DNA of 64,000 nucleotides. Source: Candidatus Binatia bacterium (GTDB lineage: Bacteria; Desulfobacterota; Binatia; HRBIN30). Shown here one piece after another: positions 1 to 64,000 of this stretch. The translations under genes and the position numbers were made by a program. The stretch lies in contig CALAMI010000016.1 of assembly GCA_937925685.1 (NCBI GenBank), forward strand, positions 5,001-69,000, in the 5' to 3' direction. Positions within the stretch are counted from its first letter, which is position 1. Every line of letters starts with the position of its first letter. The notes beneath the pieces were generated by a model. It saw nothing but the letters and a program-made list of their open reading frames with translations. It made no database searches and was not told where the DNA came from.

Positions 1-1131
1 AAGCAGGAGATCTCCCGCAACAAGCCGTTCGCCATTGATCTTCACCGCGCCCTGAGCGAGAAGCCTTCGCGCTTCACTGTTTGAGGAAGCAAGTCCCAAT
101 AGCGATAAGATGCGCCACACCGGCAATTGCTCACTTTGCTCATCGGGCCACGAAAAACTCGGCATGTCCTCGGGCACCTTGCGCTGTTGGAATTGCCTCT
201 CAAACCGCTTCCTTGCCTCCACACTAGCCACCTCCCCCCAAAACATTCTCACCAGTGTAGCCGCCAGGTCCTTCTTCGCGTCCATGGGGTGTAGCTCTCC
301 GACAGCCAACTGCTTGCGAATCTCGGCAACGTCGCGTTCCGTCAACAACTCGAAGTAACGCAACATCAATTCATCGGAGATCGACATCACCTTACCGAAC
401 ATTTCGTCGGCCGGTTCCGTAACCCCGATGGCGTTACCCAGGGATTTGCTCATTTTCTGCACCCCATCCGTGCCTTCCAGCAACGGCAGCGTGAACACCA
501 CCTGAGGTGCCTGGCCAAATGCTTTTTGGATTTCCCGACCAACCAACAGATTGAACCGTTGATCCGTGCCACCCACTTCCACATCAGCCTGGAGAGCGAC
601 GGAATCGTATCCCTGGATCAAAGGGTACAAAAATTCATGGATACCAATGGCCTGCCTCTGCCGATAACGTTTGGCGAAGTCGTCACGCTCCAACATTCTC
701 GCCACCGTATAATGAGAGCAAAGGGCAACGAACTCAGCCGCCCGCATCTGCTCCATCCATTCCGAATTGAATCGAACCTCGGTACGAGCAGGGTCCAGAA
801 TTTTGAAGACCTGTTCCTGATAGGTTTTCGCGTTACTGGCAACCTCGGCGGCGGATAGTGGCCGCCGAGTTTCAGAGCGGCCCGTGGGATCGCCAATGCG
901 AGCCGTAAAGTCGCCGATCAAAAAAATGACCTGATGGCCGAGCTCTTGAAACTGCCGAAGCTTGCGCAACACCACCACATGGCCGAGATGAAGGTCAGGC
1001 GCCGACGGATCAGCCCCAAACTTAACCCGAAGGGGCCTACCGAGCCTCAACTTGGAGAGCAACTCCGACTCCGAAATGATGTCCACCGCACCCCTGCGCA
1101 GGGCGGCAAGCTGTTTCTCTGCTGGCTCCAC
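1..1131 (-). CDS. tyrS: Tyrosyl-tRNA synthetase, 3' end cut by window edge
   Basis: Class I aminoacyl-tRNA synthetase that charges tRNA-Tyr in the cytoplasm. The reading frame is open from a GTG at 1131 to base 1, giving 377 residues with no stop; the family is usually 400-430, so only the tail is missing. Visible marks are the ATP-binding HLGH (about residues 48-51), [13 protein letters not shown] just after it, and the KMSKS loop (about 227-231). The last ~40 residues start an S4-type RNA-binding domain ([15 protein letters not shown]...VNGERL). GTG is chosen because the only in-frame ATT or ATG-like codons upstream are cut off by a TGA, and a GGAG lies about 11 nt before it. It follows rny, about 170 bp downstream on the same strand. 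Confidence 0.95.
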
Positions 1132-1298
1132 GTCCGATCTCCATCCCTCAATAACCGCTCATCGCTGCTTTGAAGCTAACATTGCGGCCCTGCCCCTGTT
1201 CTCTTTGTGCACGGGACAGTACAAGCGCACTCTCGATTGGCTTCCCCCGGGCTACCGCACCAGACGCCCGAGACACTGCAACCTACCACCGCGGTTCC

Positions 1299-2855
1299 TT
1301 ACCGCGCGATGTCGCTGGCCCGCAGTTCACGAATCACGGTGACTTTGATTTGCCCTGGGTAGGTCATCTCGTTTTCAATCTTACGGGCGATATCGCGCGC
1401 CAAGACTGGGACGAGTTCGTCGGAAATCGTCCGCGGTTCGACGATGATGCGGATCTCTCGACCCGCCTGCACGGCGAACGACTTCTCGACCCCTTTGAAG
1501 GAATTCGTAATTCGTTCGAGGTCTTCCAGTCGCTTCACGTAACTCTCGAGCATTTCTCTGCGCGCCCCAGGCCGGGCCCCAGAGAGTGCATCAGCTGCAT
1601 CCACCAAAGGAGCAAGAATGGTCTCGGCCTTTACTTCCTCGTGGTGAGCGGCAATGGCGTTGACGATTTTCGCCGACTCCCCATAGCGTCGGGCTATATC
1701 CGCACCAATAATCGCATGCGAGCCTTCCACCTCATGCGTCAATGCCTTTCCTATATCGTGCAACAAAGCAGCCCGACGCGCCTGTTTTTCGTTGAGCCCC
1801 AATTCTGCCGCCATCGCGCCACAAATAAAGGCGGCCTCGATCGAATGGGCCAACACATTTTGGGCGTAACTGTAGCGGTATTTCAACATTCCCAAGAGTT
1901 TCACCAACTCAGGGTGAACGCCATGAACACCTACCTCGAGCAATGCTTTTTGCCCAGCTTCGCGAATGTTTTCCTCCAACTCTTGTTCCGCGCGGCGCAC
2001 GACTTCCTCAATTCGCCCAGGATGGATCCGCCCATCCGAAATCAGCTTTTCTAACGCAATGCGTGCAATCTCACGCCGAATGGGGTTGTGGCAGGAAACA
2101 ATCACGGACTCAGGCGTGTCATCGATGATCAAGTCAACCCCTGTTGCCGCCTCGATTGCCCGAATGTTTCGCCCTTCCCGACCGATAATGCGGCCCTTCA
2201 TTTCCTCGTTCGGCAGGTGAACGACGGACACAGTGCGCTCGGCAGCGAAGTCCCCAGCTAAACGCTCAATGGCGATGGAGACGATTTTTTTTGCTCTCCG
2301 CTCTGCCTCGGCTCTTGCCTCCTCTTCAATGACCCGAATCCGCCGAGCTGCCTCGTGGCGCGCCTCCTCGGCCACTTGCTCCACCAGCATTTGCTTAGCT
2401 TCCTCACGAGTTAAGCCGGCCACCCGTTCTAATTGGTGACGCACCTCTTCCAAGGTTTGCTGGCACTGCTGCATCTGTTGCTCCAAAGCAGCCTCCTTTT
2501 CGCGAAGCCGCTCCTCCCGCCGATCCAGCTCGCTGTCACGCCGCTCCAGTTGTTCTCCCCTCCGATCGAGCGCCTCTTCACGTTGCGCTAGCCGTTTCTC
2601 CAATTGCTGTAATTCGCGCCGTCGCTCCTTCGACTCTTGTTCAACTTCCTCTTGTGCCTGTAACAACAATTCCTTGCGCTTCAGCTCGGCATCACGGAGA
2701 ATCCGCTGGGATTCCTCCCGAGCCTCTTGAATCAAGCGTTTCGTTTCCTCGATCTCGGCAGCCCGCGCACCGCGAGCGCGACGTGCTCGAACGAATTCAA
2801 AGCCGAGCCCCGCAACAAAACCGATCACCAACCCAATGAGTAAGTAACTTTCCAC
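1299..2855 (-). CDS. rny: Ribonuclease Y
   Basis: Membrane-anchored endoribonuclease that starts bulk mRNA decay. The 518 residues match family length (about 520). Domains in order: an N-terminal membrane segment (about 3-19), a long charged coiled coil (about 30-190) rich in Glu, Arg and Gln, a KH RNA-binding domain with GREG at about 225-228, and an HD phosphohydrolase domain with the metal-binding HD of LLHDIGK at 366-367. The C-terminus ends [10 protein letters not shown]..., as in Bacillus RNase Y. The start is a GTG preceded by AGGAG at about 10 nt. It lies 27 bp after the 5-formyl-THF cyclo-ligase gene, so the two are probably co-transcribed, with tyrS next. Confidence 0.96.
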
Positions 2856-2882
2856 GGTCTAACGCTCCTTTCTTGTCGTCAG

Positions 2883-3539
2883 TCAAACGACCCCCTCGCG
2901 ACATACCACGACGCGGCGTTCGGTAACGATCTTGTCCACGCGCACGTCCCACTGCTCGTCAGGCAGAAAAGGTACCCGCTGAAACTCATAAGCCAAAGCA
3001 ATCACCAGTACCGTAACCTTCTCTCGCAACCTCGCCAACAAGCGATCGTAGGCCCCCGATCCGCGACCTAGCCGTACCCCCGTGCTTGACCAAGCCACCG
3101 CCGGCACATAGGCAACGAGGCGCCCAACGTGAGAAAGCGATGAGCCGCCGAACCTCGGTTCCCACAATCCGAACTTTCCACGGCGCAAAGGGGCACCCGG
3201 CTGCCACTGAACAGCGGCCCACTCCCCATCGACAAAAGCCGGTAGAAAAAGGGGAAGCCGGCAGCTAGCTGCCCTACAGAGGAGAAGGCCAGTCGGAACC
3301 TCGTTCTCCTCCGCCAAGTACAGGAGAACACCGCCTCCGGAAAGAAAATCCTCGTGGTCAGCTGCACGCCGCGCTACCGCGTAACCCAGGCCTTGCTCGA
3401 CGCTCCACGGGCTTAGTTGGCGCCGAACCGCACGAAGCGCCGAACGTACTCTGAGCTTTAAAGCTGGCGAGCTCGATCGCAACGCGTCGGCTCCCTCTCG
3501 GCAAGAAGCTTGCCATGGCCTAATGGCACCGTCGCACAT
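2883..3539 (-). CDS. fau: 5-formyltetrahydrofolate cyclo-ligase
   Basis: ATP-dependent enzyme that converts 5-formyl-THF to 5,10-methenyl-THF in one-carbon metabolism. The family signature GRGSGAYDR (normally G-x-G-x-G-x-YDR) is present, followed by the typical tail VDKIVTE. The ATG at 3539 gives 218 residues, about 25 more than most relatives, and its GAGG sits only 2 nt away. A TTG at 3482 with GAGGGAG about 8 nt upstream gives a 199-residue protein starting near the conserved basic helix and may be the real start. The gene stands directly downstream of a candidate structured RNA ending in eight U. That recalls the ssrS (6S RNA)-ygfA pair of proteobacteria. Confidence 0.9.
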   Translation of the reverse strand: MCDGAIRPWQASCREGADALRSSSPALKLRVRSALRAVRRQLSPWSVEQGLGYAVARRAADHEDFLSGGGVLLYLAEENEVPTGLLLCRAASCRLPLFLPAFVDGEWAAVQWQPGAPLRRGKFGLWEPRFGGSSLSHVGRLVAYVPAVAWSSTGVRLGRGSGAYDRLLARLREKVTVLVIALAYEFQRVPFLPDEQWDVRVDKIVTERRVVVCREGVV

Positions 3540-3554
3540 AGCCTCGCCTATAAC

Positions 3555-3696
3555 AAAAAAAACCGCTCTTCTAAGGGATCAACAACGCCACAGGAAGCTG
3601 CGACAGTCGTAAGAGAATGACGCAGGACCTCCAGGCTGACGAATTCATTATGGTTATCGTGTCTTCGCTACAAACGACCTATCCCTCGAAGCTCCG
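3555..3696 (-). ncRNA. Candidate structured RNA upstream of the 5-FCL gene (6S RNA-like position)
   Basis: Hand folding of the minus-strand transcript gives three elements. An outer stem pairs GCUUC/GAGGGAU (3681-3693 region) with AUCCCUU-A-GAAG (3567-3579), about 11 pairs with one bulged A. An inner hairpin pairs GGAGG-UC-CUGCG with CGCAG-CUUCC, ten pairs with a 2-nt bulge. A run of eight U (3555-3562) follows the outer stem directly. It ends 15 nt before the 5-FCL ATG. Linkage of 6S RNA to this gene is known in many proteobacteria, but no 6S consensus was recognised and about 140 nt is short for 6S. A 5' leader attenuator is the alternative. No covariance search was possible. Confidence 0.35.
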
Positions 3697-4713
3697 GTTG
3701 CAGCGAAATGGAGTCCCTCGCTTACGCCGCGCGCCCAGCGAGAGAATTGAGACAGTTTCCTGACACTTCTGAGTTGGCTTTGCCGCGGAGCAGTAAGCAT
3801 CCCCCTTTCTCGACGACTGCGGCGTCTCTGCAGAGGGATTGAGTGGTGACCGAGGCAAGGGCTAGGTCCGAGTGCAGGCGGTATAAAGTGCGAGGGTCCT
3901 CGCACGGACGTGATCCCGGAGACAACCCCCGAGGGCACATGCCAACATCCTAACGAACAGGAGCGCTCCCGCCGGTAGTACAACCCAGCCCGCGAAGTGG
4001 CAGGAGGCCCTTGTAGCTGGCCGAGGCAAGCCGAATACCGGGGGATACTGCGTGATCTTCACGTGCACCCTGCCCCTGCCAAGGTTCTTGGCATCGCACT
4101 CGCGGCAGCGCTTGGATCCCGCTGGGACACACAAATGCGGGGGATAGGAGCCGGAGCAACACAAACCAGCTGCGGAAAGCCAACGGAGTTCCATCGCATG
4201 CCCTTGCCAACACGAAAGGGTTTGGCCCTCACAAACGTGGTACTGGCATTTTTTCGGTACTTGGCCGCCTGACCTCGTTCGCCCCAAAAGCGCTAGCCCA
4301 GCTCATCACGAGGGACTTGTGACGACTCCTTACGAGGTGGCCACCCCACGCCACTCCGGGGCGATCATCAATGGTTCCAAAGCCAAGAATCGGCGACGTT
4401 GAGAGGAAGTTGCGCGAATGCCGGGGCACACATACGGTGTCAACGTAAGTCGTCCCCCCGACGCCCTCCCTGTCTCCATCGATCGATGTGGTCGAAGGAG
4501 TCGCATCCCAGCGATTACCGGAAAGCTTACGTTCCAAGGGCTCCGCGCGCCCTAGCGGGCGGTCGCTTTTCATCCGCAATTGGCAGGGTCATCGCGTTAG
4601 CCTCAGGCCTTCCTGTGCAACGACGAACCGTCCCGGCCGAGGCTATGCAGGCGTAAAACCTTGCAGCCAGGTCGGCACCCAGGACAACCTCAAATACGCG
4701 CGTCGCAAGCCCC
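3697..4713. other. Gene-poor interval between ftsY and the 5-FCL gene
   Basis: About 1 kb with only short overlapping open frames whose translations are Cys/Arg/Pro-rich and match no family I know. The only clear structure is an 18-nt perfect hairpin (GTGCGAG-GGTC-CTCGCAC, 3888-3905) with an AT-rich TTTATA beside it on the minus strand. No tRNA, SRP RNA core, RNase P or tmRNA signature was recognised. It may carry the promoter for the downstream RNA and operon or be a decayed gene. Confidence 0.5.
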
Positions 4714-5817
4714 TCATGTCGGAAAAGCGGCAGCTTCGGAGTGTCCTAACTCCGCAGGGACCACCCGCTCCGCTTTTGGATCGAGTTCCTCACCGAGGAG
4801 TGCCGAGACAAAGGCGCGAGGGTCAAACTCTTCCCAGTCCTGCAAACCCTCGCCAAATCCGACAAACCTGATTGGCAACCCAAACTTGATGGCAATCGGG
4901 ATAACTACGCCTCCTTTGGCGGTACCATCTAATTTCGTCAGGCAAACACCCGTAACCCCCACGGCCTGCGACAAGACTTGCGCTTGAACCACCGCATTTT
5001 GACCATTGGTTGCATCGATGACCAAGAAAACCTCTACATTGTCCTCCCCTAGCTGCTTTTGCGCGGTACGAACGATTTTGCGCAGCTCCTCAACGAGGTG
5101 CTGCTTCGAATGCAGCCTGCCCGCCGTGTCCACGATGACCACGTCCATCTGGCGCGACTGGGCAGCCTGTAAACCGTCGAAGACCACCGCCGCTGGATCC
5201 GCTCCGGCCTGATGTCGCACGCAGCTAATCCCCAGACGCTCAGCCCAAGCCTCCAGCTGTTCCCCGGCGGCTGCGCGGAAGGTATCCGCCGCAACTAGCA
5301 ACACCCTGTGACCGTGACTGCGAAGCCACCACGCCAGCTTGGCTACCGACGTGGTTTTCCCCACGCCGTTGACACCTACCATAACCACAGCCTTTGGCTT
5401 GTCCGTTCGGGTAAAGTTCCATGAGGGGCGTCTGTTCTGCTCCAGAACCCTTATGAGTTCCTCAGCCAGTCTCCTCCCGAGGGTGCGGGCACCCCTCGCC
5501 CCCAGCTCACTGGAGCGCAGCCGTTTGACCAACTGACTGGCCGTTTCCGCTCCAACATCGGCGCTGACCAAGGCCTCTTCAAGCAGTCCGAAGGCATCAT
5601 CGTCGCTGTCTCCACCAAGCCAAATTTCACGCAGGCGCTCGCGCGTTCGTCTCAAAGCCGAGAACAGATGAGACCTCGGCTCTTCTCGAAGCGGCCCAAC
5701 CTCAGTTTTTGCTTTCGCGGGGATTTTCTTTCGTTTAAACCACAGCACCAGTCCCGAACCCACAAGTCCGGCGAACCCGAGGGAAAGGACCGCAAGCGGT
5801 ATCCAGCCCAGTTCCAT
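4714..5817 (-). CDS. ftsY: Signal recognition particle receptor FtsY
   Basis: SRP-family GTPase that docks the SRP-ribosome complex at the membrane. It has 367 residues. Order: an N-terminal hydrophobic segment (about 5-27), unlike the acidic A domain of E. coli FtsY; a helical N domain (about 50-130); and the G domain with G1 GVNGVGKTT (148-156), the ADTFRAAA insertion-box region (178-185), DTAGR (230-234) and TKLDG (294-298). It ends with GFGEGLQDWEEFDP. The start ATG has no good Shine-Dalgarno; a 14-bp hairpin lies 8 nt upstream (5826-5858). It follows smc by 72 bp, the smc-ftsY order common in bacteria. Confidence 0.97.
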   Translation of the reverse strand: MELGWIPLAVLSLGFAGLVGSGLVLWFKRKKIPAKAKTEVGPLREEPRSHLFSALRRTRERLREIWLGGDSDDDAFGLLEEALVSADVGAETASQLVKRLRSSELGARGARTLGRRLAEELIRVLEQNRRPSWNFTRTDKPKAVVMVGVNGVGKTTSVAKLAWWLRSHGHRVLLVAADTFRAAAGEQLEAWAERLGISCVRHQAGADPAAVVFDGLQAAQSRQMDVVIVDTAGRLHSKQHLVEELRKIVRTAQKQLGEDNVEVFLVIDATNGQNAVVQAQVLSQAVGVTGVCLTKLDGTAKGGVVIPIAIKFGLPIRFVGFGEGLQDWEEFDPRAFVSALLGEELDPKAERVVPAELGHSEAAAFPT

Positions 5818-5825
5818 GGGAACTC

Positions 5826-5858
5826 ACGTTAGAGCAAAGCGGCCCTTTGCTCTAGCGT
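5826..5858 (-). promoter_or_regulatory. Long hairpin in the smc-ftsY spacer
   Basis: A 14-bp stem (5826-5839 pairs with 5845-5858, one G-U) with a 5-nt loop lies between the smc stop and the ftsY ATG. No T run follows on either strand, so it is not a standard intrinsic terminator. Its base ends 8 nt before the ftsY start, which lacks a clear ribosome site, so control of ftsY translation or mRNA processing is possible. Confidence 0.5.
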
Positions 5859-5889
5859 AAAATGTAGACGCCGTACGCCACCACCGCGG

Positions 5890-8800
5890 TTATGGCAATC
5901 GCAGTTCCACGGCGAGCAGAGTAGACACCCCTGGTTGCTGCATGGTTACCCCGTAAAGCCTGTCTGCCGCCTGCATCGTGCGTTTATTGTGGGTGATCAC
6001 AATAAACTGCGAGCTGCGACTCATCTCGCGTACCAACTCCATGAATCGCGAGACGTTCGCATCGTCCAGCGGCGCGTCCACTTCGTCAAGGATACAAAAC
6101 GGGCTGGGACGCGCTGCAAACAATGCAAAAATCAATGCAACTGCAGCCAGCGCTTTTTCTCCGCCGGAAAGCAAACTCACGGCCTCCAACCGCTTCCCTG
6201 GCGGACGAACAACGATTTCTACGCCAGAGTTTCCAATCTCGTTGGGATCGGTAAGCACCACCCGTCCCTCGCCACCACCAAACAAGCGAGGTACCACCGC
6301 GCCGAACTCTCGTTGCACGGCCTCGAGCGTAGCCAAAAACTTGGCCCGCGACGCCCGCTCCAATCGGTCGATCGTGTTCTGCACATCTTTTAGCGAACGC
6401 TCCAAGTCAGCCCGCTGCGTGCGCAAAAATTCCGCGCGCTCTTCGGTCTCTTTGAGCTCCTCTAAGACCCCCACACCCACGGTACCAACCTTTTCCAAGA
6501 GGGAGCGCAGGTCCTTCAACTTGGTGCGAAGTTCTTCCTCGCTCCTCTTCGCTTCCTCGGCGGGCAAATCGTCGAGGCTACGGAAATAACGCTCTTCCAC
6601 ACTTTGGCGCAGGTGCTCCATCTGCGCCCGCAGCTCCACAATCTCCAGTTCGGCCCTCGTTTTACTTTCGCGGCAGCCCTCAACTCGCCCCGCGAGACTT
6701 TGAACATCCCTTTCCGCAGCGAGCTTCTCCCTTCCTATGTCTTCCACCCACCGCTGGCAGCGTCCTTCTTCGTCCCGCACTTGCTCCAAAGCACGCTCGA
6801 GCTGACTGCGACGGGCACTGAGCTCACCGACGATCCTCGCGGTATCTTCTGTCTTTTGCGCAGCATCGCGAATCGCGACTTCGAGGGTTCGTAGCCGCTC
6901 GGCAACGGTGATTTCTTCTTGCTCCAATCGTGAGAGCGTCTGCACAAGAGCTTCGTGTCGCTCCCGCTGCGCAGCGAGGCGCAACTCTTGCTCGTGGATC
7001 TGGCGATCCAGTAAATCGCAGCGTCGTTCCGCTGCCGCCACCCGTTGCTCCAGCACTTGGCGGTGCGGCTGCACGCCTATATCCACAGAGGACAAGGCGT
7101 CGAGTTGCTCGTTCACCGAGCAAAGTGACTGTTGGGCTTCGTCCAGCCGCTCCTGCATGCGCCGAGACTCTAGCGCCGCATGCTCTATGCGATCTATCAA
7201 GCTTCTCCTTGAGGCTACCAAGCGATCGACGTCCTTACGGAGGGACAAAAGCTGGACCGAACAATTTTGCAGCCGAGAATCCACCTGCTGCAAAGCTTCC
7301 TCCTCGTCCGCGAATCGGCGGCGCATTTGGTCGTACACCTTTTGCCTTTCCTGCAAATCGCACGTGCCGCGCAACACCTTGTCCGTGAGCTCCTGGATGC
7401 GTCTGCGGCGAGCTAAAATTTCCTCGCCCAAAGCGTCCTCCGTGCCTCCTACAACCACGCCTCGTTGATCAACGGTTTCCCCCGCAGGCGTGACCAAGAG
7501 ATACTCTCCTCCAAGGCTTTGGAGGCAATTCAATGCATCTTCCAGTCGGGGGACCAAGGCCACATGAGCCAAAAGCCGCTCAACCACTGGCCGGTACACC
7601 TCCTCCGCTCCCACAAGATCTGCCATCGGTGTCACGTTCCCCCTGCTGTCCCACAGTTTTGCGCCGTTGTTGGCATGTGGGTGTAGCGGGATAAATGCGC
7701 CTCTGCCCAACCCCTCCTCTTTAAGATGGCGCACAGCAGCCAATGTCGCTTCCCGGTCTTCGACGATCAGACATTGCAAGAGTTCGCCTAAAGCCGCAGC
7801 CACGGCGCGTTCAAGATTCGCTGGCACTTGAATAACATCGGCCACTACGGCCTGGGCCACTTTGGCCCCGTTTTCACCTAGCATCAGTTTTTGGACGCCA
7901 GGTTTAAACCCCTCATAGCGGCGTCGAAGTTCTTCTAACGCTTCCAGCCGCGACTGCATCCGGAGAACTTCATCGGCCAGTTTCTCGTTTTCCTCCTGCA
8001 TGAGGCGAAGTTCGCCTCTCAACCTGCTCACCCTCTCCGCCTTGCGCTGGCGTCGAAGAGAAAGTTCCGCCACCTCTACTTCCAACGTACGGCAACACGC
8101 TCTGTAACGAATCAGTTCGAGCTCGGTCGCTGACAGTTGGGCCGCGCTGTCCTGCATTTCCCGACTAAGCAGGGTAATCGCATTCGACAAATCACTGCAC
8201 TCGCGATTTAAGCTACGGGATTGATTTGCTAATTCGGATCTTCGCTGGCGGGAGTGCAGCTCCGCCTCGCGCCAGGCGTCAAGCTCGCTCCTTAGCGCTG
8301 CCAATTTTGTCGACTCCAAACGAAACGCTTCGACGGTCTGCATTCGCAAAGACTCGAGCCCCAAAATGGTGCACGCGGCCTCCCGCCGGCGCTTTGCCTC
8401 CGCCGATTTTTGCTCGGCTAAAGTGGCAAGCCGCCGCCGCGTTGACTCCAACTCAGCCTCTAAAGCGATTCGACGCTCAGCGCCCTCTTCCCGTTGCCGC
8501 TGGGCAAGGGCAATTTGTTGCGCTACCCCGTGAAGCTCGGCATCCAGCTGAGTGCGTCGCTGCTTGGCCTCGTTCCATGCCGCCCAGGCCTCGTGCTCTT
8601 GTTCCTGATGCCGCTTGAGGGCGCGCTCCAGCGCCGCCAACTGGTCGCGCGCAAGAGCAAGCGCGACATCAAACTCGTTCAGCTCACGCTCCTTGTCTTG
8701 AATCCGCTCTCTCAGCCGGTCGCGCTCCCGCCGTGCCAAAATCAACTCTAGCTCACGAATCTCTTCTTCAGCGGCTCGCGCCTGTTCCGCCCGTTTGGCC

Positions 8801-9465
8801 AATCGCTTCATGTAATTGACTTGTCGATCCAACTCGCGGAGAATGTCACAAACGCGCTGCAGGTTTTCGCGGGTGCGCTCCATCTTGCGCTGAGCAGCGA
8901 GCTTCCGACTGCGAAACAATGTGGTCCCAGCGGCTTCCTCGATCCAAATGCGACGTTCTTCGGGCTTGGAAGCAATGAGTTGCTCTACTCGGCCTTGCTC
9001 GACCATCGCGTAAGAGCGGGATCCAACCCCAGACCCGAGGAACATCTCGGTAATGTCCCGCAAGCGGCAGGGCCGTCCGTTTAGGAGATATTCTGCTTCA
9101 CCGGAGCGATACAACCGCCGTGTCACCTTCACCTCGGCACTCTGGCGCAGCACCTCTGCAACGATGGAGCCCTCTTCAAGTTCCTCCAGTCGGTCACAAA
9201 GGTCGCCCGTCTCCAATGTCAAGGAGACCTCGGCCATATTGCTGGGCGGGACTTGTTCGGAGCCTTTGAACAAAACGTCCTCCATGTGGTTCCCGCGCAA
9301 TGATCGCGGGCTCTGCTCACCCAGCACCCAGCGAATCGCATCCACGACGTTGGACTTTCCGCAACCGTTTGGGCCGACAATGGCGGTCACCCCCGGCGCG
9401 AAAGCTACCACGGTCCGGTGGGGAAAAGACTTAAAACCTTGAACTTCTAATTGCTTAAGACGCAT
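5890..9465 (-). CDS. smc: Chromosome segregation ATPase SMC
   Basis: Condensin ATPase that organises and segregates the chromosome with ScpA and ScpB. The 1191 residues equal the family norm. The N-terminal head carries Walker A GPNGCGKSN (about 32-40). A long coiled coil follows, then a hinge around 520-680 (GVQKLMLGENGAKVA... to DQRGVVVGG), a second coiled coil, and the C-terminal head with signature LSGGEKALA (about 1099) and Walker B CILDEVDAPLDD (about 1124-1135). Start MRLKQLEVQGFKSF is typical. It is the first gene of a minus-strand run with ftsY; the gap upstream to 10515 is unusually long. Confidence 0.98.
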   Translation of the reverse strand: MRLKQLEVQGFKSFPHRTVVAFAPGVTAIVGPNGCGKSNVVDAIRWVLGEQSPRSLRGNHMEDVLFKGSEQVPPSNMAEVSLTLETGDLCDRLEELEEGSIVAEVLRQSAEVKVTRRLYRSGEAEYLLNGRPCRLRDITEMFLGSGVGSRSYAMVEQGRVEQLIASKPEERRIWIEEAAGTTLFRSRKLAAQRKMERTRENLQRVCDILRELDRQVNYMKRLAKRAEQARAAEEEIRELELILARRERDRLRERIQDKERELNEFDVALALARDQLAALERALKRHQEQEHEAWAAWNEAKQRRTQLDAELHGVAQQIALAQRQREEGAERRIALEAELESTRRRLATLAEQKSAEAKRRREAACTILGLESLRMQTVEAFRLESTKLAALRSELDAWREAELHSRQRRSELANQSRSLNRECSDLSNAITLLSREMQDSAAQLSATELELIRYRACCRTLEVEVAELSLRRQRKAERVSRLRGELRLMQEENEKLADEVLRMQSRLEALEELRRRYEGFKPGVQKLMLGENGAKVAQAVVADVIQVPANLERAVAAALGELLQCLIVEDREATLAAVRHLKEEGLGRGAFIPLHPHANNGAKLWDSRGNVTPMADLVGAEEVYRPVVERLLAHVALVPRLEDALNCLQSLGGEYLLVTPAGETVDQRGVVVGGTEDALGEEILARRRRIQELTDKVLRGTCDLQERQKVYDQMRRRFADEEEALQQVDSRLQNCSVQLLSLRKDVDRLVASRRSLIDRIEHAALESRRMQERLDEAQQSLCSVNEQLDALSSVDIGVQPHRQVLEQRVAAAERRCDLLDRQIHEQELRLAAQRERHEALVQTLSRLEQEEITVAERLRTLEVAIRDAAQKTEDTARIVGELSARRSQLERALEQVRDEEGRCQRWVEDIGREKLAAERDVQSLAGRVEGCRESKTRAELEIVELRAQMEHLRQSVEERYFRSLDDLPAEEAKRSEEELRTKLKDLRSLLEKVGTVGVGVLEELKETEERAEFLRTQRADLERSLKDVQNTIDRLERASRAKFLATLEAVQREFGAVVPRLFGGGEGRVVLTDPNEIGNSGVEIVVRPPGKRLEAVSLLSGGEKALAAVALIFALFAARPSPFCILDEVDAPLDDANVSRFMELVREMSRSSQFIVITHNKRTMQAADRLYGVTMQQPGVSTLLAVELRLP

Positions 9466-10514
9466 CCCTCACCAACGCCACCACGACACCTGCCGCTTTT
9501 AGCCCGCAACGAGCTGGGTACGCAACCCGCGGCTTGCGGACCTTCCAAACGCTGGCACCAGACATTGCACTCTTCTTGCTCTAGTACCCGGCGCGTTTGT
9601 TAGAGAGGGAAGGCCAAAGCCGCCATCCTTCCTAAAGTTTCTCCGTACGGTACGCTGGTTGCGGCTCAGCCCACGACCCCTATGCCAGAATCTTTGGCGA
9701 CCGGGTAGCCGAAAGTTTTTCGGCTACCAAAGTGCAGTCAGACGGGTTGTCCAACACACAACCCCACGAAAAGGAGTGCCAGCTTGCCCCGCGCAACGCG
9801 CAGGAGCTGGCAAGCGATCTGAGTTCCCAGTGCTGCCTCCGTTCCATTCGCACCCCTGCCGGAAACAGTACCGACGGTGTTGGATCATGTGCTAGCTGCT
9901 CGTGCGTCTTACCTGCAAGTGTTGCCACACGACGTCTTCCTCTCCTCGAGCCCCAAGCGACCGTAAAAGGGGCAGAGCCGGCGGCGGTAGGAGTCGGTCG
10001 CGACTTACGATGATGAGGCTTTGCGCAACAGTCACGAGCAGCAACGGCAGTGTCGTCGGCGATCACGCTCGATCGCCCAGCATGGGTAGCACGACGGCGG
10101 GAGCCTGTCGCGCGTGCACTACCAATTCGGCGCCGTCAGCAACCCGTGGTGGAGCCGAACTCGCGCCGGACGGGTCGCTGCATGAAGCGGCTGCGAGCAC
10201 GCAACGGCTTTTGTCAGGGTAGCGGCTCAAGGATGCCCACGCGCGGAGGTAATCCCGATGCGGGTGGCCTCGACCAAGCTTGCGGTGCAAGCGATTCACG
10301 CATTGTGGACCGGGGCCGGGTGTTACCTTCAGCAGACCATTCTGCAAGCCGGCCACGCCACGGGCAGAAGAAGCAGCGAGGGAAAACTGCCCATCGAAGC
10401 ACCTTGCCGATGTGCACCAAATGTGAACAAATTGCGGGCATCGCGTTACTGGTCCAAGAAGTTAACGGACAAACGTCACTGGTGGGAAAAGCTCGGCAGC
10501 AGGAGGGTGGAAAC
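9466..10514. other. Gene-poor divergent interval between smc and the FBP aldolase/phosphatase gene
   Basis: About 1.05 kb without a convincing gene. An in-frame extension of the downstream gene runs back to 10050 but reads as low-quality Arg/Gly/Ser sequence and has no ribosome site. A perfect 25-nt inverted repeat at 9704-9728 is the only clear element. Promoters for smc (minus) and the plus-strand gene must lie here; no strong -35/-10 pair was identified. Confidence 0.5.
9704..9728. repeat. Perfect 11-bp inverted repeat
   Basis: GGTAGCCGAAA (9704-9714), a 3-nt spacer, then its exact reverse complement (9718-9728). No T run follows on either strand. It lies about 240 bp upstream of the smc start and about 790 bp upstream of the plus-strand gene. 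It could be an operator or RNA hairpin; no second copy was seen in the window. Confidence 0.5.
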
Positions 10515-13175
10515 ATGCTAACGCCGAATGTGAAAGAATCGCGGGAGGAATTCCTTCGACTCGAAGCCTCGCAGGCGAATCACAGGGTTGTGGCAGCGTT
10601 CCATGCCATTCGTCTCTCGCCACTTTTGCAGGCCAACCCAGAGATTCCCCTGGTATTCTGTGAGGTACTTCGGGGACAGCTTTCAAAACTCGTCCAAGAC
10701 GGAACGGTGCGCGGGTTTCTGGTCCAACGGTTTGGGGCGGATTTGCTCCTGCAAGTGAACCAGCTCGCCGTCAGCCCTTATCAGGCAACTCCCGATGAGC
10801 GTGTTTGGCAGGCAGTGCAGGCCGCCCTGACAAATGCAGAAAAGCTCCCCCCGCAGCTCCTTGCTCAGCTCAATCCAATCTTTACGGATTCTCTCCCGAG
10901 GCAACTCCAGTGGTTCCACGTTCGCACACTTCGTTTCCCTTTTTCTGAACGGGGGGCCGAACCCATCCTCGTCGCAAAACTCATCTCTGGTGCGATCGGT
11001 GGGTTTAACCGGATGCTGTTCAACCTGTTTTTCCATCCGGACAAAGGCTCCCATCAACGGCTCGACGGTACCCGCTTTATCGCCCTCGTCGAGCACGTGC
11101 CCACCATACTCCGCGGTGAAACAAAGCGACGCGTCTATTTTTTCGGCGATCGACCCGCCGAACCGATCTTGCACCTGATCTATCCGAACGCCCCGCAGCC
11201 TGTAACGATAGAGGCTGATCAGGTCGGAGACTGGGCGGAGATGCTGTCCCTGGTTGCGAACCCTTGCGAATGGGCGATTGCCGCGATCTATGCCGTTCAG
11301 GGCCGCTTCGTTCATGATGGCCACTCTTGGCAAAGTACCCGCCATGAGCCTGTTGCGCTGGTGGGAATCCAAGCGTTCGATGGCAACGCGCAAAACGAGC
11401 CCATCCTGGTTGTACGTCTACAAAGCGGCCTCCCTGCGGTCGGGGAAGCTCACTTTAACTTAGGGGGCGACATGCACATCACCGTCGGTGGGCATCAAGG
11501 AGGCTACCACGTCGCCGTTCTGCCCGTAAGCCTCCGAGAAGCTGCGACAGCGACTTCAGAACCTGGCACCACCCGCATCGCAGCTTACTCGTACCAGTCG
11601 TACGATAATGGCCGCATCCCCCCTTCTCACGACATCGTCGACATCTTCGGACAAGACATGGTACAGACACGTTGGCTCCAACAAAGAGCCATCAAGTGCG
11701 CGCGCGTTCTTCTGGGACACGGGGAGTTTCAACCCTTCGTTACAGCCGAACACGCCGAAGCGAGAGCCCGGGAACAAGCCTCGAAGTTCGCAAGCTGCTT
11801 TTCGGCGATTCCGGCAACAGAACGTGGGGAAAAGGATCCGGTGGTCCTCAAGGTTGCACAGCCGGGAACCCTCGTGCTTTCCGACATCAAGGCGGATGGG
11901 GGAGGCAAGCTTGGCCACACGGCTCCGCCAACACTTTTCCAAAGCGTGGCCGAGGCGTCCCTAGAGGAGGCGACAAGGAACGGGCTTATCCATACCTATA
12001 AAGTGTTCGCGGTTGGCGACGACCTTCACCTACTCATGCTCCACGACCGAGGCGTCGATAACAACGACGTGCACCTGCTCGCTTTCCGCACTTTTTGGCG
12101 AGCGGTTTGGGTCACCGAGATCCTGCGATATAAGCCCTACGGTCTCGCCCAGGACTTGAGGATCGGTCCCGCCACGAAAGGCAAAACGGTGGAAGAACTC
12201 GCAGAACCTAGTGAGGCCTTCGTGCACCTTCTCGAAGAATTCCTGCCGGACGCGGAACGCGGGGCGCTGCCTCAAATCCGCCACGCGTTGAGCCAGTGGC
12301 GCGCTGGAAGGTCAGAAACCGAAGTCCGTCGGCCTTTTGCGGGAAATGTCACCGGGCAGGGGCCGGGATTCGCCGAATTGCCGTTGATCAGTGCTGACGC
12401 GGTGGTCGGGCTTGTAGCCGCCGATAAAGCAGGCCCGGCGGCATTTAACTTACCGATTTGGCACGCAGTGAACGCTGCTCTCGCTCAAACGGAGTTGAGA
12501 GCGCGCTTTGGTGCATCCTTAGCACTGGAGATTTTCGATGTGCACGAGCACCGACGCATTTTCCTCGATGCAGTTGCTCACCGCCTGGAAATTGTCCGAC
12601 TCTTGGGCGCAACCAACCTCTTCAACGTAAAACGAGTTTGGTCGCTGCAACGGGTCATTTCTGACCCAGCTCTTGTTGTGCACCACTTAGACCAATTGCT
12701 ACTCGCTGCCTCCACCGAAAAGCTGGCGCTCATTGCTGGTGGCGAATATGTGGGCAAAGATGACCCGGTGTTACTTGGAGTCCCCGAGCTCGTCGAGCCT
12801 GTCTTCCAATTGATGCGTGACGGGTTCTACCTCACCCAAGGAGACGAGCGCGGATCACACTACATGATGCTCGTTCCCAAGCCGCTATCGGAGGCCATCG
12901 CAACGATTCGCAGTCGCGGTCTGGAGGTAGGGCTACGTGTAGGGGTCGCAGCCGGTCAGCACCTCGCACTCGAAGACGTTTACGCTCACCCCGGTTACTT
13001 CGAGGCCAGGGAGCGAATCGAACGGATCAACGATCTCCTCTGGACCGCACAAGGTTCCGAATTCACGCCCATTGGTGTTGGCGCCCGCGATGTGGAGCCT
13101 GCGTATCCGCTCATGAAGGTATTACGAAGAATCACCGACGACGACTCTCGCTACGGAGTGTGGCTGGACGCTTGA
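10515..13175 (+). CDS. Tandem-duplicated archaeal-type FBP aldolase/phosphatase (class V), first copy degenerate
   Basis: Protein of 886 residues with two FBPA/P units; the family is normally one unit of 360-400 residues making fructose 6-phosphate from triose phosphates. Copy 2 (about 452-870) keeps the catalytic marks: SDIKADGGG (about 456), GDD (501-503), AQDL (545-548), AADK (635-638), and YVGKDD (745-750) with the Schiff-base Lys and catalytic Tyr, plus RGSHY (779-783). Copy 1 (about 30-410) has none of these, but keeps RLQSGLPAVGEA (301-312), which copy 2 has replaced by GVPELVEPVFQL. Start ATG 10515 has AGGAGG 8 nt upstream; an open extension to 10050 is rejected. Gluconeogenic role is inferred from copy 2. 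Confidence 0.85.
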   Translation: MLTPNVKESREEFLRLEASQANHRVVAAFHAIRLSPLLQANPEIPLVFCEVLRGQLSKLVQDGTVRGFLVQRFGADLLLQVNQLAVSPYQATPDERVWQAVQAALTNAEKLPPQLLAQLNPIFTDSLPRQLQWFHVRTLRFPFSERGAEPILVAKLISGAIGGFNRMLFNLFFHPDKGSHQRLDGTRFIALVEHVPTILRGETKRRVYFFGDRPAEPILHLIYPNAPQPVTIEADQVGDWAEMLSLVANPCEWAIAAIYAVQGRFVHDGHSWQSTRHEPVALVGIQAFDGNAQNEPILVVRLQSGLPAVGEAHFNLGGDMHITVGGHQGGYHVAVLPVSLREAATATSEPGTTRIAAYSYQSYDNGRIPPSHDIVDIFGQDMVQTRWLQQRAIKCARVLLGHGEFQPFVTAEHAEARAREQASKFASCFSAIPATERGEKDPVVLKVAQPGTLVLSDIKADGGGKLGHTAPPTLFQSVAEASLEEATRNGLIHTYKVFAVGDDLHLLMLHDRGVDNNDVHLLAFRTFWRAVWVTEILRYKPYGLAQDLRIGPATKGKTVEELAEPSEAFVHLLEEFLPDAERGALPQIRHALSQWRAGRSETEVRRPFAGNVTGQGPGFAELPLISADAVVGLVAADKAGPAAFNLPIWHAVNAALAQTELRARFGASLALEIFDVHEHRRIFLDAVAHRLEIVRLLGATNLFNVKRVWSLQRVISDPALVVHHLDQLLLAASTEKLALIAGGEYVGKDDPVLLGVPELVEPVFQLMRDGFYLTQGDERGSHYMMLVPKPLSEAIATIRSRGLEVGLRVGVAAGQHLALEDVYAHPGYFEARERIERINDLLWTAQGSEFTPIGVGARDVEPAYPLMKVLRRITDDDSRYGVWLDA

Positions 13176-13224
13176 GAAGGCGCTGTTCTCCAGAGAACGA
13201 AACTTTAGCCACTAACCTCGTAGC

Positions 13225-13839
13225 TCATTCCTGCAGCTCAACGTTCCAGTAAGATGCATCAACCACTGACAGGAACGGGGTCCATTCCTTATACCGCCGA
13301 AAACTGAACGTTTCGAGCATAAAAGGGGTCCATTCAGGACGTCGTGGTGGGCGCAACAACCGCATGCCGGCCTCCTCTGGCGTTCGTCCCCCCTTGCGTC
13401 GATTGCACTCATGGCACGAACACACAACGTTTTCCCAAGTCGATGTCCCGCCCCGCGACCGCGGAACAACGTGGTCGAGGTTAAGTTCACTACGCGGGAA
13501 GACTCTGCCGCAGTACTGGCAGGTGTTTCGGTCACGACTATAAATGTTGAAGCGACTGAACCGTACACGCCGCTTGGGGATCCTGTCAAAGGCGAGTAAA
13601 AGAATCACTCGAGGAACCCGTATCGCTCGATTCACCAGGCCGATGCGCTCATCGTGAACCGTGGTCGCAAGCTGAGCCCAACTGTCGAAATCGAATGTGC
13701 GATACTCCTGGTCCACCGCGTGCGCCAAACCTTGATACAACAGGCAAAATGCCCGCCGCACGGAGGTAATGTGCACCGGAAGAAACGAGCGGTTCAGGAC
13801 AAGCACCTTGGAATTGAGCACGCTGGTTGCCGCTTGCAT
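13225..13839 (-). CDS. HNH endonuclease family protein
   Basis: A 204-residue protein starting MQAATSVLNSKVLVLN; the frame is open further upstream, but ATG 13839 has GGAG at suitable distance and the conserved family sequence begins there. The C-terminal half holds a zinc-ribbon HNH: CQYC, then LDHVVPRSRGG with the catalytic His, then ENVV and CHECN. The N-terminal region (NRSFLPVHITSVRRAF) is the typical lead-in of a widespread bacterial HNH family whose biological role is unclear. It converges with the FBP gene and diverges from the radical SAM gene across a 156-bp spacer. No methylase or toxin partner is adjacent, so a restriction role is not indicated. Confidence 0.85.
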   Translation of the reverse strand: MQAATSVLNSKVLVLNRSFLPVHITSVRRAFCLLYQGLAHAVDQEYRTFDFDSWAQLATTVHDERIGLVNRAIRVPRVILLLAFDRIPKRRVRFSRFNIYSRDRNTCQYCGRVFPRSELNLDHVVPRSRGGTSTWENVVCSCHECNRRKGGRTPEEAGMRLLRPPRRPEWTPFMLETFSFRRYKEWTPFLSVVDASYWNVELQE

Positions 13840-13995
13840 CCCTGCTCCAAACCTCAACTCCCACGCAGCATAACCAATCAGGCGGTACCTCAGCCAGTCC
13901 CTATGAGTCAAGTCATACTCCCGTTTTGCATGGCGCCCTGCCGCTGATCCCGTAGGCCGCAAATCTGAGATTTTGCGCCTCGCGAAGAGAAAGCC

Positions 13996-16887
13996 ATGGT
14001 CGGGATTGCCTCGCATCCCTATCCGCCTTATGGTTCGAAGCTGTCTATGGTCTTGCAACATGACTACGAGTCTGCCTACGCATCGCTACTTCCCCTCGTG
14101 CAAAAACCAGGGCGATACCTTGGCAACGAATACGGCGTGGTGCGCAAGGACCCCACTGCAGTCGCGCTGCGAGTCGCCTTAGCCTTCCCCGACGTTTACG
14201 AAATCGCGCAGTCGTACCCCGGGCTTCACATCCTGTATGATTTACTGAATCGCCGCCCTGAGGTTTATGCGGAGCGGGTCTATGCTCCCTGGGTCGACCT
14301 GGAGGCTCTCCTCCGGCAACGAGGGCTCCCGCTTGTATCTCTAGAAACCTTCACGCCGCTCTTTGTCTTCGATGTGGTCGGTTTTACGCTCCAGTACGAA
14401 CTGACCTACACGAACCTCCTCAATATGCTTGACCTCGGCCGAATTCCGCTTTTCTCCAAAGATCGTGACCTCAATTACCCCCTGGTCATTGGCGGTGGGC
14501 CCTGCGCCTTCAATCCCGAACCCATTGCGCCATTTTTGGATGCAATCCTGTTAGGTGATGGCGAAGAAGCTATACACGAAATTTGCGATGCAGTCCTCGG
14601 GCTGCGTTCTAGCGGAGACAAAGAGGCTTTACTCGAGGCGTTACGACAAATTCCCGGTGTCTACGTTCCCGCATTCTTTGAGCCCAAATACTCACCCGCA
14701 GGGCAACTACTTTTCATCGAACCGAAACACGCGGACTACAGTCAAGTGACGAAACGCGTCGTTCGTGACTTAAACCAGGTTCCCGTGCGGCAAACCTTTC
14801 TCGTGCCGATCGTACAGGTGGTTCACGATCGGCCGAGCATCGAGGTGATGCGAGGCTGCGTGAAAGGGTGTCGATTTTGTCAAGCGGGCTACATCTATCG
14901 ACCCCTGCGCGAACGCGACCCGAATCGGGTCATCACCGAGGCCCTGGCCGCTGCGTTCTCAACAGGACAGGAGGAAATTTCACTTCTGAGCCTGAGCACT
15001 GGCGACTACAGTTGCATCAACCCCGTGTTGAAAGAACTGATGAACCGTCTCGAGCCGACTCGGGTTGCCGTTTCGTTGCCCTCTACACGAGTAGATGCTC
15101 TTGGCCCAGCGATCCTCGAACAAATCCGCAGAGTGCGAAAGACAGGCTTCACCTTGGCGCCGGAGGCAGGAAGCCAGAGGCTTCGGGATATTATCCAGAA
15201 GGAGTACTCCGAAGACGAACTTCTAGAAGCGGCGTCACTAGTGTTCAACTTGGGATGGAGGCACCTCAAACTCTATTTCATGTTAGGCTTACCTGGAGAA
15301 ACTTTGGACGATCTTCGGTGCATTGCCCAGTTGTGTGCAAAGATCCGCAGGCTCGCTCCGCCCGGAGGTGAAGTTGTCGCCTCGGTCTCCAACTTCGTGC
15401 CGAAACCGCACACACCGTTTCAGTGGGTCAGGCAATTGTCCTTAGAGGAAATCGTCAGCCGACAAGAATTTCTGCGTCGCGAGCTGCAGAAGGCGCGGGT
15501 GAACTTGCGTTATCACGATGCACGACTGTCAGTGCTGGAGGGCATCTTTTCTCGTGGTGACCGCCGACTGGCACAAACGCTTTACCGGGCATTCGAGCTC
15601 GGCTGCCGTTTCGATGGCTGGACAGAGCAGTGTCGATTCGACCTGTGGGGGCAAGCACTGCAAGACACCGGAGTGCGGGTCACTCACGAACTCCGGCGTC
15701 GTTTCCTCGACGAGGTCCTTCCGTGGGACCATCTCAGTGCTGGGGTTACAAAACAGTACCTGCAACGCGAACTCGCTAAGGCATTCGAGGGCGAGCTTAC
15801 CCCGGATTGCAGCGTTACCCGGTGTACTTATTGTGGGGTCTGCGATTTCAAAGAGATACGCAACGTCGACTACCACGTAGCCGGTGCTAAAGGCGGTGAG
15901 CACAGAGGCCATTTAGTTCGTCACTGGGCGGAAGAGGTGATAGGAGCCAACCCAGACAGCGAGGAGTGGGAACCGCGAGGTTGGAAGAAAATTCACCGGC
16001 CCGAATCCTTAAAGCAAATCGGTGCGGCTACCGACTTCTCTTGCCGGGGAAATGCTTCTGTAGCACGACCAAATTTGACTGTGCCCAACTATTCGCGCAA
16101 CCGCGCCACTACCCTGGGCACTGCGGAAGAGTGGATTGAAGCCGATGGAGAAAGCACGCTTCATGCATTGCCGAGAAGCCATGCCTCTCAACCCCAGTGC
16201 CGTGTTCGAGTGAAGTATACGAAATTCGGACGAGCCCGTTTCGTGGGCAGTGTAGAACTCACGAACATTTTTTACCGAGCGATCCGACGCGCGCATCTGC
16301 CGGTTGCGTTTACCCAGGGCCATCATCCCTTGCCTAAAGTTTCGTTTGGCCCGGCCTTGCCGTTTGGGATTGAAAGCAACTGCGAATTAGCTGACCTCTA
16401 CCTCGTCGAGGCCGTCGACCCTGGGGCACTGACCCAACATCTCAACAAGGAAATGCCAACCGGGATCGTCGTGGTAGGGGCATGGGAAGTGCCGTTGAAT
16501 GACGCCAGCCTCGGAAAGCGGATTGTGGGCGCTCGCTACGCTGTGGATCTAACTAAAGTTATCGAGCAGCGGGGGCTGTCTTGGACCTTAAACCGTATTT
16601 ATCAAACTCCCATCGAGGCAAAACGGGTTTTCGCCGACCACGGCCAGCAACCACCTGAACGTTCTATAGATCTCAACCCCGAACTCCGACTTGAGCTCAA
16701 CTCTGTCCCAGTACTCACCTTCGAGATTCGCACCGGCGGCCTGGGACCGAGCAAGCCATATGACTTCCTGCAAAAGCTCTTTGAGCTCACGAGGGAAGAA
16801 GCGCTAGCACTGACCATCCGTAAGGTGGCACCGCTGTTCAACGATAGCTCCGCTGTAGCAACAGGCGAAGGCCTCGTTGCTCCTTAA
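13996..16887 (+). CDS. B12-binding-type radical SAM protein fused to a DUF2344 domain
   Basis: A 963-residue protein. The N-terminal part (about 25-260) resembles the B12-binding region of the TIGR03960 family (QKPGRYLGNE, then VIGGGPCAFNPEP). The radical SAM core begins at about 287 with RGCVKGCRFC (C-x3-C-x2-C), and a second Cys cluster CTYCGVC lies near 613. After a linker of about 70 residues rich in unlike sequence, the C-terminal part (about 735-930) is DUF2344/TIGR03936 (RVRVKYTKFGRARFVG, GHHPLPKVSFGPALP). In many bacteria these two are adjacent genes or fused, often near RNase G and L21; neither is here. The substrate is unknown. Start could also be ATG 14047 (MVLQHDYESAY). Confidence 0.85.
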   Translation: MVGIASHPYPPYGSKLSMVLQHDYESAYASLLPLVQKPGRYLGNEYGVVRKDPTAVALRVALAFPDVYEIAQSYPGLHILYDLLNRRPEVYAERVYAPWVDLEALLRQRGLPLVSLETFTPLFVFDVVGFTLQYELTYTNLLNMLDLGRIPLFSKDRDLNYPLVIGGGPCAFNPEPIAPFLDAILLGDGEEAIHEICDAVLGLRSSGDKEALLEALRQIPGVYVPAFFEPKYSPAGQLLFIEPKHADYSQVTKRVVRDLNQVPVRQTFLVPIVQVVHDRPSIEVMRGCVKGCRFCQAGYIYRPLRERDPNRVITEALAAAFSTGQEEISLLSLSTGDYSCINPVLKELMNRLEPTRVAVSLPSTRVDALGPAILEQIRRVRKTGFTLAPEAGSQRLRDIIQKEYSEDELLEAASLVFNLGWRHLKLYFMLGLPGETLDDLRCIAQLCAKIRRLAPPGGEVVASVSNFVPKPHTPFQWVRQLSLEEIVSRQEFLRRELQKARVNLRYHDARLSVLEGIFSRGDRRLAQTLYRAFELGCRFDGWTEQCRFDLWGQALQDTGVRVTHELRRRFLDEVLPWDHLSAGVTKQYLQRELAKAFEGELTPDCSVTRCTYCGVCDFKEIRNVDYHVAGAKGGEHRGHLVRHWAEEVIGANPDSEEWEPRGWKKIHRPESLKQIGAATDFSCRGNASVARPNLTVPNYSRNRATTLGTAEEWIEADGESTLHALPRSHASQPQCRVRVKYTKFGRARFVGSVELTNIFYRAIRRAHLPVAFTQGHHPLPKVSFGPALPFGIESNCELADLYLVEAVDPGALTQHLNKEMPTGIVVVGAWEVPLNDASLGKRIVGARYAVDLTKVIEQRGLSWTLNRIYQTPIEAKRVFADHGQQPPERSIDLNPELRLELNSVPVLTFEIRTGGLGPSKPYDFLQKLFELTREEALALTIRKVAPLFNDSSAVATGEGLVAP

Positions 16888-17892
16888 AGCACAGACTACG
16901 ACAGTGCTTCTCTCAGGCACTCGCGTCCCGGTAGACATTGGCTAACGTCAGTCGAACACCGTTCTCGCGAATGTGTTCGAAGTAACGTGTAGCTGCGGGA
17001 CGATCACTCGGTCACGGTAGACCGGCGACGGTCTCTCCCCGTTGTCATACACTGTCCGAGCGGCGCTCTGTTCTTAAAACGGTACGTTGTAGAGGGCATT
17101 GAGCTCGGCTCAGCAAAGGGGGGATCGCTCCTAACCTTCTCTTCGGGAGCCAAGCGTGTACGTCTCAGAATCACCTCAGGTGGGACACTCGTCAGTGTGA
17201 ACCGCTGCAAAGCTTGGCCCGGCACGATTTTACTCGCACCCTTTACCAAAGCGTCGGGGGGAAACCATCCGCGCACGACCCGCCCTGTTGATTGCAACTC
17301 CGTCTCCTCTGTGGGTGCAGATTCACTTCACCGGTTGTGTGCACCGTATCGAGACCTTCGACAAAAACGAACCCTGACGATCGGTTCCGTACCGACCTTC
17401 ACACGCCAGTTGAGCCGAGTTGCGATCCGCCTGTTGGGTAATCCCTCGACCCGTGCCCCTAGGCTGCGCTGCATACCGCCGGGTGTACGCTCCTGGGGGC
17501 CCGATCCCCACTGCGGCAGGCATTCCAAAACCTCAAGCGAACGAGATTTCGGTCGAAGTCGAAGCACCGTTGAGATCACTCAGCCGCCTGGGCACGGCCG
17601 GAAGACATCTGATAGGTGCCTTTCCATAATCCCCAGCCTCCTCCCTGGGACCCCGACCTATCCCAGAGAAGCAACCGAAGCGGCAGTCATCTTCCCAGGG
17701 AGAGTCGCTCGCGCTCTTGCAGCAACGAATCCGCGTCCGGTAACGCCTCGACCTCTGCTGTGCCGACGCGACTGAGTACGCCAACGTTTGAAATAACATG
17801 GACCTCTCTCTAGGATTGCAAAAGCCTCGACAGTCGGCACCCACTCGAGCTGGTGCGACTGCCAGGAAAAGAAGTTGAGGAGAAACGAACAA
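16888..17892. other. Gene-poor interval upstream of korA
   Basis: About 1 kb with no convincing gene. On the minus strand, fragments in shifting frames look faintly protein-like (for example GWFPPDALVKGAS near 17250 and VKVGTEPIVRVRF near 17370), which could be a decayed gene, but I could not assign a family. Promoter sequences for korA should lie at its right end; only a GGAG site just before korA is clear. Confidence 0.4.
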
Positions 17893-19761
17893 ATGTCTGT
17901 CACTCCGGCGGAGCCCGCCGTGCAACAGCAATCCAAACCTCGCGTCGAACGCGACCAGGTCGTCATTCGTTTTGCAGGTGATTCAGGCGACGGAATGCAA
18001 GTCGCCGGCATGCAGTTCACCAACGAATCAGCAATTGCCGGCAACGACTTGAGCACCTTGCCCGACTTCCCGGCTGAGATCCGCGCTCCTGCTGGGACGT
18101 TAGCTGGCGTTTCTGGTTTCCAAGTCAACTTCGCCAGCCACGAGATCTTCACGCCGGGCGACGATTTGGACGCTTTGGTGGCGATGAATCCAGCCGCGCT
18201 GAGAATGAATCTCGGCGATCTTAAGCCAAACGGCATCTTGATTGTGGACCGCGAGCAGTTCAATGAACTAAATCTCCGCAAGGCTGGCTATGACTCGAAC
18301 CCTCTCACCGATGGTTCGCTGGCGAAATACCAGCTCTACCCGATCGATATTACCAAACTCACCGCCCTGACTTTACGCGACACCAACCTGCCGGCCCGCA
18401 CAGTCAATCGGTGCAAAAATTTCTTTGCATTAGGGCTGGTTTCCTGGCTATTCCAACGACCGATTGAGCCCACCCAAAAGTGGATCGCCAGCCGTTTTCA
18501 AAAGCGCCCCGAGCTGGCGGAGGCGAACCAACGTGTCCTGCAGGCCGGCTACCACTTCGGGGAGACTTCGGAACTTTTCGCCAGCTCCTTCGAGGTCAAG
18601 CCGGCACGTCTGGCACCGGGTACCTATCGCAACATCACCGGCAACAGTGCCTTGGCACTCGGCTTAGTCGTGGCCGCGCACAAAGCTGATAGACCTTTGT
18701 TTCTCGGAAGCTATCCGATCACGCCAGCTAGCGACATCCTCCACGAGCTCGCTGCCTTGAAAGAGTTCGACGTTTACACCTTCCAAGCGGAAGATGAAAT
18801 TGCGGGAATCGGAGCCGCGTTGGGCGCAGCGTTCGGTGGAGCCATCGCCGTAACCACGACGAGCGGCCCCGGAATGTGTCTCAAGGCAGAGACAATCAAC
18901 CTTGCCGTGAGTGTCGAACTGCCACTGGTCATTTGCGACATTCAGCGAGGCGGACCCAGTACCGGCCTACCAACGAAAACGGAGCAAGCGGACCTTTTGA
19001 TGGCGCTATATGGGCGAAACAGTGAGTCGCCCGTAGTTGTCTTGGCCCCGGCAACACCGGCTGACTGCTTTTCCATCGCACTCGAAGCAGTGAGCATCGC
19101 GGTTAAGTACATGACCCCGGTGATCATCCTGTCGGACGGGTACCTAGCGAATGGCGCCGAGCCTTGGCGGCTCCCGAACCTGGAGGAGCTGCCGGAAATT
19201 CGCGTGGAGTTCCGAACCGACCCCACTGGGTATTATCCCTACCTGCGTGATCCGGTGACTTTTTCTCGCCCATGGGTCATCCCGGGCACGCCGGGGTTAG
19301 AACACCGCATTGGTGGTCTTGAAAAGGAACATGTAACTGGGAACGTGAGCTACGCCCCGGTCAACCACGAGCAAATGGTACGGGTACGCGCACGCAAAAT
19401 TGCTGGGATCGCGCGAGAAATCCCTCCCACCAGAGTCCAAGGTCCAAGCGAAGGTGATGTAGTGGTACTTGGGTGGGGAAGCACGTATGGTCCCATCGAG
19501 GCTGCAGTTCGGAAAGCGCAGGCCGGGGGTAAAGCCGTGGCGCATGTGCATCTTCGTCACCTCAACCCGCTCCCTTCGGATCTGGGAGAAGTGTTGCGAA
19601 GGTTCCGCAAGGTGCTTGTTCCTGAGATGAACCTCGGGCAGCTCGTGAAAGTTATTCGTTCCGAATACCTTGTGGATGCTGTCGGCTTGAACAAAATCCA
19701 AGGCTTGCCTTTTAAGGAAGCAGAAATTCTCAGGCGCATCGAGCAAATGCTGGAGGGCTAA
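17893..19761 (+). CDS. korA: 2-oxoacid:ferredoxin oxidoreductase, fused gamma-alpha subunit (KorA type)
   Basis: Catalytic subunit of a CoA- and ferredoxin-dependent 2-oxoacid oxidoreductase, most like 2-oxoglutarate oxidoreductase. The 622 residues comprise a gamma domain at the N-terminus (RFAGDSGDGMQVAG near 24-37, about 1-200) followed by the alpha domains with SYPITPASDILHELA (about 275) and QAEDEIAGIGAALGA, then TTTSGPG and IQRGGPSTGLPTK. ATG 17893 is preceded by GGAG at about 10 nt; a TTG six codons upstream overlaps that site. korB starts 6 bp after the stop, so they form one operon. Substrate specificity (2-oxoglutarate versus pyruvate) is inferred from the two-subunit architecture. 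Confidence 0.93.
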   Translation: MSVTPAEPAVQQQSKPRVERDQVVIRFAGDSGDGMQVAGMQFTNESAIAGNDLSTLPDFPAEIRAPAGTLAGVSGFQVNFASHEIFTPGDDLDALVAMNPAALRMNLGDLKPNGILIVDREQFNELNLRKAGYDSNPLTDGSLAKYQLYPIDITKLTALTLRDTNLPARTVNRCKNFFALGLVSWLFQRPIEPTQKWIASRFQKRPELAEANQRVLQAGYHFGETSELFASSFEVKPARLAPGTYRNITGNSALALGLVVAAHKADRPLFLGSYPITPASDILHELAALKEFDVYTFQAEDEIAGIGAALGAAFGGAIAVTTTSGPGMCLKAETINLAVSVELPLVICDIQRGGPSTGLPTKTEQADLLMALYGRNSESPVVVLAPATPADCFSIALEAVSIAVKYMTPVIILSDGYLANGAEPWRLPNLEELPEIRVEFRTDPTGYYPYLRDPVTFSRPWVIPGTPGLEHRIGGLEKEHVTGNVSYAPVNHEQMVRVRARKIAGIAREIPPTRVQGPSEGDVVVLGWGSTYGPIEAAVRKAQAGGKAVAHVHLRHLNPLPSDLGEVLRRFRKVLVPEMNLGQLVKVIRSEYLVDAVGLNKIQGLPFKEAEILRRIEQMLEG

Positions 19762-19767
19762 CCGATC

Positions 19768-20781
19768 ATGAGCGTCGCAGGAGGAGCGCTAAAACTTTCG
19801 AGGAAAGACTTCGTCACCGACCAGGATGTGCGTTGGTGCCCGGGTTGCGGGGACTACGCCATCCTTGCTCAGGTGCAAAAAGTCATGCCCGAGCTCGGGA
19901 TCCCTAGGGAAAATATCGTCTTCATCTCAGGAATCGGCTGCTCGAGTCGTTTCCCTTATTACATGAACACTTACGGCTTCCATTCGATCCATGGACGCGC
20001 TCCGGCAATTGCCTCCGGCCTAAAAATGACTCGGCCCGAACTTTCGGTATGGGTGGTCACGGGCGATGGCGATGGGTTGTCCATCGGGGGCAACCACCTC
20101 ATCCACATCTTGCGTCGCAACGTGGATGTCAAAATCCTTCTGTTCAATAACCGGATTTACGGACTGACAAAAGGGCAGTACTCCCCAACTTCAGAGCAAG
20201 GGAAAATCACCAAGTCGACGCCTTATGGTTCTGCAGACTACCCATTCAACCCGATTGCTGTTGCTTTGGGAGCCCAGGCCACCTTTGTGGCGCGAAGCAT
20301 CGATGTCGAGGCCAAACACCTACAAGAAACGTTGTTGCGCGCCTACCACCATAAGGGTACTGCGTTCATCGAGATTCTACAAAACTGCAATATCTTCAAC
20401 GATGGCGCATTTGCTCCACTGACGGACAAAGAGACGAAAAACGATGCTCAGCTTGTTCTCGAGCATGGAAAACCACTGGTATTTGGGAAAGACAGGAATA
20501 AGGGAATTCAGTTGCGGGACGGGAAATTACAGGTCGTGGAACTCGACAGTGAGGTCACTCAAGAGCAACTCCTGGTTCATGACGAGACGGACATTGGCCT
20601 TGCTTTCCTCCTAAGCCAGCTCGCTGCTCCAGAATTCCCGACGCCTGTTGGTGTATTCAGAGCGGTAACCCGACCAACGTACGAGGACATTGTGCAAGGC
20701 CAGATTCAAGAAGCGAAGAAACGGCGACCTACTGACCTCGAGACTCTACTGCGCCAAGGTGACCTCTGGACTGTAAGCTAA
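19768..20781 (+). CDS. korB: 2-oxoacid:ferredoxin oxidoreductase beta subunit
   Basis: TPP- and [4Fe-4S]-binding partner of KorA, 337 residues. The cluster ligands expected for two-subunit enzymes are visible: WCPGCGDY (two Cys), SGIGCSSR, and NCNIFND. The TPP/Mg motif is VTGDGDGLSIGGNHLIH, followed by LLFNNRIYGLTKGQYSPTS. The polypeptide is at the long end of the family because of a C-terminal extension of about 60 residues after GVFRAVTRPTYED, common in aerobic KorB. It follows korA by 6 bp, and the pair is followed by a plausible terminator at 20901-20945. Electrons would go to ferredoxin; no ferredoxin gene is in the window. Confidence 0.95.
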   Translation: MSVAGGALKLSRKDFVTDQDVRWCPGCGDYAILAQVQKVMPELGIPRENIVFISGIGCSSRFPYYMNTYGFHSIHGRAPAIASGLKMTRPELSVWVVTGDGDGLSIGGNHLIHILRRNVDVKILLFNNRIYGLTKGQYSPTSEQGKITKSTPYGSADYPFNPIAVALGAQATFVARSIDVEAKHLQETLLRAYHHKGTAFIEILQNCNIFNDGAFAPLTDKETKNDAQLVLEHGKPLVFGKDRNKGIQLRDGKLQVVELDSEVTQEQLLVHDETDIGLAFLLSQLAAPEFPTPVGVFRAVTRPTYEDIVQGQIQEAKKRRPTDLETLLRQGDLWTVS

Positions 20782-20900
20782 CCACAATCGAGGCCGGGTT
20801 TTCCACCGGCACATGTTCGCACCGGTTGTACGGGCCCCGTCAAGCAGCGTAACGACAATCGAAGCCTGCCTTGCCCGGCGAACTTTTACGTTTTACGGTC

Positions 20901-20945
20901 GAGGCACTGGCGAGCGAGGACCGCCAGGCCTCAACCCTCTTTTTC
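20901..20945 (+). terminator. Probable intrinsic terminator after korB
   Basis: GAGGC (20901-20905) pairs with GCCTC (20928-20932), and GGCG (20909-20912) with CGCC (20921-20924) inside; a run of five T follows at 20940-20944. The stem is interrupted and the T run is 7 nt away, so efficiency is uncertain. Confidence 0.4.
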
Positions 20946-20960
20946 TCGTTAACGAACTCG

Positions 20961-23672
20961 CTAACGAACCCGAACAATCAACTTGCGCGTGCTACTCCAG
21001 CGCCCTGACTCGTCGCGTACCCTAACGGAAAATTCCGTCGTTGCTCCTGCAGGTAAAGCCAGCACGGCGTCAATAAAACCGCAGAATTGTACGGTCGTTC
21101 CTGCACCAACGAAACGATATTGCCCGTCGTCAAATAAGGTGCATGCTTCATTGGCATTGCGACCCCTCGGCTGGCCACTTCCGTCCTTGAAGCGGCATGC
21201 CAAATCGTTGACAACGTCAGCAAGCCGTTGCGAGCCAGGCAGCTCAAGTGCAGCGAGCCACGCAGGCACCCCTCCAAGAAGAGGTGCTGTGTCGTCGCAA
21301 ACTTCCCCCGATCCATTTCCAAGAGCCTGTGACGACACGATCGCCAGGTCAGGAAGAACTTCCGGGCGGTTGGGATCCCACCGAAAGGTCCGCATTCCAA
21401 CAGGAGTGTTGGCACCCCCGGGACGCGCCTCGACCACGAGGGAGAATCCCCAGCCTGAAGAGCGTTCGAACACAGCCGTTCCATCCTGCAGCACCGCAAC
21501 CGGAGTCACAAGTCGGTCGTCGGCACGAGTGATACCGAAAAAAGTAATGACTGGCTCGGGAGGGATGGTCGGGCTTGGCGTGGAGGTGATCGTTGGAGTA
21601 CGGGTAACGGTTCGGGTCAACGTTGGGGATGGTGTGGCCGAGGGAGTACGCGTCTGGGTTAGCGTCCGCGTGGCTGTAGCGGTTCCGGTTTGCGTTGGTG
21701 TGCGGGTGATCGTTCGCGTGCGGGTAACAGAGGGCGTCGAGGAGGGCGATGGAGTCACGGTTGGCGACCACGTCGGGGAATAAGTTGGCGTTTGCGTCCG
21801 AGTGGCCGTTGGCGTCCAAGTTCGTGTTGTTGTCGATGTACGGGTCATCGTCCACGTCGAAGTCGAAGTTGGAGTCACCGAGCGTGTCCAGGTAGGAGAA
21901 ACGGATGGTGACGCGGTTGGCAGCGGAGACAACGTAGGCGTAGACGATGGGCGCGGGCTTCTGCTGGGCGTGGAACTAGCAGTTGGAGACGAAACGAACG
22001 TCGTCGGTGTGGGGGCGAACGCGGAAGTAGCGCTCGCTGTTGCAGACCGCGAGGGAGTTACTGAAGCACGAGCTGTTCGGGTGAGTGTTGGGCTTCCAGT
22101 CGCAGTCGATGTCAGGGTCGGCTCTTTCGTACGCGTGGCGGTTACACTGGCAGTAAGGCTACGCGTGGGGGTGGGGGACCGATCCGATACCGGGGTCCAG
22201 GTCGCTGTCGCCGATGGTGACGGTGTCAACCTTTGACCCGTCGGAGTTTTCGTTGGCGTCCGTGTGCCTGGACGTGGCGTAAACGTTACCGTGTCCGTGG
22301 CCCGCAGTGTCGGTGAAGGGGTTGGAGGCATAGTTGTCGGTCGTACGGTTCGCGTCGCAGTCTTCGGAGCCGTCGAAGTCCCCGTTGGACTTCGCAGCAT
22401 CGTGGGAGTGGCCGCTAACTGCGTCGCCGAAGCGGTCGGGGCTCTCGTCGCCGTAAAGGATCGGGTGATCGTCACCGTTGGAGACGTTCTAGGGCTGACT
22501 GGGGACAGAGGCGGCGTAATTGTAGCCGGCGGGGCGGTTGTAGGCGGTGGTGTAAAGGTTGCTGTCGCTGATGGGCTCGGGTGGGGGCTTCTGGTAGCCG
22601 TTCTGGTTGCAGTTTGCGTGGGGGCACCCGGGGTAAACGTTGGCGATAAAGCCGGGGACAAGGGAAGACTCCAAGAGGAAGTCCGAGTCGCGGTTGCACT
22701 GCGAGTGGGGGTTAAAGTTTGGGACCGCGTTGGAGAGGGGCTAACAGAAGCGGGCAAAGTAAACGTGGGCGACAGTATCGGCCGGGGAGTTGCGGTAGGA
22801 GAGGCGGTGCTCGTCGGAGTCGGAGAATTGGAAACTTGTATCTGCGTCGCCGTGGGAGTCGTCGTCGGCGAACTGGTCGGCAGCGGCCGAGTTCCCACTC
22901 GTACAATCATTTGAGACGGAAGACCCAGGTTGCCACCCTTATCGCGCACCCTCACCGTGACCACGGTGTCACCAACCGGAAATGCGCGCGAAAAGGGGAT
23001 AAGCCCGCAGAATTGCACGGTTGCCAACCCCGTAGAAACAAACCGCGGTCGGCCGAACTCATCCACGGTGCAAGCACCTTGGCGGTTGACCGCCACGCTG
23101 ATTCCACAACTGGCATCCTGCAAACTCATGGTCACGCGCGGATCGTCGCCAAAATCGGGCGGATCTACCGCTGCAATACCGCCCTCGCACACGGCGCTAT
23201 CCCCGTTGCCCAACGGCCGACTGAAAAGAATCTGGAGGTCGGGACGCTCTATCCCAGTGGGTCTTACGGTTACTACCCCCGTGCCCACCGGCAAACCAGA
23301 ACCGCCCGGAGCCGCCTCAACGACCAGGTGAAACCCACTTCCACCAGGTCTTTGGAAAACTGGCAACCCGCGCTCTTCTCCCGACGGCGAGATGATGGTG
23401 CCATCAGCTCCCGCAAGGCCGAGAGAGATCACGCGTGGGCCCAAAGCCGCCAGCAAATGAGCCTTGGTATCCTCAACAAGATCGGCAACGCTAACCCGTC
23501 CGTCGCGATTGCGGTCGAGACCAGATGCAGAGGGATCGGAGGCTACGAACAAGCACTGGCGTAATAACTCGCCAGCGAAAACCAACCGCGCGAGATCGCA
23601 CGAAACCGGCTGTGCCCTCAACGAACCATTGATCACGAGGGCAACCAGCATGACCGAAACCTTTAAAGCCAC
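20961..23672 (-). CDS. Large secreted protein with two related domains joined by a Thr/Pro-rich linker
   Basis: A 903-residue exported protein. A signal peptide (about 1-20, cleaved near LRA-QP) is followed by an EF-hand-like loop DRNRDGRVSVADL. Domain 1 (about 90-260) and domain 2 (about 700-903) are clearly related: both contain G-FxLVVEA-PGG, LGNG, a Cys pair, TVQFCG and a final VRVRD...IVRV strand. Between them lies a linker of about 440 residues, almost only Thr, Pro, Ser, Ala and Arg in TPT-x-TPT patterns. The GTG at 23672 follows a GGAGGGAGG site; ATG at 23651 is the alternative. No family was recognised for the flanking domains, which look like beta-sandwich surface modules. A cell-surface spacer or adhesin role is inference. 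Confidence 0.8.
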   Translation of the reverse strand: MALKVSVMLVALVINGSLRAQPVSCDLARLVFAGELLRQCLFVASDPSASGLDRNRDGRVSVADLVEDTKAHLLAALGPRVISLGLAGADGTIISPSGEERGLPVFQRPGGSGFHLVVEAAPGGSGLPVGTGVVTVRPTGIERPDLQILFSRPLGNGDSAVCEGGIAAVDPPDFGDDPRVTMSLQDASCGISVAVNRQGACTVDEFGRPRFVSTGLATVQFCGLIPFSRAFPVGDTVVTVRVRDKGGNLGLPSQMIVRVGTRPLPTSSPTTTPTATQIQVSNSPTPTSTASPTATPRPILSPTFTLPASVSPSPTRSQTLTPTRSATATRTSSWSLPLSPALSPTFTPGAPTQTATRTATRSPHPSPSATATFTPPPTTAPPATITPPLSPVSPRTSPTVTITRSFTATRAPTASATQLAATPTMLRSPTGTSTAPKTATRTVRPTTMPPTPSPTLRATDTVTFTPRPGTRTPTKTPTGQRLTPSPSATATWTPVSDRSPTPTRSLTASVTATRTKEPTLTSTATGSPTLTRTARASVTPSRSATASATSAFAPTPTTFVSSPTASSTPSRSPRPSSTPTLSPLPTASPSVSPTWTRSVTPTSTSTWTMTRTSTTTRTWTPTATRTQTPTYSPTWSPTVTPSPSSTPSVTRTRTITRTPTQTGTATATRTLTQTRTPSATPSPTLTRTVTRTPTITSTPSPTIPPEPVITFFGITRADDRLVTPVAVLQDGTAVFERSSGWGFSLVVEARPGGANTPVGMRTFRWDPNRPEVLPDLAIVSSQALGNGSGEVCDDTAPLLGGVPAWLAALELPGSQRLADVVNDLACRFKDGSGQPRGRNANEACTLFDDGQYRFVGAGTTVQFCGFIDAVLALPAGATTEFSVRVRDESGRWSSTRKLIVRVR
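21557..22890 (-). repeat. Low-complexity Thr/Pro/Ser coding repeat
   Basis: About 1.3 kb encoding irregular TPT/TRT/SPT units inside the secreted protein gene. The plus strand is correspondingly rich in GT, GG and CGTT, so several long spurious open frames (Val/Gly-rich) appear opposite. Units vary in length and sequence, so this is protein-level composition and not a tandem DNA repeat of fixed period. Confidence 0.85.
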
Positions 23673-24279
23673 CCCTCCCTCCTCTGCAGCCGCCTAACGA
23701 ACACGTAGCCTCACCGGCTGGCCGTTATGGCCTTTGCCCCTCAGCACGTCAACCATGCTTACTGTGTTCCTAGCCGGCCCTTACATACAAGGATACTCGA
23801 CAGTGGGCCCATTTCAGCCTACACAACGAGCGTACCGCACAACACGCACGGAACACCATCGGTGAACCAATCAAAGCATACGCTAAAGGAAACAGGCCAA
23901 TTAGCAACACAGGCTGTCCACAGAAACGTCAAGCGACTCCTCGACCTCCACCAGGAACTCAGCGACTTGAGCGGAGTCAACCGGGAACGAAAGCGGCTAA
24001 AGGGCAAGTTCGGACTTCGCACAGGGCAAGTGCAAAACCTGCACTCGTTAGTCTTGTTGCTCTCCTCCTTTGGTCAAGCTCTGTCACGAACTTTCCGGCT
24101 CCGGTCTAACATTGCCCCGAACCATCCGCCGATCATCAACCTCGATCGGTCACTCGTTCGTGCGTTACAGAACCGGATCCGGAGGTTACGGCAAGCCGTA
24201 CAACGGGCTCCCGCACGGAAAAAAAAGCGAAGAGACCAATACGGTCGTAACTGGAGCCCAAGTCGGAGGTGAACCCGTT
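23673..24279. other. Interval without a confident gene
   Basis: About 600 bp between the secreted protein gene and the usp gene. A plus-strand open frame of 181 codons (23727-24272) is rich in Arg, Leu and Asn, has no ribosome site I trust, and matches nothing I know. The minus strand has only short frames. Confidence 0.4.
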
Positions 24280-24771
24280 TTACCGCCGTACACTGGAACT
24301 TCGGAGCGTGCCGCCTCGCCGGCGCAAGACCCGCACGCCTTTGGAGACAACCAGCACCGGACACGGGGCACTTTGGATCACTTGTTGGGCCACGCTCCCC
24401 AAAATCCATTTTTTCCATCCACTAAGTCCTCGCGACCCCAACACGATGAGATCCGCCCGCTGTCTGCGCGCTTCGCGCACAATACATTCAGCCGGCGTTC
24501 CATGCACAATGACGACGCGGTCGGATTCGTTGCTGAGTTTCTCCGCTTGACGGCGGGCCCAGCTTTCAGCTTCGCGTGCAACGCCCGCAGCGTCGATTCC
24601 TTCGACTTGCAACACGGGCGGTACAACGTGCAGTACCGTGACGGAAGCCCCAAATGCGTGGGCAAGCGACCGCGCATACTCAAGCGCCCGGTTGGCGATG
24701 GGGGAGAAATCACTCGCCACCAAGACCTTTTTGGGCCCCGGGGCGTTTTCGCGTCGATTGGGTGAAGGCAT
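24280..24771 (-). CDS. Universal stress protein (UspA family)
   Basis: Cytoplasmic Rossmann-like protein of 163 residues, slightly longer than the usual 140-150 because of a basic C-terminal tail (VRVLRRRGG...). It opens KKVLVASDFSPIANRALEYA, the family start with the nucleotide-binding Asp. It has the ATP-binding pattern G-x2-G-x9-G-S in GSRGLSGWKKWILGSVAQQ, then CPVLVV. This indicates the ATP-binding UspFG type. It starts 2 bp after the rlpA stop, so the two are co-transcribed. Physiological role is not deducible beyond stress adaptation. Confidence 0.93.
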   Translation of the reverse strand: MPSPNRRENAPGPKKVLVASDFSPIANRALEYARSLAHAFGASVTVLHVVPPVLQVEGIDAAGVAREAESWARRQAEKLSNESDRVVIVHGTPAECIVREARRQRADLIVLGSRGLSGWKKWILGSVAQQVIQSAPCPVLVVSKGVRVLRRRGGTLRSSSVRR

Positions 24772-24773
24772 CG

Positions 24774-25313
24774 TTACCTCACAATCGCCCGTGGCCAGGC
24801 ACCCCCAGGGCTGGTAGCACTGGAGGCAATCATCACCGGTCCCGAACCATCGGCTCGTGTTTGGTCTAAGTCCAGTACCGTGACTTCTAGACGTGCAATC
24901 CCTGCTCGTACAATCCCCAGTTCACGAGCTGCAGCATAGGAAAGATCTAAATCGCGTCCTGCGATGTACGGACCCCGGTCCGTCACTTCAACCACAACCG
25001 TCTTCCCATTCCGGGGATTCGTCACCTGGAGCTTGGTTCCCAGCCGCAATGAACGATGCGCGGCGGTGAAGCCATTCGCATTGAAGTCTCGGCCGTTTGC
25101 TGCTCGGCGTCCGTGAAATTCATGGCCGTACCAAGATGCCCGCATCGAGCCTCGCTTTGCGCGCGAAGCCGCGCCATTCCTCAACTTCTTATGCTCCCGC
25201 CGTGGCGCATCGGAGGGGGTCTTTGCGAAAACCTCTGCACCGAGCCCCAGCCCACAAGCGAGAAGCAGGGCGGCCACCCCTAACCGAAACCTGGTCACCT
25301 TGACGACGCTCAT
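24774..25313 (-). CDS. RlpA-family septal ring lytic transglycosylase-like protein
   Basis: Exported double-psi beta-barrel protein of 179 residues. An N-terminal signal peptide (hydrophobic about 8-28, cleavage near VFA-KT) has no lipobox, so it is secreted and not a lipoprotein like E. coli RlpA. The RlpA core is complete: ASWYG, FHGRRAANG, FTAAHRSLRLGT, VTNPRNGK, and VTDRGPY with the Asp needed for glycan cleavage, then DLDLSYAAARELG. It lacks the C-terminal SPOR domain that binds denuded septal peptidoglycan. Start ATG 25313 has GGAGGGG at about 5 nt. It heads a two-gene unit with usp. Confidence 0.9.
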   Translation of the reverse strand: MSVVKVTRFRLGVAALLLACGLGLGAEVFAKTPSDAPRREHKKLRNGAASRAKRGSMRASWYGHEFHGRRAANGRDFNANGFTAAHRSLRLGTKLQVTNPRNGKTVVVEVTDRGPYIAGRDLDLSYAAARELGIVRAGIARLEVTVLDLDQTRADGSGPVMIASSATSPGGAWPRAIVR

Positions 25314-25735
25314 CGGTCCCCTCCATTTGTCTTTTGCGACGCCTGGAGAGGGTTGTCCTTGTGACTGCCCGCCACTACCACGCAGGCTCGTTCACTCCTC
25401 TCCTTGAAGGCCGACGAAGTTAGCTGACGGGTTCGGGCTCAAAGAGTTGCCCTACTCGACGTTACGTCGAGATTCACCCCAAAACAAACACTGGTTCCTC
25501 CGTTCTCCTTTTGCCTGGGAGATTAGGCCTGGTCGCGCACCCAGTTTTCGCAAATCACGACAAAGCAAGCAAGCCATTTTTCACCTTAAGTCGACAATAA
25601 ACGGGTGAGAATTCTTGCCGCTCGTCACTAAATTGACGCGGATCAAACTAAAGCTGGCTGCACGCAAAGGCTCAAAGCACCTGGCACCAGGAATGCTTTC
25701 AAAGCGGGGTCGAACCCGCGAGGAAAGGGGGATAT
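25314..25735. other. Divergent regulatory interval rlpA / XRE gene
   Basis: About 420 bp with no gene. It must contain promoters for rlpA (minus) and the XRE regulator (plus). A TTGACG at about 25633 is a possible -35 for the plus strand, but no matching -10 at 16-18 nt was convincing. A small GCGGG-CCCGC hairpin at 25704-25719 precedes the XRE ribosome site. Confidence 0.4.
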
Positions 25736-25999
25736 ATGTCGAGTGGTGAACCGCGCGACAAGGCTTTTCCGATCGTGGCCTTACGCCGCCGGCTTAACAT
25801 GACGCAAGAAGAATTTGCGCATGCCATCGGGGTCACCGTTTCCACCGTGAACCGCTGGGAGAATGGGCACATCACTCCCAGCCGGCTTGCGCGCCGAGCA
25901 ATGGAGAATTTGCTCAACCAACTTGCCGCGGAAAGCCGTCACGATTTAGAGCCCGCAAGTAGCAATAACGTACCGGAAGGATCGAACGGCACCTCTTAG
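25736..25999 (+). CDS. Small XRE-family helix-turn-helix regulator
   Basis: An 87-residue DNA-binding protein. The HTH spans about 15-60: IVALRRRLNMTQEEFAHAIG, then VTVSTVNRWENGHITPS, the Cro/cI recognition-helix pattern. A short hydrophilic tail follows (about 64-87), with no ligand or protease domain. The ATG is preceded by GGAAAGGGGG, a strong ribosome site. It stands alone between long non-coding stretches, with no toxin or antitoxin gene beside it, so its target is unknown. MTQEEFA is typical of the plasmid- and phage-like HTH_3 group, but nothing else mobile is nearby. Confidence 0.9.
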   Translation: MSSGEPRDKAFPIVALRRRLNMTQEEFAHAIGVTVSTVNRWENGHITPSRLARRAMENLLNQLAAESRHDLEPASSNNVPEGSNGTS

Positions 26000-26650
26000 A
26001 AGCTAATCACGAGGTTGCCGGAACGTCACCAACGCTGGGCAAAGGTTGGCGAGTGTTCGCTTGTCTGCGGAATAAGTTTACTCCCCCGAAGGCGGCCGCT
26101 TTCAGTTGGCGGGTCACTTAGTCTCCGAGTAGCGAGTGCGTCACGCCAGCGGGAGTTGGCGTTCGCGACTCGCAAGCCTGAGCACAGTTCTGTGGCTTCC
26201 CGACCAGTCAAGCCCTTAATTTGCGGACTTCCGATTCCAGAGAATGACACTCGTGCGGATGAAGCTCAACCTAATTCAAGGGACGGTGGCCTAGGAGGAA
26301 TTTACCCGGTAGCACCAACGTGGGCATAAACGCCTCTGCCGATCAGTACATTTGGGTACACAACCCTGAGCGCCGTGCAATGTCAATTCCACGCTGTGCA
26401 GTCGTCTGGTTTGTCCCGACGTCTGCTTCCGCTCACAGTTCCCTCACCACCAAGCCGTTGTGCTCTCAATTTTTGCGTAAGGCCCACATCAAGGCTCTAA
26501 GGTTTACAACGCGACCCGAAGCAAATTGCCGCCGCTCAACTTGCTCGGCCGTAAAAGACGTTAAGAATTCCGTCGTCTTGTGGGGAACTCCGAAATGTCC
26601 TACAGGCGGCCAGGCCTTCCGATTTGCGATCTCGTCGGGGGGATAGAGTC
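26000..26650. other. Gene-poor interval upstream of the ETF gene
   Basis: About 650 bp. Short open frames on both strands do not resemble known proteins. An isolated AGGAGGAATTT at about 26294 is not followed by a credible coding frame. The right end carries the ETF ribosome site (GGGGGG before 26651). Confidence 0.45.
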
Positions 26651-28501
26651 ATGCATGTCGTTGTATGCCTAAAACAGGTGCCATCCGTGGCGGCGTTGAA
26701 ATTCGATCCAACGAGCAAAACGTTGCAGCGCGAGGGTGTTCCTTTAGAAATTAACTCGTTTGACTTACGCGCCCTGGCGTGGGCGGCAGACCTGAAACAA
26801 TCGCTTCCGGAGGTGGAGATCACAGCGCTTACCTTGGGGCCGCCTCAGGCACGGGAAGCGCTCATTGACGCACTAGCACTGGGGGCTGACCAAGCAGTGC
26901 TCTTGAGCGATCCCAACTTTCGTGGTTCAGACACCCTTGCCACGGCGCGCGCATTGGCTGCCTTTCTTCGATGGAATCCTGCCGAGCTGATTTTGTGCGG
27001 CCGTTACAGCGTGGATGCCGAAACCTCGCAGGTCGGGCCGGAGCTGGCCGAGCTTCTCTCGCTCCCCCACGTCTCGCTTGTGCAAGGCATCAGGGTAAAT
27101 CGAGAGGCACCAAAACTCTTGGAAGTCGAGCGAGAAACAGACTGGGGTTGGGAGAAACTTCAAGTCGGTACGCCTGTCCTGCTGACCGTAACAGAAAGCA
27201 TTGCGGCGGAGCGGTTCCCCTCCCGGAGCGAACGCGAGCGCGCGGCAGGCAAAGCTATCCGCCAGCTATCGGCCGCAGACCTTGGCTTGCGTTCAGACGA
27301 CGTTGGCTTTCGAGGCTCACCGACCTGGGTGCGGGAGCTAAAGGAAATTTCCACTTCTCGGCGACAGCTGGTTTGGCAGGAACAGGACCTTCGCTTAAAT
27401 ATCGAGAAGCTTTGCACGACTCTCTTCGAGGAATACGGGGCTTTCCACGCTTGGAAGGTGTCCCCTCAGTCCGTCTTGGCGCCAACGTTGCCACAAAGAG
27501 TGGACGTCGAGCCTAGAGACATCCTTGTCCTTGGAGAGCTTCATCAAGATCAGTTGCGTCCTGTGACGTTCGAACTAACGGAGAAGGCTCTCGAGCTTGC
27601 CGCAAGCACACGCGGAAGGGTGCATTTGGTCCTTTTCACCGAGGAAAGAAGCAATGTCGAGGACGAGCTGCACGGGCTGAGCGTCGAGCAAGTGATGGTC
27701 ATTTCTGGTGCCGCCTGTGCGGCCTACTTACCATGGGAACACGCCAACCGTTTGGTCCAGGTCATCCACCAGGTGAAACCTCGGTTTGTTTTGGGCCCTT
27801 CGACAGCTTACGGACGGGATGTCTTACCGCGTCTGGCCGCGCGTTTGGGCCTTGGCTTGACCGCGGATTGCATTGACCTTGGGATCGAACTCGACGGTTC
27901 CCTCGTTCAGTACAAGCCTGCGTTTGGCGGCAGCATCGTAGCCGCGATCTCCTCGCGTACGCTACCGCAGGTCGCAACGGTACGCCCAGGTGTGTTTACC
28001 CCTGCGCCAAGAAAAAGGCCTGAACTCCCCTCCGCCCGACTGGTGTACATTGACAGTGGGCCAAAGCAAAAAGATTTTCCTGTACGCCGTCTGAATTACG
28101 GCCTCATTCCCGATCTCGGCGCGGATCTAGACCACGCCGAGGTTGTGGTCGGGATTGGCAGAGGGCTCGGTCAGGAGGGAATCGAAATTGCCCGGGCATT
28201 TGCGGGCAAGCTTGGGGCTGCACTTTGCACGACGCGCGACGTTGCCGACGAGGGATGGCTGCCTCGGCAATTGCAGGTCGGTCTTACCGGACGCTCCATC
28301 GCACCGAAACTTTACCTTGCATTGGCGATTCGTGGAGCCTTCGAGCATATGGTGGGAGTGCACCGTGCTGGGATCGTGGTCGCGGTGAACCGCAATCCCC
28401 GTGCCCCGATTTTTCGCCAAAGTGACTTAGGCCTGGTTGCTGACGTTCGCGAGGCGCTTCCTTTGCTCGAGCAAGAGCTACTGAAACGTTTGGGTGCTTG
28501 A
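26651..28501 (+). CDS. Single-chain electron transfer flavoprotein, beta and alpha subunits fused
   Basis: A 616-residue fusion of the two ETF subunits, which are normally separate genes of about 250 and 320 residues. The beta part (about 1-255) begins MHVVVCLKQVPSVAALKFD and has LILCGRYSVDAETSQVGPELAE, the AMP/FAD-facing loop. A linker of about 40 residues follows. The alpha part (about 285-616) carries the FAD domain: VGIGRGLGQEGIEIA, LCTTRDVADEGW, QVGLTGRSIAPKLYLALAI, GAFEHM, then NRNPRAPIF. Start ATG 26651 has GGGGGGAT about 7 nt upstream. The protein passes electrons from acyl-CoA dehydrogenases to a quinone reductase; neither a dehydrogenase nor an ETF:quinone reductase gene lies beside it. 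Confidence 0.92.
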   Translation: MHVVVCLKQVPSVAALKFDPTSKTLQREGVPLEINSFDLRALAWAADLKQSLPEVEITALTLGPPQAREALIDALALGADQAVLLSDPNFRGSDTLATARALAAFLRWNPAELILCGRYSVDAETSQVGPELAELLSLPHVSLVQGIRVNREAPKLLEVERETDWGWEKLQVGTPVLLTVTESIAAERFPSRSERERAAGKAIRQLSAADLGLRSDDVGFRGSPTWVRELKEISTSRRQLVWQEQDLRLNIEKLCTTLFEEYGAFHAWKVSPQSVLAPTLPQRVDVEPRDILVLGELHQDQLRPVTFELTEKALELAASTRGRVHLVLFTEERSNVEDELHGLSVEQVMVISGAACAAYLPWEHANRLVQVIHQVKPRFVLGPSTAYGRDVLPRLAARLGLGLTADCIDLGIELDGSLVQYKPAFGGSIVAAISSRTLPQVATVRPGVFTPAPRKRPELPSARLVYIDSGPKQKDFPVRRLNYGLIPDLGADLDHAEVVVGIGRGLGQEGIEIARAFAGKLGAALCTTRDVADEGWLPRQLQVGLTGRSIAPKLYLALAIRGAFEHMVGVHRAGIVVAVNRNPRAPIFRQSDLGLVADVREALPLLEQELLKRLGA

Positions 28502-28596
28502 GCCTAGAATGAACTGTGAGGCCTCCCTGGCGAAACGCTCGGGGTGACAGCTGGCTCTGGGCTTGTGGGCCATTCTGACGCTCAAACCTGCCCTGG

Positions 28597-30060
28597 ATGT
28601 TTGTTCTCTTCGTCACGATAATTGTTCTCGGGACGAGCTTTACGACATTGCTTGCAGCAACGGTTCGGGTTGGAGCTAAGTCGACCACCCGGCAGCCCCC
28701 GTTGCCTTCTGCGATTTGTTGGGAGAGTGGCGCACCTCGCTCTCGGCACTGAGACTTGTTGTCCTGCTCCTCGGTTGCGCCATCCTCTTTCTCGTAGCGC
28801 GTCTCACCCGCGACCTCGGCGGTAACCAACCGGCTCGGGTCTTGGCGGCAGGAACGATCCTTCTTTCGTCGGACTTCTGGCATTGCAGAGCTGCTAATCC
28901 ATGACCGCACGAAGCCTTTGCTTTGGCTCGCCGCCGCTGTGGGTTCGGCTTGCGGAACGTGGTCGATTGTACCTCTATCGACTTCTCGCTGTCGTTTTGG
29001 CTTCAGGTCAGGATTGCACACGAAGCTGAACCTCTTGTGGTTTGCCGTGCCATCTCTTGCTCTGGTGGCCATGGCCGATCGGCATCGTCCGGAAGTAAGC
29101 AACGATGCCCTCTACGTGGTTCTCGCTTCAGTGACGAGTTTCTGACCACTACTTTGGTGGCACTTCCGACACGGGTGGCCGACTACGAAATTCGTGGCAA
29201 ACGCTACTCGTGTCGAGGTGATCGATGTCACGGCGGTAGAGTTTTGGCTCACCCAAGTTCTTGTCTTCGGTGCGCTCGCCGTTTTCCTGGTGGGAAGCGG
29301 GGGCTACGGTGCAATCTTCTGTCGATCTTTACGGGACAAAGGGCTCCTTCCTAGGGCAAGCTGCCTCGCAACTGCGGTACCGCCGTCCGTCTCAATTGGA
29401 GCGCGGGCTTCACGTCTTTTTCCCACTTACACCCTCGCCATCCCCGTAGGTGCAACGCTCCTCTGCAACTGCAGTCCGGCCAAAGCCTGGCAAGTCCGTT
29501 TGTCCCAGGCTTGTGCTTTCGTATCCCTGAGGATGACCCTTTTCGCGGTCCCGCCCGCCCTACGGACCCTATCGCCTGATGCGTGCAGCCTTCGGTCTGC
29601 CCATTCCTCGGGGAAAGCGTTTTGGCCCTGGCGGCTTCCCCAGCACCTGGCTACCCGACGAGGATGCGAACAAATGGCCAGCACGACGGCCTACACCCTC
29701 GCGCTTCGTCCCGGCGAGGTAAGGCCCAAAGTGGCCGTGGTCACGTCCGATTATGGTGGAGTTGCGGCTGTAGAGTAACTTCCGCAAGCGCTAGGGGTCA
29801 TCCAACCGTGTTGTAAGCCCACACAGCCACCACTGGTTCCAGGCCCAGCCGGACACCTGGGGCCGCATTTTATCACAGTGGGATTTTCCGTGGACGCGTT
29901 GTCCTTGCTTTGTGCAGAGGCCCGCAAGTCGATTGGCAATGGGGTCGCGAAGGCGAACGGTGTGCTATCGTCGCCTATTGCCGCTACCGGGGATCCGACC
30001 GCGCAACCATCCGGTACAGGTCACGCCGATTTGTCCAGGGCTCCCTTGGTCAGAAAAGGG
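28597..30060 (+). pseudogene. Decayed GT39/ArnT-type membrane glycosyltransferase
   Basis: Remnants of a dolichyl-phosphate-mannose-mannosyltransferase-type integral membrane enzyme, recognisable in order but scattered over frames. An N-terminal helix MFVLFVTIIVLGTSF (28597) comes first. Next is LRLVVLLLGCAILFLVARL (about 28750), then ILLSSDFWHCRAANP before a stop. In one frame (28918-29778) GLHTKLNLLWFAVPSLA is followed by an in-frame TGA (29143-29145) and then LLWWHFRHGWPTTKFV, the conserved PNLIWQ..HGWPTLEF region. The C-terminal RPPYGPYRLMRAAFGLPIP and RPKVAVVTSDYG motifs sit in different frames, and SPHSHHWF lies near 29830. At least three frameshifts and several stops; limits are approximate. 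It follows the ETF gene on the same strand. Confidence 0.65.
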
Positions 30061-30086
30061 CTAGCGTGCCTTTGGCTCAGCGACAC

Positions 30087-31535
30087 CTAAAATGGGCCCG
30101 GGCTCGGCTTCAGGTCGGTGTGTCCCATCAGGTACGCGTCGACGCCCCTAGCGCACTCACGCCCCTCCCATATCGCCCACACCACCAACGATTGCCCGCG
30201 ACGCATGTCGCCGCAGGAAAACACTCCAGGAACACTTGTCATGTACTGATCATCGACGGCGACCGTGCCGCGCTCGCTTAGAGCAACGCCTACCTGTTCG
30301 ATGAGGTACCTCTCCGGACCCACAAAACCGAGGGCCAAAAGGACCAAGTCTACCTGAAGAGTGAATTCACTGCCTGGTACCTCGCGCATCACCATGCGGC
30401 CATTTTCCTTCACCCAGTCGAGTCGCACCGCATGCAGTTGTTTGACGTTTCCTTCGGCATCTCCGGAAAAACGCTTTGTTTGGATACTCCAGTCGCGAAT
30501 GACTCCCTCTTCATGCGAGGAAGATGTTCTCAAAATCATCGGCCAGTACGGCCACGGGGCAACATCTTCCGTGCGCGTTTCTGGAGGCTGGGGAAGCAGC
30601 TCGAATTGGTATACCGCAACGGCCCCCTGACGGTTGGAGGTACCCAAGCAATCCGAACCGGTATCGCCGCCGCCCAAGATCACGACGCGTTTTCCCTTAG
30701 CCGTGATTTGATTAGGCACGTCGTCACCTGCCACCCGGCGATTGGCTTGCGGCAAGAACTCCATGGCAAGGTGGATCCCCTTGAGTTCCCGCCCAGGGAT
30801 CGGCAGGTCTCGCGCTTGAGTGGCGCCACCCGCAAGGACAATGGCATCAAAGCGTTTTCGCAGTTCCTGGTACGAGACGTCCACTCCGACGTTCACGCCA
30901 GTGCGGAATGTCACGCCCTCGGCCTTCATTTGCGCTACGCGACGATCGATATAATGCTTTTCCAGCTTGAAGTCGGGGATGCCGTAACGCAGCAGTCCTC
31001 CGACGCGATCGGCTCGCTCGAACACCGTAACGTCGTGTCCAGCACGGGCCAGTTGCTGCGCACAGGCTAAACCGGCAGGACCAGAACCCACCACGGCCAC
31101 GCGCTTGCCCGTCCGTCGTGTGGGCACCAGGGGGACTACCCACCCCTGTTTGTAAGCATAATCGATGATTTGCTTTTCCACCTGCTTAATGGTGACTGGG
31201 TCATCGTTAATGTTGAGTACACACGCCTCTTCGCACGGGGCTGGACACACGCGACCAGTAAAATCCGGGAAGTTGTTGGTGGAATGCAGTCGGTCGATCG
31301 CCTCTCGCCAACGCCCACGATAGACGAGGTCGTTCCAATCCGGGATGATGTTGCCGAGAGGGCAACCCTTGTGGCAAAACGGGATGCCGCAATCCATGCA
31401 GCGGGCTGCTTGAATTTGCAAACGCTCTTCGGGATGTTTGCCCTCTAGCTCACCCCAATCGCGTAGCCGCTCTTTCACGGGTCGGCGGGGGGGGAGCTCG
31501 CGGCGATACTCCAAGAACCCAGTGATCTTACCCAT
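30087..31535 (-). CDS. gltD: Glutamate synthase (NADPH) small subunit
   Basis: FAD- and NAD(P)H-binding beta subunit that feeds electrons to GltB. It has 482 residues, the usual length. The N-terminal Fe-S domain shows [17 protein letters not shown] and [12 protein letters not shown]. Next comes the FAD motif [22 protein letters not shown] (about 147) and the NAD(P)H motif [15 protein letters not shown] (about 287). It ends with [19 protein letters not shown] near the FAD site. It lies 30 bp downstream of gltB on the same strand. Confidence 0.97.
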
Positions 31536-31565
31536 GGCAGTGGTCTCTCTTTTGATTTCGACGCA

Positions 31566-34500
31566 CTAAATGCTCGCCAGTTTTGCTTCTTCGGAATCCA
31601 AATGTTGTTTGCGCAACACTTGCTGATACTCCACGGGGAACACTTTGACGAATTTCCCCACGTAGTCCTTCCAGCCCGACAACACGCGCCAAGCAACTGC
31701 ACTGTGTGTGTAGGCATAATGGCGGCGCACCAAGTCATGCACCACTTTTTCGTCTTCTGCGTCCAACGGCACGACGTCCACCATTCCCATGTTGCAGCGA
31801 GAAGCGAACGTTCCGTCCACATCAAGCACATAGGCGAGGCCCCCGCTCATACCGGCTGCAAAGTTGCGACCCGTAGGACCCAAGATCACCACTGTACCAC
31901 GGGTCATGTACTCGCACCCGTGATCTCCAACTCCTTCCACGACAGCTGTCACTCCACTGTTACGCACGCAAAACCGCTCTCCTGCCAGGCCACGAAGAAA
32001 AACCTCGCCGCCGGTGGCGCCATAAAGTGACACGTTTCCAACGATGATATTTTCCTCCGCGACGAAGCTCGCATCGCGTGGGGGGTAAACGACAATCCGC
32101 CCCCCTGAAAGCCCCTTTCCGAAATAATCGTTTGCGTCTCCTTCCAGTTCCACCGCGATGCCGTTCGCAAGGAAGGCACAAAAGCTCTGCCCTGCGGAGC
32201 CGGTAAATTTGATGCGAATGGTCTCGGGCGGGAGCCCCTTCTCCCCGTAACGCCGCGAGATCTCGGCAGAAAGCATTGTGCACACCGTACGGTTCACGTT
32301 GCGAATCGGCATTTGGATTTCCACCGGCTGGCCACGCTCCAAGGCCGGCTCGGCCAGCCGAATCAGTTCGTTATCTAGCGCCTTGTCTAACCCGTGATCT
32401 TGCTCTTCCACGCAGCGGATGGGCACGGTAGGCGGGACATCTGGCTTATGAAGAATTTGGCTGAGATCCACACCCTTTGCCTTCCAGTGATCAATAGCTT
32501 CGGCGGCGTCCAGCATATCCACGCGCCCGACCATCTCGTCCACGGTACGGAACCCGAGCTCGGCCATGATCTCCCGGAGCTCTTCGGCGACGAAGAGCAT
32601 AAAATTCACTACGTGTTCTGGTTTGCCCTGGAATTTTTTGCGCAGCACTGGGTCTTGAGTGGCAATCCCTACGGGGCAGGTATTCAGGTGGCACACTCGC
32701 ATCATCACGCATCCCGATGCCACCAAGGCCGCAGTGGCAAAGCCAAATTCTTCGGCTCCTAAAAGGGCCGCAATGGCAACGTCACGGCCAGTCTTGAGTT
32801 GACCGTCGGTTTCGACACGGATGCGGCCGCGCAAGTCGTTCAGGACAAGCACTTGTTGTGTCTCCGCCAAGCCAAGCTCCCAGGGCAAGCCAGCGTGTTT
32901 AATGGAAGTCAAAGGCGAGGCACCTGTGCCCCCGGAGTCCCCGCTGATGAGCACAACGTCGGCCTTGCCTTTAGAAACTCCTGCGGCAACGGTGCCCACT
33001 CCGACTTCGGCAACCAGTTTCACGCTGATCAGGGCACGGTTGTTGGCGTTTTTGAGGTCATGAATGAGTTGAGCCAGATCCTCGATCGAGTAGATGTCGT
33101 GGTGCGGGGGTGGGGAAATTAAACCGACACCGGGTGTCGAGTAACGGATGCTCGCGATGTACTGATCGACCTTGTGTCCGGGCAGTTGACCACCCTCGCC
33201 AGGCTTGGCCCCCTGTGCCATTTTGATCTGAATTTCGTCGGCATTAACCAGGTAATGACTGGTCACTCCGAAGCGGCCCGACGCAACTTGTTTGATCGCG
33301 CTTCGCCGGGAGTCACCATTCGGATCAGGAACGTACCGAACGGGATCTTCCCCACCTTCGCCGGTGTTGGATTTTCCACCAATGCGATTCATCGCAATTG
33401 CAAGCGTCTCATGGGCCTCGCGGCTGATGGCACCGAGAGACATCGCGCCGGTTTTGAACCTCTTAACAATCTCCGTGGCTGGTTCGACCTCGCTCAACGG
33501 AATTGGGTTTCCGGGCTTGAACCGCAGTAAACCGCGAATGGTACAAAGCTGACGGCTTTGTTCGTTTACCAAGCGGGAGTATTCTTTAAACAACTGATAG
33601 TTCCCCGAGCGACAAGCATGTTGGAGCTTGGCGATCGTCTCCGGGTTGTACATGTGGTACTCGCCCCGGCGGCGCCACTGATACTGCCCGCCCGGGTCCA
33701 GCTCGCCGTCAAGATTCGCGGGCACTTCGTAGGCTTCGTGGTGTCGCATCGCACACTCGCGCGCGATCACGTCAAGCCCCACTCCTTCGATGCGAGAGGC
33801 AGTCCACGTAAAGTAACGATCGATCACCTCCCGATTGAGTCCGACCGCTTCGAAAATTTGCGCCCCACGGTAGCTTTGTACCGTGGAGATGCCCATCTTC
33901 GTCATCACCTTAAGAACGCCTTTGTTTGCCGCCTTGAGGTAATGCTCCACAGCAGTGGTCTCGTCGACGCCTTTGATGCGGCCATCGCGCACCATGTCCA
34001 TCACGGTTTCAATGGCCAAGTAAGGGTTCACGGCTCCAGCTCCGTAGCCGATTAAACAGCAAAAATGGTGCACCTCGCGTGGCTCACCCGACTCCACCAC
34101 GATCCCACAGCGCGTACGCGTACCTTCTCGGATCAAGTGGTGATGCACGGCTGCGGTCGCCAACAAGCTCGGGATGGGGGCCCAGTTTTCATCATGTCCG
34201 CGGTCAGACAAGATCAGAATACTGTATCCCTGACTGATGGCCTCGGAGGCTTGCTTGCACAGCTCGTCGAGAGCGCGCTCTAGCCCTGCTCCCCCATCGC
34301 CGACGGCGAAGTGCGTGCGCAAAACTTTCGAGCGAATCCGCCCCGCAGCAATCCTCCGAATCTTCTCCAGCTCGACATTACTGATAACGGGGTTTTCCAA
34401 CTCAAGCTGATGGCAATGCAGCGGCGTTTCTTCAAAGAGGTTCTGCTCAGAGCCGATGGTTGCCTTCAGGGACATCACGATTTCTTCGCGGATCGGGTCG

Positions 34501-36101
34501 ATCGGCGGGTTCGTCACCTGCGCGAAGAGTTGCTTGAAGTAATGGAACAGCAGTTGCGGGCGGTCGGAAAGCACTGCCAGGGGTGTGTCAGTACCCATGG
34601 AACCAACTGCCTCTTGTGCGTTGATGGCCATGGGTGCCATGAGCATCTTGAGATCTTCGAGAGTATAGCCATGAACCTTCTGCCGGGTCAGTAAAGTCTC
34701 CGGATCATAGATCGGCGGCAAATCGCGCGGCTCAGGGAGATCGTCAAGCTTGACCAAATTTTCAGATAGCCACTGCCGATACGGGCGCCGGCTGGCGATG
34801 CTTTCTTTTATCTCCTCGTCACCCACAATACGTCCTTGCTCGGTGTCCACCAGGAACAACCGACCCGGTTGGAGACGGTCTTTGTGGAGCACGTTTGTTG
34901 CGGGGATGTCGAGCACGCCGACCTCGGAAGCCATGACCACAAAACCGTCCCGAGTGACCACGTAACGGGATGGCCGCAGGCCGTTGCGGTCGAGTACCGC
35001 GCCAATCAATCGTCCATCAGTAAAAGCAATCGAAGCCGGACCATCCCACGGTTCCATCAAGCAAGCATGGTACTCGTAAAACGCCCGCTTGGTTTCGCTC
35101 ATACTTTCGTGCTTTTGCCACGCTTCCGGAATCATCATCATGATGGCGTGCGGAAGTGACCGCCCGGTGCGCACTAAAAGCTCCAGAGCATTGTCAAACT
35201 TCGCAGAATCGCTGCCCGCCTCTTCGATGATGGGACGAAGCTTCTCGATGTCTTCGCCAAACAATGGCGACGAAAACATCTTCTCCCGCGCCCGCATCCA
35301 GTTTTCATTGCCCCGTAGGGTGTTGATCTCGCCGTTGTGTGCCAGGAAGCGGTACGGGTGGGCGCGCTCCCACGAAGGAAAGGTGTTGGTACTAAAGCGC
35401 TGGTGCACTAAAGCGAGCGCAGATTTGACTCGCGGGTCGCGAAGGTCCTCGTAAAACAATGGAATTTGCTGGGGTAAGAGCAGTCCTTTGTAGACAATCG
35501 TGCGGGTCGACAAACTCGGAACGTAAAAGGACTCCGAATCGCGCAAACCAGCCTGACGCACCGCACGTTCGACACTTTTGCGAATTACGTAGAGTTTGCG
35601 CTCGAGTGCCTCTTGATCCGCCACATTCGTCCCCTTGCCGATAAAGATTTGGCGAATCTCGGGCATCGACTGTCGGGCAAGAGGGCCACAATGTTCGGGA
35701 TGTATGGGCACTGTGCGCCAGCCCAAGAGCCGCTGACCGCTTTCCCGAACGGCTTTTTCGAACAAGCCCAGACAGGTGTTTCGTTCCGCCGGATCCCTTG
35801 GCAAGAACACCATGCCCACTCCATAGTCTCCAGGACCAGGCAGGCTCATGCGCAAATCGCGGGCCTCCTCACGGAAGAACTCATCGGGGATTTGCAGCAA
35901 CATACCGGCGCCGTCCCCCGTGAGGGGGTCGCATCCGCAAGCGCCCCGATGGGTAAGGTTTTCCAGAACCTGGAGGCCTTTTATGATAATGTCGTGCGAT
36001 TTCTCGCCTTTCACATTGACGACGAAGCCCACCCCACAGGCATCGTGCTCAAAATACGGGTCGTAGAGCCCCTCCTTCTTCGGCCTCCGGAACATGACCA
36101 T
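31566..36101 (-). CDS. gltB: Glutamate synthase large subunit
   Basis: Amidotransferase/FMN subunit making two glutamates from glutamine and 2-oxoglutarate. It has 1511 residues. The class II glutaminase domain begins at Cys22 (DACGVGF) after a 21-residue propeptide that must be removed. Central and FMN-binding domains follow ([14 protein letters not shown] near 890, [13 protein letters not shown] near 1060), then the 3Fe-4S ligands in [15 protein letters not shown] and the C-terminal beta-helix ([20 protein letters not shown]). The start ATG has AGGAGGAG about 7 nt upstream and overlaps the lrp stop in TGATG. Regulation through the upstream Lrp-type gene is likely. Confidence 0.98.
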
Positions 36102-36667
36102 CAGCTCACTCCTCCTAACGTCTTTGTACCGTTGCGATCCGTGTCTACCCGTAGTTTGCGGTTCGCTTTACGATGGTTAGCCCCTGCGGCTTCCCCAGAG
36201 AGGATGATTTGTGTCCTCTCGATATTGGTGGACAAAACCACCATCGTCTCCGTGCGCTCCACACCGGCAATCGAGCGAATCGCTCGGATCAAACTCTCAA
36301 GGGTCGAGGTGTTCCTCGTCTTGACCTTCAGTAAAAAAGTGTGGTGCCCGGTCACATGGTGACACTCCAACACCTCGGGCAGACTGCCAACCTCCTTCTC
36401 GAACGGTTCAATCCTGCGAGGATGACCTACTGAGACACCAATGAACGCCGTCACATCTTTGCCAACGCGTCGGGCATCGATGAGGGCCCGGTAACCAAGA
36501 ATGACGCCATGGTCTTCGAGCTTTTTGATCCGTTCAATCACAGAGGGTGCAGACAAACCAACGACCTGCCCGATTTTGGCCAACGGCAGCTTACAGTTGT
36601 CCTGCAGCAAATGGAGAATTTCTAAGTCGATGGCATCGAGTTCAAAATCCGACGGTCCTAATTTCAT
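36101..36667 (-). CDS. Lrp/AsnC-family transcriptional regulator
   Basis: A 188-residue regulator. The N-terminal HTH (about 10-60) reads [15 protein letters not shown], then [27 protein letters not shown]. The C-terminal RAM ligand domain follows (about 75-155) with [10 protein letters not shown] and [17 protein letters not shown] tail of about 30 residues beyond the usual 150-160 is basic and probably disordered. Its stop overlaps the gltB start by 1 nt (TGATG), so translation is coupled and it very likely controls gltBD in response to an amino acid. Which amino acid cannot be read from sequence. Confidence 0.95.
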
Positions 36668-36873
36668 AAGAACATCCGAAAGGCGCGGCTAACAAAAAGC
36701 AAGTGAAAGCATCGAAGTCAAGGCTTCATTCGGAAAAACCGTGCCGAAACCTAAATTCCTGGTGCGGCGTCGCGCAGGGTTGATGGCACGGCACGTGGGG
36801 CAATGGCGGCCGATGGCTCACCCCGACCGCCGAGGTTGTTGAGTGGTGGTGGTACGTCGCCCTGGGGGAGGAG

Positions 36874-37716
36874 CTAACGCCCGGTCCAACGTGGCAAGCG
36901 CTTCTCGCGAAAGGCCGCGACTCCCTCGCGGGCGTCTTCGCTCATGAAGACCCGGGCAGACAGTTCCATCTCGAGATTCAGCGCACTCTTAAGGTCGAGA
37001 AAGGTGCTGCGTTTAGCCGATTCTTTTACCGTACGAACAGCCAAGGGGCCATTGAGGCAGATTGTTTCCGCCCACTCCCTCGCTTTTGCCAGCACCTCGT
37101 TTCGTGGCACGACGGCGTTCACAAGACCCATCTCCCACGCGCGCCATGCCGGTACGCGATCGGCTAGCAGCAGCAGTTCCATGGCGTGGCACCAAGATAG
37201 TTGTCGGACGCTGTGCACCGTGGAGCCACCACCAGGGAACAACCCACGTCGCGGCTCAGCTAGCTGTAGCCACGCCTCCTCGGCCATGACACGGAGATCG
37301 GTATTCCACAACATTTCCAGGCCACCGGCAGCGCAAACTCCGTTGATCGCGGCAATTACCGGTTTATACAGGATGAACTCGGTTCCGTCTGGCAAGGTGG
37401 CTCCGTCGCGCAAGACGGCGATCAAACTGTGGGCCATGGTGTAGCGGGAACCTTCAACCTGCTCGGATGCACCCCCGGAAGCCAACCGTTCCACGTTGCC
37501 AGTCACCATGGGAATGAATTTCTTCAGATCTGCGCCGACGCAGTAAACATCGCCCACCCCGGTAAGGATGGCGACATAAGCCTCGTCATCATCGCGGTAG
37601 CGAACCCAACAGTCTGCGAGCTGCCCAAAGTGCTCGAGGTCCAACGCGTTACGGGCTTCCGGGCGGTCAATCGTAATTGTGACAATATGCCCTGACTTTT
37701 CGTAGTGTATGGCCAT
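36874..37716 (-). CDS. Enoyl-CoA hydratase/isomerase (crotonase) family protein
   Basis: A 280-residue crotonase-fold enzyme acting on acyl-CoA. Substrate-binding elements are DRPEARNALD (about 17-26) and VYCVGADLKKF, whose backbone makes half the oxyanion hole. The second is INGVCAAGGLEM. The acid/base region AEPRRGLFPGGGSTVHSVRQL corresponds to PE-x-x-x-G-x-x-PG-x-GG; one catalytic Glu is visible there, while the first is replaced, so hydratase versus isomerase or other chemistry is open. ATG 37716 is chosen over an upstream TTG (37725). The ribosome site is weak (AGGAG about 22 nt away). It stands apart from other fatty-acid genes, and the next gene upstream is the MoaD-like carrier. Confidence 0.88.
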   Translation of the reverse strand: MAIHYEKSGHIVTITIDRPEARNALDLEHFGQLADCWVRYRDDDEAYVAILTGVGDVYCVGADLKKFIPMVTGNVERLASGGASEQVEGSRYTMAHSLIAVLRDGATLPDGTEFILYKPVIAAINGVCAAGGLEMLWNTDLRVMAEEAWLQLAEPRRGLFPGGGSTVHSVRQLSWCHAMELLLLADRVPAWRAWEMGLVNAVVPRNEVLAKAREWAETICLNGPLAVRTVKESAKRSTFLDLKSALNLEMELSARVFMSEDAREGVAAFREKRLPRWTGR

Positions 37717-37805
37717 GGGAGGCAAAGGCCATCACTGCGCTCCTGAGTCAAGTCCCGTCCGGACCGTCTCGTTCAAAACCGCTCTTCAGGCCTGAGCTGG
37801 TGAGT

Positions 37806-38042
37806 TTAGCCAGCCAAGGGAGGATACAGGCTCAGCTGTTGCCCGTCTTGCAGGCCCGTGTCCGGTTCGACCTGCTTCCCGTCGACTATGGCAATTTTCG
37901 CATGATCCGCGGGAATCCCGAGAGCTGCAATCGCTTGCGCAACGGTCGACCCAACTTCAAGCTCGACGACAACGGTATCATCCGCCGCGTCGGGTGGGAG
38001 GTACTTCCGCAATGACGCGTGCAGCCGGACTGGAACACGCAT
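37806..38042 (-). CDS. MoaD/ThiS-like ubiquitin-fold protein ending Ala-Gly
   Basis: A 78-residue beta-grasp protein (VPVRLHASLRKYLP at the N-terminus, then VEVGSTVAQAIAALGIP). Sulfur carriers of this family end in Gly-Gly, which MoeB or ThiF adenylates. Here the frame ends LYPPLAG followed by TAA, so one Gly is missing compared with the usual PPVAGG. The gene lies just downstream (16 bp) of a rhodanese-MoeB fusion, the expected activating enzyme. Either the terminus was changed, the protein is inactive, or activation tolerates Ala-Gly. The gene is intact otherwise. Confidence 0.85.
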   Translation of the reverse strand: MRVPVRLHASLRKYLPPDAADDTVVVELEVGSTVAQAIAALGIPADHAKIAIVDGKQVEPDTGLQDGQQLSLYPPLAG

Positions 38043-38058
38043 GGAATGCTCCTGAAGC

Positions 38059-39264
38059 TTACCGTGCTGCCGCGGCGGCCTGAACTAGCGGCCCATGCCC
38101 CCCCGCGCGCAACCCACAAAATTCCTCGTAATCGATAAGTTCTTTAATTGTCGGTTCATCGCCACAAATGGGGCACCGAGGATCGCGCCGGAGCTTGTGG
38201 ACTCGCACCTCCATGCTGAGCGTATCGAAGTAAACCATTCGACCGATCAATGGTCGCCCGACACCCAAAATCAGCTTGATGGTTTCCAAGGCCTGAACAC
38301 ACCCGACTAAACCCGGCAGCACCCCCAGGACTCCGGCCTCAGCACAGCTTGGTGCCGCTCCTGGTGGCGGGGGTTCGGGGAATAAGCAACGATAGCAGGG
38401 GCCTTTCTTTGGGTAAAAAACTGAGGCTTGGCCCTCGAACTGGAAGATACTGCCGTGAACGTTTGGCTTGCCTAGCAAGACACAAGCATCGTTGACCAGA
38501 TATCGAGTGGGAAAGTTGTCGCAGCCATCGACGATCACGTCGTAATCGGCGAACAGTCGTAAGACGTTTTCAGACGAGAGGCGCTCCTGATAGCCGATAA
38601 CTTTGACGTCTGGATTCAGCGCCTGCAAAGTCATGCGCGCGGACTCTACTTTGGGCATGCCGATGCGATCATTGGTGTGCAGGATCTGTCTCTGCAGGTT
38701 GCTCAAATCGACGACGTCGTGGTCCACGACTCCGATCGTCCCCACACCAGCGGCAGCCAAATAAAAGGCTGTGGGCGAGCCCAGGCCCCCTGCGCCGATC
38801 AGCAGCACTTTGGCGTCCAGTAACTTCGCCTGCCCTTCTTCTCCGACTTCGGGCAATAAAAAGTGTCGACTGTAGCGCGTAAGCTGTTCGGGGGTGAATT
38901 GCCGCTCTTGTTTCCACGGGTAACCTTTGTCCTTCCACGCAGCAAACCCTCCAGCCATCGAAACAACGTTCTCGTAGCCCATTTCCAGCAACTGTTTGGC
39001 AGCGAGCAACGACCGGGTGCCACCTGCACAGTAAGCAATGATGGGCTTCGATTTATCCGGTACGAGCTGCTCCACCCGTAGCTCGAGGAAGCCTCGCGGC
39101 AGCAACACAGCCCCAGGAAGATGGCCCTCTCGGTACTCCTCTTTCTCTCGGACATCGAGGAGCACCCAGCCGTCGCCTTCAAGCTGCTGCCGCACTTTAT
39201 CTACGTTCCATTCCGGAACGACCCGTTTGGCCTCTTCCAGTAACTCCCGAAAGCTCTTTGGCAT
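38059..39264 (-). CDS. Rhodanese-MoeB/ThiF fusion, sulfur carrier adenylyltransferase
   Basis: A 401-residue protein with the rhodanese domain first and the E1-like domain second, the reverse of human MOCS3. Rhodanese (about 15-118) has the active Cys79 in AYCAGGTRS. The MoeB domain (about 125-370) has the nucleotide motif GAGGLGSP (157-164), VDGCDNFPTRYLVND, and the zinc Cys pairs CYRC and CPIC. It would adenylate the C-terminus of a small carrier and load sulfur from the rhodanese persulfide. Start ATG 39264 has GGGAG at about 8 nt; an open extension to 39429 is rejected. The adjacent carrier gene (16 bp downstream) is the natural partner. Pathway (molybdopterin, thiamine or cysteine) is unresolved. 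Confidence 0.93.
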   Translation of the reverse strand: MPKSFRELLEEAKRVVPEWNVDKVRQQLEGDGWVLLDVREKEEYREGHLPGAVLLPRGFLELRVEQLVPDKSKPIIAYCAGGTRSLLAAKQLLEMGYENVVSMAGGFAAWKDKGYPWKQERQFTPEQLTRYSRHFLLPEVGEEGQAKLLDAKVLLIGAGGLGSPTAFYLAAAGVGTIGVVDHDVVDLSNLQRQILHTNDRIGMPKVESARMTLQALNPDVKVIGYQERLSSENVLRLFADYDVIVDGCDNFPTRYLVNDACVLLGKPNVHGSIFQFEGQASVFYPKKGPCYRCLFPEPPPPGAAPSCAEAGVLGVLPGLVGCVQALETIKLILGVGRPLIGRMVYFDTLSMEVRVHKLRRDPRCPICGDEPTIKELIDYEEFCGLRAGGHGPLVQAAAAAR

Positions 39265-39553
39265 TGTCGTCTCCCTATCGGTTCGGCCACCGAAGCGTGC
39301 GTAAAAACGTATACAAACAGCAGTTTTCTTCAACCGTAACCCTTGCACCGCTCCGGATCTTGGCTCCGAGCTAACCATGCCCCCAACGACCCACTCATCA
39401 CAAGGCCATAAGAGGTGAACCACCAGCAACCAGCACTCCTAAAAGCGGCCCAGAATCTTGACTTCGTGTCCTATGCCCAGTAAGCGCTCGTTTCCAGGAT
39501 ACGACTCGGCTTCAACGCCTCTACTTAGCGATTCACCAGGGGAGGGCTTGGGT

Positions 39554-40321
39554 ATGGACATCTTAATGGAGATCTTCGATTCTATCTTCCGCTGGTTGCA
39601 CATTATCTTTGGCATCTTGTGGATCGGCCATCTTTATTTTCTCAACTTCGTCAATGCCTCTTTCGAAGGAGTGTTGGATGCAGAAACGAAAAAAAGGGTC
39701 ATCCCCGAACTCAGACCTCGCGTACTGTTCTGGTTTCGATGGGGTGCCGCATTCACGTGGGTGACAGGTGTACTCCTGCTCATCATCAACTATTATCATG
39801 GTGCCTTTTTGTTTCCTGAGGGCCGGGGTTGGTCGTTTGGCGCTGTGATCATGATCGTCCTGGTGTTCGCCGCTCCGTTCATTTACGACGCTCTGGTGAA
39901 ATCCTTTATGAAGGAGCTCCAGGTAGCCTTCATCGCCGGGTTAGTTCTTTCCGCCATCTTGGTGGTTCTTTTCAAATACCTTGGGGGCTTTAGCGTTCGC
40001 GGCTATGCGATTCATTTGGGGGCAACTTTCGGCACTATCATGGCGTTCAACGTTTGGTTTAGGATCTGGCCAGCACAGCAGCAAATCATCATGGCGATTA
40101 AGCAGGGTCAACCGGCGGATCCGGCTCTTGTCGCCTTGGCGGGCCAACGTTCCCGCCACAATACCTACATGTCAGTACCGCTACTCATGCTGATGGTAAG
40201 CGAACATGCCGTCACCTGGATCGACTGGGCCCACCCCATTGCCATTGTCTTAGTGGTGTTCTTGGGCTGGATGTTAGTTTACCACCTGTACGACCGCGCC
40301 GGCCAACTGAAAGGATTTTGA
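39554..40321 (+). CDS. PuuD/urate hydroxylase-like membrane protein, membrane domain only
   Basis: A 255-residue integral membrane protein with about 7-8 hydrophobic segments. It matches the membrane part of PuuD-type urate hydroxylases (DUF989): WLHIIFGILWIGHLYFLNFVNA near 15, then RWGAAFTWVTG, LGATFGTIMAFNVWFRIWP, SRHNTYMSVPLLMLM. The cytochrome c domain that ends full-length PuuD is absent. Several His (WLH, IGH, NYYHG, SRHN, SEHA) are candidate heme or metal ligands. Start ATG 39554 has GGGGAGGG about 10 nt upstream. It converges with a cupredoxin lipoprotein gene (21 bp gap). No urate-pathway gene is present, so urate chemistry is not assured. Confidence 0.8.
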   Translation: MDILMEIFDSIFRWLHIIFGILWIGHLYFLNFVNASFEGVLDAETKKRVIPELRPRVLFWFRWGAAFTWVTGVLLLIINYYHGAFLFPEGRGWSFGAVIMIVLVFAAPFIYDALVKSFMKELQVAFIAGLVLSAILVVLFKYLGGFSVRGYAIHLGATFGTIMAFNVWFRIWPAQQQIIMAIKQGQPADPALVALAGQRSRHNTYMSVPLLMLMVSEHAVTWIDWAHPIAIVLVVFLGWMLVYHLYDRAGQLKGF

Positions 40322-40341
40322 TCGTAAACGCGTGCCCAACG

Positions 40342-41118
40342 TTACGGCCCCTGGAAAGAGAACTCGATCATAGCGCGCCCTCGGGGATCGAGTTGGACTA
40401 CTTGTTTCTGAACTCCGAGTTTCTCGTGCCAAACCGCTACGCTGTACCTCCCCGGTGGCAGGGGGCCTAAAGTCACATCTTCTCCCCTGCGGGTCACTGC
40501 TCCGTAGGGATGCGCTAGTACAGCCACATAAGCCACCATCCAGGGATGGACGTCGCAGCCCACTCGTACCGCCACTTCAGGCTTGTCAAACTTCACGGTG
40601 CGGGACGTCCCTGCACGAGTCAGCATGAAATTTGTGCCGCGTCCAGTCTGGGGCTGCGTGTGAACGTTATGGGGCTCTGGGTCACTGTTGCGAAATTCCA
40701 CCCCTTGCCCGACCGTAGCGACGGCAACTCTCGGCTGGTAGAGGCAGCCTTTTTGGTCAATTACGGTGGGGGTGGCTGGTGGAGGGAACCAAACAGCCGG
40801 GAGCCCGTCGTCAACCCAGACTACGGCATGAAGCAATCTTCCATCTGCGTCGACCGCCAGGGACTCGTCGTACACTGGCTCTGAATGCAATTGGACACAC
40901 TGTGGCGCGCCGCGCATCACCACCGGTTTTGGCTCGGGAGGGGTTCCGCGGAAGCGAACCGTGACCGTGATAGAACCAGCCGTAGCTGGGTCCACCGTAG
41001 GGGCAGCCACAGCATGCTCCGGAGTAGCCCCAGAACGAGAGTCTTTGCACCCGCAGACAACCCCCACCACGAGCACCAAGCCGACACACACGGCCGGAAA
41101 CCCTTGCTTCTGTTTCAT
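40342..41118 (-). CDS. Cupredoxin-like lipoprotein
   Basis: A 258-residue exported protein. The N-terminus has a hydrophobic stretch and a plausible lipobox (VVCGC, lipidated Cys near 24). The middle (about 140-200) contains PHNVH and GCDVHPWM, giving the His, Cys-x2-His-x2-Met arrangement of type 1 copper sites. The C-terminal part (LGPLPPGRYSVAVWHEKLG) resembles carboxypeptidase-regulatory or methylamine-utilisation accessory domains. It is probably a periplasmic electron carrier or copper-binding protein. The upstream neighbour on the same strand is a Fur-family regulator (42 bp gap), hinting at metal control. Start ATG 41118; an upstream TTG frame to 41154 is less likely. Confidence 0.78.
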   Translation of the reverse strand: MKQKQGFPAVCVGLVLVVGVVCGCKDSRSGATPEHAVAAPTVDPATAGSITVTVRFRGTPPEPKPVVMRGAPQCVQLHSEPVYDESLAVDADGRLLHAVVWVDDGLPAVWFPPPATPTVIDQKGCLYQPRVAVATVGQGVEFRNSDPEPHNVHTQPQTGRGTNFMLTRAGTSRTVKFDKPEVAVRVGCDVHPWMVAYVAVLAHPYGAVTRRGEDVTLGPLPPGRYSVAVWHEKLGVQKQVVQLDPRGRAMIEFSFQGP

Positions 41119-41160
41119 CGCTCGATCACCACGCTTCTGCGTCGTCAAAGTCACCCGGCT

Positions 41161-41571
41161 CTATGGCCTCGGCGTGTGCCGATGCCGACCGCGACAGTCG
41201 CCGCATATGCCGAGCCAGGTCAGCTGCCAGCCTGCAACAGAATAACCCGAGCGCTCAAGCATGCTGGCATCGAGCGAGCGAACGCGGGGAACGTCCGCAA
41301 GCCGCCCGCAGCTGCGACATGCAAAATGATCGTGTGGTTCCACCGAGGCATCGAAATGTTGCACCCCGTCCGGACTCCGAACCACCAACAAACGTCCCTG
41401 TTGCACGAGCTTTTGAAGATTGCGGTACACAGTCCCTCGACTGATGCTCCGCATCCGCTGACGTGCGCGACAAAATACCTCTTCTGCCGTTGGGTGGCCT
41501 TCCGCCTCAGCGACGGCTTCCCAAACCGCCTGCAACTGTCGCGTGTGCCGCTGCCTCGGTTGCCAGTTCAC
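41161..41571 (-). CDS. Fur-family (PerR-like) transcriptional regulator
   Basis: A 136-residue metal-responsive repressor. The winged helix (about 8-80) has RQLQAVWEAVAEAEGHPTAEEVF and SRGTVYRNLQKLVQQG. The metal domain has HFDASVEPHDHF with regulatory His/Asp ligands, and two zinc Cys pairs CRSC and CGDC. The length and HDHFACRSC pattern favour a PerR-type peroxide sensor. It overlaps the DUF3501 gene by 4 nt (ATGA), so they are translationally coupled. With rubrerythrin upstream this is an oxidative-stress unit. Confidence 0.93.
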   Translation of the reverse strand: MNWQPRQRHTRQLQAVWEAVAEAEGHPTAEEVFCRARQRMRSISRGTVYRNLQKLVQQGRLLVVRSPDGVQHFDASVEPHDHFACRSCGRLADVPRVRSLDASMLERSGYSVAGWQLTWLGICGDCRGRHRHTPRP

Positions 41572-42149
41572 TGCAGGTCTTCGGCCAAAGAAGCTCTCAC
41601 CGCCGATGGAATCTCCGCTGCTGCCTGGTAATTCGGGTGGGAAATGACTAGTCGCGCCGTAACGGTCTCATCGCGGAGGAGACGGGGCATCTCACGTGGG
41701 CAAAGAAATCGCACGTACTGAACCGCGCTTAACTTATCCTCCTTAGCTCGACCCGGCTCAAAAACTCCGCGAAGCTGTAACGAGCCTACCTCGAGTCGGA
41801 CACACTCATCGATCCCACGGAATTGCAACAGCTCTTCGCGAACCCTGTTCGGATCAGTCATTTCGAGAAACATCGTTGTGCTTAGCTCATTGGGCCCGGG
41901 AATGAGCTGGTTGTATACGGCTATTTCTTCCCGTACCCGATCGAGGTCTACGATATGCTCCGCTCGTAGCATCTCTTGAATTTGAAACCACACGGTATCG
42001 TGGTTCTCGAAGACGAAGGTAACTTTGTCACCAACGGAAACTCGGCGGTTTTTCTTTAACTCGATGATCCGCCGCCGAACGTGGTCGCGGATCTGCTCGT
42101 ATCTCTGGAGCCCGACAATTTCATCCAACGTAACTGCTGTAACTGCCAT
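41568..42149 (-). CDS. DUF3501 family protein
   Basis: A 193-residue protein of a family with unknown chemistry that is repeatedly found beside rubrerythrin and Fur genes. Typical stretches are RRRIIELKKNRRVSVGDKVTFVFENHDTV (split over about 26-55) and FQIQEMLRAEHIVD, and it ends with ISHPNYQA. No metal motif or membrane segment is seen. It overlaps fur by 4 nt and starts about 97 bp after rubrerythrin, with a strong terminator between. The Fe-S oxidoreductase that often completes this cluster is absent here. Confidence 0.88.
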   Translation of the reverse strand: MAVTAVTLDEIVGLQRYEQIRDHVRRRIIELKKNRRVSVGDKVTFVFENHDTVWFQIQEMLRAEHIVDLDRVREEIAVYNQLIPGPNELSTTMFLEMTDPNRVREELLQFRGIDECVRLEVGSLQLRGVFEPGRAKEDKLSAVQYVRFLCPREMPRLLRDETVTARLVISHPNYQAAAEIPSAVRASLAEDLQ

Positions 42150-42177
42150 GGCGCATACTCAAGCAACCGGATCGCAC

Positions 42178-42218
42178 AAGAAAAACTGGCCGGTGTACGG
42201 CTCGAGCACACCGGCCAG
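42178..42218 (-). terminator. Intrinsic terminator after rubrerythrin
   Basis: Perfect 11-bp stem: CTGGCCGGTGT (42186-42196) pairs with ACACCGGCCAG (42208-42218) with an 11-nt loop. On the minus strand the stem is followed by TTTTTCTT. It separates rubrerythrin from DUF3501-fur, so the latter is expressed by readthrough or its own promoter. Confidence 0.8.
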
Positions 42219-42245
42219 ATCTCCGTCCGGAGACATGCGGAGGTG

Positions 42246-42677
42246 TCAAGAGGCCGCCTTGAGCGAATCCAAGCCTTTTTGGAATCGGCCCGCGTGTGAT
42301 TTCTCCGCTCTTGCTAAAGTCTCAAACCATTCCGCAATTTCCTCGAAACCCTCCTCACGCGCAGTTTTCGCGAAACCAGGGTACATCTGCGTATATTCGT
42401 ACGTCTCACCCTCGATAGCGGATTTCAGGTTTTTTTCTGTGTCTCCGATGGGTACGTTCGTCACCGGGTCCCCAACCTCTTTCAGAAAGTCCAGATGCCC
42501 AAATGCGTGACCAGTTTCCGCCTCGGACGTGTCACGGAACAGCCCGCCAATGTCAGGATAACCCTCGATGTCGGCGCGACGTGCAAAATACAAATACCGA
42601 CGGTTTGCCTGCGACTCACCTGCAAACGCTGCCTTCAAATTCTCGTGCGTTTTCGTTCCACCCAAACTCTTCGCCAT
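42246..42677 (-). CDS. Rubrerythrin, diiron domain only
   Basis: A 143-residue ferritin-like peroxide reductase. Diiron ligands are in AFAGESQANRRYLYFA (Glu, first helix), TSEAETGHAFGHL (E-x-x-H), IEGETYEYTQMYP and LARAEKSHAGRF (E-x-x-H). The C-terminal rubredoxin domain of classical rubrerythrin is missing, so electrons must come from another donor. The start has a strong AAGGAGG at 8 nt spacing. An imperfect palindrome lies across the upstream region (42691-42713), possibly the site of the Fur/PerR-like protein. A terminator follows. Confidence 0.95.
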   Translation of the reverse strand: MAKSLGGTKTHENLKAAFAGESQANRRYLYFARRADIEGYPDIGGLFRDTSEAETGHAFGHLDFLKEVGDPVTNVPIGDTEKNLKSAIEGETYEYTQMYPGFAKTAREEGFEEIAEWFETLARAEKSHAGRFQKGLDSLKAAS

Positions 42678-42690
42678 AAACCCGACCTCC

Positions 42691-42713
42691 TTAATAGGAC
42701 TTGTTCTTAGTAA
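42691..42713. promoter_or_regulatory. Candidate Fur/PerR-type operator upstream of rubrerythrin
   Basis: Imperfect 11-1-11 palindrome: TTAATAGGACT (42691-42701), central T, GTTCTTAGTAA (42703-42713), with 7 of 11 positions symmetrical. It overlaps the ribosome site by 2 nt. AT content is higher than surroundings. Similar TTA..TAA ends are common in Fur-family boxes. Confidence 0.35.
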
Positions 42714-42761
42714 AGCTATTTATGCTCCCCATCCTGGACTGTCAACGCCGCTAGAGAATAG

Positions 42762-43367
42762 TTAATGCTGGACCGCTTGGACGCTAGCGCGTTCGTGAAG
42801 TTCCTTGATCCATCGCTGCACGTTGACCAAGCTAGGATCTACTTCCACCCCCAATTTGGGCAGTAACAAGATACCGGGGGCGAAGGCAGCGTCGGCCAAA
42901 GAGAACTCACCGGCAACAAAGCGATGGGACTGCAGCGGGTGTTCCAACCGACGAAAAAGCTGGAGAATTTCGTTTTGCAGGCGCCGAATTTTTTCCCCAT
43001 CGCGTTCCGCTTCACCGCGTCGCAACTCCGCTTGGAGAAGCTCAACCCGCGGGGTGAACAGCATATCAGCCAAGTCCTCGTTCATGCGCACCTTCGCTCG
43101 GCCATACGAGTCCTCCGGCATCAAAGGTGGATTCGGGTATTCTTCGTTCAAGTACTCGTTGATGATCGTTGAATCGTAAATCACCGCGTCTTCGTCCACC
43201 AGTACAGGCACTTTCCCGAGCGGGTTAAGCTTAAGGAATTCCGCAGAGCGCTGCTCGTTCTTCCTCAAGTCCACGAGTCTCGTCTCGAATTCCAGTTCTT
43301 TCTCAGCCAACACTATGCGCACCTTCTGCGCATAGGGGCATTCCGGGAAGTCGTAGAGCACAATCAT
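42762..43367 (-). CDS. Glutathione S-transferase family protein
   Basis: A 201-residue GST-fold protein. The thioredoxin-like N-domain starts IVLYDFPECPYAQKVRIVL with the CPYA catalytic motif, followed by NPLGKVPVLVDEDAVIYDSTIINEYL (cis-Pro and glutathione gamma-Glu site, about 48-73). The helical C-domain is shorter than in many GSTs, with FSLADAAFAPGILLL. It resembles SspA and the stringent-starvation or beta-type GSTs. ATG 43367. It lies immediately upstream of the rubrerythrin region (84 bp), same strand. Confidence 0.92.
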   Translation of the reverse strand: MIVLYDFPECPYAQKVRIVLAEKELEFETRLVDLRKNEQRSAEFLKLNPLGKVPVLVDEDAVIYDSTIINEYLNEEYPNPPLMPEDSYGRAKVRMNEDLADMLFTPRVELLQAELRRGEAERDGEKIRRLQNEILQLFRRLEHPLQSHRFVAGEFSLADAAFAPGILLLPKLGVEVDPSLVNVQRWIKELHERASVQAVQH

Positions 43368-43456
43368 GCCTGAGTCCCCTCCGAAGTGTGAATTACCCTA
43401 GGTTCTTCGCAAAAAGACACCTCGGTGTCCACATTTGAGGGGCCCGATTTCCAGGG

Positions 43457-44311
43457 TCAACCCAAATGCTTCCACGCGTGATACGAACTTCGCACCAGAG
43501 GGCCGGCCTCGACATGCCGAAAACCGATGGACAACGCCTGGGTCCGTAAGCTTTGAAACTCCTCTGGAGGCACATACCGCACCACTGGCAGATGGGATGA
43601 CGTGGGTCGCAAATACTGACCTAGGGTTAAGATATCACATCCCACATTGACCAAATCACGGAACACCGAAGCCAGCTCTTCGAAGTTTTCCCCCAGGCCC
43701 AGCATGAGGCCGGTTTTCGTTCGCACATCCGCTCGGTAGCTTTTTGCTTTCGCTAATAATGCCAGCGACCGCTCATACCGTGCGCCAGGACGAACGCTGC
43801 GGTACAATCGAGGCACTGTCTCGACATTGTGGTTCAGCACGTCCACGGGGGTATCCAGCAAACGCTGCAACGCAGCCCAGTTTCCTCGGAAGTCTGGGAC
43901 CAACACCTCCACCGTACTCTCCGGCCGGAGCGCTTTGATCGCCAACACGGTACGAGCGAACTGACTCGCACCGCCATCGGCAAGGTCGTCGCGGTTCACC
44001 GAGGTCACGACCACATGCTTTAACTCGAGGGCAGCCACCGCACGTGCCACCCTCTCCGGCTCCGTTGGATCCACTGCCGGCGGCTTCCCATGCCGCACGG
44101 CGCAAAAGTTGCAGTTCCGTGTGCACACGTCGCCAAGCAGCATGAACGTTGCGGTACCATGGGACCAGCACTCGCCAATGTTGGGGCAGTGAGCTTCTTC
44201 ACAGACAGTGTGAAGTCGCCACAGCTTGACTACTCTCTTAGTAGCGAAGAAGTCGACACCAGTCGGGGCGCGAACCTTCAACCACGGAGGATGACGGCGC
44301 CTGCTTTCCAT
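43457..44311 (-). CDS. lipA: Lipoyl synthase
   Basis: Radical SAM enzyme inserting two sulfurs into octanoyl groups on lipoyl domains. It has 284 residues. The auxiliary cluster is visible as CEEAHCPNIGEC and the radical SAM cluster as CTRNCNFCAV. Core stretches VTSVNRDDLADGG, LNHNVETVPRLY and TKTGLMLGLGE follow, ending with HVEAGPLVRSSYHA. Start ATG 44311 (MESRRRHPP) has GGGAG about 8 nt upstream and overlaps lipB by 34 nt; the frame extends to 44359. Translational coupling with lipB is likely. It serves glycine cleavage and any 2-oxoacid dehydrogenase in the cell. Confidence 0.97.
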   Translation of the reverse strand: MESRRRHPPWLKVRAPTGVDFFATKRVVKLWRLHTVCEEAHCPNIGECWSHGTATFMLLGDVCTRNCNFCAVRHGKPPAVDPTEPERVARAVAALELKHVVVTSVNRDDLADGGASQFARTVLAIKALRPESTVEVLVPDFRGNWAALQRLLDTPVDVLNHNVETVPRLYRSVRPGARYERSLALLAKAKSYRADVRTKTGLMLGLGENFEELASVFRDLVNVGCDILTLGQYLRPTSSHLPVVRYVPPEEFQSLRTQALSIGFRHVEAGPLVRSSYHAWKHLG

Positions 44312-44994
44312 CTCGAGCTCCCTTGCACACGGAACAGAGACCACGCCCGTACGAAGCAATCAGCGAAACTCATGGCTACGCTAGCCAGGTCCAAGGACTG
44401 TTCAAGCTCCTCTTCCAAACTGGTGAAGGCGAGGCCGGGGCTGCGGCACGGAACAATCGTCTTGAACGGGGGAATTGCTCTCTGTTGCACATTCAGGGCA
44501 ACGCCGTGAAAGGCTACCCAACGTCGTACACCTATACCAAACGATGCGATCTTGCCTCCTCGGGCCCAAACACCCATCCGCTCCTTGTCCAGCCACACTT
44601 TCGCTCCAAATGCAGCACACGTTCGCACGACAACCTCGCCCAAAAAGCTAATATACGCGCGCACGTCGGGGCATGGCAGGTGCACGATCGGATACACCAC
44701 GAGTTGCCCTGGCCCATGGTAAGTCACGCCGCCGCCGCGATTAATCCTGTATGCAGGAACACCAAGTCGCTGATCTGCGCCGCAAAGATCCTCCTCCGAA
44801 GCTCCTCGGCCGAGAGTAAATACAGCTTCGTGCTCCAGCAGCAAGAGATAATCGATCGGGTCACCAGAAAGTTTTCTTTCCACCAACTCTTCCTGTGCGC
44901 GCCATGCGCCCTCGTATGCCTGGCGACCCAAAAACTGGACAGAGTGGCGCAGCCCCTGAGAAGTTCTCGGTCCGTAGGACACGGACTCAGTCAT
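44278..44994 (-). CDS. lipB: Octanoyl-ACP:protein transferase
   Basis: Transfers octanoate from ACP to lipoyl domains, the step before LipA. It has 238 residues. The motif RGGGVTYHGPGQLVVYP (about 85-101) is the LipB signature. The active Cys is in PCRSPGLAFTSL and the catalytic Lys in GKIASFGIG. The polypeptide runs about 25 residues past the usual end, into a lipA overlap of 34 nt, so both genes share this DNA. Operon lipB-lipA on the minus strand. Confidence 0.96.
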   Translation of the reverse strand: MTESVSYGPRTSQGLRHSVQFLGRQAYEGAWRAQEELVERKLSGDPIDYLLLLEHEAVFTLGRGASEEDLCGADQRLGVPAYRINRGGGVTYHGPGQLVVYPIVHLPCPDVRAYISFLGEVVVRTCAAFGAKVWLDKERMGVWARGGKIASFGIGVRRWVAFHGVALNVQQRAIPPFKTIVPCRSPGLAFTSLEEELEQSLDLASVAMSFADCFVRAWSLFRVQGSSRWKAGAVILRG

Positions 44995-45095
44995 CTCGAC
45001 GCTACCCTGGCTTATTTTGTATCCGCCTTTGTATCCGTCGACCCACGCTTGCTCGACTCCGCAACCGCAAGCTCGACGATGTGAGCGTTCGAATC

Positions 45096-45833
45096 TTAGC
45101 CCAAGTGTTCCCGAAAAAATTCGACGCAGCGCCGCCAGGCGTCGCGCGCAGCCTCGGGCCGATAGGCCTCGGCACGGGTATCGTTGAAAAATGCATGCCC
45201 CGCACCGCGGTAGACCTTCAACGTAAACTGCTTACCAGCGCCTTTCAGCAAGTTTTCCAATTCCTTGATGTCTTCGCGCGGAATCAACGGGTCTTCCTCA
45301 CCGTAAAGGCCCAGGAACGGGCAGCTTAAATGCTGAGCCACTTCCAGGGGCGCAGGAATCTTATTCGGGGTTTTTTCCCGCCAGCGGAGCATCCCATAAA
45401 AGCTCACGCAAGCCGCGAAATTCTTCTGCAAACACGCAGCTAAAAGTGCGTACTGGCCTCCCAAACAAAAGCCCAGAACGCCGATCGAGCCCCCTTTGAC
45501 TTCGATACGGCTACGCAGAAAGCGTGCTGCAGCTTCGATGTCTCCCAACACGCGGCGATCATCCAACCGTTGAATCCATGCTTGCACCTCCTCCGGTGAC
45601 CGTAACTTTGGCGCACCCTCGCGACTATACAGGTCGCACACGAATGCAAAAAAACCCTCTCGGGCAAGCCGACGCGCAATCTCCCGATAATGATCGGAAA
45701 GACCATGCACGTCGTGCACCACGACAACCGCCGGCATCCGATCATGTTTAGGTGGCCAGGCAGCATAACCCCTAAGGGTTTCCCCCTCGCGTACGAACGT
45801 GAGTTCTTCGGTTTTCAGGGTCACCTCTGCCAT
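45096..45833 (-). CDS. Dienelactone hydrolase family protein
   Basis: A 245-residue alpha/beta hydrolase. The nucleophile elbow GFCLGG carries the active Cys, the acid is Asp in GEEDPLIP, and the base is His in RGAGHAFFN, the Cys-Asp-His triad of the DLH family. The N-terminal beta strands (LRGYAAWPP, MPAVVVVHDVHG) place the oxyanion loop. Family members cleave dienelactones, but many have other esters; no aromatic-degradation gene is adjacent. It lies about 100 bp before lipB and 40 bp after the ThiO-like gene. Confidence 0.92.
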   Translation of the reverse strand: MAEVTLKTEELTFVREGETLRGYAAWPPKHDRMPAVVVVHDVHGLSDHYREIARRLAREGFFAFVCDLYSREGAPKLRSPEEVQAWIQRLDDRRVLGDIEAAARFLRSRIEVKGGSIGVLGFCLGGQYALLAACLQKNFAACVSFYGMLRWREKTPNKIPAPLEVAQHLSCPFLGLYGEEDPLIPREDIKELENLLKGAGKQFTLKVYRGAGHAFFNDTRAEAYRPEAARDAWRRCVEFFREHLG

Positions 45834-45873
45834 ACTGCCTCCTTCCGCGCCGATGGTTTACTCCCTTGGAGAG

Positions 45874-46974
45874 CTAATCTTCCGGCCAGCGCCAGACTAG
45901 ACCAGCGCCGGACAACCGTTCAGAGAACAAGATTTCGCGGATCGTCTGCCCAGTCAATGGGGCTAGCACCACGCCGGAACGATAATGGCCTACGGCAACC
46001 GACAGTCCCGGATAGCGTGGCACCTTTGCCACGATGGGCCGGCCAATGGCGCTACCCGGCCGGACCCCACAGCGCACCTCCACGGCAATTCGCCGTGCCA
46101 TCCATGGGAAGAAACTTTGCGACTGCCTCTTCAGCTCCGCGAGCTTTGCTGGGGCGATGACCGGCAAACCTTCATGTTTCTCCAGCGTGCTGCCAACGAC
46201 AACCTTTGTCCCCTGCCTAGGCACCACTTGGAGCCCCGCATACGTGAAGGCGAACTGGGCCTTCAACGGCACGACCGCGGCGATACTAATCCCTCGCACG
46301 GGAATGAGGGGCAGCGAGAGACCGAGGGACTGAGCTAGAGGTATCGAAGCAAACCCAGCGGCCAGCACGACTTTATCCGTCTCAACCTTTCGTTCTTCCC
46401 CGTAGACACGCCAGCCGAGGCCCGTCGGTTCCAACCCTTTCACAAATTCTGGCAATATCCGCACCCCCAGGGTCTGGCAGCCGCGGCGCAGTGCGTCGAG
46501 CAGTCTCTCGGGCTCGACCACCGCCTCGATCTCGAACCTTGCTGCGCCGTACTGTTCCACCTCGGCGAGCAGGGGCTCGGCTTCCCGTACCTGTTCTGCA
46601 GTGAACCACTCCGCTTCTTCTCCTCGGCTCACCGCCAGCTCGACAGCGAGTCTCAGCCGCGTAGACTCGCGCTCGGTGCGAGCAACGCGCAATACACTGC
46701 CCCGACGAAAACCGAGTTCCTTACCAGCACGCTTCTCCAGTCCCCTGATCCACGGCTCAAAAAGTGCCAAGCTCAGCTGCAAAAGTTGCGCGTGCTCCGT
46801 GCGGACCCTCTGGCCACGGCCCACGACGAGCAAACCGGTGGCGGCGCGTGTTGCTTTTCCAAGAGACAAGGGGTCGTCAAAAACAGTCACGTCGACGCCC
46901 TGGGAGGCTAATTCGTACGCCGCCGCGCTTCCAATGATGCCGCCCCCCACGATGACCACGTCGCATCGCATCAA
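45874..46974 (-). CDS. ThiO-like FAD-dependent glycine/D-amino acid oxidase
   Basis: A 366-residue DAO-family flavoprotein. The N-terminal FAD motif is VVIVGGGIIGSAAAYELASQG. A second FAD contact is GHYRSGVVLAPLTGQTI at the C-terminus (about 335-351), typical of ThiO, and RCGVRPGSAIGRPIV precedes it. ThiO makes iminoglycine for thiazole synthesis, but no thiS, thiG or thiE lies next to it, so D-amino acid or sarcosine oxidation cannot be excluded. The start overlaps the pepP-like stop by 4 nt (ATGA). Confidence 0.85.
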   Translation of the reverse strand: MMRCDVVIVGGGIIGSAAAYELASQGVDVTVFDDPLSLGKATRAATGLLVVGRGQRVRTEHAQLLQLSLALFEPWIRGLEKRAGKELGFRRGSVLRVARTERESTRLRLAVELAVSRGEEAEWFTAEQVREAEPLLAEVEQYGAARFEIEAVVEPERLLDALRRGCQTLGVRILPEFVKGLEPTGLGWRVYGEERKVETDKVVLAAGFASIPLAQSLGLSLPLIPVRGISIAAVVPLKAQFAFTYAGLQVVPRQGTKVVVGSTLEKHEGLPVIAPAKLAELKRQSQSFFPWMARRIAVEVRCGVRPGSAIGRPIVAKVPRYPGLSVAVGHYRSGVVLAPLTGQTIREILFSERLSGAGLVWRWPED

Positions 46975-48344
46975 CGGGCTACCACTTCACGCCGAAGTGC
47001 TTCGATCTCGGACACCTCCTTAGGCACTAGGCTAGTAAGAACTTCGTGGCCCGTCTCCGTTACCAACACATCGTCTTCGATCCGGATCCCCACCCCTCGG
47101 AACTCCGGTGGCACGTCAGTGCAATCTTCCGGAATGTACAGTCCGGGCTCAACCGTAAGCACAAAGCCCGGCTCCAAGCGGCGCACTTCTTGCCCTTCTT
47201 TATACTGGCCCACGTCATGCACGTCCATGCCGAGCCAATGACTGGTCCGGTGCATAAAAAATTTGCGATACCGCTCTTCCGCGATGTTTTCCTCGCGGCT
47301 GCCAGTCAGGAGACCCAGGTCAAGCAAGCCATCTACCAACATCTCGACAGCTCGCCGATGAGGTTCATCGTACCGAGCACCTGGGCCTACCATACTCACC
47401 GCCGCCTTCTGCGCTGACAACACCAACTCGTAAAGTTCGCGCTGCGCTCCAGAGAACGTGGCGCTCACCGGGAACGTACGGGTGATGTCGGAACAATAAA
47501 AGCCGTATTCCGCGCCAGCATCGATCAGCAGGAGATCGCCCGGAGCTAGAGATCGATCGTTCTGCGTGTAGTGCAACACGGTCGCGTTCGGGCCCGATGC
47601 AACAATGGAAGGGTAAGCCGGTCCGCTTGCCCCTAGGCGGCGAAAAGTACTATCGAGTAAAGCTTCGACCTCGAATTCGAACATTCCCGGGCGCACCTCG
47701 GTGAGCGCGCGCAGGTGACCGGCCGCGGCAATTTGTGCCGCTTTGCGTAAGCGGTCAATCTCAACGGCTTCTTTACGCAGCCGCATTTCGTGCAAGATCA
47801 CTGCTGGATCGCGAAGCACCACTGGGCCCGTCCCCGATCGAGGCCGCAGTTGCTGCCATTGCCGCATCCAACCGACGACACGTTGGTTCCATTCGAGGTC
47901 ACGCCCGAAGCGAAAATAGAGTTCATTGCGACCGCTCACGAGCTCTCCAACGACTTGGTCGATTTGCTGGATCGGATAGGCTTTATCTGCGGCATAATCG
48001 CGCGTGGCTCCTTCGACGCCCGCGTGCCGCCCCACCCAGACACGCCGTTCCGGGTCGAAAGGACGCACAAACAAAAGGTACTCATGCTCAGGATGCTCGG
48101 GTAACAACAAACAAGCGGACTCCGGCTCCGGGAAACCGGTTAGATACAGCATGTCATTGTCGGGGCGGTAGGGATGCTCGACGTCATTCGAACGCACGGA
48201 CACGGGCGCCGCGACAAAAAGGGCCGCGGCGTTTGGCCCGAGCTGCTGCATAAAGCGTCGCCGTCGTTCCGCGTAGACCTCGCGGGGGAAAGGTGGCGCA
48301 GGGTGAACTTCTAGTTGGGACAACATGGTCCCACTCTGAAACAT
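46971..48344 (-). CDS. pepP: Xaa-Pro aminopeptidase (M24B)
   Basis: A 457-residue metallopeptidase removing N-terminal residues before Pro. The N-terminal creatinase-like domain (about 15-170) contains DNDMLYLTGFPEPES. The catalytic pita-bread fold has the dimetal ligands in LLIDAGAEYGFYCSDITRTFP (two Asp), MHRTSHWLGMDVHD (His), TVEPGLYIP (Glu) and GIRIEDDVLV (Glu). ATG 48344 is used; ATG 48326 six codons later is possible. It overlaps the ThiO-like gene by 4 nt, so both are one unit. Confidence 0.96.
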   Translation of the reverse strand: MFQSGTMLSQLEVHPAPPFPREVYAERRRRFMQQLGPNAAALFVAAPVSVRSNDVEHPYRPDNDMLYLTGFPEPESACLLLPEHPEHEYLLFVRPFDPERRVWVGRHAGVEGATRDYAADKAYPIQQIDQVVGELVSGRNELYFRFGRDLEWNQRVVGWMRQWQQLRPRSGTGPVVLRDPAVILHEMRLRKEAVEIDRLRKAAQIAAAGHLRALTEVRPGMFEFEVEALLDSTFRRLGASGPAYPSIVASGPNATVLHYTQNDRSLAPGDLLLIDAGAEYGFYCSDITRTFPVSATFSGAQRELYELVLSAQKAAVSMVGPGARYDEPHRRAVEMLVDGLLDLGLLTGSREENIAEERYRKFFMHRTSHWLGMDVHDVGQYKEGQEVRRLEPGFVLTVEPGLYIPEDCTDVPPEFRGVGIRIEDDVLVTETGHEVLTSLVPKEVSEIEALRREVVAR

Positions 48345-48354
48345 CGTTGCTTGA

Positions 48355-49107
48355 CTATACTGGCCGGGGTTGCAAAAGCAGGCGTACCAAATCTACGGGG
48401 AGGGGCACGATTACCGTGTTGTTTCGTTCCGTGCCAACCTGGGATAAGGCCTGCAACATACGGAGCTGGAGCGCCACCGGCTCCTTCTCCATGATGCTTG
48501 CAGCTTCAGTAAGACGCAACGCCGCTTGGAATTCCCCTTCCGCGTTAATAACTTTGGCGCGCCTCAAGCGTTCTGCTTCCGCTTGCCGTGCGATCGAGCG
48601 CTGCATTTCTGCGGGCAAATCGATATGCTTCACCTCCACGGCAACCACCTTTACGCCCCACGGTTCCGTGTGCGTATCGATGATTTCCTGGAGCCGAGCA
48701 TTGAAGCGCTCCCTCTCTGCAAGCAACTCGTCTAAATAAGCCTGTCCGCACACGCTCCGCAAAGTCGTCTGCGCTATTTGCGAGGTGGCATACAAGTAAT
48801 TTTGCACTTCCACGGCAGCACGATTGGCGTCGACGACACGAAAGTAAAGCACAGCGTTTACTTTCACCGAGACGTTATCGCGGGTGATGACATCCTGAGA
48901 GGGCACATCGAGGGTCACGGTTCGCAGGTCGATGCGGTACATTTGCTCGATCAATGGGATCACGTAAATGATTCCTGGTCCACGCGATGGTGTGATCCTT
49001 CCAAGACGAAACACGACGGCTCGTTCGTATTCTCGGATAATCTTCACACCAGAAATCAACAAGGCCACGAGTATGACGAACACCGTAGCAAGCGATCCTA
49101 ACTCCAT
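48355..49107 (-). CDS. Slipin/SPFH (band 7) membrane protein
   Basis: A 250-residue stomatin/prohibitin-like protein. N-terminal membrane segment (about 5-20), then the SPFH domain with [47 protein letters not shown] (split across 70-95) and [23 protein letters not shown]. The C-terminal coiled coil is short ([13 protein letters not shown]...AALRLTEAA). Slipins normally pair with an NfeD gene; none is next to it here. Start ATG 49107 has GGAGG at 6 nt; an extension to 49119 is less likely. Confidence 0.93.
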
Positions 49108-49210
49108 GCGCACCTCCACGCTCGACAGTTCGCCTTTACCATAGTCTCGGTTCTGCTCCCACCCTGGAACAAGACGTTGTCCTCGGCCTCGCTAAGGACT
49201 ACGAGACGTT

Positions 49211-49783
49211 GTGTTGAAACCTCGAATTCCTTTTGGAAACACTCTTCGTCGGCGTAAACGGCTTTTCAGTTCTTTGGCCTACAGTGCGCTCGTCGGGGTG
49301 GTTGCGGCCTTGGGATACTTCACCTTGCAAATTTTGGAGTCGGCACCCCGCGAGGAGCAAGCACCACCAGCAGCAGATCCAGCGGCGCTGGTTGAATTCG
49401 AGGGATTTAGCGCCCGCTACGAGTCGATCAACGAGCAACGCCGCCTCCGAGTAAGCATCCGTTTGCGTGCAGCCACGACCAAGCCTCTGGACTGTCAAGT
49501 CTATTTTGTTGCAAAAGGGGAACGCACCAATGGCCAGCAATTTGCCGTGTGGCCCACTCTCGGGCCTGGTGGCCCCTTTAGCTCTGGAGGTCACTTTCGC
49601 GGGGGTCCGATCTCGCACGGAGCGCCGGTGCACTTAACCCAGGCCTGGCAACGTGTCAGCGGTGACATGCCGCTTCCCTCGCCAGGTTCGACCTTCAACA
49701 CCGTCACTCTTTACGTGTTTGGACCCCGAGGAGAAGTGTTCTTATCGCGGCCGTTCAACCTTGTTTCCGCTGCGGCCCGATAA
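49211..49783 (+). CDS. Hypothetical membrane-anchored protein
   Basis: A 190-residue protein from a GTG. A basic N-terminus (LRRRKR) is followed by one membrane segment (about 19-42, LAYSALVGVVAALGYFTL), giving an inside-out anchor and an external beta-rich region. The body (about 60-185) is predicted to form strands (EGFSARYESI, LRVSIRLRA, VYFVAKGERT, NTVTLYVFGPRGEVFLS) like an Ig-like or lipid-binding sandwich. No family was recognised. It is divergent from the slipin gene and convergent with the next minus-strand gene. The GTG ribosome site is weak (GAG near 49203). Confidence 0.6.
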   Translation: MLKPRIPFGNTLRRRKRLFSSLAYSALVGVVAALGYFTLQILESAPREEQAPPAADPAALVEFEGFSARYESINEQRRLRVSIRLRAATTKPLDCQVYFVAKGERTNGQQFAVWPTLGPGGPFSSGGHFRGGPISHGAPVHLTQAWQRVSGDMPLPSPGSTFNTVTLYVFGPRGEVFLSRPFNLVSAAAR

Positions 49784-49832
49784 ACTGCACCGATCATGGC
49801 CTGCAGTGCTGCTTGCGCTGCGTGGGTTGTCG

Positions 49833-50189
49833 CTACCGATCGCGTTCTCGTTTAAGATCTTCGTGGTATCGCTCCCACTCGCCGGGAAGCAGGTCAGCTC
49901 CCTCGGCCGTGCCAGGCGTCGGGCGAATCGACATATACCGTGGCTTGGGCTCCCGCTTAGGCCGCTCAACTGCACCAGGCTCTTCGACGTCTTCCGCGAA
50001 GGATTCCTCTATCTCGTCTTCTTCCAGGTGCTCCATGAGCGCTTCTGCACTTTCCCGCGATTCCGCACCCTCGCGCCTTGCCCGACGGCCAAAGGTATGC
50101 ACGCATCGTTCCACGAAAGCTGCGGGCGCTCCTACACGGCGGGCCAGTTCACCTAAAGCTGGCGGCCGACCCTTGTTTTTCCGGGACAT
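49833..50189 (-). CDS. Hypothetical charged protein
   Basis: A 118-residue highly charged cytoplasmic protein starting MSRKNKGRPPALGELARRV, with GAGG about 8 nt upstream. The frame stays open to 50468, but the extension is Trp/Pro/Cys-rich and lacks a ribosome site. A helix pair (about 11-30, ELARRVGAPAAFVERCV) resembles a short HTH; a strongly acidic stretch (HLEEDEIEESFAEDVEE) follows, then a basic tail with GEWERYHEDLKRERDR. The bipolar charge suggests nucleic-acid or protein binding. Upstream of it lies the methyltransferase gene on the same strand (191 bp gap). Function unknown. Confidence 0.65.
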   Translation of the reverse strand: MSRKNKGRPPALGELARRVGAPAAFVERCVHTFGRRARREGAESRESAEALMEHLEEDEIEESFAEDVEEPGAVERPKREPKPRYMSIRPTPGTAEGADLLPGEWERYHEDLKRERDR

Positions 50190-50380
50190 GCTGTCGGCCT
50201 CTTGCACTACCCGCACACAAGTCACAGTGCCAGGCCAGCTTTTGCGAGGGGTCCAAAACAGGCTCAGTACCGAAACAAGCATCGGGAGCAAGATCACCGA
50301 ACAAACTTGCCGACGCCAGCCCAAAGGCTTCCCTTCGTGCAAACTCACTGCCGGTGGGCTGCCCGGCTGAGCTCTGTACA

Positions 50381-51139
50381 TCATGTCCATTGCTGTTTGG
50401 TCCCGCGTCGGGCAAAAAGCAATACCAAGCTTTCCCCTTCGGGCCATTGTCGCAGCCGGGCACCCCACGTGCTTAGGAGATCAGGGGCATCTCGAAGGGC
50501 TTGCTCCAACTTCCGGCGAACGAGCGGCAACCACGGGTTGGTCCGGCCGATCTCAAGACGCTGGATCTCGGTGATCACGAAACCCGCACCCGTAACCATC
50601 TGACGAGCGTCTTCACTAAGCCCGTAGTCTTTGCCTAGAACCCAGGCAAAGTAGCCGCCATCGCGCAAAACGCGGTGAACTTCCTGTAAGCAAAGAACGC
50701 GATCGATTGCGGAGCGCGGCCAAAGCCACCACACATGGGTGAAGACGCCGCTACGGAACGGTAACGCCGTTGGATGCCCTGAACAAAAAACCGCCTCACC
50801 TCCGGACCGTGTGTTTAGACCAAGTTCACGCGCAACTACCGCTGCAAACTCCTCCGGCTCGACACCCAGCACCTGGCAGCCAAATTGGCGCGCTGCCCAT
50901 CGTGCCCGCCCCCCAAATCCACTCTCGAGTTCCAAAACGAACTCATACTTCCGGAAGATTCCTTGCGCTGACAAGCGCTGCAGTAGTTCCACGGGGTAAG
51001 GCATATCATGGTCCAAGCCATAAAACGGCACCCCCGGAGACACTGGCAGCTCCGTGTGGAGTGCTCGAGTAACTTCGATCATGGCCCTGGCCAACAGGCA
51101 CGCCCTGGTGGTTATCGCAGCGTCCTTGGTATTGTTCAT
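50381..51139 (-). CDS. SAM-dependent methyltransferase-like protein
   Basis: About 252 residues from ATG 51139; ATG 51082 is an equally weak alternative (no good ribosome site at either). A Rossmann methyltransferase core (about 75-190) is recognisable from VLELESGFGGRARWAA, where the usual G-C-G of motif I is E-S-G-F-G-G, then VLGVEPEEFAAVV and VHRVLRDGGYFAWVL, the motif before strand 5. The frame upstream of 51139 to 51634 is only antisense to the MaoC gene. Substrate unknown. It is divergent from the MaoC gene across about 105 bp. Confidence 0.7.
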   Translation of the reverse strand: MNNTKDAAITTRACLLARAMIEVTRALHTELPVSPGVPFYGLDHDMPYPVELLQRLSAQGIFRKYEFVLELESGFGGRARWAARQFGCQVLGVEPEEFAAVVARELGLNTRSGGEAVFCSGHPTALPFRSGVFTHVWWLWPRSAIDRVLCLQEVHRVLRDGGYFAWVLGKDYGLSEDARQMVTGAGFVITEIQRLEIGRTNPWLPLVRRKLEQALRDAPDLLSTWGARLRQWPEGESLVLLFARRGTKQQWT

Positions 51140-51244
51140 TCCCTTGACGGACTCATCGGAGCTCGCGATGGTGGAACGACTGAGTTTGGCCCGTGCGAGC
51201 AACGGGAAACGATGAGCTCGTTGGTCGGAGCTAAGGAGGGTATC

Positions 51245-52306
51245 ATGGCAATAATCTACAAACGAAAGGGCAACTTTCTCGAGGACTTTAAGGTCGGACA
51301 TCTTTTTCGGCACAAAGTGGGGAAAACCATCACGGAAGGCCTGTTCAACGCTTTCACCGAATACGACATGACCACCAATCCTCTCAGCAAAAACCGCCGC
51401 TATGCTCAACGCTATGGCTTTCGCGATATGATTTTGCCACCCGGTTTGGTCATGGCCGTGGTCTTTAGTCAAAGTGTCGAGGACATCTCGGAAAACGCTC
51501 GAGCCAATTTGGAGTATATCAACATGCGCTTTGGCGTACCCGTTTATATCGGCGACACCATCGAAGTGGAGTCCTTGGTGCTTGGCGTACGGCCATCGTC
51601 GCGGGAACCGGACCTTGGTGTGGTCCACGTCCAAACCACAGGACGGAACCAGTATGGAGAGGTGGTGTTAACTTACGAGCGCAAAGTCCAGGTGTGGAAG
51701 AGCCGGGTCGATGCTTTCGTCGAAGAAGCGCAGCTTCCGGAAGCGCCTATGGTGCCCTGCGAACTCCGCTTGCCCGCCTACGATCCGTCGCGCGCCTATG
51801 CGGAACTCGCGCACCTCACAAGCCCGGATACCTATTTTGAGGACTTCGCACCAGGAGACGTCCTCGAGCACTCACGCGGTCGCGTCATTACAACGGAGCA
51901 CATTGCTTGGACAGCCATGCTAGACAACACCTCACAAGTCCACTGCAATCAGTTTATGATCGATCAAAACCCACAACGTTATCTTGGCGGGCAGTTAATC
52001 GTGTACGGAGGAATTCCGTTTAATCTATGCCTAGGGTTATCCTGCCCAGACGTTGCCGACAATGCTCTCTGCGATATCGTCTACAAGTCTGGTCGGCACA
52101 CTGCACCGGTTTTTGTGGGCGACACCGTTTTCGCTTCCACCGAGATCAAGGGGAAAAGAGATTTCCCAGGTCGACCAGACCTCGGTATCGTGGAAATGAT
52201 CCTGCACGGTTACAAGTACGTGCGAGAGGGGGACGAGTACAAACGGATGGAAATTTTCTACCTAGATCGCGAGATTGCCGTAAAGCGCCGCACACACTAC
52301 TGCTAA
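51245..52306 (+). CDS. MaoC-like double-hotdog enoyl/mesaconyl-CoA hydratase-type protein
   Basis: A 353-residue protein with two hotdog halves. The first (about 5-160) has FLEDFKVGHLFRHKVGKTITE, MILPPGLVMAVV and FGVPVYIGDTIEVESLV. The second (about 195-345) has YFEDFAPGDVLEHSRGRVITTEHIAWTAMLDNTSQVHCN and YKSGRHTAPVFVGDTVFASTEI. The length and opening fit beta-methylmalyl-CoA dehydratase (mesaconyl-CoA hydratase) and related MaoC enzymes, though other CoA hydratase activities are possible. ATG 51245 has GGAGGG about 5 nt upstream; the frame is open to 51008 but that part lacks similarity. Its end overlaps the next minus-strand gene by 4 nt. Confidence 0.87.
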   Translation: MAIIYKRKGNFLEDFKVGHLFRHKVGKTITEGLFNAFTEYDMTTNPLSKNRRYAQRYGFRDMILPPGLVMAVVFSQSVEDISENARANLEYINMRFGVPVYIGDTIEVESLVLGVRPSSREPDLGVVHVQTTGRNQYGEVVLTYERKVQVWKSRVDAFVEEAQLPEAPMVPCELRLPAYDPSRAYAELAHLTSPDTYFEDFAPGDVLEHSRGRVITTEHIAWTAMLDNTSQVHCNQFMIDQNPQRYLGGQLIVYGGIPFNLCLGLSCPDVADNALCDIVYKSGRHTAPVFVGDTVFASTEIKGKRDFPGRPDLGIVEMILHGYKYVREGDEYKRMEIFYLDREIAVKRRTHYC

Positions 52307-52608
52307 GGCGTGGATTTGGATCGAGGCGAGGCTAGACGAAACCTTTTAAGCAAGGCCCTTTGCCCGCTCGCTTCAACCTGAAGGTCTGCCTTTTCCAAGG
52401 CAACTGAGACCACCTCTAAACCGTGATTCAGCAGTGCAGTGACAAGTTCCATATTCGTCACCTCTAGCCTTTCGGCGACACGGCGGACTGCCTCGACAAC
52501 CTCGGCAGGAACGCGAACGTTCTTCACGCGAACCCCCCGAGGGACACGTCGCTTCAAATCCGCGAAACGCAGATCAGGGTGGATTCGTAACCGTCTCTTG
52601 CCAGGCAT
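52303..52608 (-). CDS. Small RHH-like hypothetical protein
   Basis: A 101-residue basic protein beginning MPGKRRLRIHPDLRFADLK, with AGGAGGGG about 4 nt upstream. The frame is open to 52686, but the added 26 residues have no ribosome site. The stretch VRVPAEVVEAVRRVAERLEVTNMELVTALLNHGLEVV (about 30-68) is a strand plus two helices, the ribbon-helix-helix or antitoxin-like pattern. A second helix and basic tail follow. No toxin gene neighbours it. It converges with the MaoC gene (4-nt overlap) and lies 99 bp upstream of the ArsA-like pair on the same strand in the reverse order. Function unknown. Confidence 0.7.
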   Translation of the reverse strand: MPGKRRLRIHPDLRFADLKRRVPRGVRVKNVRVPAEVVEAVRRVAERLEVTNMELVTALLNHGLEVVSVALEKADLQVEASGQRALLKRFRLASPRSKSTP

Positions 52609-52707
52609 GCTCCCCTCCTTGCCTAAGCCCATGTTTGGCCCGGAAAGTACGGTCAATTCATACCGCGTTTCGGGAGTGCCACTCAAGAAGCTTTAAAGAT
52701 GCGTAAA

Positions 52708-53832
52708 TTAGGCGGCTGCCTCGGCAAACAAATGTCGATGGAACGCTTCCAAACCGGCCAAATTGTGCACATCGCTGGCGAGGTTCGGCACGGTGAGCAG
52801 CAACGTACTACTCGGAACCTGTCGTTGAAACGCTTCGACACGCAAAAGGTCTCCCCGGCCCAGTGCTTGATAATCCTCGAAGTTGCTCACCAACGCTTCC
52901 ACGAGGTCAGGACCTACTCCTAGCTTGCGGAAGATTGCTGCGAGCGTGCGGCGCTGTGGGGCTCGTCCCCGAACCAACACCTCGCGGTGCATTCGGTTCA
53001 CGACAACGGCGCGAAGGTTGACTCGAAGGCGCTCGATCTGCGTCAAGAAAAATTCGGCCTCTTGCAACACTTGTTCTTCCGGTGAAACTACGAGAAGAAA
53101 TCCCGTTTGCGGAGCTCGCAGCAGTTCGTAAACCTGCCGCACCCGTGGTTCGAAATTCTCGAACAGCCCTGCCATGGCAGTGAAGAACTCCGAAACTTCC
53201 GCCAGAGCCGATACCCCTGTGGCTTCCTCCAGGCGGCGAAACAAGAATCCCACTGTGCGATTGAACAAGCGCAGCGTCGTCCAGCTTGCCGAGAAGTATG
53301 GCTTGACGAACCAGCGAATGATGCTGCGATCGAGAAAATCGGCCAAACGCTGCGGCGCTTCGAGAAAATCGAGTGCGTGCCGCGTCGGTGGCGTGTCGAC
53401 AACGATGAGGTCGTAACGGCCGCTCTCATGGAGCGCGCGCAATTGTTCGATAGCCATGTACTCCTGCGAACCTGCAAAGCTTTGCGACAAATGCTGATAA
53501 AAACGGTTCCGCAAGATCTTGTCGCGAATTTCGGCTGTGGGCGCATGACGCTCGACCAGCCGATCCCAAGCGCCTTTTTGATCAAGCATGAGTGCCGCCA
53601 GAGTGCCGCCTCCGGGCAGCGACACGTCGACAGGCTCATCCCCTAATGCCTGCAAACCCAGGGCGTCGGCCAGTCGCTTCGCTGGGTCAATGGTCATCAC
53701 AAGGGTGCGCCTCCCCGAAAGAGCAGCGCGCACCGCCACTGCGGCCGCAGTGGTCGTCTTTCCGACGCCGCCTGAGCCCGCGCAGACTAGGATTCTCAGG
53801 GAATCAAGAGTCTCTTGCAGAACGGAAGCCAT
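52708..53832 (-). CDS. ArsA/GET3-like ATPase, second of an overlapping pair
   Basis: A 374-residue deviant Walker ATPase. P-loop GSGGVGKTT (19-27), the TIDPAKRLADALGL region, and the switch motif VVDTPPTRHALDFLEAPQRL are present; the C-terminal half is helical. It lacks the duplicated ATPase halves of E. coli ArsA, so it would dimerise with the neighbouring ATPase. Its start overlaps the end of the other ATPase by 29 nt. A similar adjacent pair exists in Mycobacterium (Rv3679-Rv3680, BagA-BagB). No arsenite pump or sensor lies nearby, so arsenite transport is not implied. Confidence 0.92.
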   Translation of the reverse strand: MASVLQETLDSLRILVCAGSGGVGKTTTAAAVAVRAALSGRRTLVMTIDPAKRLADALGLQALGDEPVDVSLPGGGTLAALMLDQKGAWDRLVERHAPTAEIRDKILRNRFYQHLSQSFAGSQEYMAIEQLRALHESGRYDLIVVDTPPTRHALDFLEAPQRLADFLDRSIIRWFVKPYFSASWTTLRLFNRTVGFLFRRLEEATGVSALAEVSEFFTAMAGLFENFEPRVRQVYELLRAPQTGFLLVVSPEEQVLQEAEFFLTQIERLRVNLRAVVVNRMHREVLVRGRAPQRRTLAAIFRKLGVGPDLVEALVSNFEDYQALGRGDLLRVEAFQRQVPSSTLLLTVPNLASDVHNLAGLEAFHRHLFAEAAA

Positions 53833-54820
53833 GCGGTCTGGAAGCTCGCTCTAAGCCCGCTATTTGCTGGGCGAGCACGGCGACCAACTCTCCCAAATGC
53901 TGCGAGCTAAACTCCTCCGCAAACAAAAACGGCAGTTCTATGCGAGGCAAAGGCACCTGTTCGCTCAAGCGGTGCAAATACTGTGCGTGAATGGCGCTCC
54001 AGCCTTCCTCCTCCAATGCTCGATCCAACACAGCCTCGGCGATCGCTCGCTCGCTTTGCGGCAGGTGCGCTAACCGGTCTCTAAGGCGAAGAAGTTTGTC
54101 GGCCTCAAAGCGTCTGTTGTGCAACCGGTTGACCACCAGAAACCCAAAGGGCAACTGCAGGTCGCTGCAAAGCCGATGGTACATTTCGATCGTCTCGTTT
54201 ACCGGCATTTCTTCCGCTGTGGTGACGATGTGCACGGCCGTTCGCACGGGGTCGGAGAGGAGCTCGATCAAGCGCTGGCTCTCACGACCGACTAAACCCG
54301 TTTGGAAAACCTCGTGCGCCGCTTTCGGCATGCCAAGATACTGAAGACTGTGTCCCGTGGCTGGAGCATCCATAATGACCAGGTCCCACATTCGATGTCC
54401 TGTTTCAGCGTCTACCCGTTCAGCCTCGTACCAAATCTTGCCCACGGTCATAAGTTCTTTGAGTCCCGGCGCTGCGGCAACGAAGTATTGGTAAATCCGA
54501 CTGGAGAAGACGACGTCCAGTACGCGGCGTACCGGCAAGATCAGGCGCAAGTATTCAGCCAGCGCTGCGCTACCCTCAACGGACATCACCGACAGATTCG
54601 GTCGCACTGCCCGAGCCATCCCCAGCGGGGCTGGCTCGGCTCCGAGAAGCCACGCGGCTCGGCCCGCTCCATCCACTTCAGCAACCAGCACCCGCTTACC
54701 GAGCTGCGCTGCCCACAAACCAAACAAAACGCTCACGGTGGTTTTCCCAACTCCCCCTTTACCGACAACCACCCAAAGCCGCCGCTGCAGTAAGGATGCT
54801 GGTTCGCTCAACACCGGCAT
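53804..54820 (-). CDS. ArsA/GET3-like ATPase, first of an overlapping pair
   Basis: A 338-residue ArsA-family ATPase distinct in sequence from its neighbour. P-loop VVGKGGVGKTTVS (about 18-30), VLVAEVDGAGRAAWLLG, and DLVIMDAPATGHSLQYLGMP with the Asp-Ala-Pro-Ala-Thr switch. Gly-rich signatures include the GLVGRESQRL segment and a long helical C-terminus. Its first 13 nt overlap the end of fabF, and its last 29 nt overlap the second ATPase, so fabF, this gene and the next form a tightly packed unit. It likely forms a heterodimer with the second ATPase; what is bound or transported is unknown. Confidence 0.92.
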   Translation of the reverse strand: MPVLSEPASLLQRRLWVVVGKGGVGKTTVSVLFGLWAAQLGKRVLVAEVDGAGRAAWLLGAEPAPLGMARAVRPNLSVMSVEGSAALAEYLRLILPVRRVLDVVFSSRIYQYFVAAAPGLKELMTVGKIWYEAERVDAETGHRMWDLVIMDAPATGHSLQYLGMPKAAHEVFQTGLVGRESQRLIELLSDPVRTAVHIVTTAEEMPVNETIEMYHRLCSDLQLPFGFLVVNRLHNRRFEADKLLRLRDRLAHLPQSERAIAEAVLDRALEEEGWSAIHAQYLHRLSEQVPLPRIELPFLFAEEFSSQHLGELVAVLAQQIAGLERASRPHGFRSARDS

Positions 54821-56094
54821 TCTTCAGCTCTCCCCGCGCCCGAGTCAGCAGTGTGACGCCTGAACACCAAGCAGCAGTTCGCTCCACCGAAGCCAAAGGC
54901 ATTCGACAGGGCAACGCGGACGGCCGCTCGCCTGGCCTGGTTGGGTACGTAGTCCAAGTCGCACTGCGGGTCCGCCGTCTCATAGTTAATCGTCGGCGGT
55001 AAAAGGCCGTGGTAAAGGGTCAGTGCGGTAAACACCGCTTCGATCGCCCCCGCAGCTCCGAGTGTATGCCCAATCATCGACTTGGTCGAGCTTACAGCCA
55101 AGCGGTAGGCGTGAGCACCAAACACAGCCTTGATCGCCCTCGTTTCGCTCTCGTCGTTCAACGGGGTCGAGGTGCCGTGGGCATTGATATAGCCCACCTC
55201 TGTGGGGTCCACTCTGGCGTCCGCTAAAGCTCGCCGCATGCATTCTGCTGCGCCTCGCCCTTCGGGGGCCGGGGCTGTGAGGTGATAGGCATCGTCATTA
55301 GCGCCGTAACCAACAATCTCCGCATAAATCCGTGCTCCACGCGCAAGGGCACGTTCCAAGGTCTCCATAAACAACATGCCGCCACCCTCGGCAAGCACGA
55401 AACCGTCGCGCTCACGATCGAACGGGCGGCTGGCGCGGCGCGGCTCGTCATTCCGCGTTGACAGGGCACGCATCGCCGCGAACCCGGCCACCGTCAGCGG
55501 GGTAATTGGGGCCTCCGTACCCCCTGCCAGGGCCGCATCCTGAAAACCACCACGAATGCGCCGAAATGCCTCGCCAACGGCGTGACCACCAGACGCGCAA
55601 GCACTCATGACGGCGAAATTCTCACCCTGGATTCCGAATCTCATCGCCACGTGGGCCGGAGCTATGTTGGCAATCAAACGGGGAATAAAAAATACGCTCG
55701 GTCGCTTCATTCCAGTTTCGTAAAATTCGCGGACGCCATCTTCCACCGTACCGATCCCCCCAAAGCCAACCCCGATGATCACCGCAATTCGTTCGGGATC
55801 CATGAGAGCCGCCTCGCCCCCCGCATCGGAGACCGCTTGATCGGCACTGACCAACGCGTACTGAGAAAATAAATCCAACCTCTTCAATTCGCGTCGGTCA
55901 ATAACAGCACTGGGATCGAAGTCCTTTACCTCGCCAGCGATTTGGACGGGGAGCCCCGAAGCGTCGAACCGCTTGATGCGATCGATTCCAGACTGCCCCG
56001 CACAAAGGCGGGACCAGCTCTCGGACACGTTGCACCCAAGCGGCGTAACGAGCCCAAGCCCGGTAATGACCACGCGGCGCCCGCTGCCATTCAT
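54808..56094 (-). CDS. fabF: 3-oxoacyl-ACP synthase II (KAS II)
   Basis: Condensing enzyme of fatty-acid elongation, 428 residues. The catalytic Cys is in MSACASGGHAVGEA (about 170), with His in NAHGTSTPLND and KSMIGHTLGAAGAIE, giving the Cys-His-His triad. It starts MNGSGRRVVITGLGLVTPLG. ATG 56094 is chosen; an in-frame ATG at 56142 would add 16 residues (MGLLESLWRFF), and the frame opens to 56304. Neither has a strong ribosome site. It is the first gene of the unit with the ArsA-like pair. A promoter should lie in 56100-56400, before the terminator at 56407-56445 that ends the next transcript. Confidence 0.92.
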   Translation of the reverse strand: MNGSGRRVVITGLGLVTPLGCNVSESWSRLCAGQSGIDRIKRFDASGLPVQIAGEVKDFDPSAVIDRRELKRLDLFSQYALVSADQAVSDAGGEAALMDPERIAVIIGVGFGGIGTVEDGVREFYETGMKRPSVFFIPRLIANIAPAHVAMRFGIQGENFAVMSACASGGHAVGEAFRRIRGGFQDAALAGGTEAPITPLTVAGFAAMRALSTRNDEPRRASRPFDRERDGFVLAEGGGMLFMETLERALARGARIYAEIVGYGANDDAYHLTAPAPEGRGAAECMRRALADARVDPTEVGYINAHGTSTPLNDESETRAIKAVFGAHAYRLAVSSTKSMIGHTLGAAGAIEAVFTALTLYHGLLPPTINYETADPQCDLDYVPNQARRAAVRVALSNAFGFGGANCCLVFRRHTADSGAGRAEECRC

Positions 56095-56406
56095 GCAACC
56101 CTGTGGGTAGAAGAACCGCCACAACGATTCAAGCAAACCCATTACGGTCAGTGCCCCGCGTTGACTCCCGAGGGTACCGCCACCCATAACTCCGCTTAGC
56201 CAAAACCTCCTCTGCAGGAGCCTGCGGCCTCTGCGGTCGGGCGTCTTGTCAGCTGCACCTGCTCGACGAGAAAAGCTACGCTGAGAGTTGCGGTGGCGGT
56301 GCAACCCTCACGGCCCCCTGAACGCCCAAATCGGCGGCGCCATCCGTTGCACTTGCACCCGGGCGACCTCTCCTCGTCGACGGAAACGAGCAGCGCGTCA
56401 GCCCAC

Positions 56407-56445
56407 AAAAAAGCAGCGGGGAGCCCTAAAAGGGCTCCCCGCTGC
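56407..56445 (-). terminator. Strong intrinsic terminator after the cohesin-like gene
   Basis: Perfect 15-bp stem: 56413-56427 (GCAGCGGGGAGCCCT) pairs with 56431-56445, loop AAA. On the minus strand six T follow the stem (56407-56412). It lies 20 nt downstream of the stop at 56465 and is the best-defined terminator in the window. Confidence 0.9.
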
Positions 56446-56464
56446 ACCTCACGCGGAAACCGGC

Positions 56465-57298
56465 TTAACGGCGTGTCCTCCGGCGTAGCACTAGAACAGC
56501 CAGTGGTGCCAACAGCCACCACGAAACCGCGCTGGAACCATTTGCGGTGATGTGGCAACCATCCTCGTCCTCGACCACCGCCGAAGTGTGGGTTGGGCTG
56601 GGCGTTGCCGTAGCTCGCGGAGTTGGGGTGTTCGTGGGTACGCCTCTGGTAAATGTGGGAGTTGCTGTCGGAGCCACCGTGTTCGTCGGTGTATTGGTCG
56701 GCACCGCCGGAATTGTCGGCGTCGGAGTTGGGCTTGGCGGTTGGGGCCCGCGCACGCACACCTTGCCCTCGCGCCCGGTGAATCCTGAAACCGCCTGCCC
56801 ACCAGGAGTGCTCCCTCGTGCGTTGGTCACGTTCAATGTCCCACTGCCACTGACCGTCACATTGCACGTGTACAACACCGACCCGTTGGGAATCGGATCC
56901 ACGTTGTCCGTGGCAAACACAATCGCTCGCACCCCAGTGCACGCATCCCCACTGCAACCAGCAGGCTGGAAGGCAAACGAAGTCCCCGGCTTGTTGATGT
57001 CCGGATTCACCGTACAGTCCGGCCGCCCATTCGACCGGGCCTTCACCCGCACATTGGCATCGAACACAATGTCATTCTGTGTCCCGGCAATCTCCTGCCC
57101 CCCAGTCGCTAGCTTCACCGTAATGACCGCATCCCCAGCAGCATCCACGTTCAAATCTTCAATGTACACTGCTGGCCCAGCCGGCGCCGGACGCGGATCC
57201 GGACACGTTTGCGCCCGCGCCGTCGCAGCAAGCATTCCACCTAAGGCAAGTGCCCCTACGCCCACAAACACCTTGATAAGCCCGATTCGTCTCCGCAT
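56465..57298 (-). CDS. Secreted cohesin-like protein with Thr/Pro linker and GC-TM-Arg C-terminal tail
   Basis: A 277-residue exported protein. A signal peptide (about 5-29, cleaved near ARA-QT) is followed by a cohesin-like beta-sandwich (VYIEDLNVDAAGDAVITVKL through GSVLYTCNVTV; about 40-185), then a TPT-rich linker (about 200-245). The C-terminal tail has DGCHI, a hydrophobic stretch WWLLAPLAVLVL and RRRTRR, the three-part pattern of MYXO-CTERM type surface sorting signals. Start ATG 57298 has GGAGGGAGGAG upstream. It forms a minus-strand run with the two following secreted genes. A matching sorting protease is not in the window. Confidence 0.85.
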   Translation of the reverse strand: MRRRIGLIKVFVGVGALALGGMLAATARAQTCPDPRPAPAGPAVYIEDLNVDAAGDAVITVKLATGGQEIAGTQNDIVFDANVRVKARSNGRPDCTVNPDINKPGTSFAFQPAGCSGDACTGVRAIVFATDNVDPIPNGSVLYTCNVTVSGSGTLNVTNARGSTPGGQAVSGFTGREGKVCVRGPQPPSPTPTPTIPAVPTNTPTNTVAPTATPTFTRGVPTNTPTPRATATPSPTHTSAVVEDEDGCHITANGSSAVSWWLLAPLAVLVLRRRTRR

Positions 57299-57422
57299 GT
57301 TTACTCCTCCCTCCAACTTAGACGCTGCAAAGAGCGCCACTCGTCTACCGCAAAATGCCCATCTTCGTCTAGATGGCAGGTAACTTTTCTTCTGTATTTC
57401 ACGTGTATTTCACGAGCCGGGA

Positions 57423-58379
57423 TTACCCGCGCTGACACCCGTTCAAAGCGTTATTTACTGCCTTGATGATCTCGTCGATGGTAATCTCTCCATCCCGATT
57501 CTCGTCCCCTGCCGTACAGTCACTGATTGGCCTCGAGCCCAGGGCAATGTTCACCATACTGATCAACTCGTCGATGGTGACCTGGCCGTCACCGCCACAG
57601 TCGCCAATGCACGCAGCGCCAGCAATGTCCACGCGGCCATCCTCGATAACAATCTGGCTCACAGGATTGGCTGACTGGCAAGGTGGTTGGCCAGAAACTG
57701 GAACACATGTTTGATCCACCGCTAACCGGTCGCCTATCGAAAGGAACGCAGTGTACTGCGGTCGAGTGGAATCACGGGTTTCCGTGTACACGTGCAAGGG
57801 CTGCGGGCCACTCGCTCCTGCCACCACTTGTAAATCGATGGTGAACAATTCCTGCGGGCCTGCGGGTAAAATCGGTATTTCGATAGGATTGGGCCCGGGT
57901 GTTGGCAGCGGATCAGGACCGTAAACTACGATGTTGATGAAGGGATCCGGCGTCCCGTTGTCACTGGGGCACAAGCAGTGGGTTCGACCACCAGCACACG
58001 TGTAATTTTCCACAACGACACGGAAGTTCGAGATCGCGGGGTTGCGGCGAACCGCAGCAGGCAGCCCGTTTTCTCCTTGGGTGCAATCCGCAAGCCGTAA
58101 GTTCGGCCCAACGTGCAGGGTGAACGCAATAGCTGCAATCTCGTCAATGCCCCCGGGCGTCGAGTCGGCCGGACCTTGCTGGAACTCCACCGGAACAGTA
58201 ACCACATCCCCGGGATTTCCCACAGCACTACCCACCGTCAGTCGGGCACAGGCACCGGGGTCGGGGCACGGTGCGACAGTCTGCCCGAAGGCAGCTTGCT
58301 CTAAGCAGATGGCACCGGCGAGAACTACTGCCACCCACCACTTCCGACCTCTTGCGCTTCGCATATGTCTCCGCCTCAT
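57423..58379 (-). CDS. Secreted cohesin-like protein ending in a paired Ca-binding (dockerin-like) module
   Basis: A 318-residue exported protein with a signal peptide (about 13-32). The body (about 40-235) is a cohesin-like sandwich with several Cys pairs (HCLC near 132, CVP...PPC near 227). The C-terminal module (about 255-315) has CIGDCGGDGQVTIDELISMV and then DENRDGEITIDEIIKAV, two EF-hand-like DxDxDG loops bounded by Cys. The same module ends the next gene, so the two share a recent ancestor. Start ATG 58379 with GAGG about 12 nt upstream. Ca binding is inferred from the loops. Confidence 0.85.
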   Translation of the reverse strand: MRRRHMRSARGRKWWVAVVLAGAICLEQAAFGQTVAPCPDPGACARLTVGSAVGNPGDVVTVPVEFQQGPADSTPGGIDEIAAIAFTLHVGPNLRLADCTQGENGLPAAVRRNPAISNFRVVVENYTCAGGRTHCLCPSDNGTPDPFINIVVYGPDPLPTPGPNPIEIPILPAGPQELFTIDLQVVAGASGPQPLHVYTETRDSTRPQYTAFLSIGDRLAVDQTCVPVSGQPPCQSANPVSQIVIEDGRVDIAGAACIGDCGGDGQVTIDELISMVNIALGSRPISDCTAGDENRDGEITIDEIIKAVNNALNGCQRG

Positions 58380-58426
58380 GATCGCTGTTCCTCTGTCGCC
58401 TCCGCGCGGCCTGTCCTAGCCCACGG

Positions 58427-59875
58427 TTACACGTTCCCGCAACCACCCAACGCCCGGTTTACCGCCTGAATGATTTCGTCAATGGTGATGTCACCGTCTC
58501 CGTTGGCATCCCCCGCTAAACAATTCTGCACCGGGGTCGAACCAAGGGCAATATTCACCATGAGAATCAACTCCTCAATCGTGACCTCCCCATCGCCGCC
58601 ACAGTCGCCAACGCACACTCTCGGCGGTGTCGGGGTCACCGTCGGCGTTGGAGCTGGAGTACCACCGGTCCGATTCAACAAGATGGTCACTGTTTCAAAG
58701 TCCTGACTTGTCACAGCGATGTCGAACCAGCCATCGCGATCAAAATCCTCCGTAACCACGGCACCGGGCGCGGGACCAACCTCGAACGACACCGGAGGTC
58801 CAAATGACCCGTCGCCCGTACCGAGCACCACAGCTACCTTATCGTCGAATTCTCCAGCACATGCAATGTCCACCCGCTCATCTCGGTTAAAATCCGCGAC
58901 CACGCACCCGACCAACTGTACCGCTACTGGGAAATTCCCTATGAGTTGAAATTGGAAATTCCCCTGGTTCAGAAATACAGCGACATCGTCGAGATCCTGA
59001 TTGACCACAGCCAAGTCCAGTGCCCGGTCCCCATTGAAATCATCCAAGAGAACATCGACGGGTGTGTCGATAAACTCGCCTTGGACTTCGGTCACAAGGG
59101 CAAACATACCCCCACCCTGACCTGAAAGAACCAATACCGAACCTACACTGAGCTCTCCAGATGTTGTGCTGGCAACGACGAGGTCCACCCGTCCGTCGCC
59201 GTTCAGATCACCCGGCACAACCGCGATGGGGCCTGATCCCACAGAAATTGGATTTTGCTGCGGGACGAAACCGCCGCGACCGTTACCTAACAAGACGCTC
59301 AGTGAATCGTCCAAGTTATTGACCGCCACGGCATCGAGTCGGCCGTCACGGTTCCAGTCGCCCAATGCAACGGCAGCGGGTGCTTCACCAACAGCGAATC
59401 CAGTCGGTGGACCGAAAACGCCTCCACCTTGGTTCAGCATCACGACCACGGCACTAGCGCTATCGCTTACTGCCACGATATCCAGGGCGTCGTCGCCGTT
59501 GAGGTCACCCAGCACCACGTCACGAAGCCCAGGGTAATCCGTCAACTCGTAAACAGAGGGCGGCTCGATGAATGTACCGTCCCCCATGCCAAAGAGAATT
59601 CCGAGGAGCTCGCCGTCAGCGTCCGCAACCACAAGATCTACTTTACCGTCATTATCGACGTCGCCGGCGGCCAGTGTTTGCAGAGAGGCTCCGCTAAACG
59701 ACGGCTCGCTCGGCACGCGCTCGAACAACAGCCCTATTCCGCCTCCGACAGGACCCACGCTTCCAACAACGACGGCAACCATCCACAATCCACGCAAGAT
59801 CTTCTGCCAACGCGAAGAAAGCACTAGTGCAAGCCTTTCGCTCCCATCCCAAGTTCCTGTATGTGAAAGCTGCAC
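58427..59875 (-). CDS. Secreted FG-GAP/VCBS beta-propeller protein with dockerin-like end
   Basis: A 482-residue secreted protein. A hydrophobic segment (about 28-47) is the signal or anchor. About seven repeats of roughly 50 residues follow, each with the Ca-binding D-x-[ND]-x-DG/R-x-D loop (DVDNDGKVD, DLNGDDALD, DWNRDGRLD, DLNGDGRVD, DFNGDRALD, DFNRDERVD, DFDRDGWFD), the FG-GAP pattern of a seven-bladed propeller. A short TPT linker (TPAPTPTVTPTPP) leads to the paired module CVGDCGGDGEVTIEELI... and DANGDGDITIDEII. It ends in a gene-poor divergent spacer before the next plus-strand gene. Adhesion or binding role is inferred from the architecture. Confidence 0.88.
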   Translation of the reverse strand: MQLSHTGTWDGSERLALVLSSRWQKILRGLWMVAVVVGSVGPVGGGIGLLFERVPSEPSFSGASLQTLAAGDVDNDGKVDLVVADADGELLGILFGMGDGTFIEPPSVYELTDYPGLRDVVLGDLNGDDALDIVAVSDSASAVVVMLNQGGGVFGPPTGFAVGEAPAAVALGDWNRDGRLDAVAVNNLDDSLSVLLGNGRGGFVPQQNPISVGSGPIAVVPGDLNGDGRVDLVVASTTSGELSVGSVLVLSGQGGGMFALVTEVQGEFIDTPVDVLLDDFNGDRALDLAVVNQDLDDVAVFLNQGNFQFQLIGNFPVAVQLVGCVVADFNRDERVDIACAGEFDDKVAVVLGTGDGSFGPPVSFEVGPAPGAVVTEDFDRDGWFDIAVTSQDFETVTILLNRTGGTPAPTPTVTPTPPRVCVGDCGGDGEVTIEELILMVNIALGSTPVQNCLAGDANGDGDITIDEIIQAVNRALGGCGNV

Positions 59876-60016
59876 TATGCGGCCAAGTTTCTCCTACTGT
59901 CAAGACACGTTCGCGAGTCTGCCATCAGGCCAAAGAGCAGTTTGTCTCCCAGAAGGGGCCGCAGCGCGGCCTTGCCGCGCTCGCCTGGTGAAAACCGTTT
60001 CCTTTGGAGGAACAGC

Positions 60017-61117
60017 ATGATCACAGAATGGGATGAATACCCCGTACACCAAACGCCCGAGCCCGTTGCCTTCCCCGGGACGAGCGATCGCAATTTCTAC
60101 GACCGGTACTTTTTCCACGGCTACGACTTGGAGCGCGGGATCTTTTTCGCTGCCGCTTTGGGTTTTTATCCGAACCGAAGCGTCGTGGATGGCGCCTTTA
60201 ATGTGGTCTACGAGGGCCGTCAACACATTGTTCGTGCCTCTAGACTTTGCACCGGCAACCGATCGCGTCTCAGCGTAGGTCCATTGCACGTCGAAGTCAT
60301 TGAACCCCTGCGGACTCTACGGATATGCGTTGACGAAAACCCGTGGGAGCTCGCAGCCGACCTTTATTTCTTGCGCCGTACCCCTCCCATTGAAGAACCT
60401 CGCTTTCAACAGCGTGCGCACACTCGCCTATGGATGGATTATACCCGGATGACGCAACACGGCCGCTGGAGAGGATGGGTGCGAGTGCAAAACGCTCGGG
60501 TGGATCTCGATCCGACGAGAAGCTTAGGAGCGAGGGATCGTTCCTGGGGCCTTAGGCCCGTCGGCGAGCCAGAAGCCGGCGCACCCGTTCTTCCTTGGCA
60601 GTTCTTTTGGCTGTGGGCGCCTCTTCATCTTCCTGATGCTTGTCTTCACTTTGCGGTAAGCGAGTACGCCGACGGTAAGAGGTGGCACGAGTACGCCGTT
60701 GTTGTTCCCGACACTGGTACAACCAACGCTGCGGTTGAAGCACGGGAGGGGCGGTTGCAATACGATTTGGATTTTCGTCCGGGAACTCGCCACATCCGCA
60801 AAGCGCAGTTTCGATTAGAGTTGGCAGACCATCAGCAGTTGCACGTCGCACTCGAGCCAATCTTTCACTTTTACATGGCTGGGCTCGGCTATGGCCATCC
60901 CGCGTGGGGCCACGGGCGTTATCTTGGTGACGAGGTGGTCGCTGGGGAGATCTGGGACTTGAACACAATTGATCCAGCTCTGCCGCTTTACCTCCACGTA
61001 CAGTCGCTCACCCGGGTTCGCTGCCAGTCGGGAGAAGGGCTTGGAGTTCTCGAGCAGCTGATCATCGGCCCCCATGCTCCCACTGGGCTCAGCGGACTTT
61101 TCGACCCCGCACCGTAG
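60017..61117 (+). CDS. Conserved hypothetical protein with CrtC/lipocalin-like features
   Basis: A 366-residue soluble protein starting MITEWDEYPVHQTPEPVAF. No signal peptide or membrane segment. The sequence is mainly beta with Trp- and Arg-rich strands (WMDYTRMTQHGRWRGWVRV, LGARDRSWGLRPVG, WQFFWLWAPLHLPD), which resembles the DUF7064/CrtC-type lipocalin-like hydratases found in actinobacteria and Binatota-like genomes. This assignment is tentative. ATG 60017 has GGAGGA about 7 nt upstream; the frame runs back to 59942 without support. It is divergent from the FG-GAP gene. Function unknown. Confidence 0.65.
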   Translation: MITEWDEYPVHQTPEPVAFPGTSDRNFYDRYFFHGYDLERGIFFAAALGFYPNRSVVDGAFNVVYEGRQHIVRASRLCTGNRSRLSVGPLHVEVIEPLRTLRICVDENPWELAADLYFLRRTPPIEEPRFQQRAHTRLWMDYTRMTQHGRWRGWVRVQNARVDLDPTRSLGARDRSWGLRPVGEPEAGAPVLPWQFFWLWAPLHLPDACLHFAVSEYADGKRWHEYAVVVPDTGTTNAAVEAREGRLQYDLDFRPGTRHIRKAQFRLELADHQQLHVALEPIFHFYMAGLGYGHPAWGHGRYLGDEVVAGEIWDLNTIDPALPLYLHVQSLTRVRCQSGEGLGVLEQLIIGPHAPTGLSGLFDPAP

Positions 61118-61167
61118 CGGACTGCAGCCCTCGTGTAGCGAGGAAGCCTGTCCTTCTTCCCATTCGT

Positions 61168-61563
61168 CTAGCAACCGTTGGCCGAGCGTGTTGCGCGCAA
61201 CGTGTCAGGAATAGCCCGCAGCCACCCAGAAAGCAGTGCCAGCACGAGCACCAAGTCAAAGAGGTGCGCCATGGCTGCAAACGGGGGAAGGGTTAGGGCC
61301 CCGTAAAAATCCGCCAGTGCCCGACCCGTCAAACTAGCCAAAGCGGCCCACACCACGGGCATATGCGACGCGGGCTTGCGGGCACAGCCAAGAAACACAA
61401 GACCAAGCCCCAGCTCAGCCACCAGGAAGGCACTTACCGTCGAGTCGATAGGTGTTGGGCACGGCACATCATCGTGCCCACTTAAAGCCACGCATCCTCG
61501 GAAACATATCCAAGCCACGCGCAAGACGGCACCGGCTGCCATGCCGTAAAAAACTAAAGCCAT
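61168..61563 (-). CDS. Small integral membrane protein, unknown function
   Basis: A 131-residue hydrophobic protein with about four membrane segments (near 1-20, 40-62, 70-90 and 98-120). It starts MALVFYGMAAGAVLRVAW with AGAGGAAA just upstream; the frame opens seven codons earlier. Segment edges have Arg/Asp, and CFRGC holds a Cys pair. No family recognised. Convergent with the upstream hypothetical gene and divergent from the HEAT-repeat gene. Confidence 0.65.
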   Translation of the reverse strand: MALVFYGMAAGAVLRVAWICFRGCVALSGHDDVPCPTPIDSTVSAFLVAELGLGLVFLGCARKPASHMPVVWAALASLTGRALADFYGALTLPPFAAMAHLFDLVLVLALLSGWLRAIPDTLRATRSANGC

Positions 61564-61760
61564 TTTCCTCTCGTACCCGGTCACCGCCTGTTACACCCCC
61601 TGCCTGGCGGGCTGCAAGCTGGACTAAGTGGGTGGCCGAGGCCAATGCCGTCCACACTGACACCAGACTTGAGACTCGCATCAGGTCGACCTTCGGGGAA
61701 CTTCATCGCCGGGAAACGTAAGCTCTTTCCGGACTCTTTCGCTCTTGCTAAGGGAATCGT

Positions 61761-62612
61761 GTGTCGACCCACGAGCCGCCTCAAAAAACAGGCCAGTCAA
61801 CCCATTGGTGGGTTCTTGGATTCGCTGTTGTCTCAGCGGGGGTGCTTGGCCTCTGGTACTTTCGCTCTGGCGAACATGGCCGAGGCTCGAGACTTGCCGA
61901 TGAGCCCGAACAACAGGAAGACTACCGCGGTTCTGGGGTTACTCGGGCGGAACAACGTTTACGAGAGCTGCGCGCAGCGCACCAGTCGGCTAGCGGTAGT
62001 GCGCTTGAAGGCGACAAACAAGCCCGCGCTTCGGAAGAAGCTCAAGGCGGGCGTTTCCAAGTCCCAGAAAGGGGTGTCGGCGCAACCACGAGCACAAAGG
62101 TAAAACCGAAAGCTGGAGCTTCAGCTGCTGGGGCGGAGGATGGTGACGCCACGGCCGACTCAGGATACGACGAGCCAGACCCAGACGACATTCCGGCCCT
62201 CAAACGCATGGCACTCGAAGACCCGGATCCTGACCGGCGCCTTGCCGCGGTAACGCTTCTCGGTGCATCAGACGATCCCCAAGCAATCCCTATTTTGGCG
62301 GAGGTTCTGAAGGACCAGGATGAGGAAGTTCGACTTGCGGCAATCCAGTCCCTTGCGGACATGACAGGCGACGTGCCGGTAGAGGTGCTGGGAAACGCGG
62401 CACTTAGTGACCCTTCCCCAGACAACCGCTACGAAGCGCTCGAGGCGCTCGCCGATCTTGCCGGACCTGCAGCTCGGCCTTACCTGGAGCGCGCGCTGCA
62501 CGATCCCGATGAAGACGTTGCCTCCCTTGCGGAAAGTCTGTTGGAACTCGAGCGTGAGGGAGAAGAGGAGCGGGGGGACTCTACTTCGCCCTCCATGAGG
62601 GAACCACGCTAA
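61761..62612 (+). CDS. Membrane-anchored HEAT-repeat protein
   Basis: A 283-residue protein from a GTG preceded by TAAGGGA at 5 nt. One N-terminal membrane segment (about 16-35, WWVLGFAVVSAGVLGLWYF) anchors it, followed by a low-complexity region (about 40-130) and about four HEAT-like helical repeats (130-275). Each carries a D-P-(D/E)-x3-R or similar start (DPDPDRRLAAVTLLG, DQDEEVRLAAIQSLA, DPSPDNRYEALEALA, DPDEDVASLAESLL). This is a protein-interaction scaffold. It converges with the penicillin-binding-like gene. Function unknown. Confidence 0.75.
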   Translation: MSTHEPPQKTGQSTHWWVLGFAVVSAGVLGLWYFRSGEHGRGSRLADEPEQQEDYRGSGVTRAEQRLRELRAAHQSASGSALEGDKQARASEEAQGGRFQVPERGVGATTSTKVKPKAGASAAGAEDGDATADSGYDEPDPDDIPALKRMALEDPDPDRRLAAVTLLGASDDPQAIPILAEVLKDQDEEVRLAAIQSLADMTGDVPVEVLGNAALSDPSPDNRYEALEALADLAGPAARPYLERALHDPDEDVASLAESLLELEREGEEERGDSTSPSMREPR

Positions 62613-62657
62613 GGGCGGGGCAGGTAGCGGCTGCACCCGCACATAGTGCTCCTCGGC

Positions 62658-63794
62658 TCAACGTGGGTGTTGAGCATTGGCTGCGCGAACCCCGCGGCTG
62701 CCAACCGCCTTGGGGCTCACCACGGGCACCACAGCCAATGCCTGATCGTCAAATCGAATGACCAACTCACCCAGGCGCTCTCCTTTGGCTACGGGCGCCG
62801 TAATTACCGTGGGAACTTGGAACAGCACCTCCACCTGCGCTTCGCTTGCTTTACGGCGAGGGATGCGTACCTCCGCGGCAGCGAGCGGTACGATGAAAGG
62901 TTCCGTGCCCCCTTCCACGGAAATAGGCACAGCCAACGACTCGCCCGCTCGGACCACAGTCACCAACTCGAACTCCGCACGTGCTTGAAGCAAACTGCCG
63001 AGAAGGCCCTCCATCGCTGTATTGACGTCTTCAACTCCTAGTCGCACCGCCAACAGCGTCATTCCGTCCCTCTCGCTCAGCAAGATACCCAACCGCTGGT
63101 AATGGCGTGCTGTGCGCCGGGGATCGTGAAAGCGATCGTAAAACGCCCACACGCCCGCCTCGCTCGGCGGCAGATGCTTGTTGGCCAAAACAATGCGCCC
63201 CTGATCGAATGGAAAGCCGCGCAAGGTACCCCACCGGCGCACTTCTTCGTGATCCCGCCATAGCACCGCGACGAGCCGAGCCAACTCATAAGGCGTCGTT
63301 ACGCTTCCGGGAACCTCGCGACCTAAGTCGGCGACGCGGGTGGAGGTAAGCCCCATGCGGCGCGCCCGCTCATTTAACGCCTCGATCGCATTGGCTCGGG
63401 AGCCCCACATTGCCTCCGCCGCCACTGCAGCAGCTAGGTCACTGCGGGACAGCAAAATTGCCTTGAGCAAATCCGATAACAGATATGTTTTCTCGGCTGC
63501 TAGCCTCAGAGGCTCCCCGGGGCGCGCGCCTAATTCGTGCAACGTTTGAACGTCCACGCTCACGGGCACGTCCAGGGGGAGCATTCCAAGCTTGGCTTGC
63601 TCCAAAGCGGAAAGAAGAACAAGAAGCTGGTAAGTAGCCCCCGCCGGCTGCACCTCTTCTGCTCGCTCACCGAGCAACAACGCGCCGGTACGGACATCCA
63701 CCACGGCGCAATTGGCTGCTCCAACCCTCGGAGAGACGACGGCACCGTACGACAGGACCATCAATCCCATACGCACCAACCAGGGAAGCCGCAT
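62658..63794 (-). CDS. D-Ala-D-Ala carboxypeptidase (S11) family protein without catalytic motifs
   Basis: A 378-residue exported protein with the DacA fold. Signal peptide (about 5-26, near VGA-AN); the fold starts CAVVDVRTGALLLGERAEEV, as in PBP5. The SxxK site is replaced by G-A-T-Y (52-55), the SxN region by SRSDLAAAVAAE (about 116-127), and KTG by RRTAR (226-230). A C-terminal beta domain (about 275-360) with LGELVIRFDDQALAVVPVV is present. It therefore should neither bind penicillin nor cleave D-Ala. Its fold is otherwise complete, so it is a candidate pseudoenzyme in cell-wall control. It follows a partial gene of unknown function upstream. Confidence 0.8.
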   Translation of the reverse strand: MRLPWLVRMGLMVLSYGAVVSPRVGAANCAVVDVRTGALLLGERAEEVQPAGATYQLLVLLSALEQAKLGMLPLDVPVSVDVQTLHELGARPGEPLRLAAEKTYLLSDLLKAILLSRSDLAAAVAAEAMWGSRANAIEALNERARRMGLTSTRVADLGREVPGSVTTPYELARLVAVLWRDHEEVRRWGTLRGFPFDQGRIVLANKHLPPSEAGVWAFYDRFHDPRRTARHYQRLGILLSERDGMTLLAVRLGVEDVNTAMEGLLGSLLQARAEFELVTVVRAGESLAVPISVEGGTEPFIVPLAAAEVRIPRRKASEAQVEVLFQVPTVITAPVAKGERLGELVIRFDDQALAVVPVVSPKAVGSRGVRAANAQHPR

Positions 63795-63826
63795 AGGGGC
63801 CCCGCTACCACAATTGCTGCGCTTTG

Positions 63827-64000
63827 TCAGCGAAGCCCCCGAGCTTCCAGTGAGCGAGCCCGCTTGTTTCCCGAGCTCGGGCCATGGGCATTTTTGCGAA
63901 GCCGCTTTACTTGGCTCTCGAGCAACGCGTCAGCCCGAGCAAGCAGCTCCGGGTCTTGACCGTACTTTTCCACCATGTACGCCAAATCTCCCAAATCGTG
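63827..64000 (-). CDS. C-terminal end of an unidentified gene, cut by window edge
   Basis: A reading frame continues from base 64000 to a TGA at 63827, giving 57 residues (HDLGDLAYMVEKYGQDPELL..., then a basic Lys/Arg-rich tail). Helical and charged, no family recognised. The start lies outside the window. It ends 32 bp before the S11-like gene, which suggests one operon. Confidence 0.6.
   Translation of the reverse strand, partial: HDLGDLAYMVEKYGQDPELLARADALLESQVKRLRKNAHGPSSGNKRARSLEARGLR

Follow-up and report, generated by a model that had tools for sequence, protein, structure and literature searches.

A double FBP aldolase/phosphatase-like protein from Candidatus Binatia with conserved residues sorted between its two modules

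Introduction

In the FBP aldolase/phosphatase (FBPA/P), a single active site is remodelled to carry out two unlike reactions. We take D12, H19, D53, D54, Q95, D132, D233 and D234 to be its metal-ligand positions, K232 to be the Schiff-base lysine, and D287 and Y348 to be substrate ligands. Structure papers on the enzyme are those of Nishimasu from 2004 and of Fushinobu and Du from 2011. The role of Y229 was identified from the title of PDB entry 3t2g (a Y229F variant with DHAP) together with the Y/F sequence difference. In F1-ATPase, a different system, the catalytic beta subunit is paired with a homologous non-catalytic alpha subunit, which contributes a residue to the neighbouring site.

FBPA/P, or type V FBPase (PF01950, NF041126; PDB 3r1m, 1umg and 3t2b-g), has a single module of about 360-400 residues. 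Two reports present it as a heat-stable bifunctional enzyme (PMC12965863) and as a proposed ancestral gluconeogenic enzyme (PMC3267732). The literature that we found on FBPA/P and FBPase_3, in a search that also missed key structure papers, contained no description of a double form. Here we report an 886-residue protein with two FBPA/P-like modules, copy 1 and copy 2, encoded in a 64,000-nucleotide stretch of a Candidatus Binatia contig (the window).

Results and discussion

Two FBPA/P-like modules in one chain

The coding part of the double gene spans window positions 10515-13172 (+), with an ATG at 10515; the frame is open further 5' to a GTG at 10050, and the starts of the relatives lie near 10515 (Table 1). 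The genome that holds the window is a 3.7-Mb assembly of 51 contigs. The window probably belongs to the HRBin30 order of the Binatota, whose genomes were recovered from thermal springs (PMC8262859).

The whole protein matched Pfam FBPase_3 in three stretches (1.4e-63, 215.7 bits against a gathering score of 25). Copy 2 (residues 452-886) is a clear match, and the first 450 residues by themselves still reached 47.6 bits (1.8e-12, residues 292-409). The N-terminal part of FBPase_3, about profile positions 2-149, was matched as well by copy 1 of four other doubles. When a profile of six copy 1 sequences was compared by hhalign with nine single FBPA/Ps, the two aligned over 339 columns (probability 99.3%, E 1.3e-20), hence the duplication was full-length and not partial. 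The preliminary description of this DNA had proposed an 886-residue protein with two FBPA/P units, to be abandoned if only one FBPase_3 match were found or if copy 1 fitted another family better. The proposal stands: the open reading frame and both full-length modules are there, and the sole other Pfam match of copy 1 had E 0.059, below the cut-off of that family.

The protein nevertheless departs from the standard enzyme. It scored 202.5 bits against the NCBIfam equivalog NF041126, where the cut-off is 520 and the single enzyme L031 obtained 589.8. Moreover, 886 residues in two modules exceed the single-module size, and the RxQ..PAxGE motif, which should share a module with the catalytic residues, occurs only in copy 1. 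As the Pfam cut-off is passed and these three features depart from the family, we do not file the double as a standard FBPA/P; it is a fused pair derived from FBPA/P, and its mode of action is probably that of FBPA/P.

Both modules are homologous to FBPA/P over their full length, and copy 2 retains the metal-site and Schiff-base motifs. Unlike FBPA/P, the double has two modules per chain, reciprocal losses between them, a 55-residue insertion in copy 2 and the low equivalog score noted above. The insertion was found in all eight complete doubles and was absent from the aligned single enzymes and aligned copy 1 sequences. The same phylum holds another FBPA/P enlarged by fusion, in which the partner is a SorC-type sugar-binding domain (PF04198) and the FBPA/P part, unlike that of the double, is ordinary and complete (595.7 and 618 bits in L015 and L040, respectively). 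In these two loci, L015:673-2595 (-) and L040:667-2580 (-), which belong to other genomes, PF04198 is C-terminal; open frames of 643-705 aa suggest about twelve further fusions of this type. The F1-ATPase beta and alpha subunits would offer an analogy as a homologous catalytic/non-catalytic pair, of another fold and chemistry, whereas the double FBPA/P has both parts in one chain.

Table 1. Positions of the double gene and its features in the window.
Feature	Position	Strand	Basis
Double FBPase_3 protein gene, 886 residues	10515..13175	+	ORF, Pfam, orthologues
Shine-Dalgarno-like AGGAGGGTG 5' of the ATG	10501..10509	+	Read by eye
Copy 1, putatively non-catalytic FBPA/P-like module, residues 1-446	10515..11852	+	Pfam 1.8e-12 (first 450 residues); hhalign E 1.3e-20
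Copy 1 ERGAEP, residues 145-150; equivalent of E120-R121...E124-P125 of ST0318	10947..10964	+	E, R, E in 8/8
Copy-1-specific conserved block FNRMLF..FFHPDKGSHQRLD.TRF, residues 164-188	11004..11078	+	Invariant columns, six and eight doubles
Copy 1 RLQSGLPAVGEA, residues 301-312; equivalent of R240-Q242-P246-A247-G249-E250	11415..11450	+	8/8 copy 1 sequences
Copy 2, predicted catalytic FBPA/P module, residues 452-886	11868..13172	+	Pfam, alignments
Copy 2 SDIKADGGGKLGH; D12 and H19 equivalents D461 and H468	11880..11918	+	8/8
Copy 2 VGDD; D53 and D54 equivalents D502 and D503	12012..12023	+	8/8
Copy 2 55-residue insertion after QDL, residues 549-603	12159..12323	+	Alignments
Copy 2 AADK; D132 and K133 equivalents	12417..12428	+	8/8
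Copy 2 YVGKDD; equivalents of Y229, Schiff-base K232 (K748), D233 and D234	12747..12764	+	8/8
Copy 2 site of the lost RxQ...GE motif, residues 755-767; Q242 replaced by E758 in 8/8	12777..12815	+	Alignments
Copy 2 RGSHY; R266 equivalent R779	12849..12863	+	8/8

Conserved residues are sorted between the copies

The eight complete doubles were aligned with 33 singles (the 30 best-scoring loci, L007, and two archaeal enzymes of solved structure, ST0318 and that of T. neutrophilus), a sample that favours invariance, being mostly best-scoring loci. A second alignment contained 74 singles, with 40 lower-scoring ones and L048 added. L048:4995-6119 is an intact-looking single FBPA/P gene on a 187-kb viral contig (IMG/VR), with 41% identity to bacterial FBPA/P in the best segment.

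Among the 92 columns invariant in the 33 singles, 41 were kept only in copy 2 and 12 only in copy 1, with 12 kept in both and 27 in neither ("kept" meaning at least 7/8 doubles). The 53 columns kept in one copy only formed 9 runs along the sequence, and as few arose in 1/20,000 shuffles. With 74 singles, the strictly invariant columns numbered 33 (copy 2 only 11, copy 1 only 7, both 7, neither 8), and the 18 sorted columns fell into 5 runs (352/20,000 shuffles). At 95% conservation in the 74 singles, 68 columns were available (copy 2 only 26, copy 1 only 15, both 9, neither 18), with 9 runs over 41 columns, equalled in 5/20,000 shuffles. The contrast between the copies thus survives the broader sample, and the clustering is weaker on the strictest set.

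The presumed metal ligands D12, H19, D53, D54, Q95, D132, D233 and D234 were each found in 8/8 copy 2 sequences. K232 and Y229 were likewise present in every copy 2 and in no copy 1. The seven invariant columns kept only in copy 1 (74 singles) were R121, E124, P150, R240, Q242, P246 and E250. The RxQ..PAxGE motif is nearly universal in the singles (R240, Q242, P246 and E250 in 74/74, G249 in 73/74, A247 in 72/74). R121, E124, R240, Q242 and E250, all invariant in the 74 singles, occurred in 8/8 copy 1 sequences, whereas copy 2 had 0/8 at R240, Q242, E250, E120 and E124, and R121 in 2/8.

In copy 1, the metal and Schiff-base positions are scrambled between species, D54 excepted; at the D53 position, for instance, the eight sequences have A, S, P, H, K, K, H and G. 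The remnants are D54 (8/8), D234 (4/8), Q95 (3/8), D12 (1/8) and D233 (1/8), and for Y91 one alignment gives 0/8 and another 6/8. The preliminary description had placed the metal and Schiff-base motifs in copy 2 without the RLQ motif, an arrangement seen in all eight complete doubles. It had further stated that copy 1 lost all the former residues and kept the RLQ motif. The RLQ motif is indeed retained, as RLQS in 8/8, and most of the catalytic positions are lost, but D54 and, in half of the sequences, D234 remain. Nor is this motif the only part retained, since E120, R121 and E124 (8/8 each) and P150 are kept too.

Two presumed substrate ligands are gone from both copies at the aligned columns, namely D287 (72/74 singles) and Y348 (68/74), so that even the combined residue set is incomplete. 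Copy 2 has R and P there, respectively, in 8/8. Its Y864 sits 3 residues past E861, the partner of E347, and an alignment shift could mask a Y348 equivalent.

Eight of the 74 singles (L085-L091 and L096) lack K232 and mostly also Y229, D233 and D234. They keep D12, D53, D54 and the RxQ..E motif and are perhaps phosphatase-only forms. Since R240, Q242 and E250 are all retained in these eight, the motif does not require the Schiff-base lysine; its role could lie in the phosphatase step or in folding.

Distribution, phylogeny and selection

The preliminary description had called for a search for further proteins with two FBPase_3 domains, and it was productive: the double form occurs in nine genomes of one phylum (G000, G001, G002, G084, G128, G156, G183, G431 and G515), in five family groups (f1, f5, f8, f23 and f32). 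Among 395 genomes of the phylum, FBPase_3 was matched in 127 and the double was found in five (G000, G084, G128, G156 and G183). Beside the doubles, partial FBPase_3 matches were present in G178, G193, G217, G230, G276, G297, G335 and G407. A copy 1 profile gave 17 matches in 148 genomes of the window's class, comprising five doubles (G000, G001, G002, G431 and G515) and twelve weak matches in frames of single-FBPA/P length. The double was present in 3/8 genomes of the class of G156 and in 1/5 of that of G084. Orthologues from the same genus are those of G001 (70% identical) and G002; in G002 the gene is divided between two contigs, with the break at the contig ends. A narrow-pattern scan of genome contigs matched HRbin30 only. 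Plasmids searched with copy 1 and phage records searched with the whole protein gave no match, and copy 1 was not found in viral contigs. An assembly artefact is ruled out, as the identical fusion is intact in 8 genomes.

Each of the nine genomes has the two diverged modules together, joined in a single frame or, in G002, located at the broken contig ends. No full-length stand-alone copy 1 or copy 2 gene was detected in the overlapping sets of 395, 148, 8 and 5 genomes.

In a tree with six doubles, the copy 1 and copy 2 sequences formed separate groups (100/100 each) on very long stems. The copies and the singles lay on opposite sides of a branch that is unsupported (24/0) and at which long branches meet. 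When each copy was analysed separately with 17 singles, neither nested within them.

Identity between doubles was 47-93% for copy 1 and 62-95% for copy 2, copy 1 being the faster-evolving. For G156 vs G128, the sole pair of 28 with dS < 1, dN/dS was 0.18 in copy 1 and 0.15 in copy 2. Copy 1 has 149 columns invariant in eight species, of which 46 equal the single-enzyme consensus; F164 of the copy-1-specific block is not invariant across the eight doubles. A random or decaying copy 1 is ruled out by the dN/dS of this one pair and the 149 invariant columns. Copy 1 is constrained and has conserved blocks of its own.

Genome context

A canonical FBPase is also present in 7/9 genomes with the double, so that gluconeogenesis may depend mainly on an enzyme other than the double. 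GlpX was found twice in each of G000, G001 and G002 and once in each of G431 and G515. FBPase I (PF00316, searched in the carriers other than G431 and G515) was found in G128 and G156, and neither GlpX nor FBPase I was detected in G183 and G084. Strong matches to class I or class II FBP aldolase were obtained in 7/9 carriers. Of the carriers other than G431 and G515, again, G128, G156 and G183 gave strong class II matches and G084 a weak one. The PRK09250-type class I FBP aldolase exceeded the NCBI cut-off in G000 and G431, and G001 and G002 have close relatives of it. At G156:C43:15260-16966 and G128:C314:2362-4068, apart from the double gene, an FBPase I match is preceded at about 200 bases by a match to class II FBP aldolase on the same strand.

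The SMC side of the neighbourhood is common to the genus. Beyond it, no shared neighbour was seen in the ORF lists of the window, L006/L008 (G002), L041, L042, L043, L070, L071 and L045; L045 (G001) was compared by position and length only, and L044 (G128) was left aside. Within these neighbourhoods, an aldolase adjoins the double only in G431 (L070:352-3983), where 23 bases separate the end of the double at L070:3036 from the co-oriented PRK09250-type class I FBP aldolase gene, which starts at 3060. Among the genomic links to FBP metabolism, this neighbour is the best one, and it is a single case.

A possible composite active site

The complementary losses in 8/8 doubles, the occurrence of the modules only together and the similar purifying selection on both support mutual dependence of the copies at the sequence level. 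Interdependent copies had been suggested in the preliminary description, in the form of a built-in heterodimer; the dependence is supported by these observations, and for the heterodimer itself we see about an even chance. In such an arrangement, copy 2 would hold the catalytic centre, with the metal ligands, the Schiff-base lysine, Y229 and the substrate arginine. Copy 1, a partner without catalysis of its own, would retain the elements that the subunits of an ordinary homo-oligomer present to their neighbours, and would lend its R-x-Q/G-E loop and ER-x-x-E segment to the copy 2 site across the module interface. Each chain would then contain one complete site, built from copy 2 and copy 1, and one dead reciprocal site. 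The substrate would be FBP or triose phosphates, and both the phosphatase and the aldolase chemistry may survive.

An RxQ..PAxGE loop that served the catalytic centre of its own subunit would leave copy 2 broken and the copy 1 loop pointless, but both have been preserved. If the loop reaches the neighbour's site in the ordinary oligomer, the reciprocal pattern of loss follows. Duplication and fusion may accordingly have turned a homo-oligomer with a cross-subunit site into an obligate built-in heterodimer with one site per two modules, the metals and the Schiff base coming from one module and the substrate-holding loop from the other, a history in which we place a little less than even confidence. 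Structure prediction for the full double (two extra rows) gave a mean pLDDT of 34, and that for the single FBPA/P of the viral contig a pLDDT of 50, with TM 0.55 to 3r1m. In the low-confidence single-FBPA/P model, the metal-binding D-D-P and the Gln are separated by a strand (243-248). If extended, this strand would place the Gln an estimated ~20 Å from its own lysine, away from its own K/D-D site, which is a weak hint.

The main rival to the heterodimer differs from it only in whether the loop contacts the substrate. In that model, which we regard as unlikely, the RxQ..PAxGE loop and ERxxEP would be interface or folding elements that hold copy 2 in an octamer-like shell, with catalysis residing entirely in copy 2. 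The residues kept only in copy 1 include E, R, P and G, of the kind common in turns and salt bridges, and are retained in the eight singles without the Schiff-base lysine; the many invariant copy 1 columns outside the single-enzyme consensus would also fit new packing surfaces. However, the closely spaced R, Q and serine of RLQS resemble, in our judgement, ligand contacts more than packing, and copy 2 lacks the same residues, which are hence unnecessary for its own fold. The copy-1-specific invariant blocks (FFHPDKGSHQRLD, FGDR, YQS and GRIPP) could instead belong to a regulatory module, the former active-site region of copy 1 binding an effector that controls copy 2. Enlargement by fusion to the sugar-binding PF04198 does occur among the other FBPA/Ps of the phylum. 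Regulation was the second option of the preliminary description and is a weaker alternative to interdependence, in our estimate quite improbable, as it gives no reason for copy 1 to preserve those residues that copy 2 has lost.

The loss of D287 and Y348 from both copies, and an equivalog score far below the FBPA/P cut-off, would also fit a double that had left FBP chemistry and whose composite site accepted another phosphorylated sugar. The canonical FBPase and the strong FBP aldolase matches, each in 7/9 carriers, make an additional FBPA/P partly redundant. Nevertheless, the metal positions, Y229 and K232 of copy 2 are intact in 8/8 and the double of G431 adjoins a class I FBP aldolase gene, and a new specificity seems improbable to us.

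If the heterodimer is real, the sorting of residues between the modules separates catalytic positions from those supplied by a partner, and a natural protein maps which residues of its ancestral enzyme work in trans. The double would also allow the needs of the phosphatase and aldolase reactions to be tested module by module.

Two further frames of the window may be mentioned. An open frame of 903 aa at 20964-23672 (-) had no Pfam match at 1e-4. The frame at 26624-28498 (+), of 625 aa, combines an ETF alpha FAD-binding domain with two electron-transfer-flavoprotein stretches, and is possibly a beta-alpha fusion.
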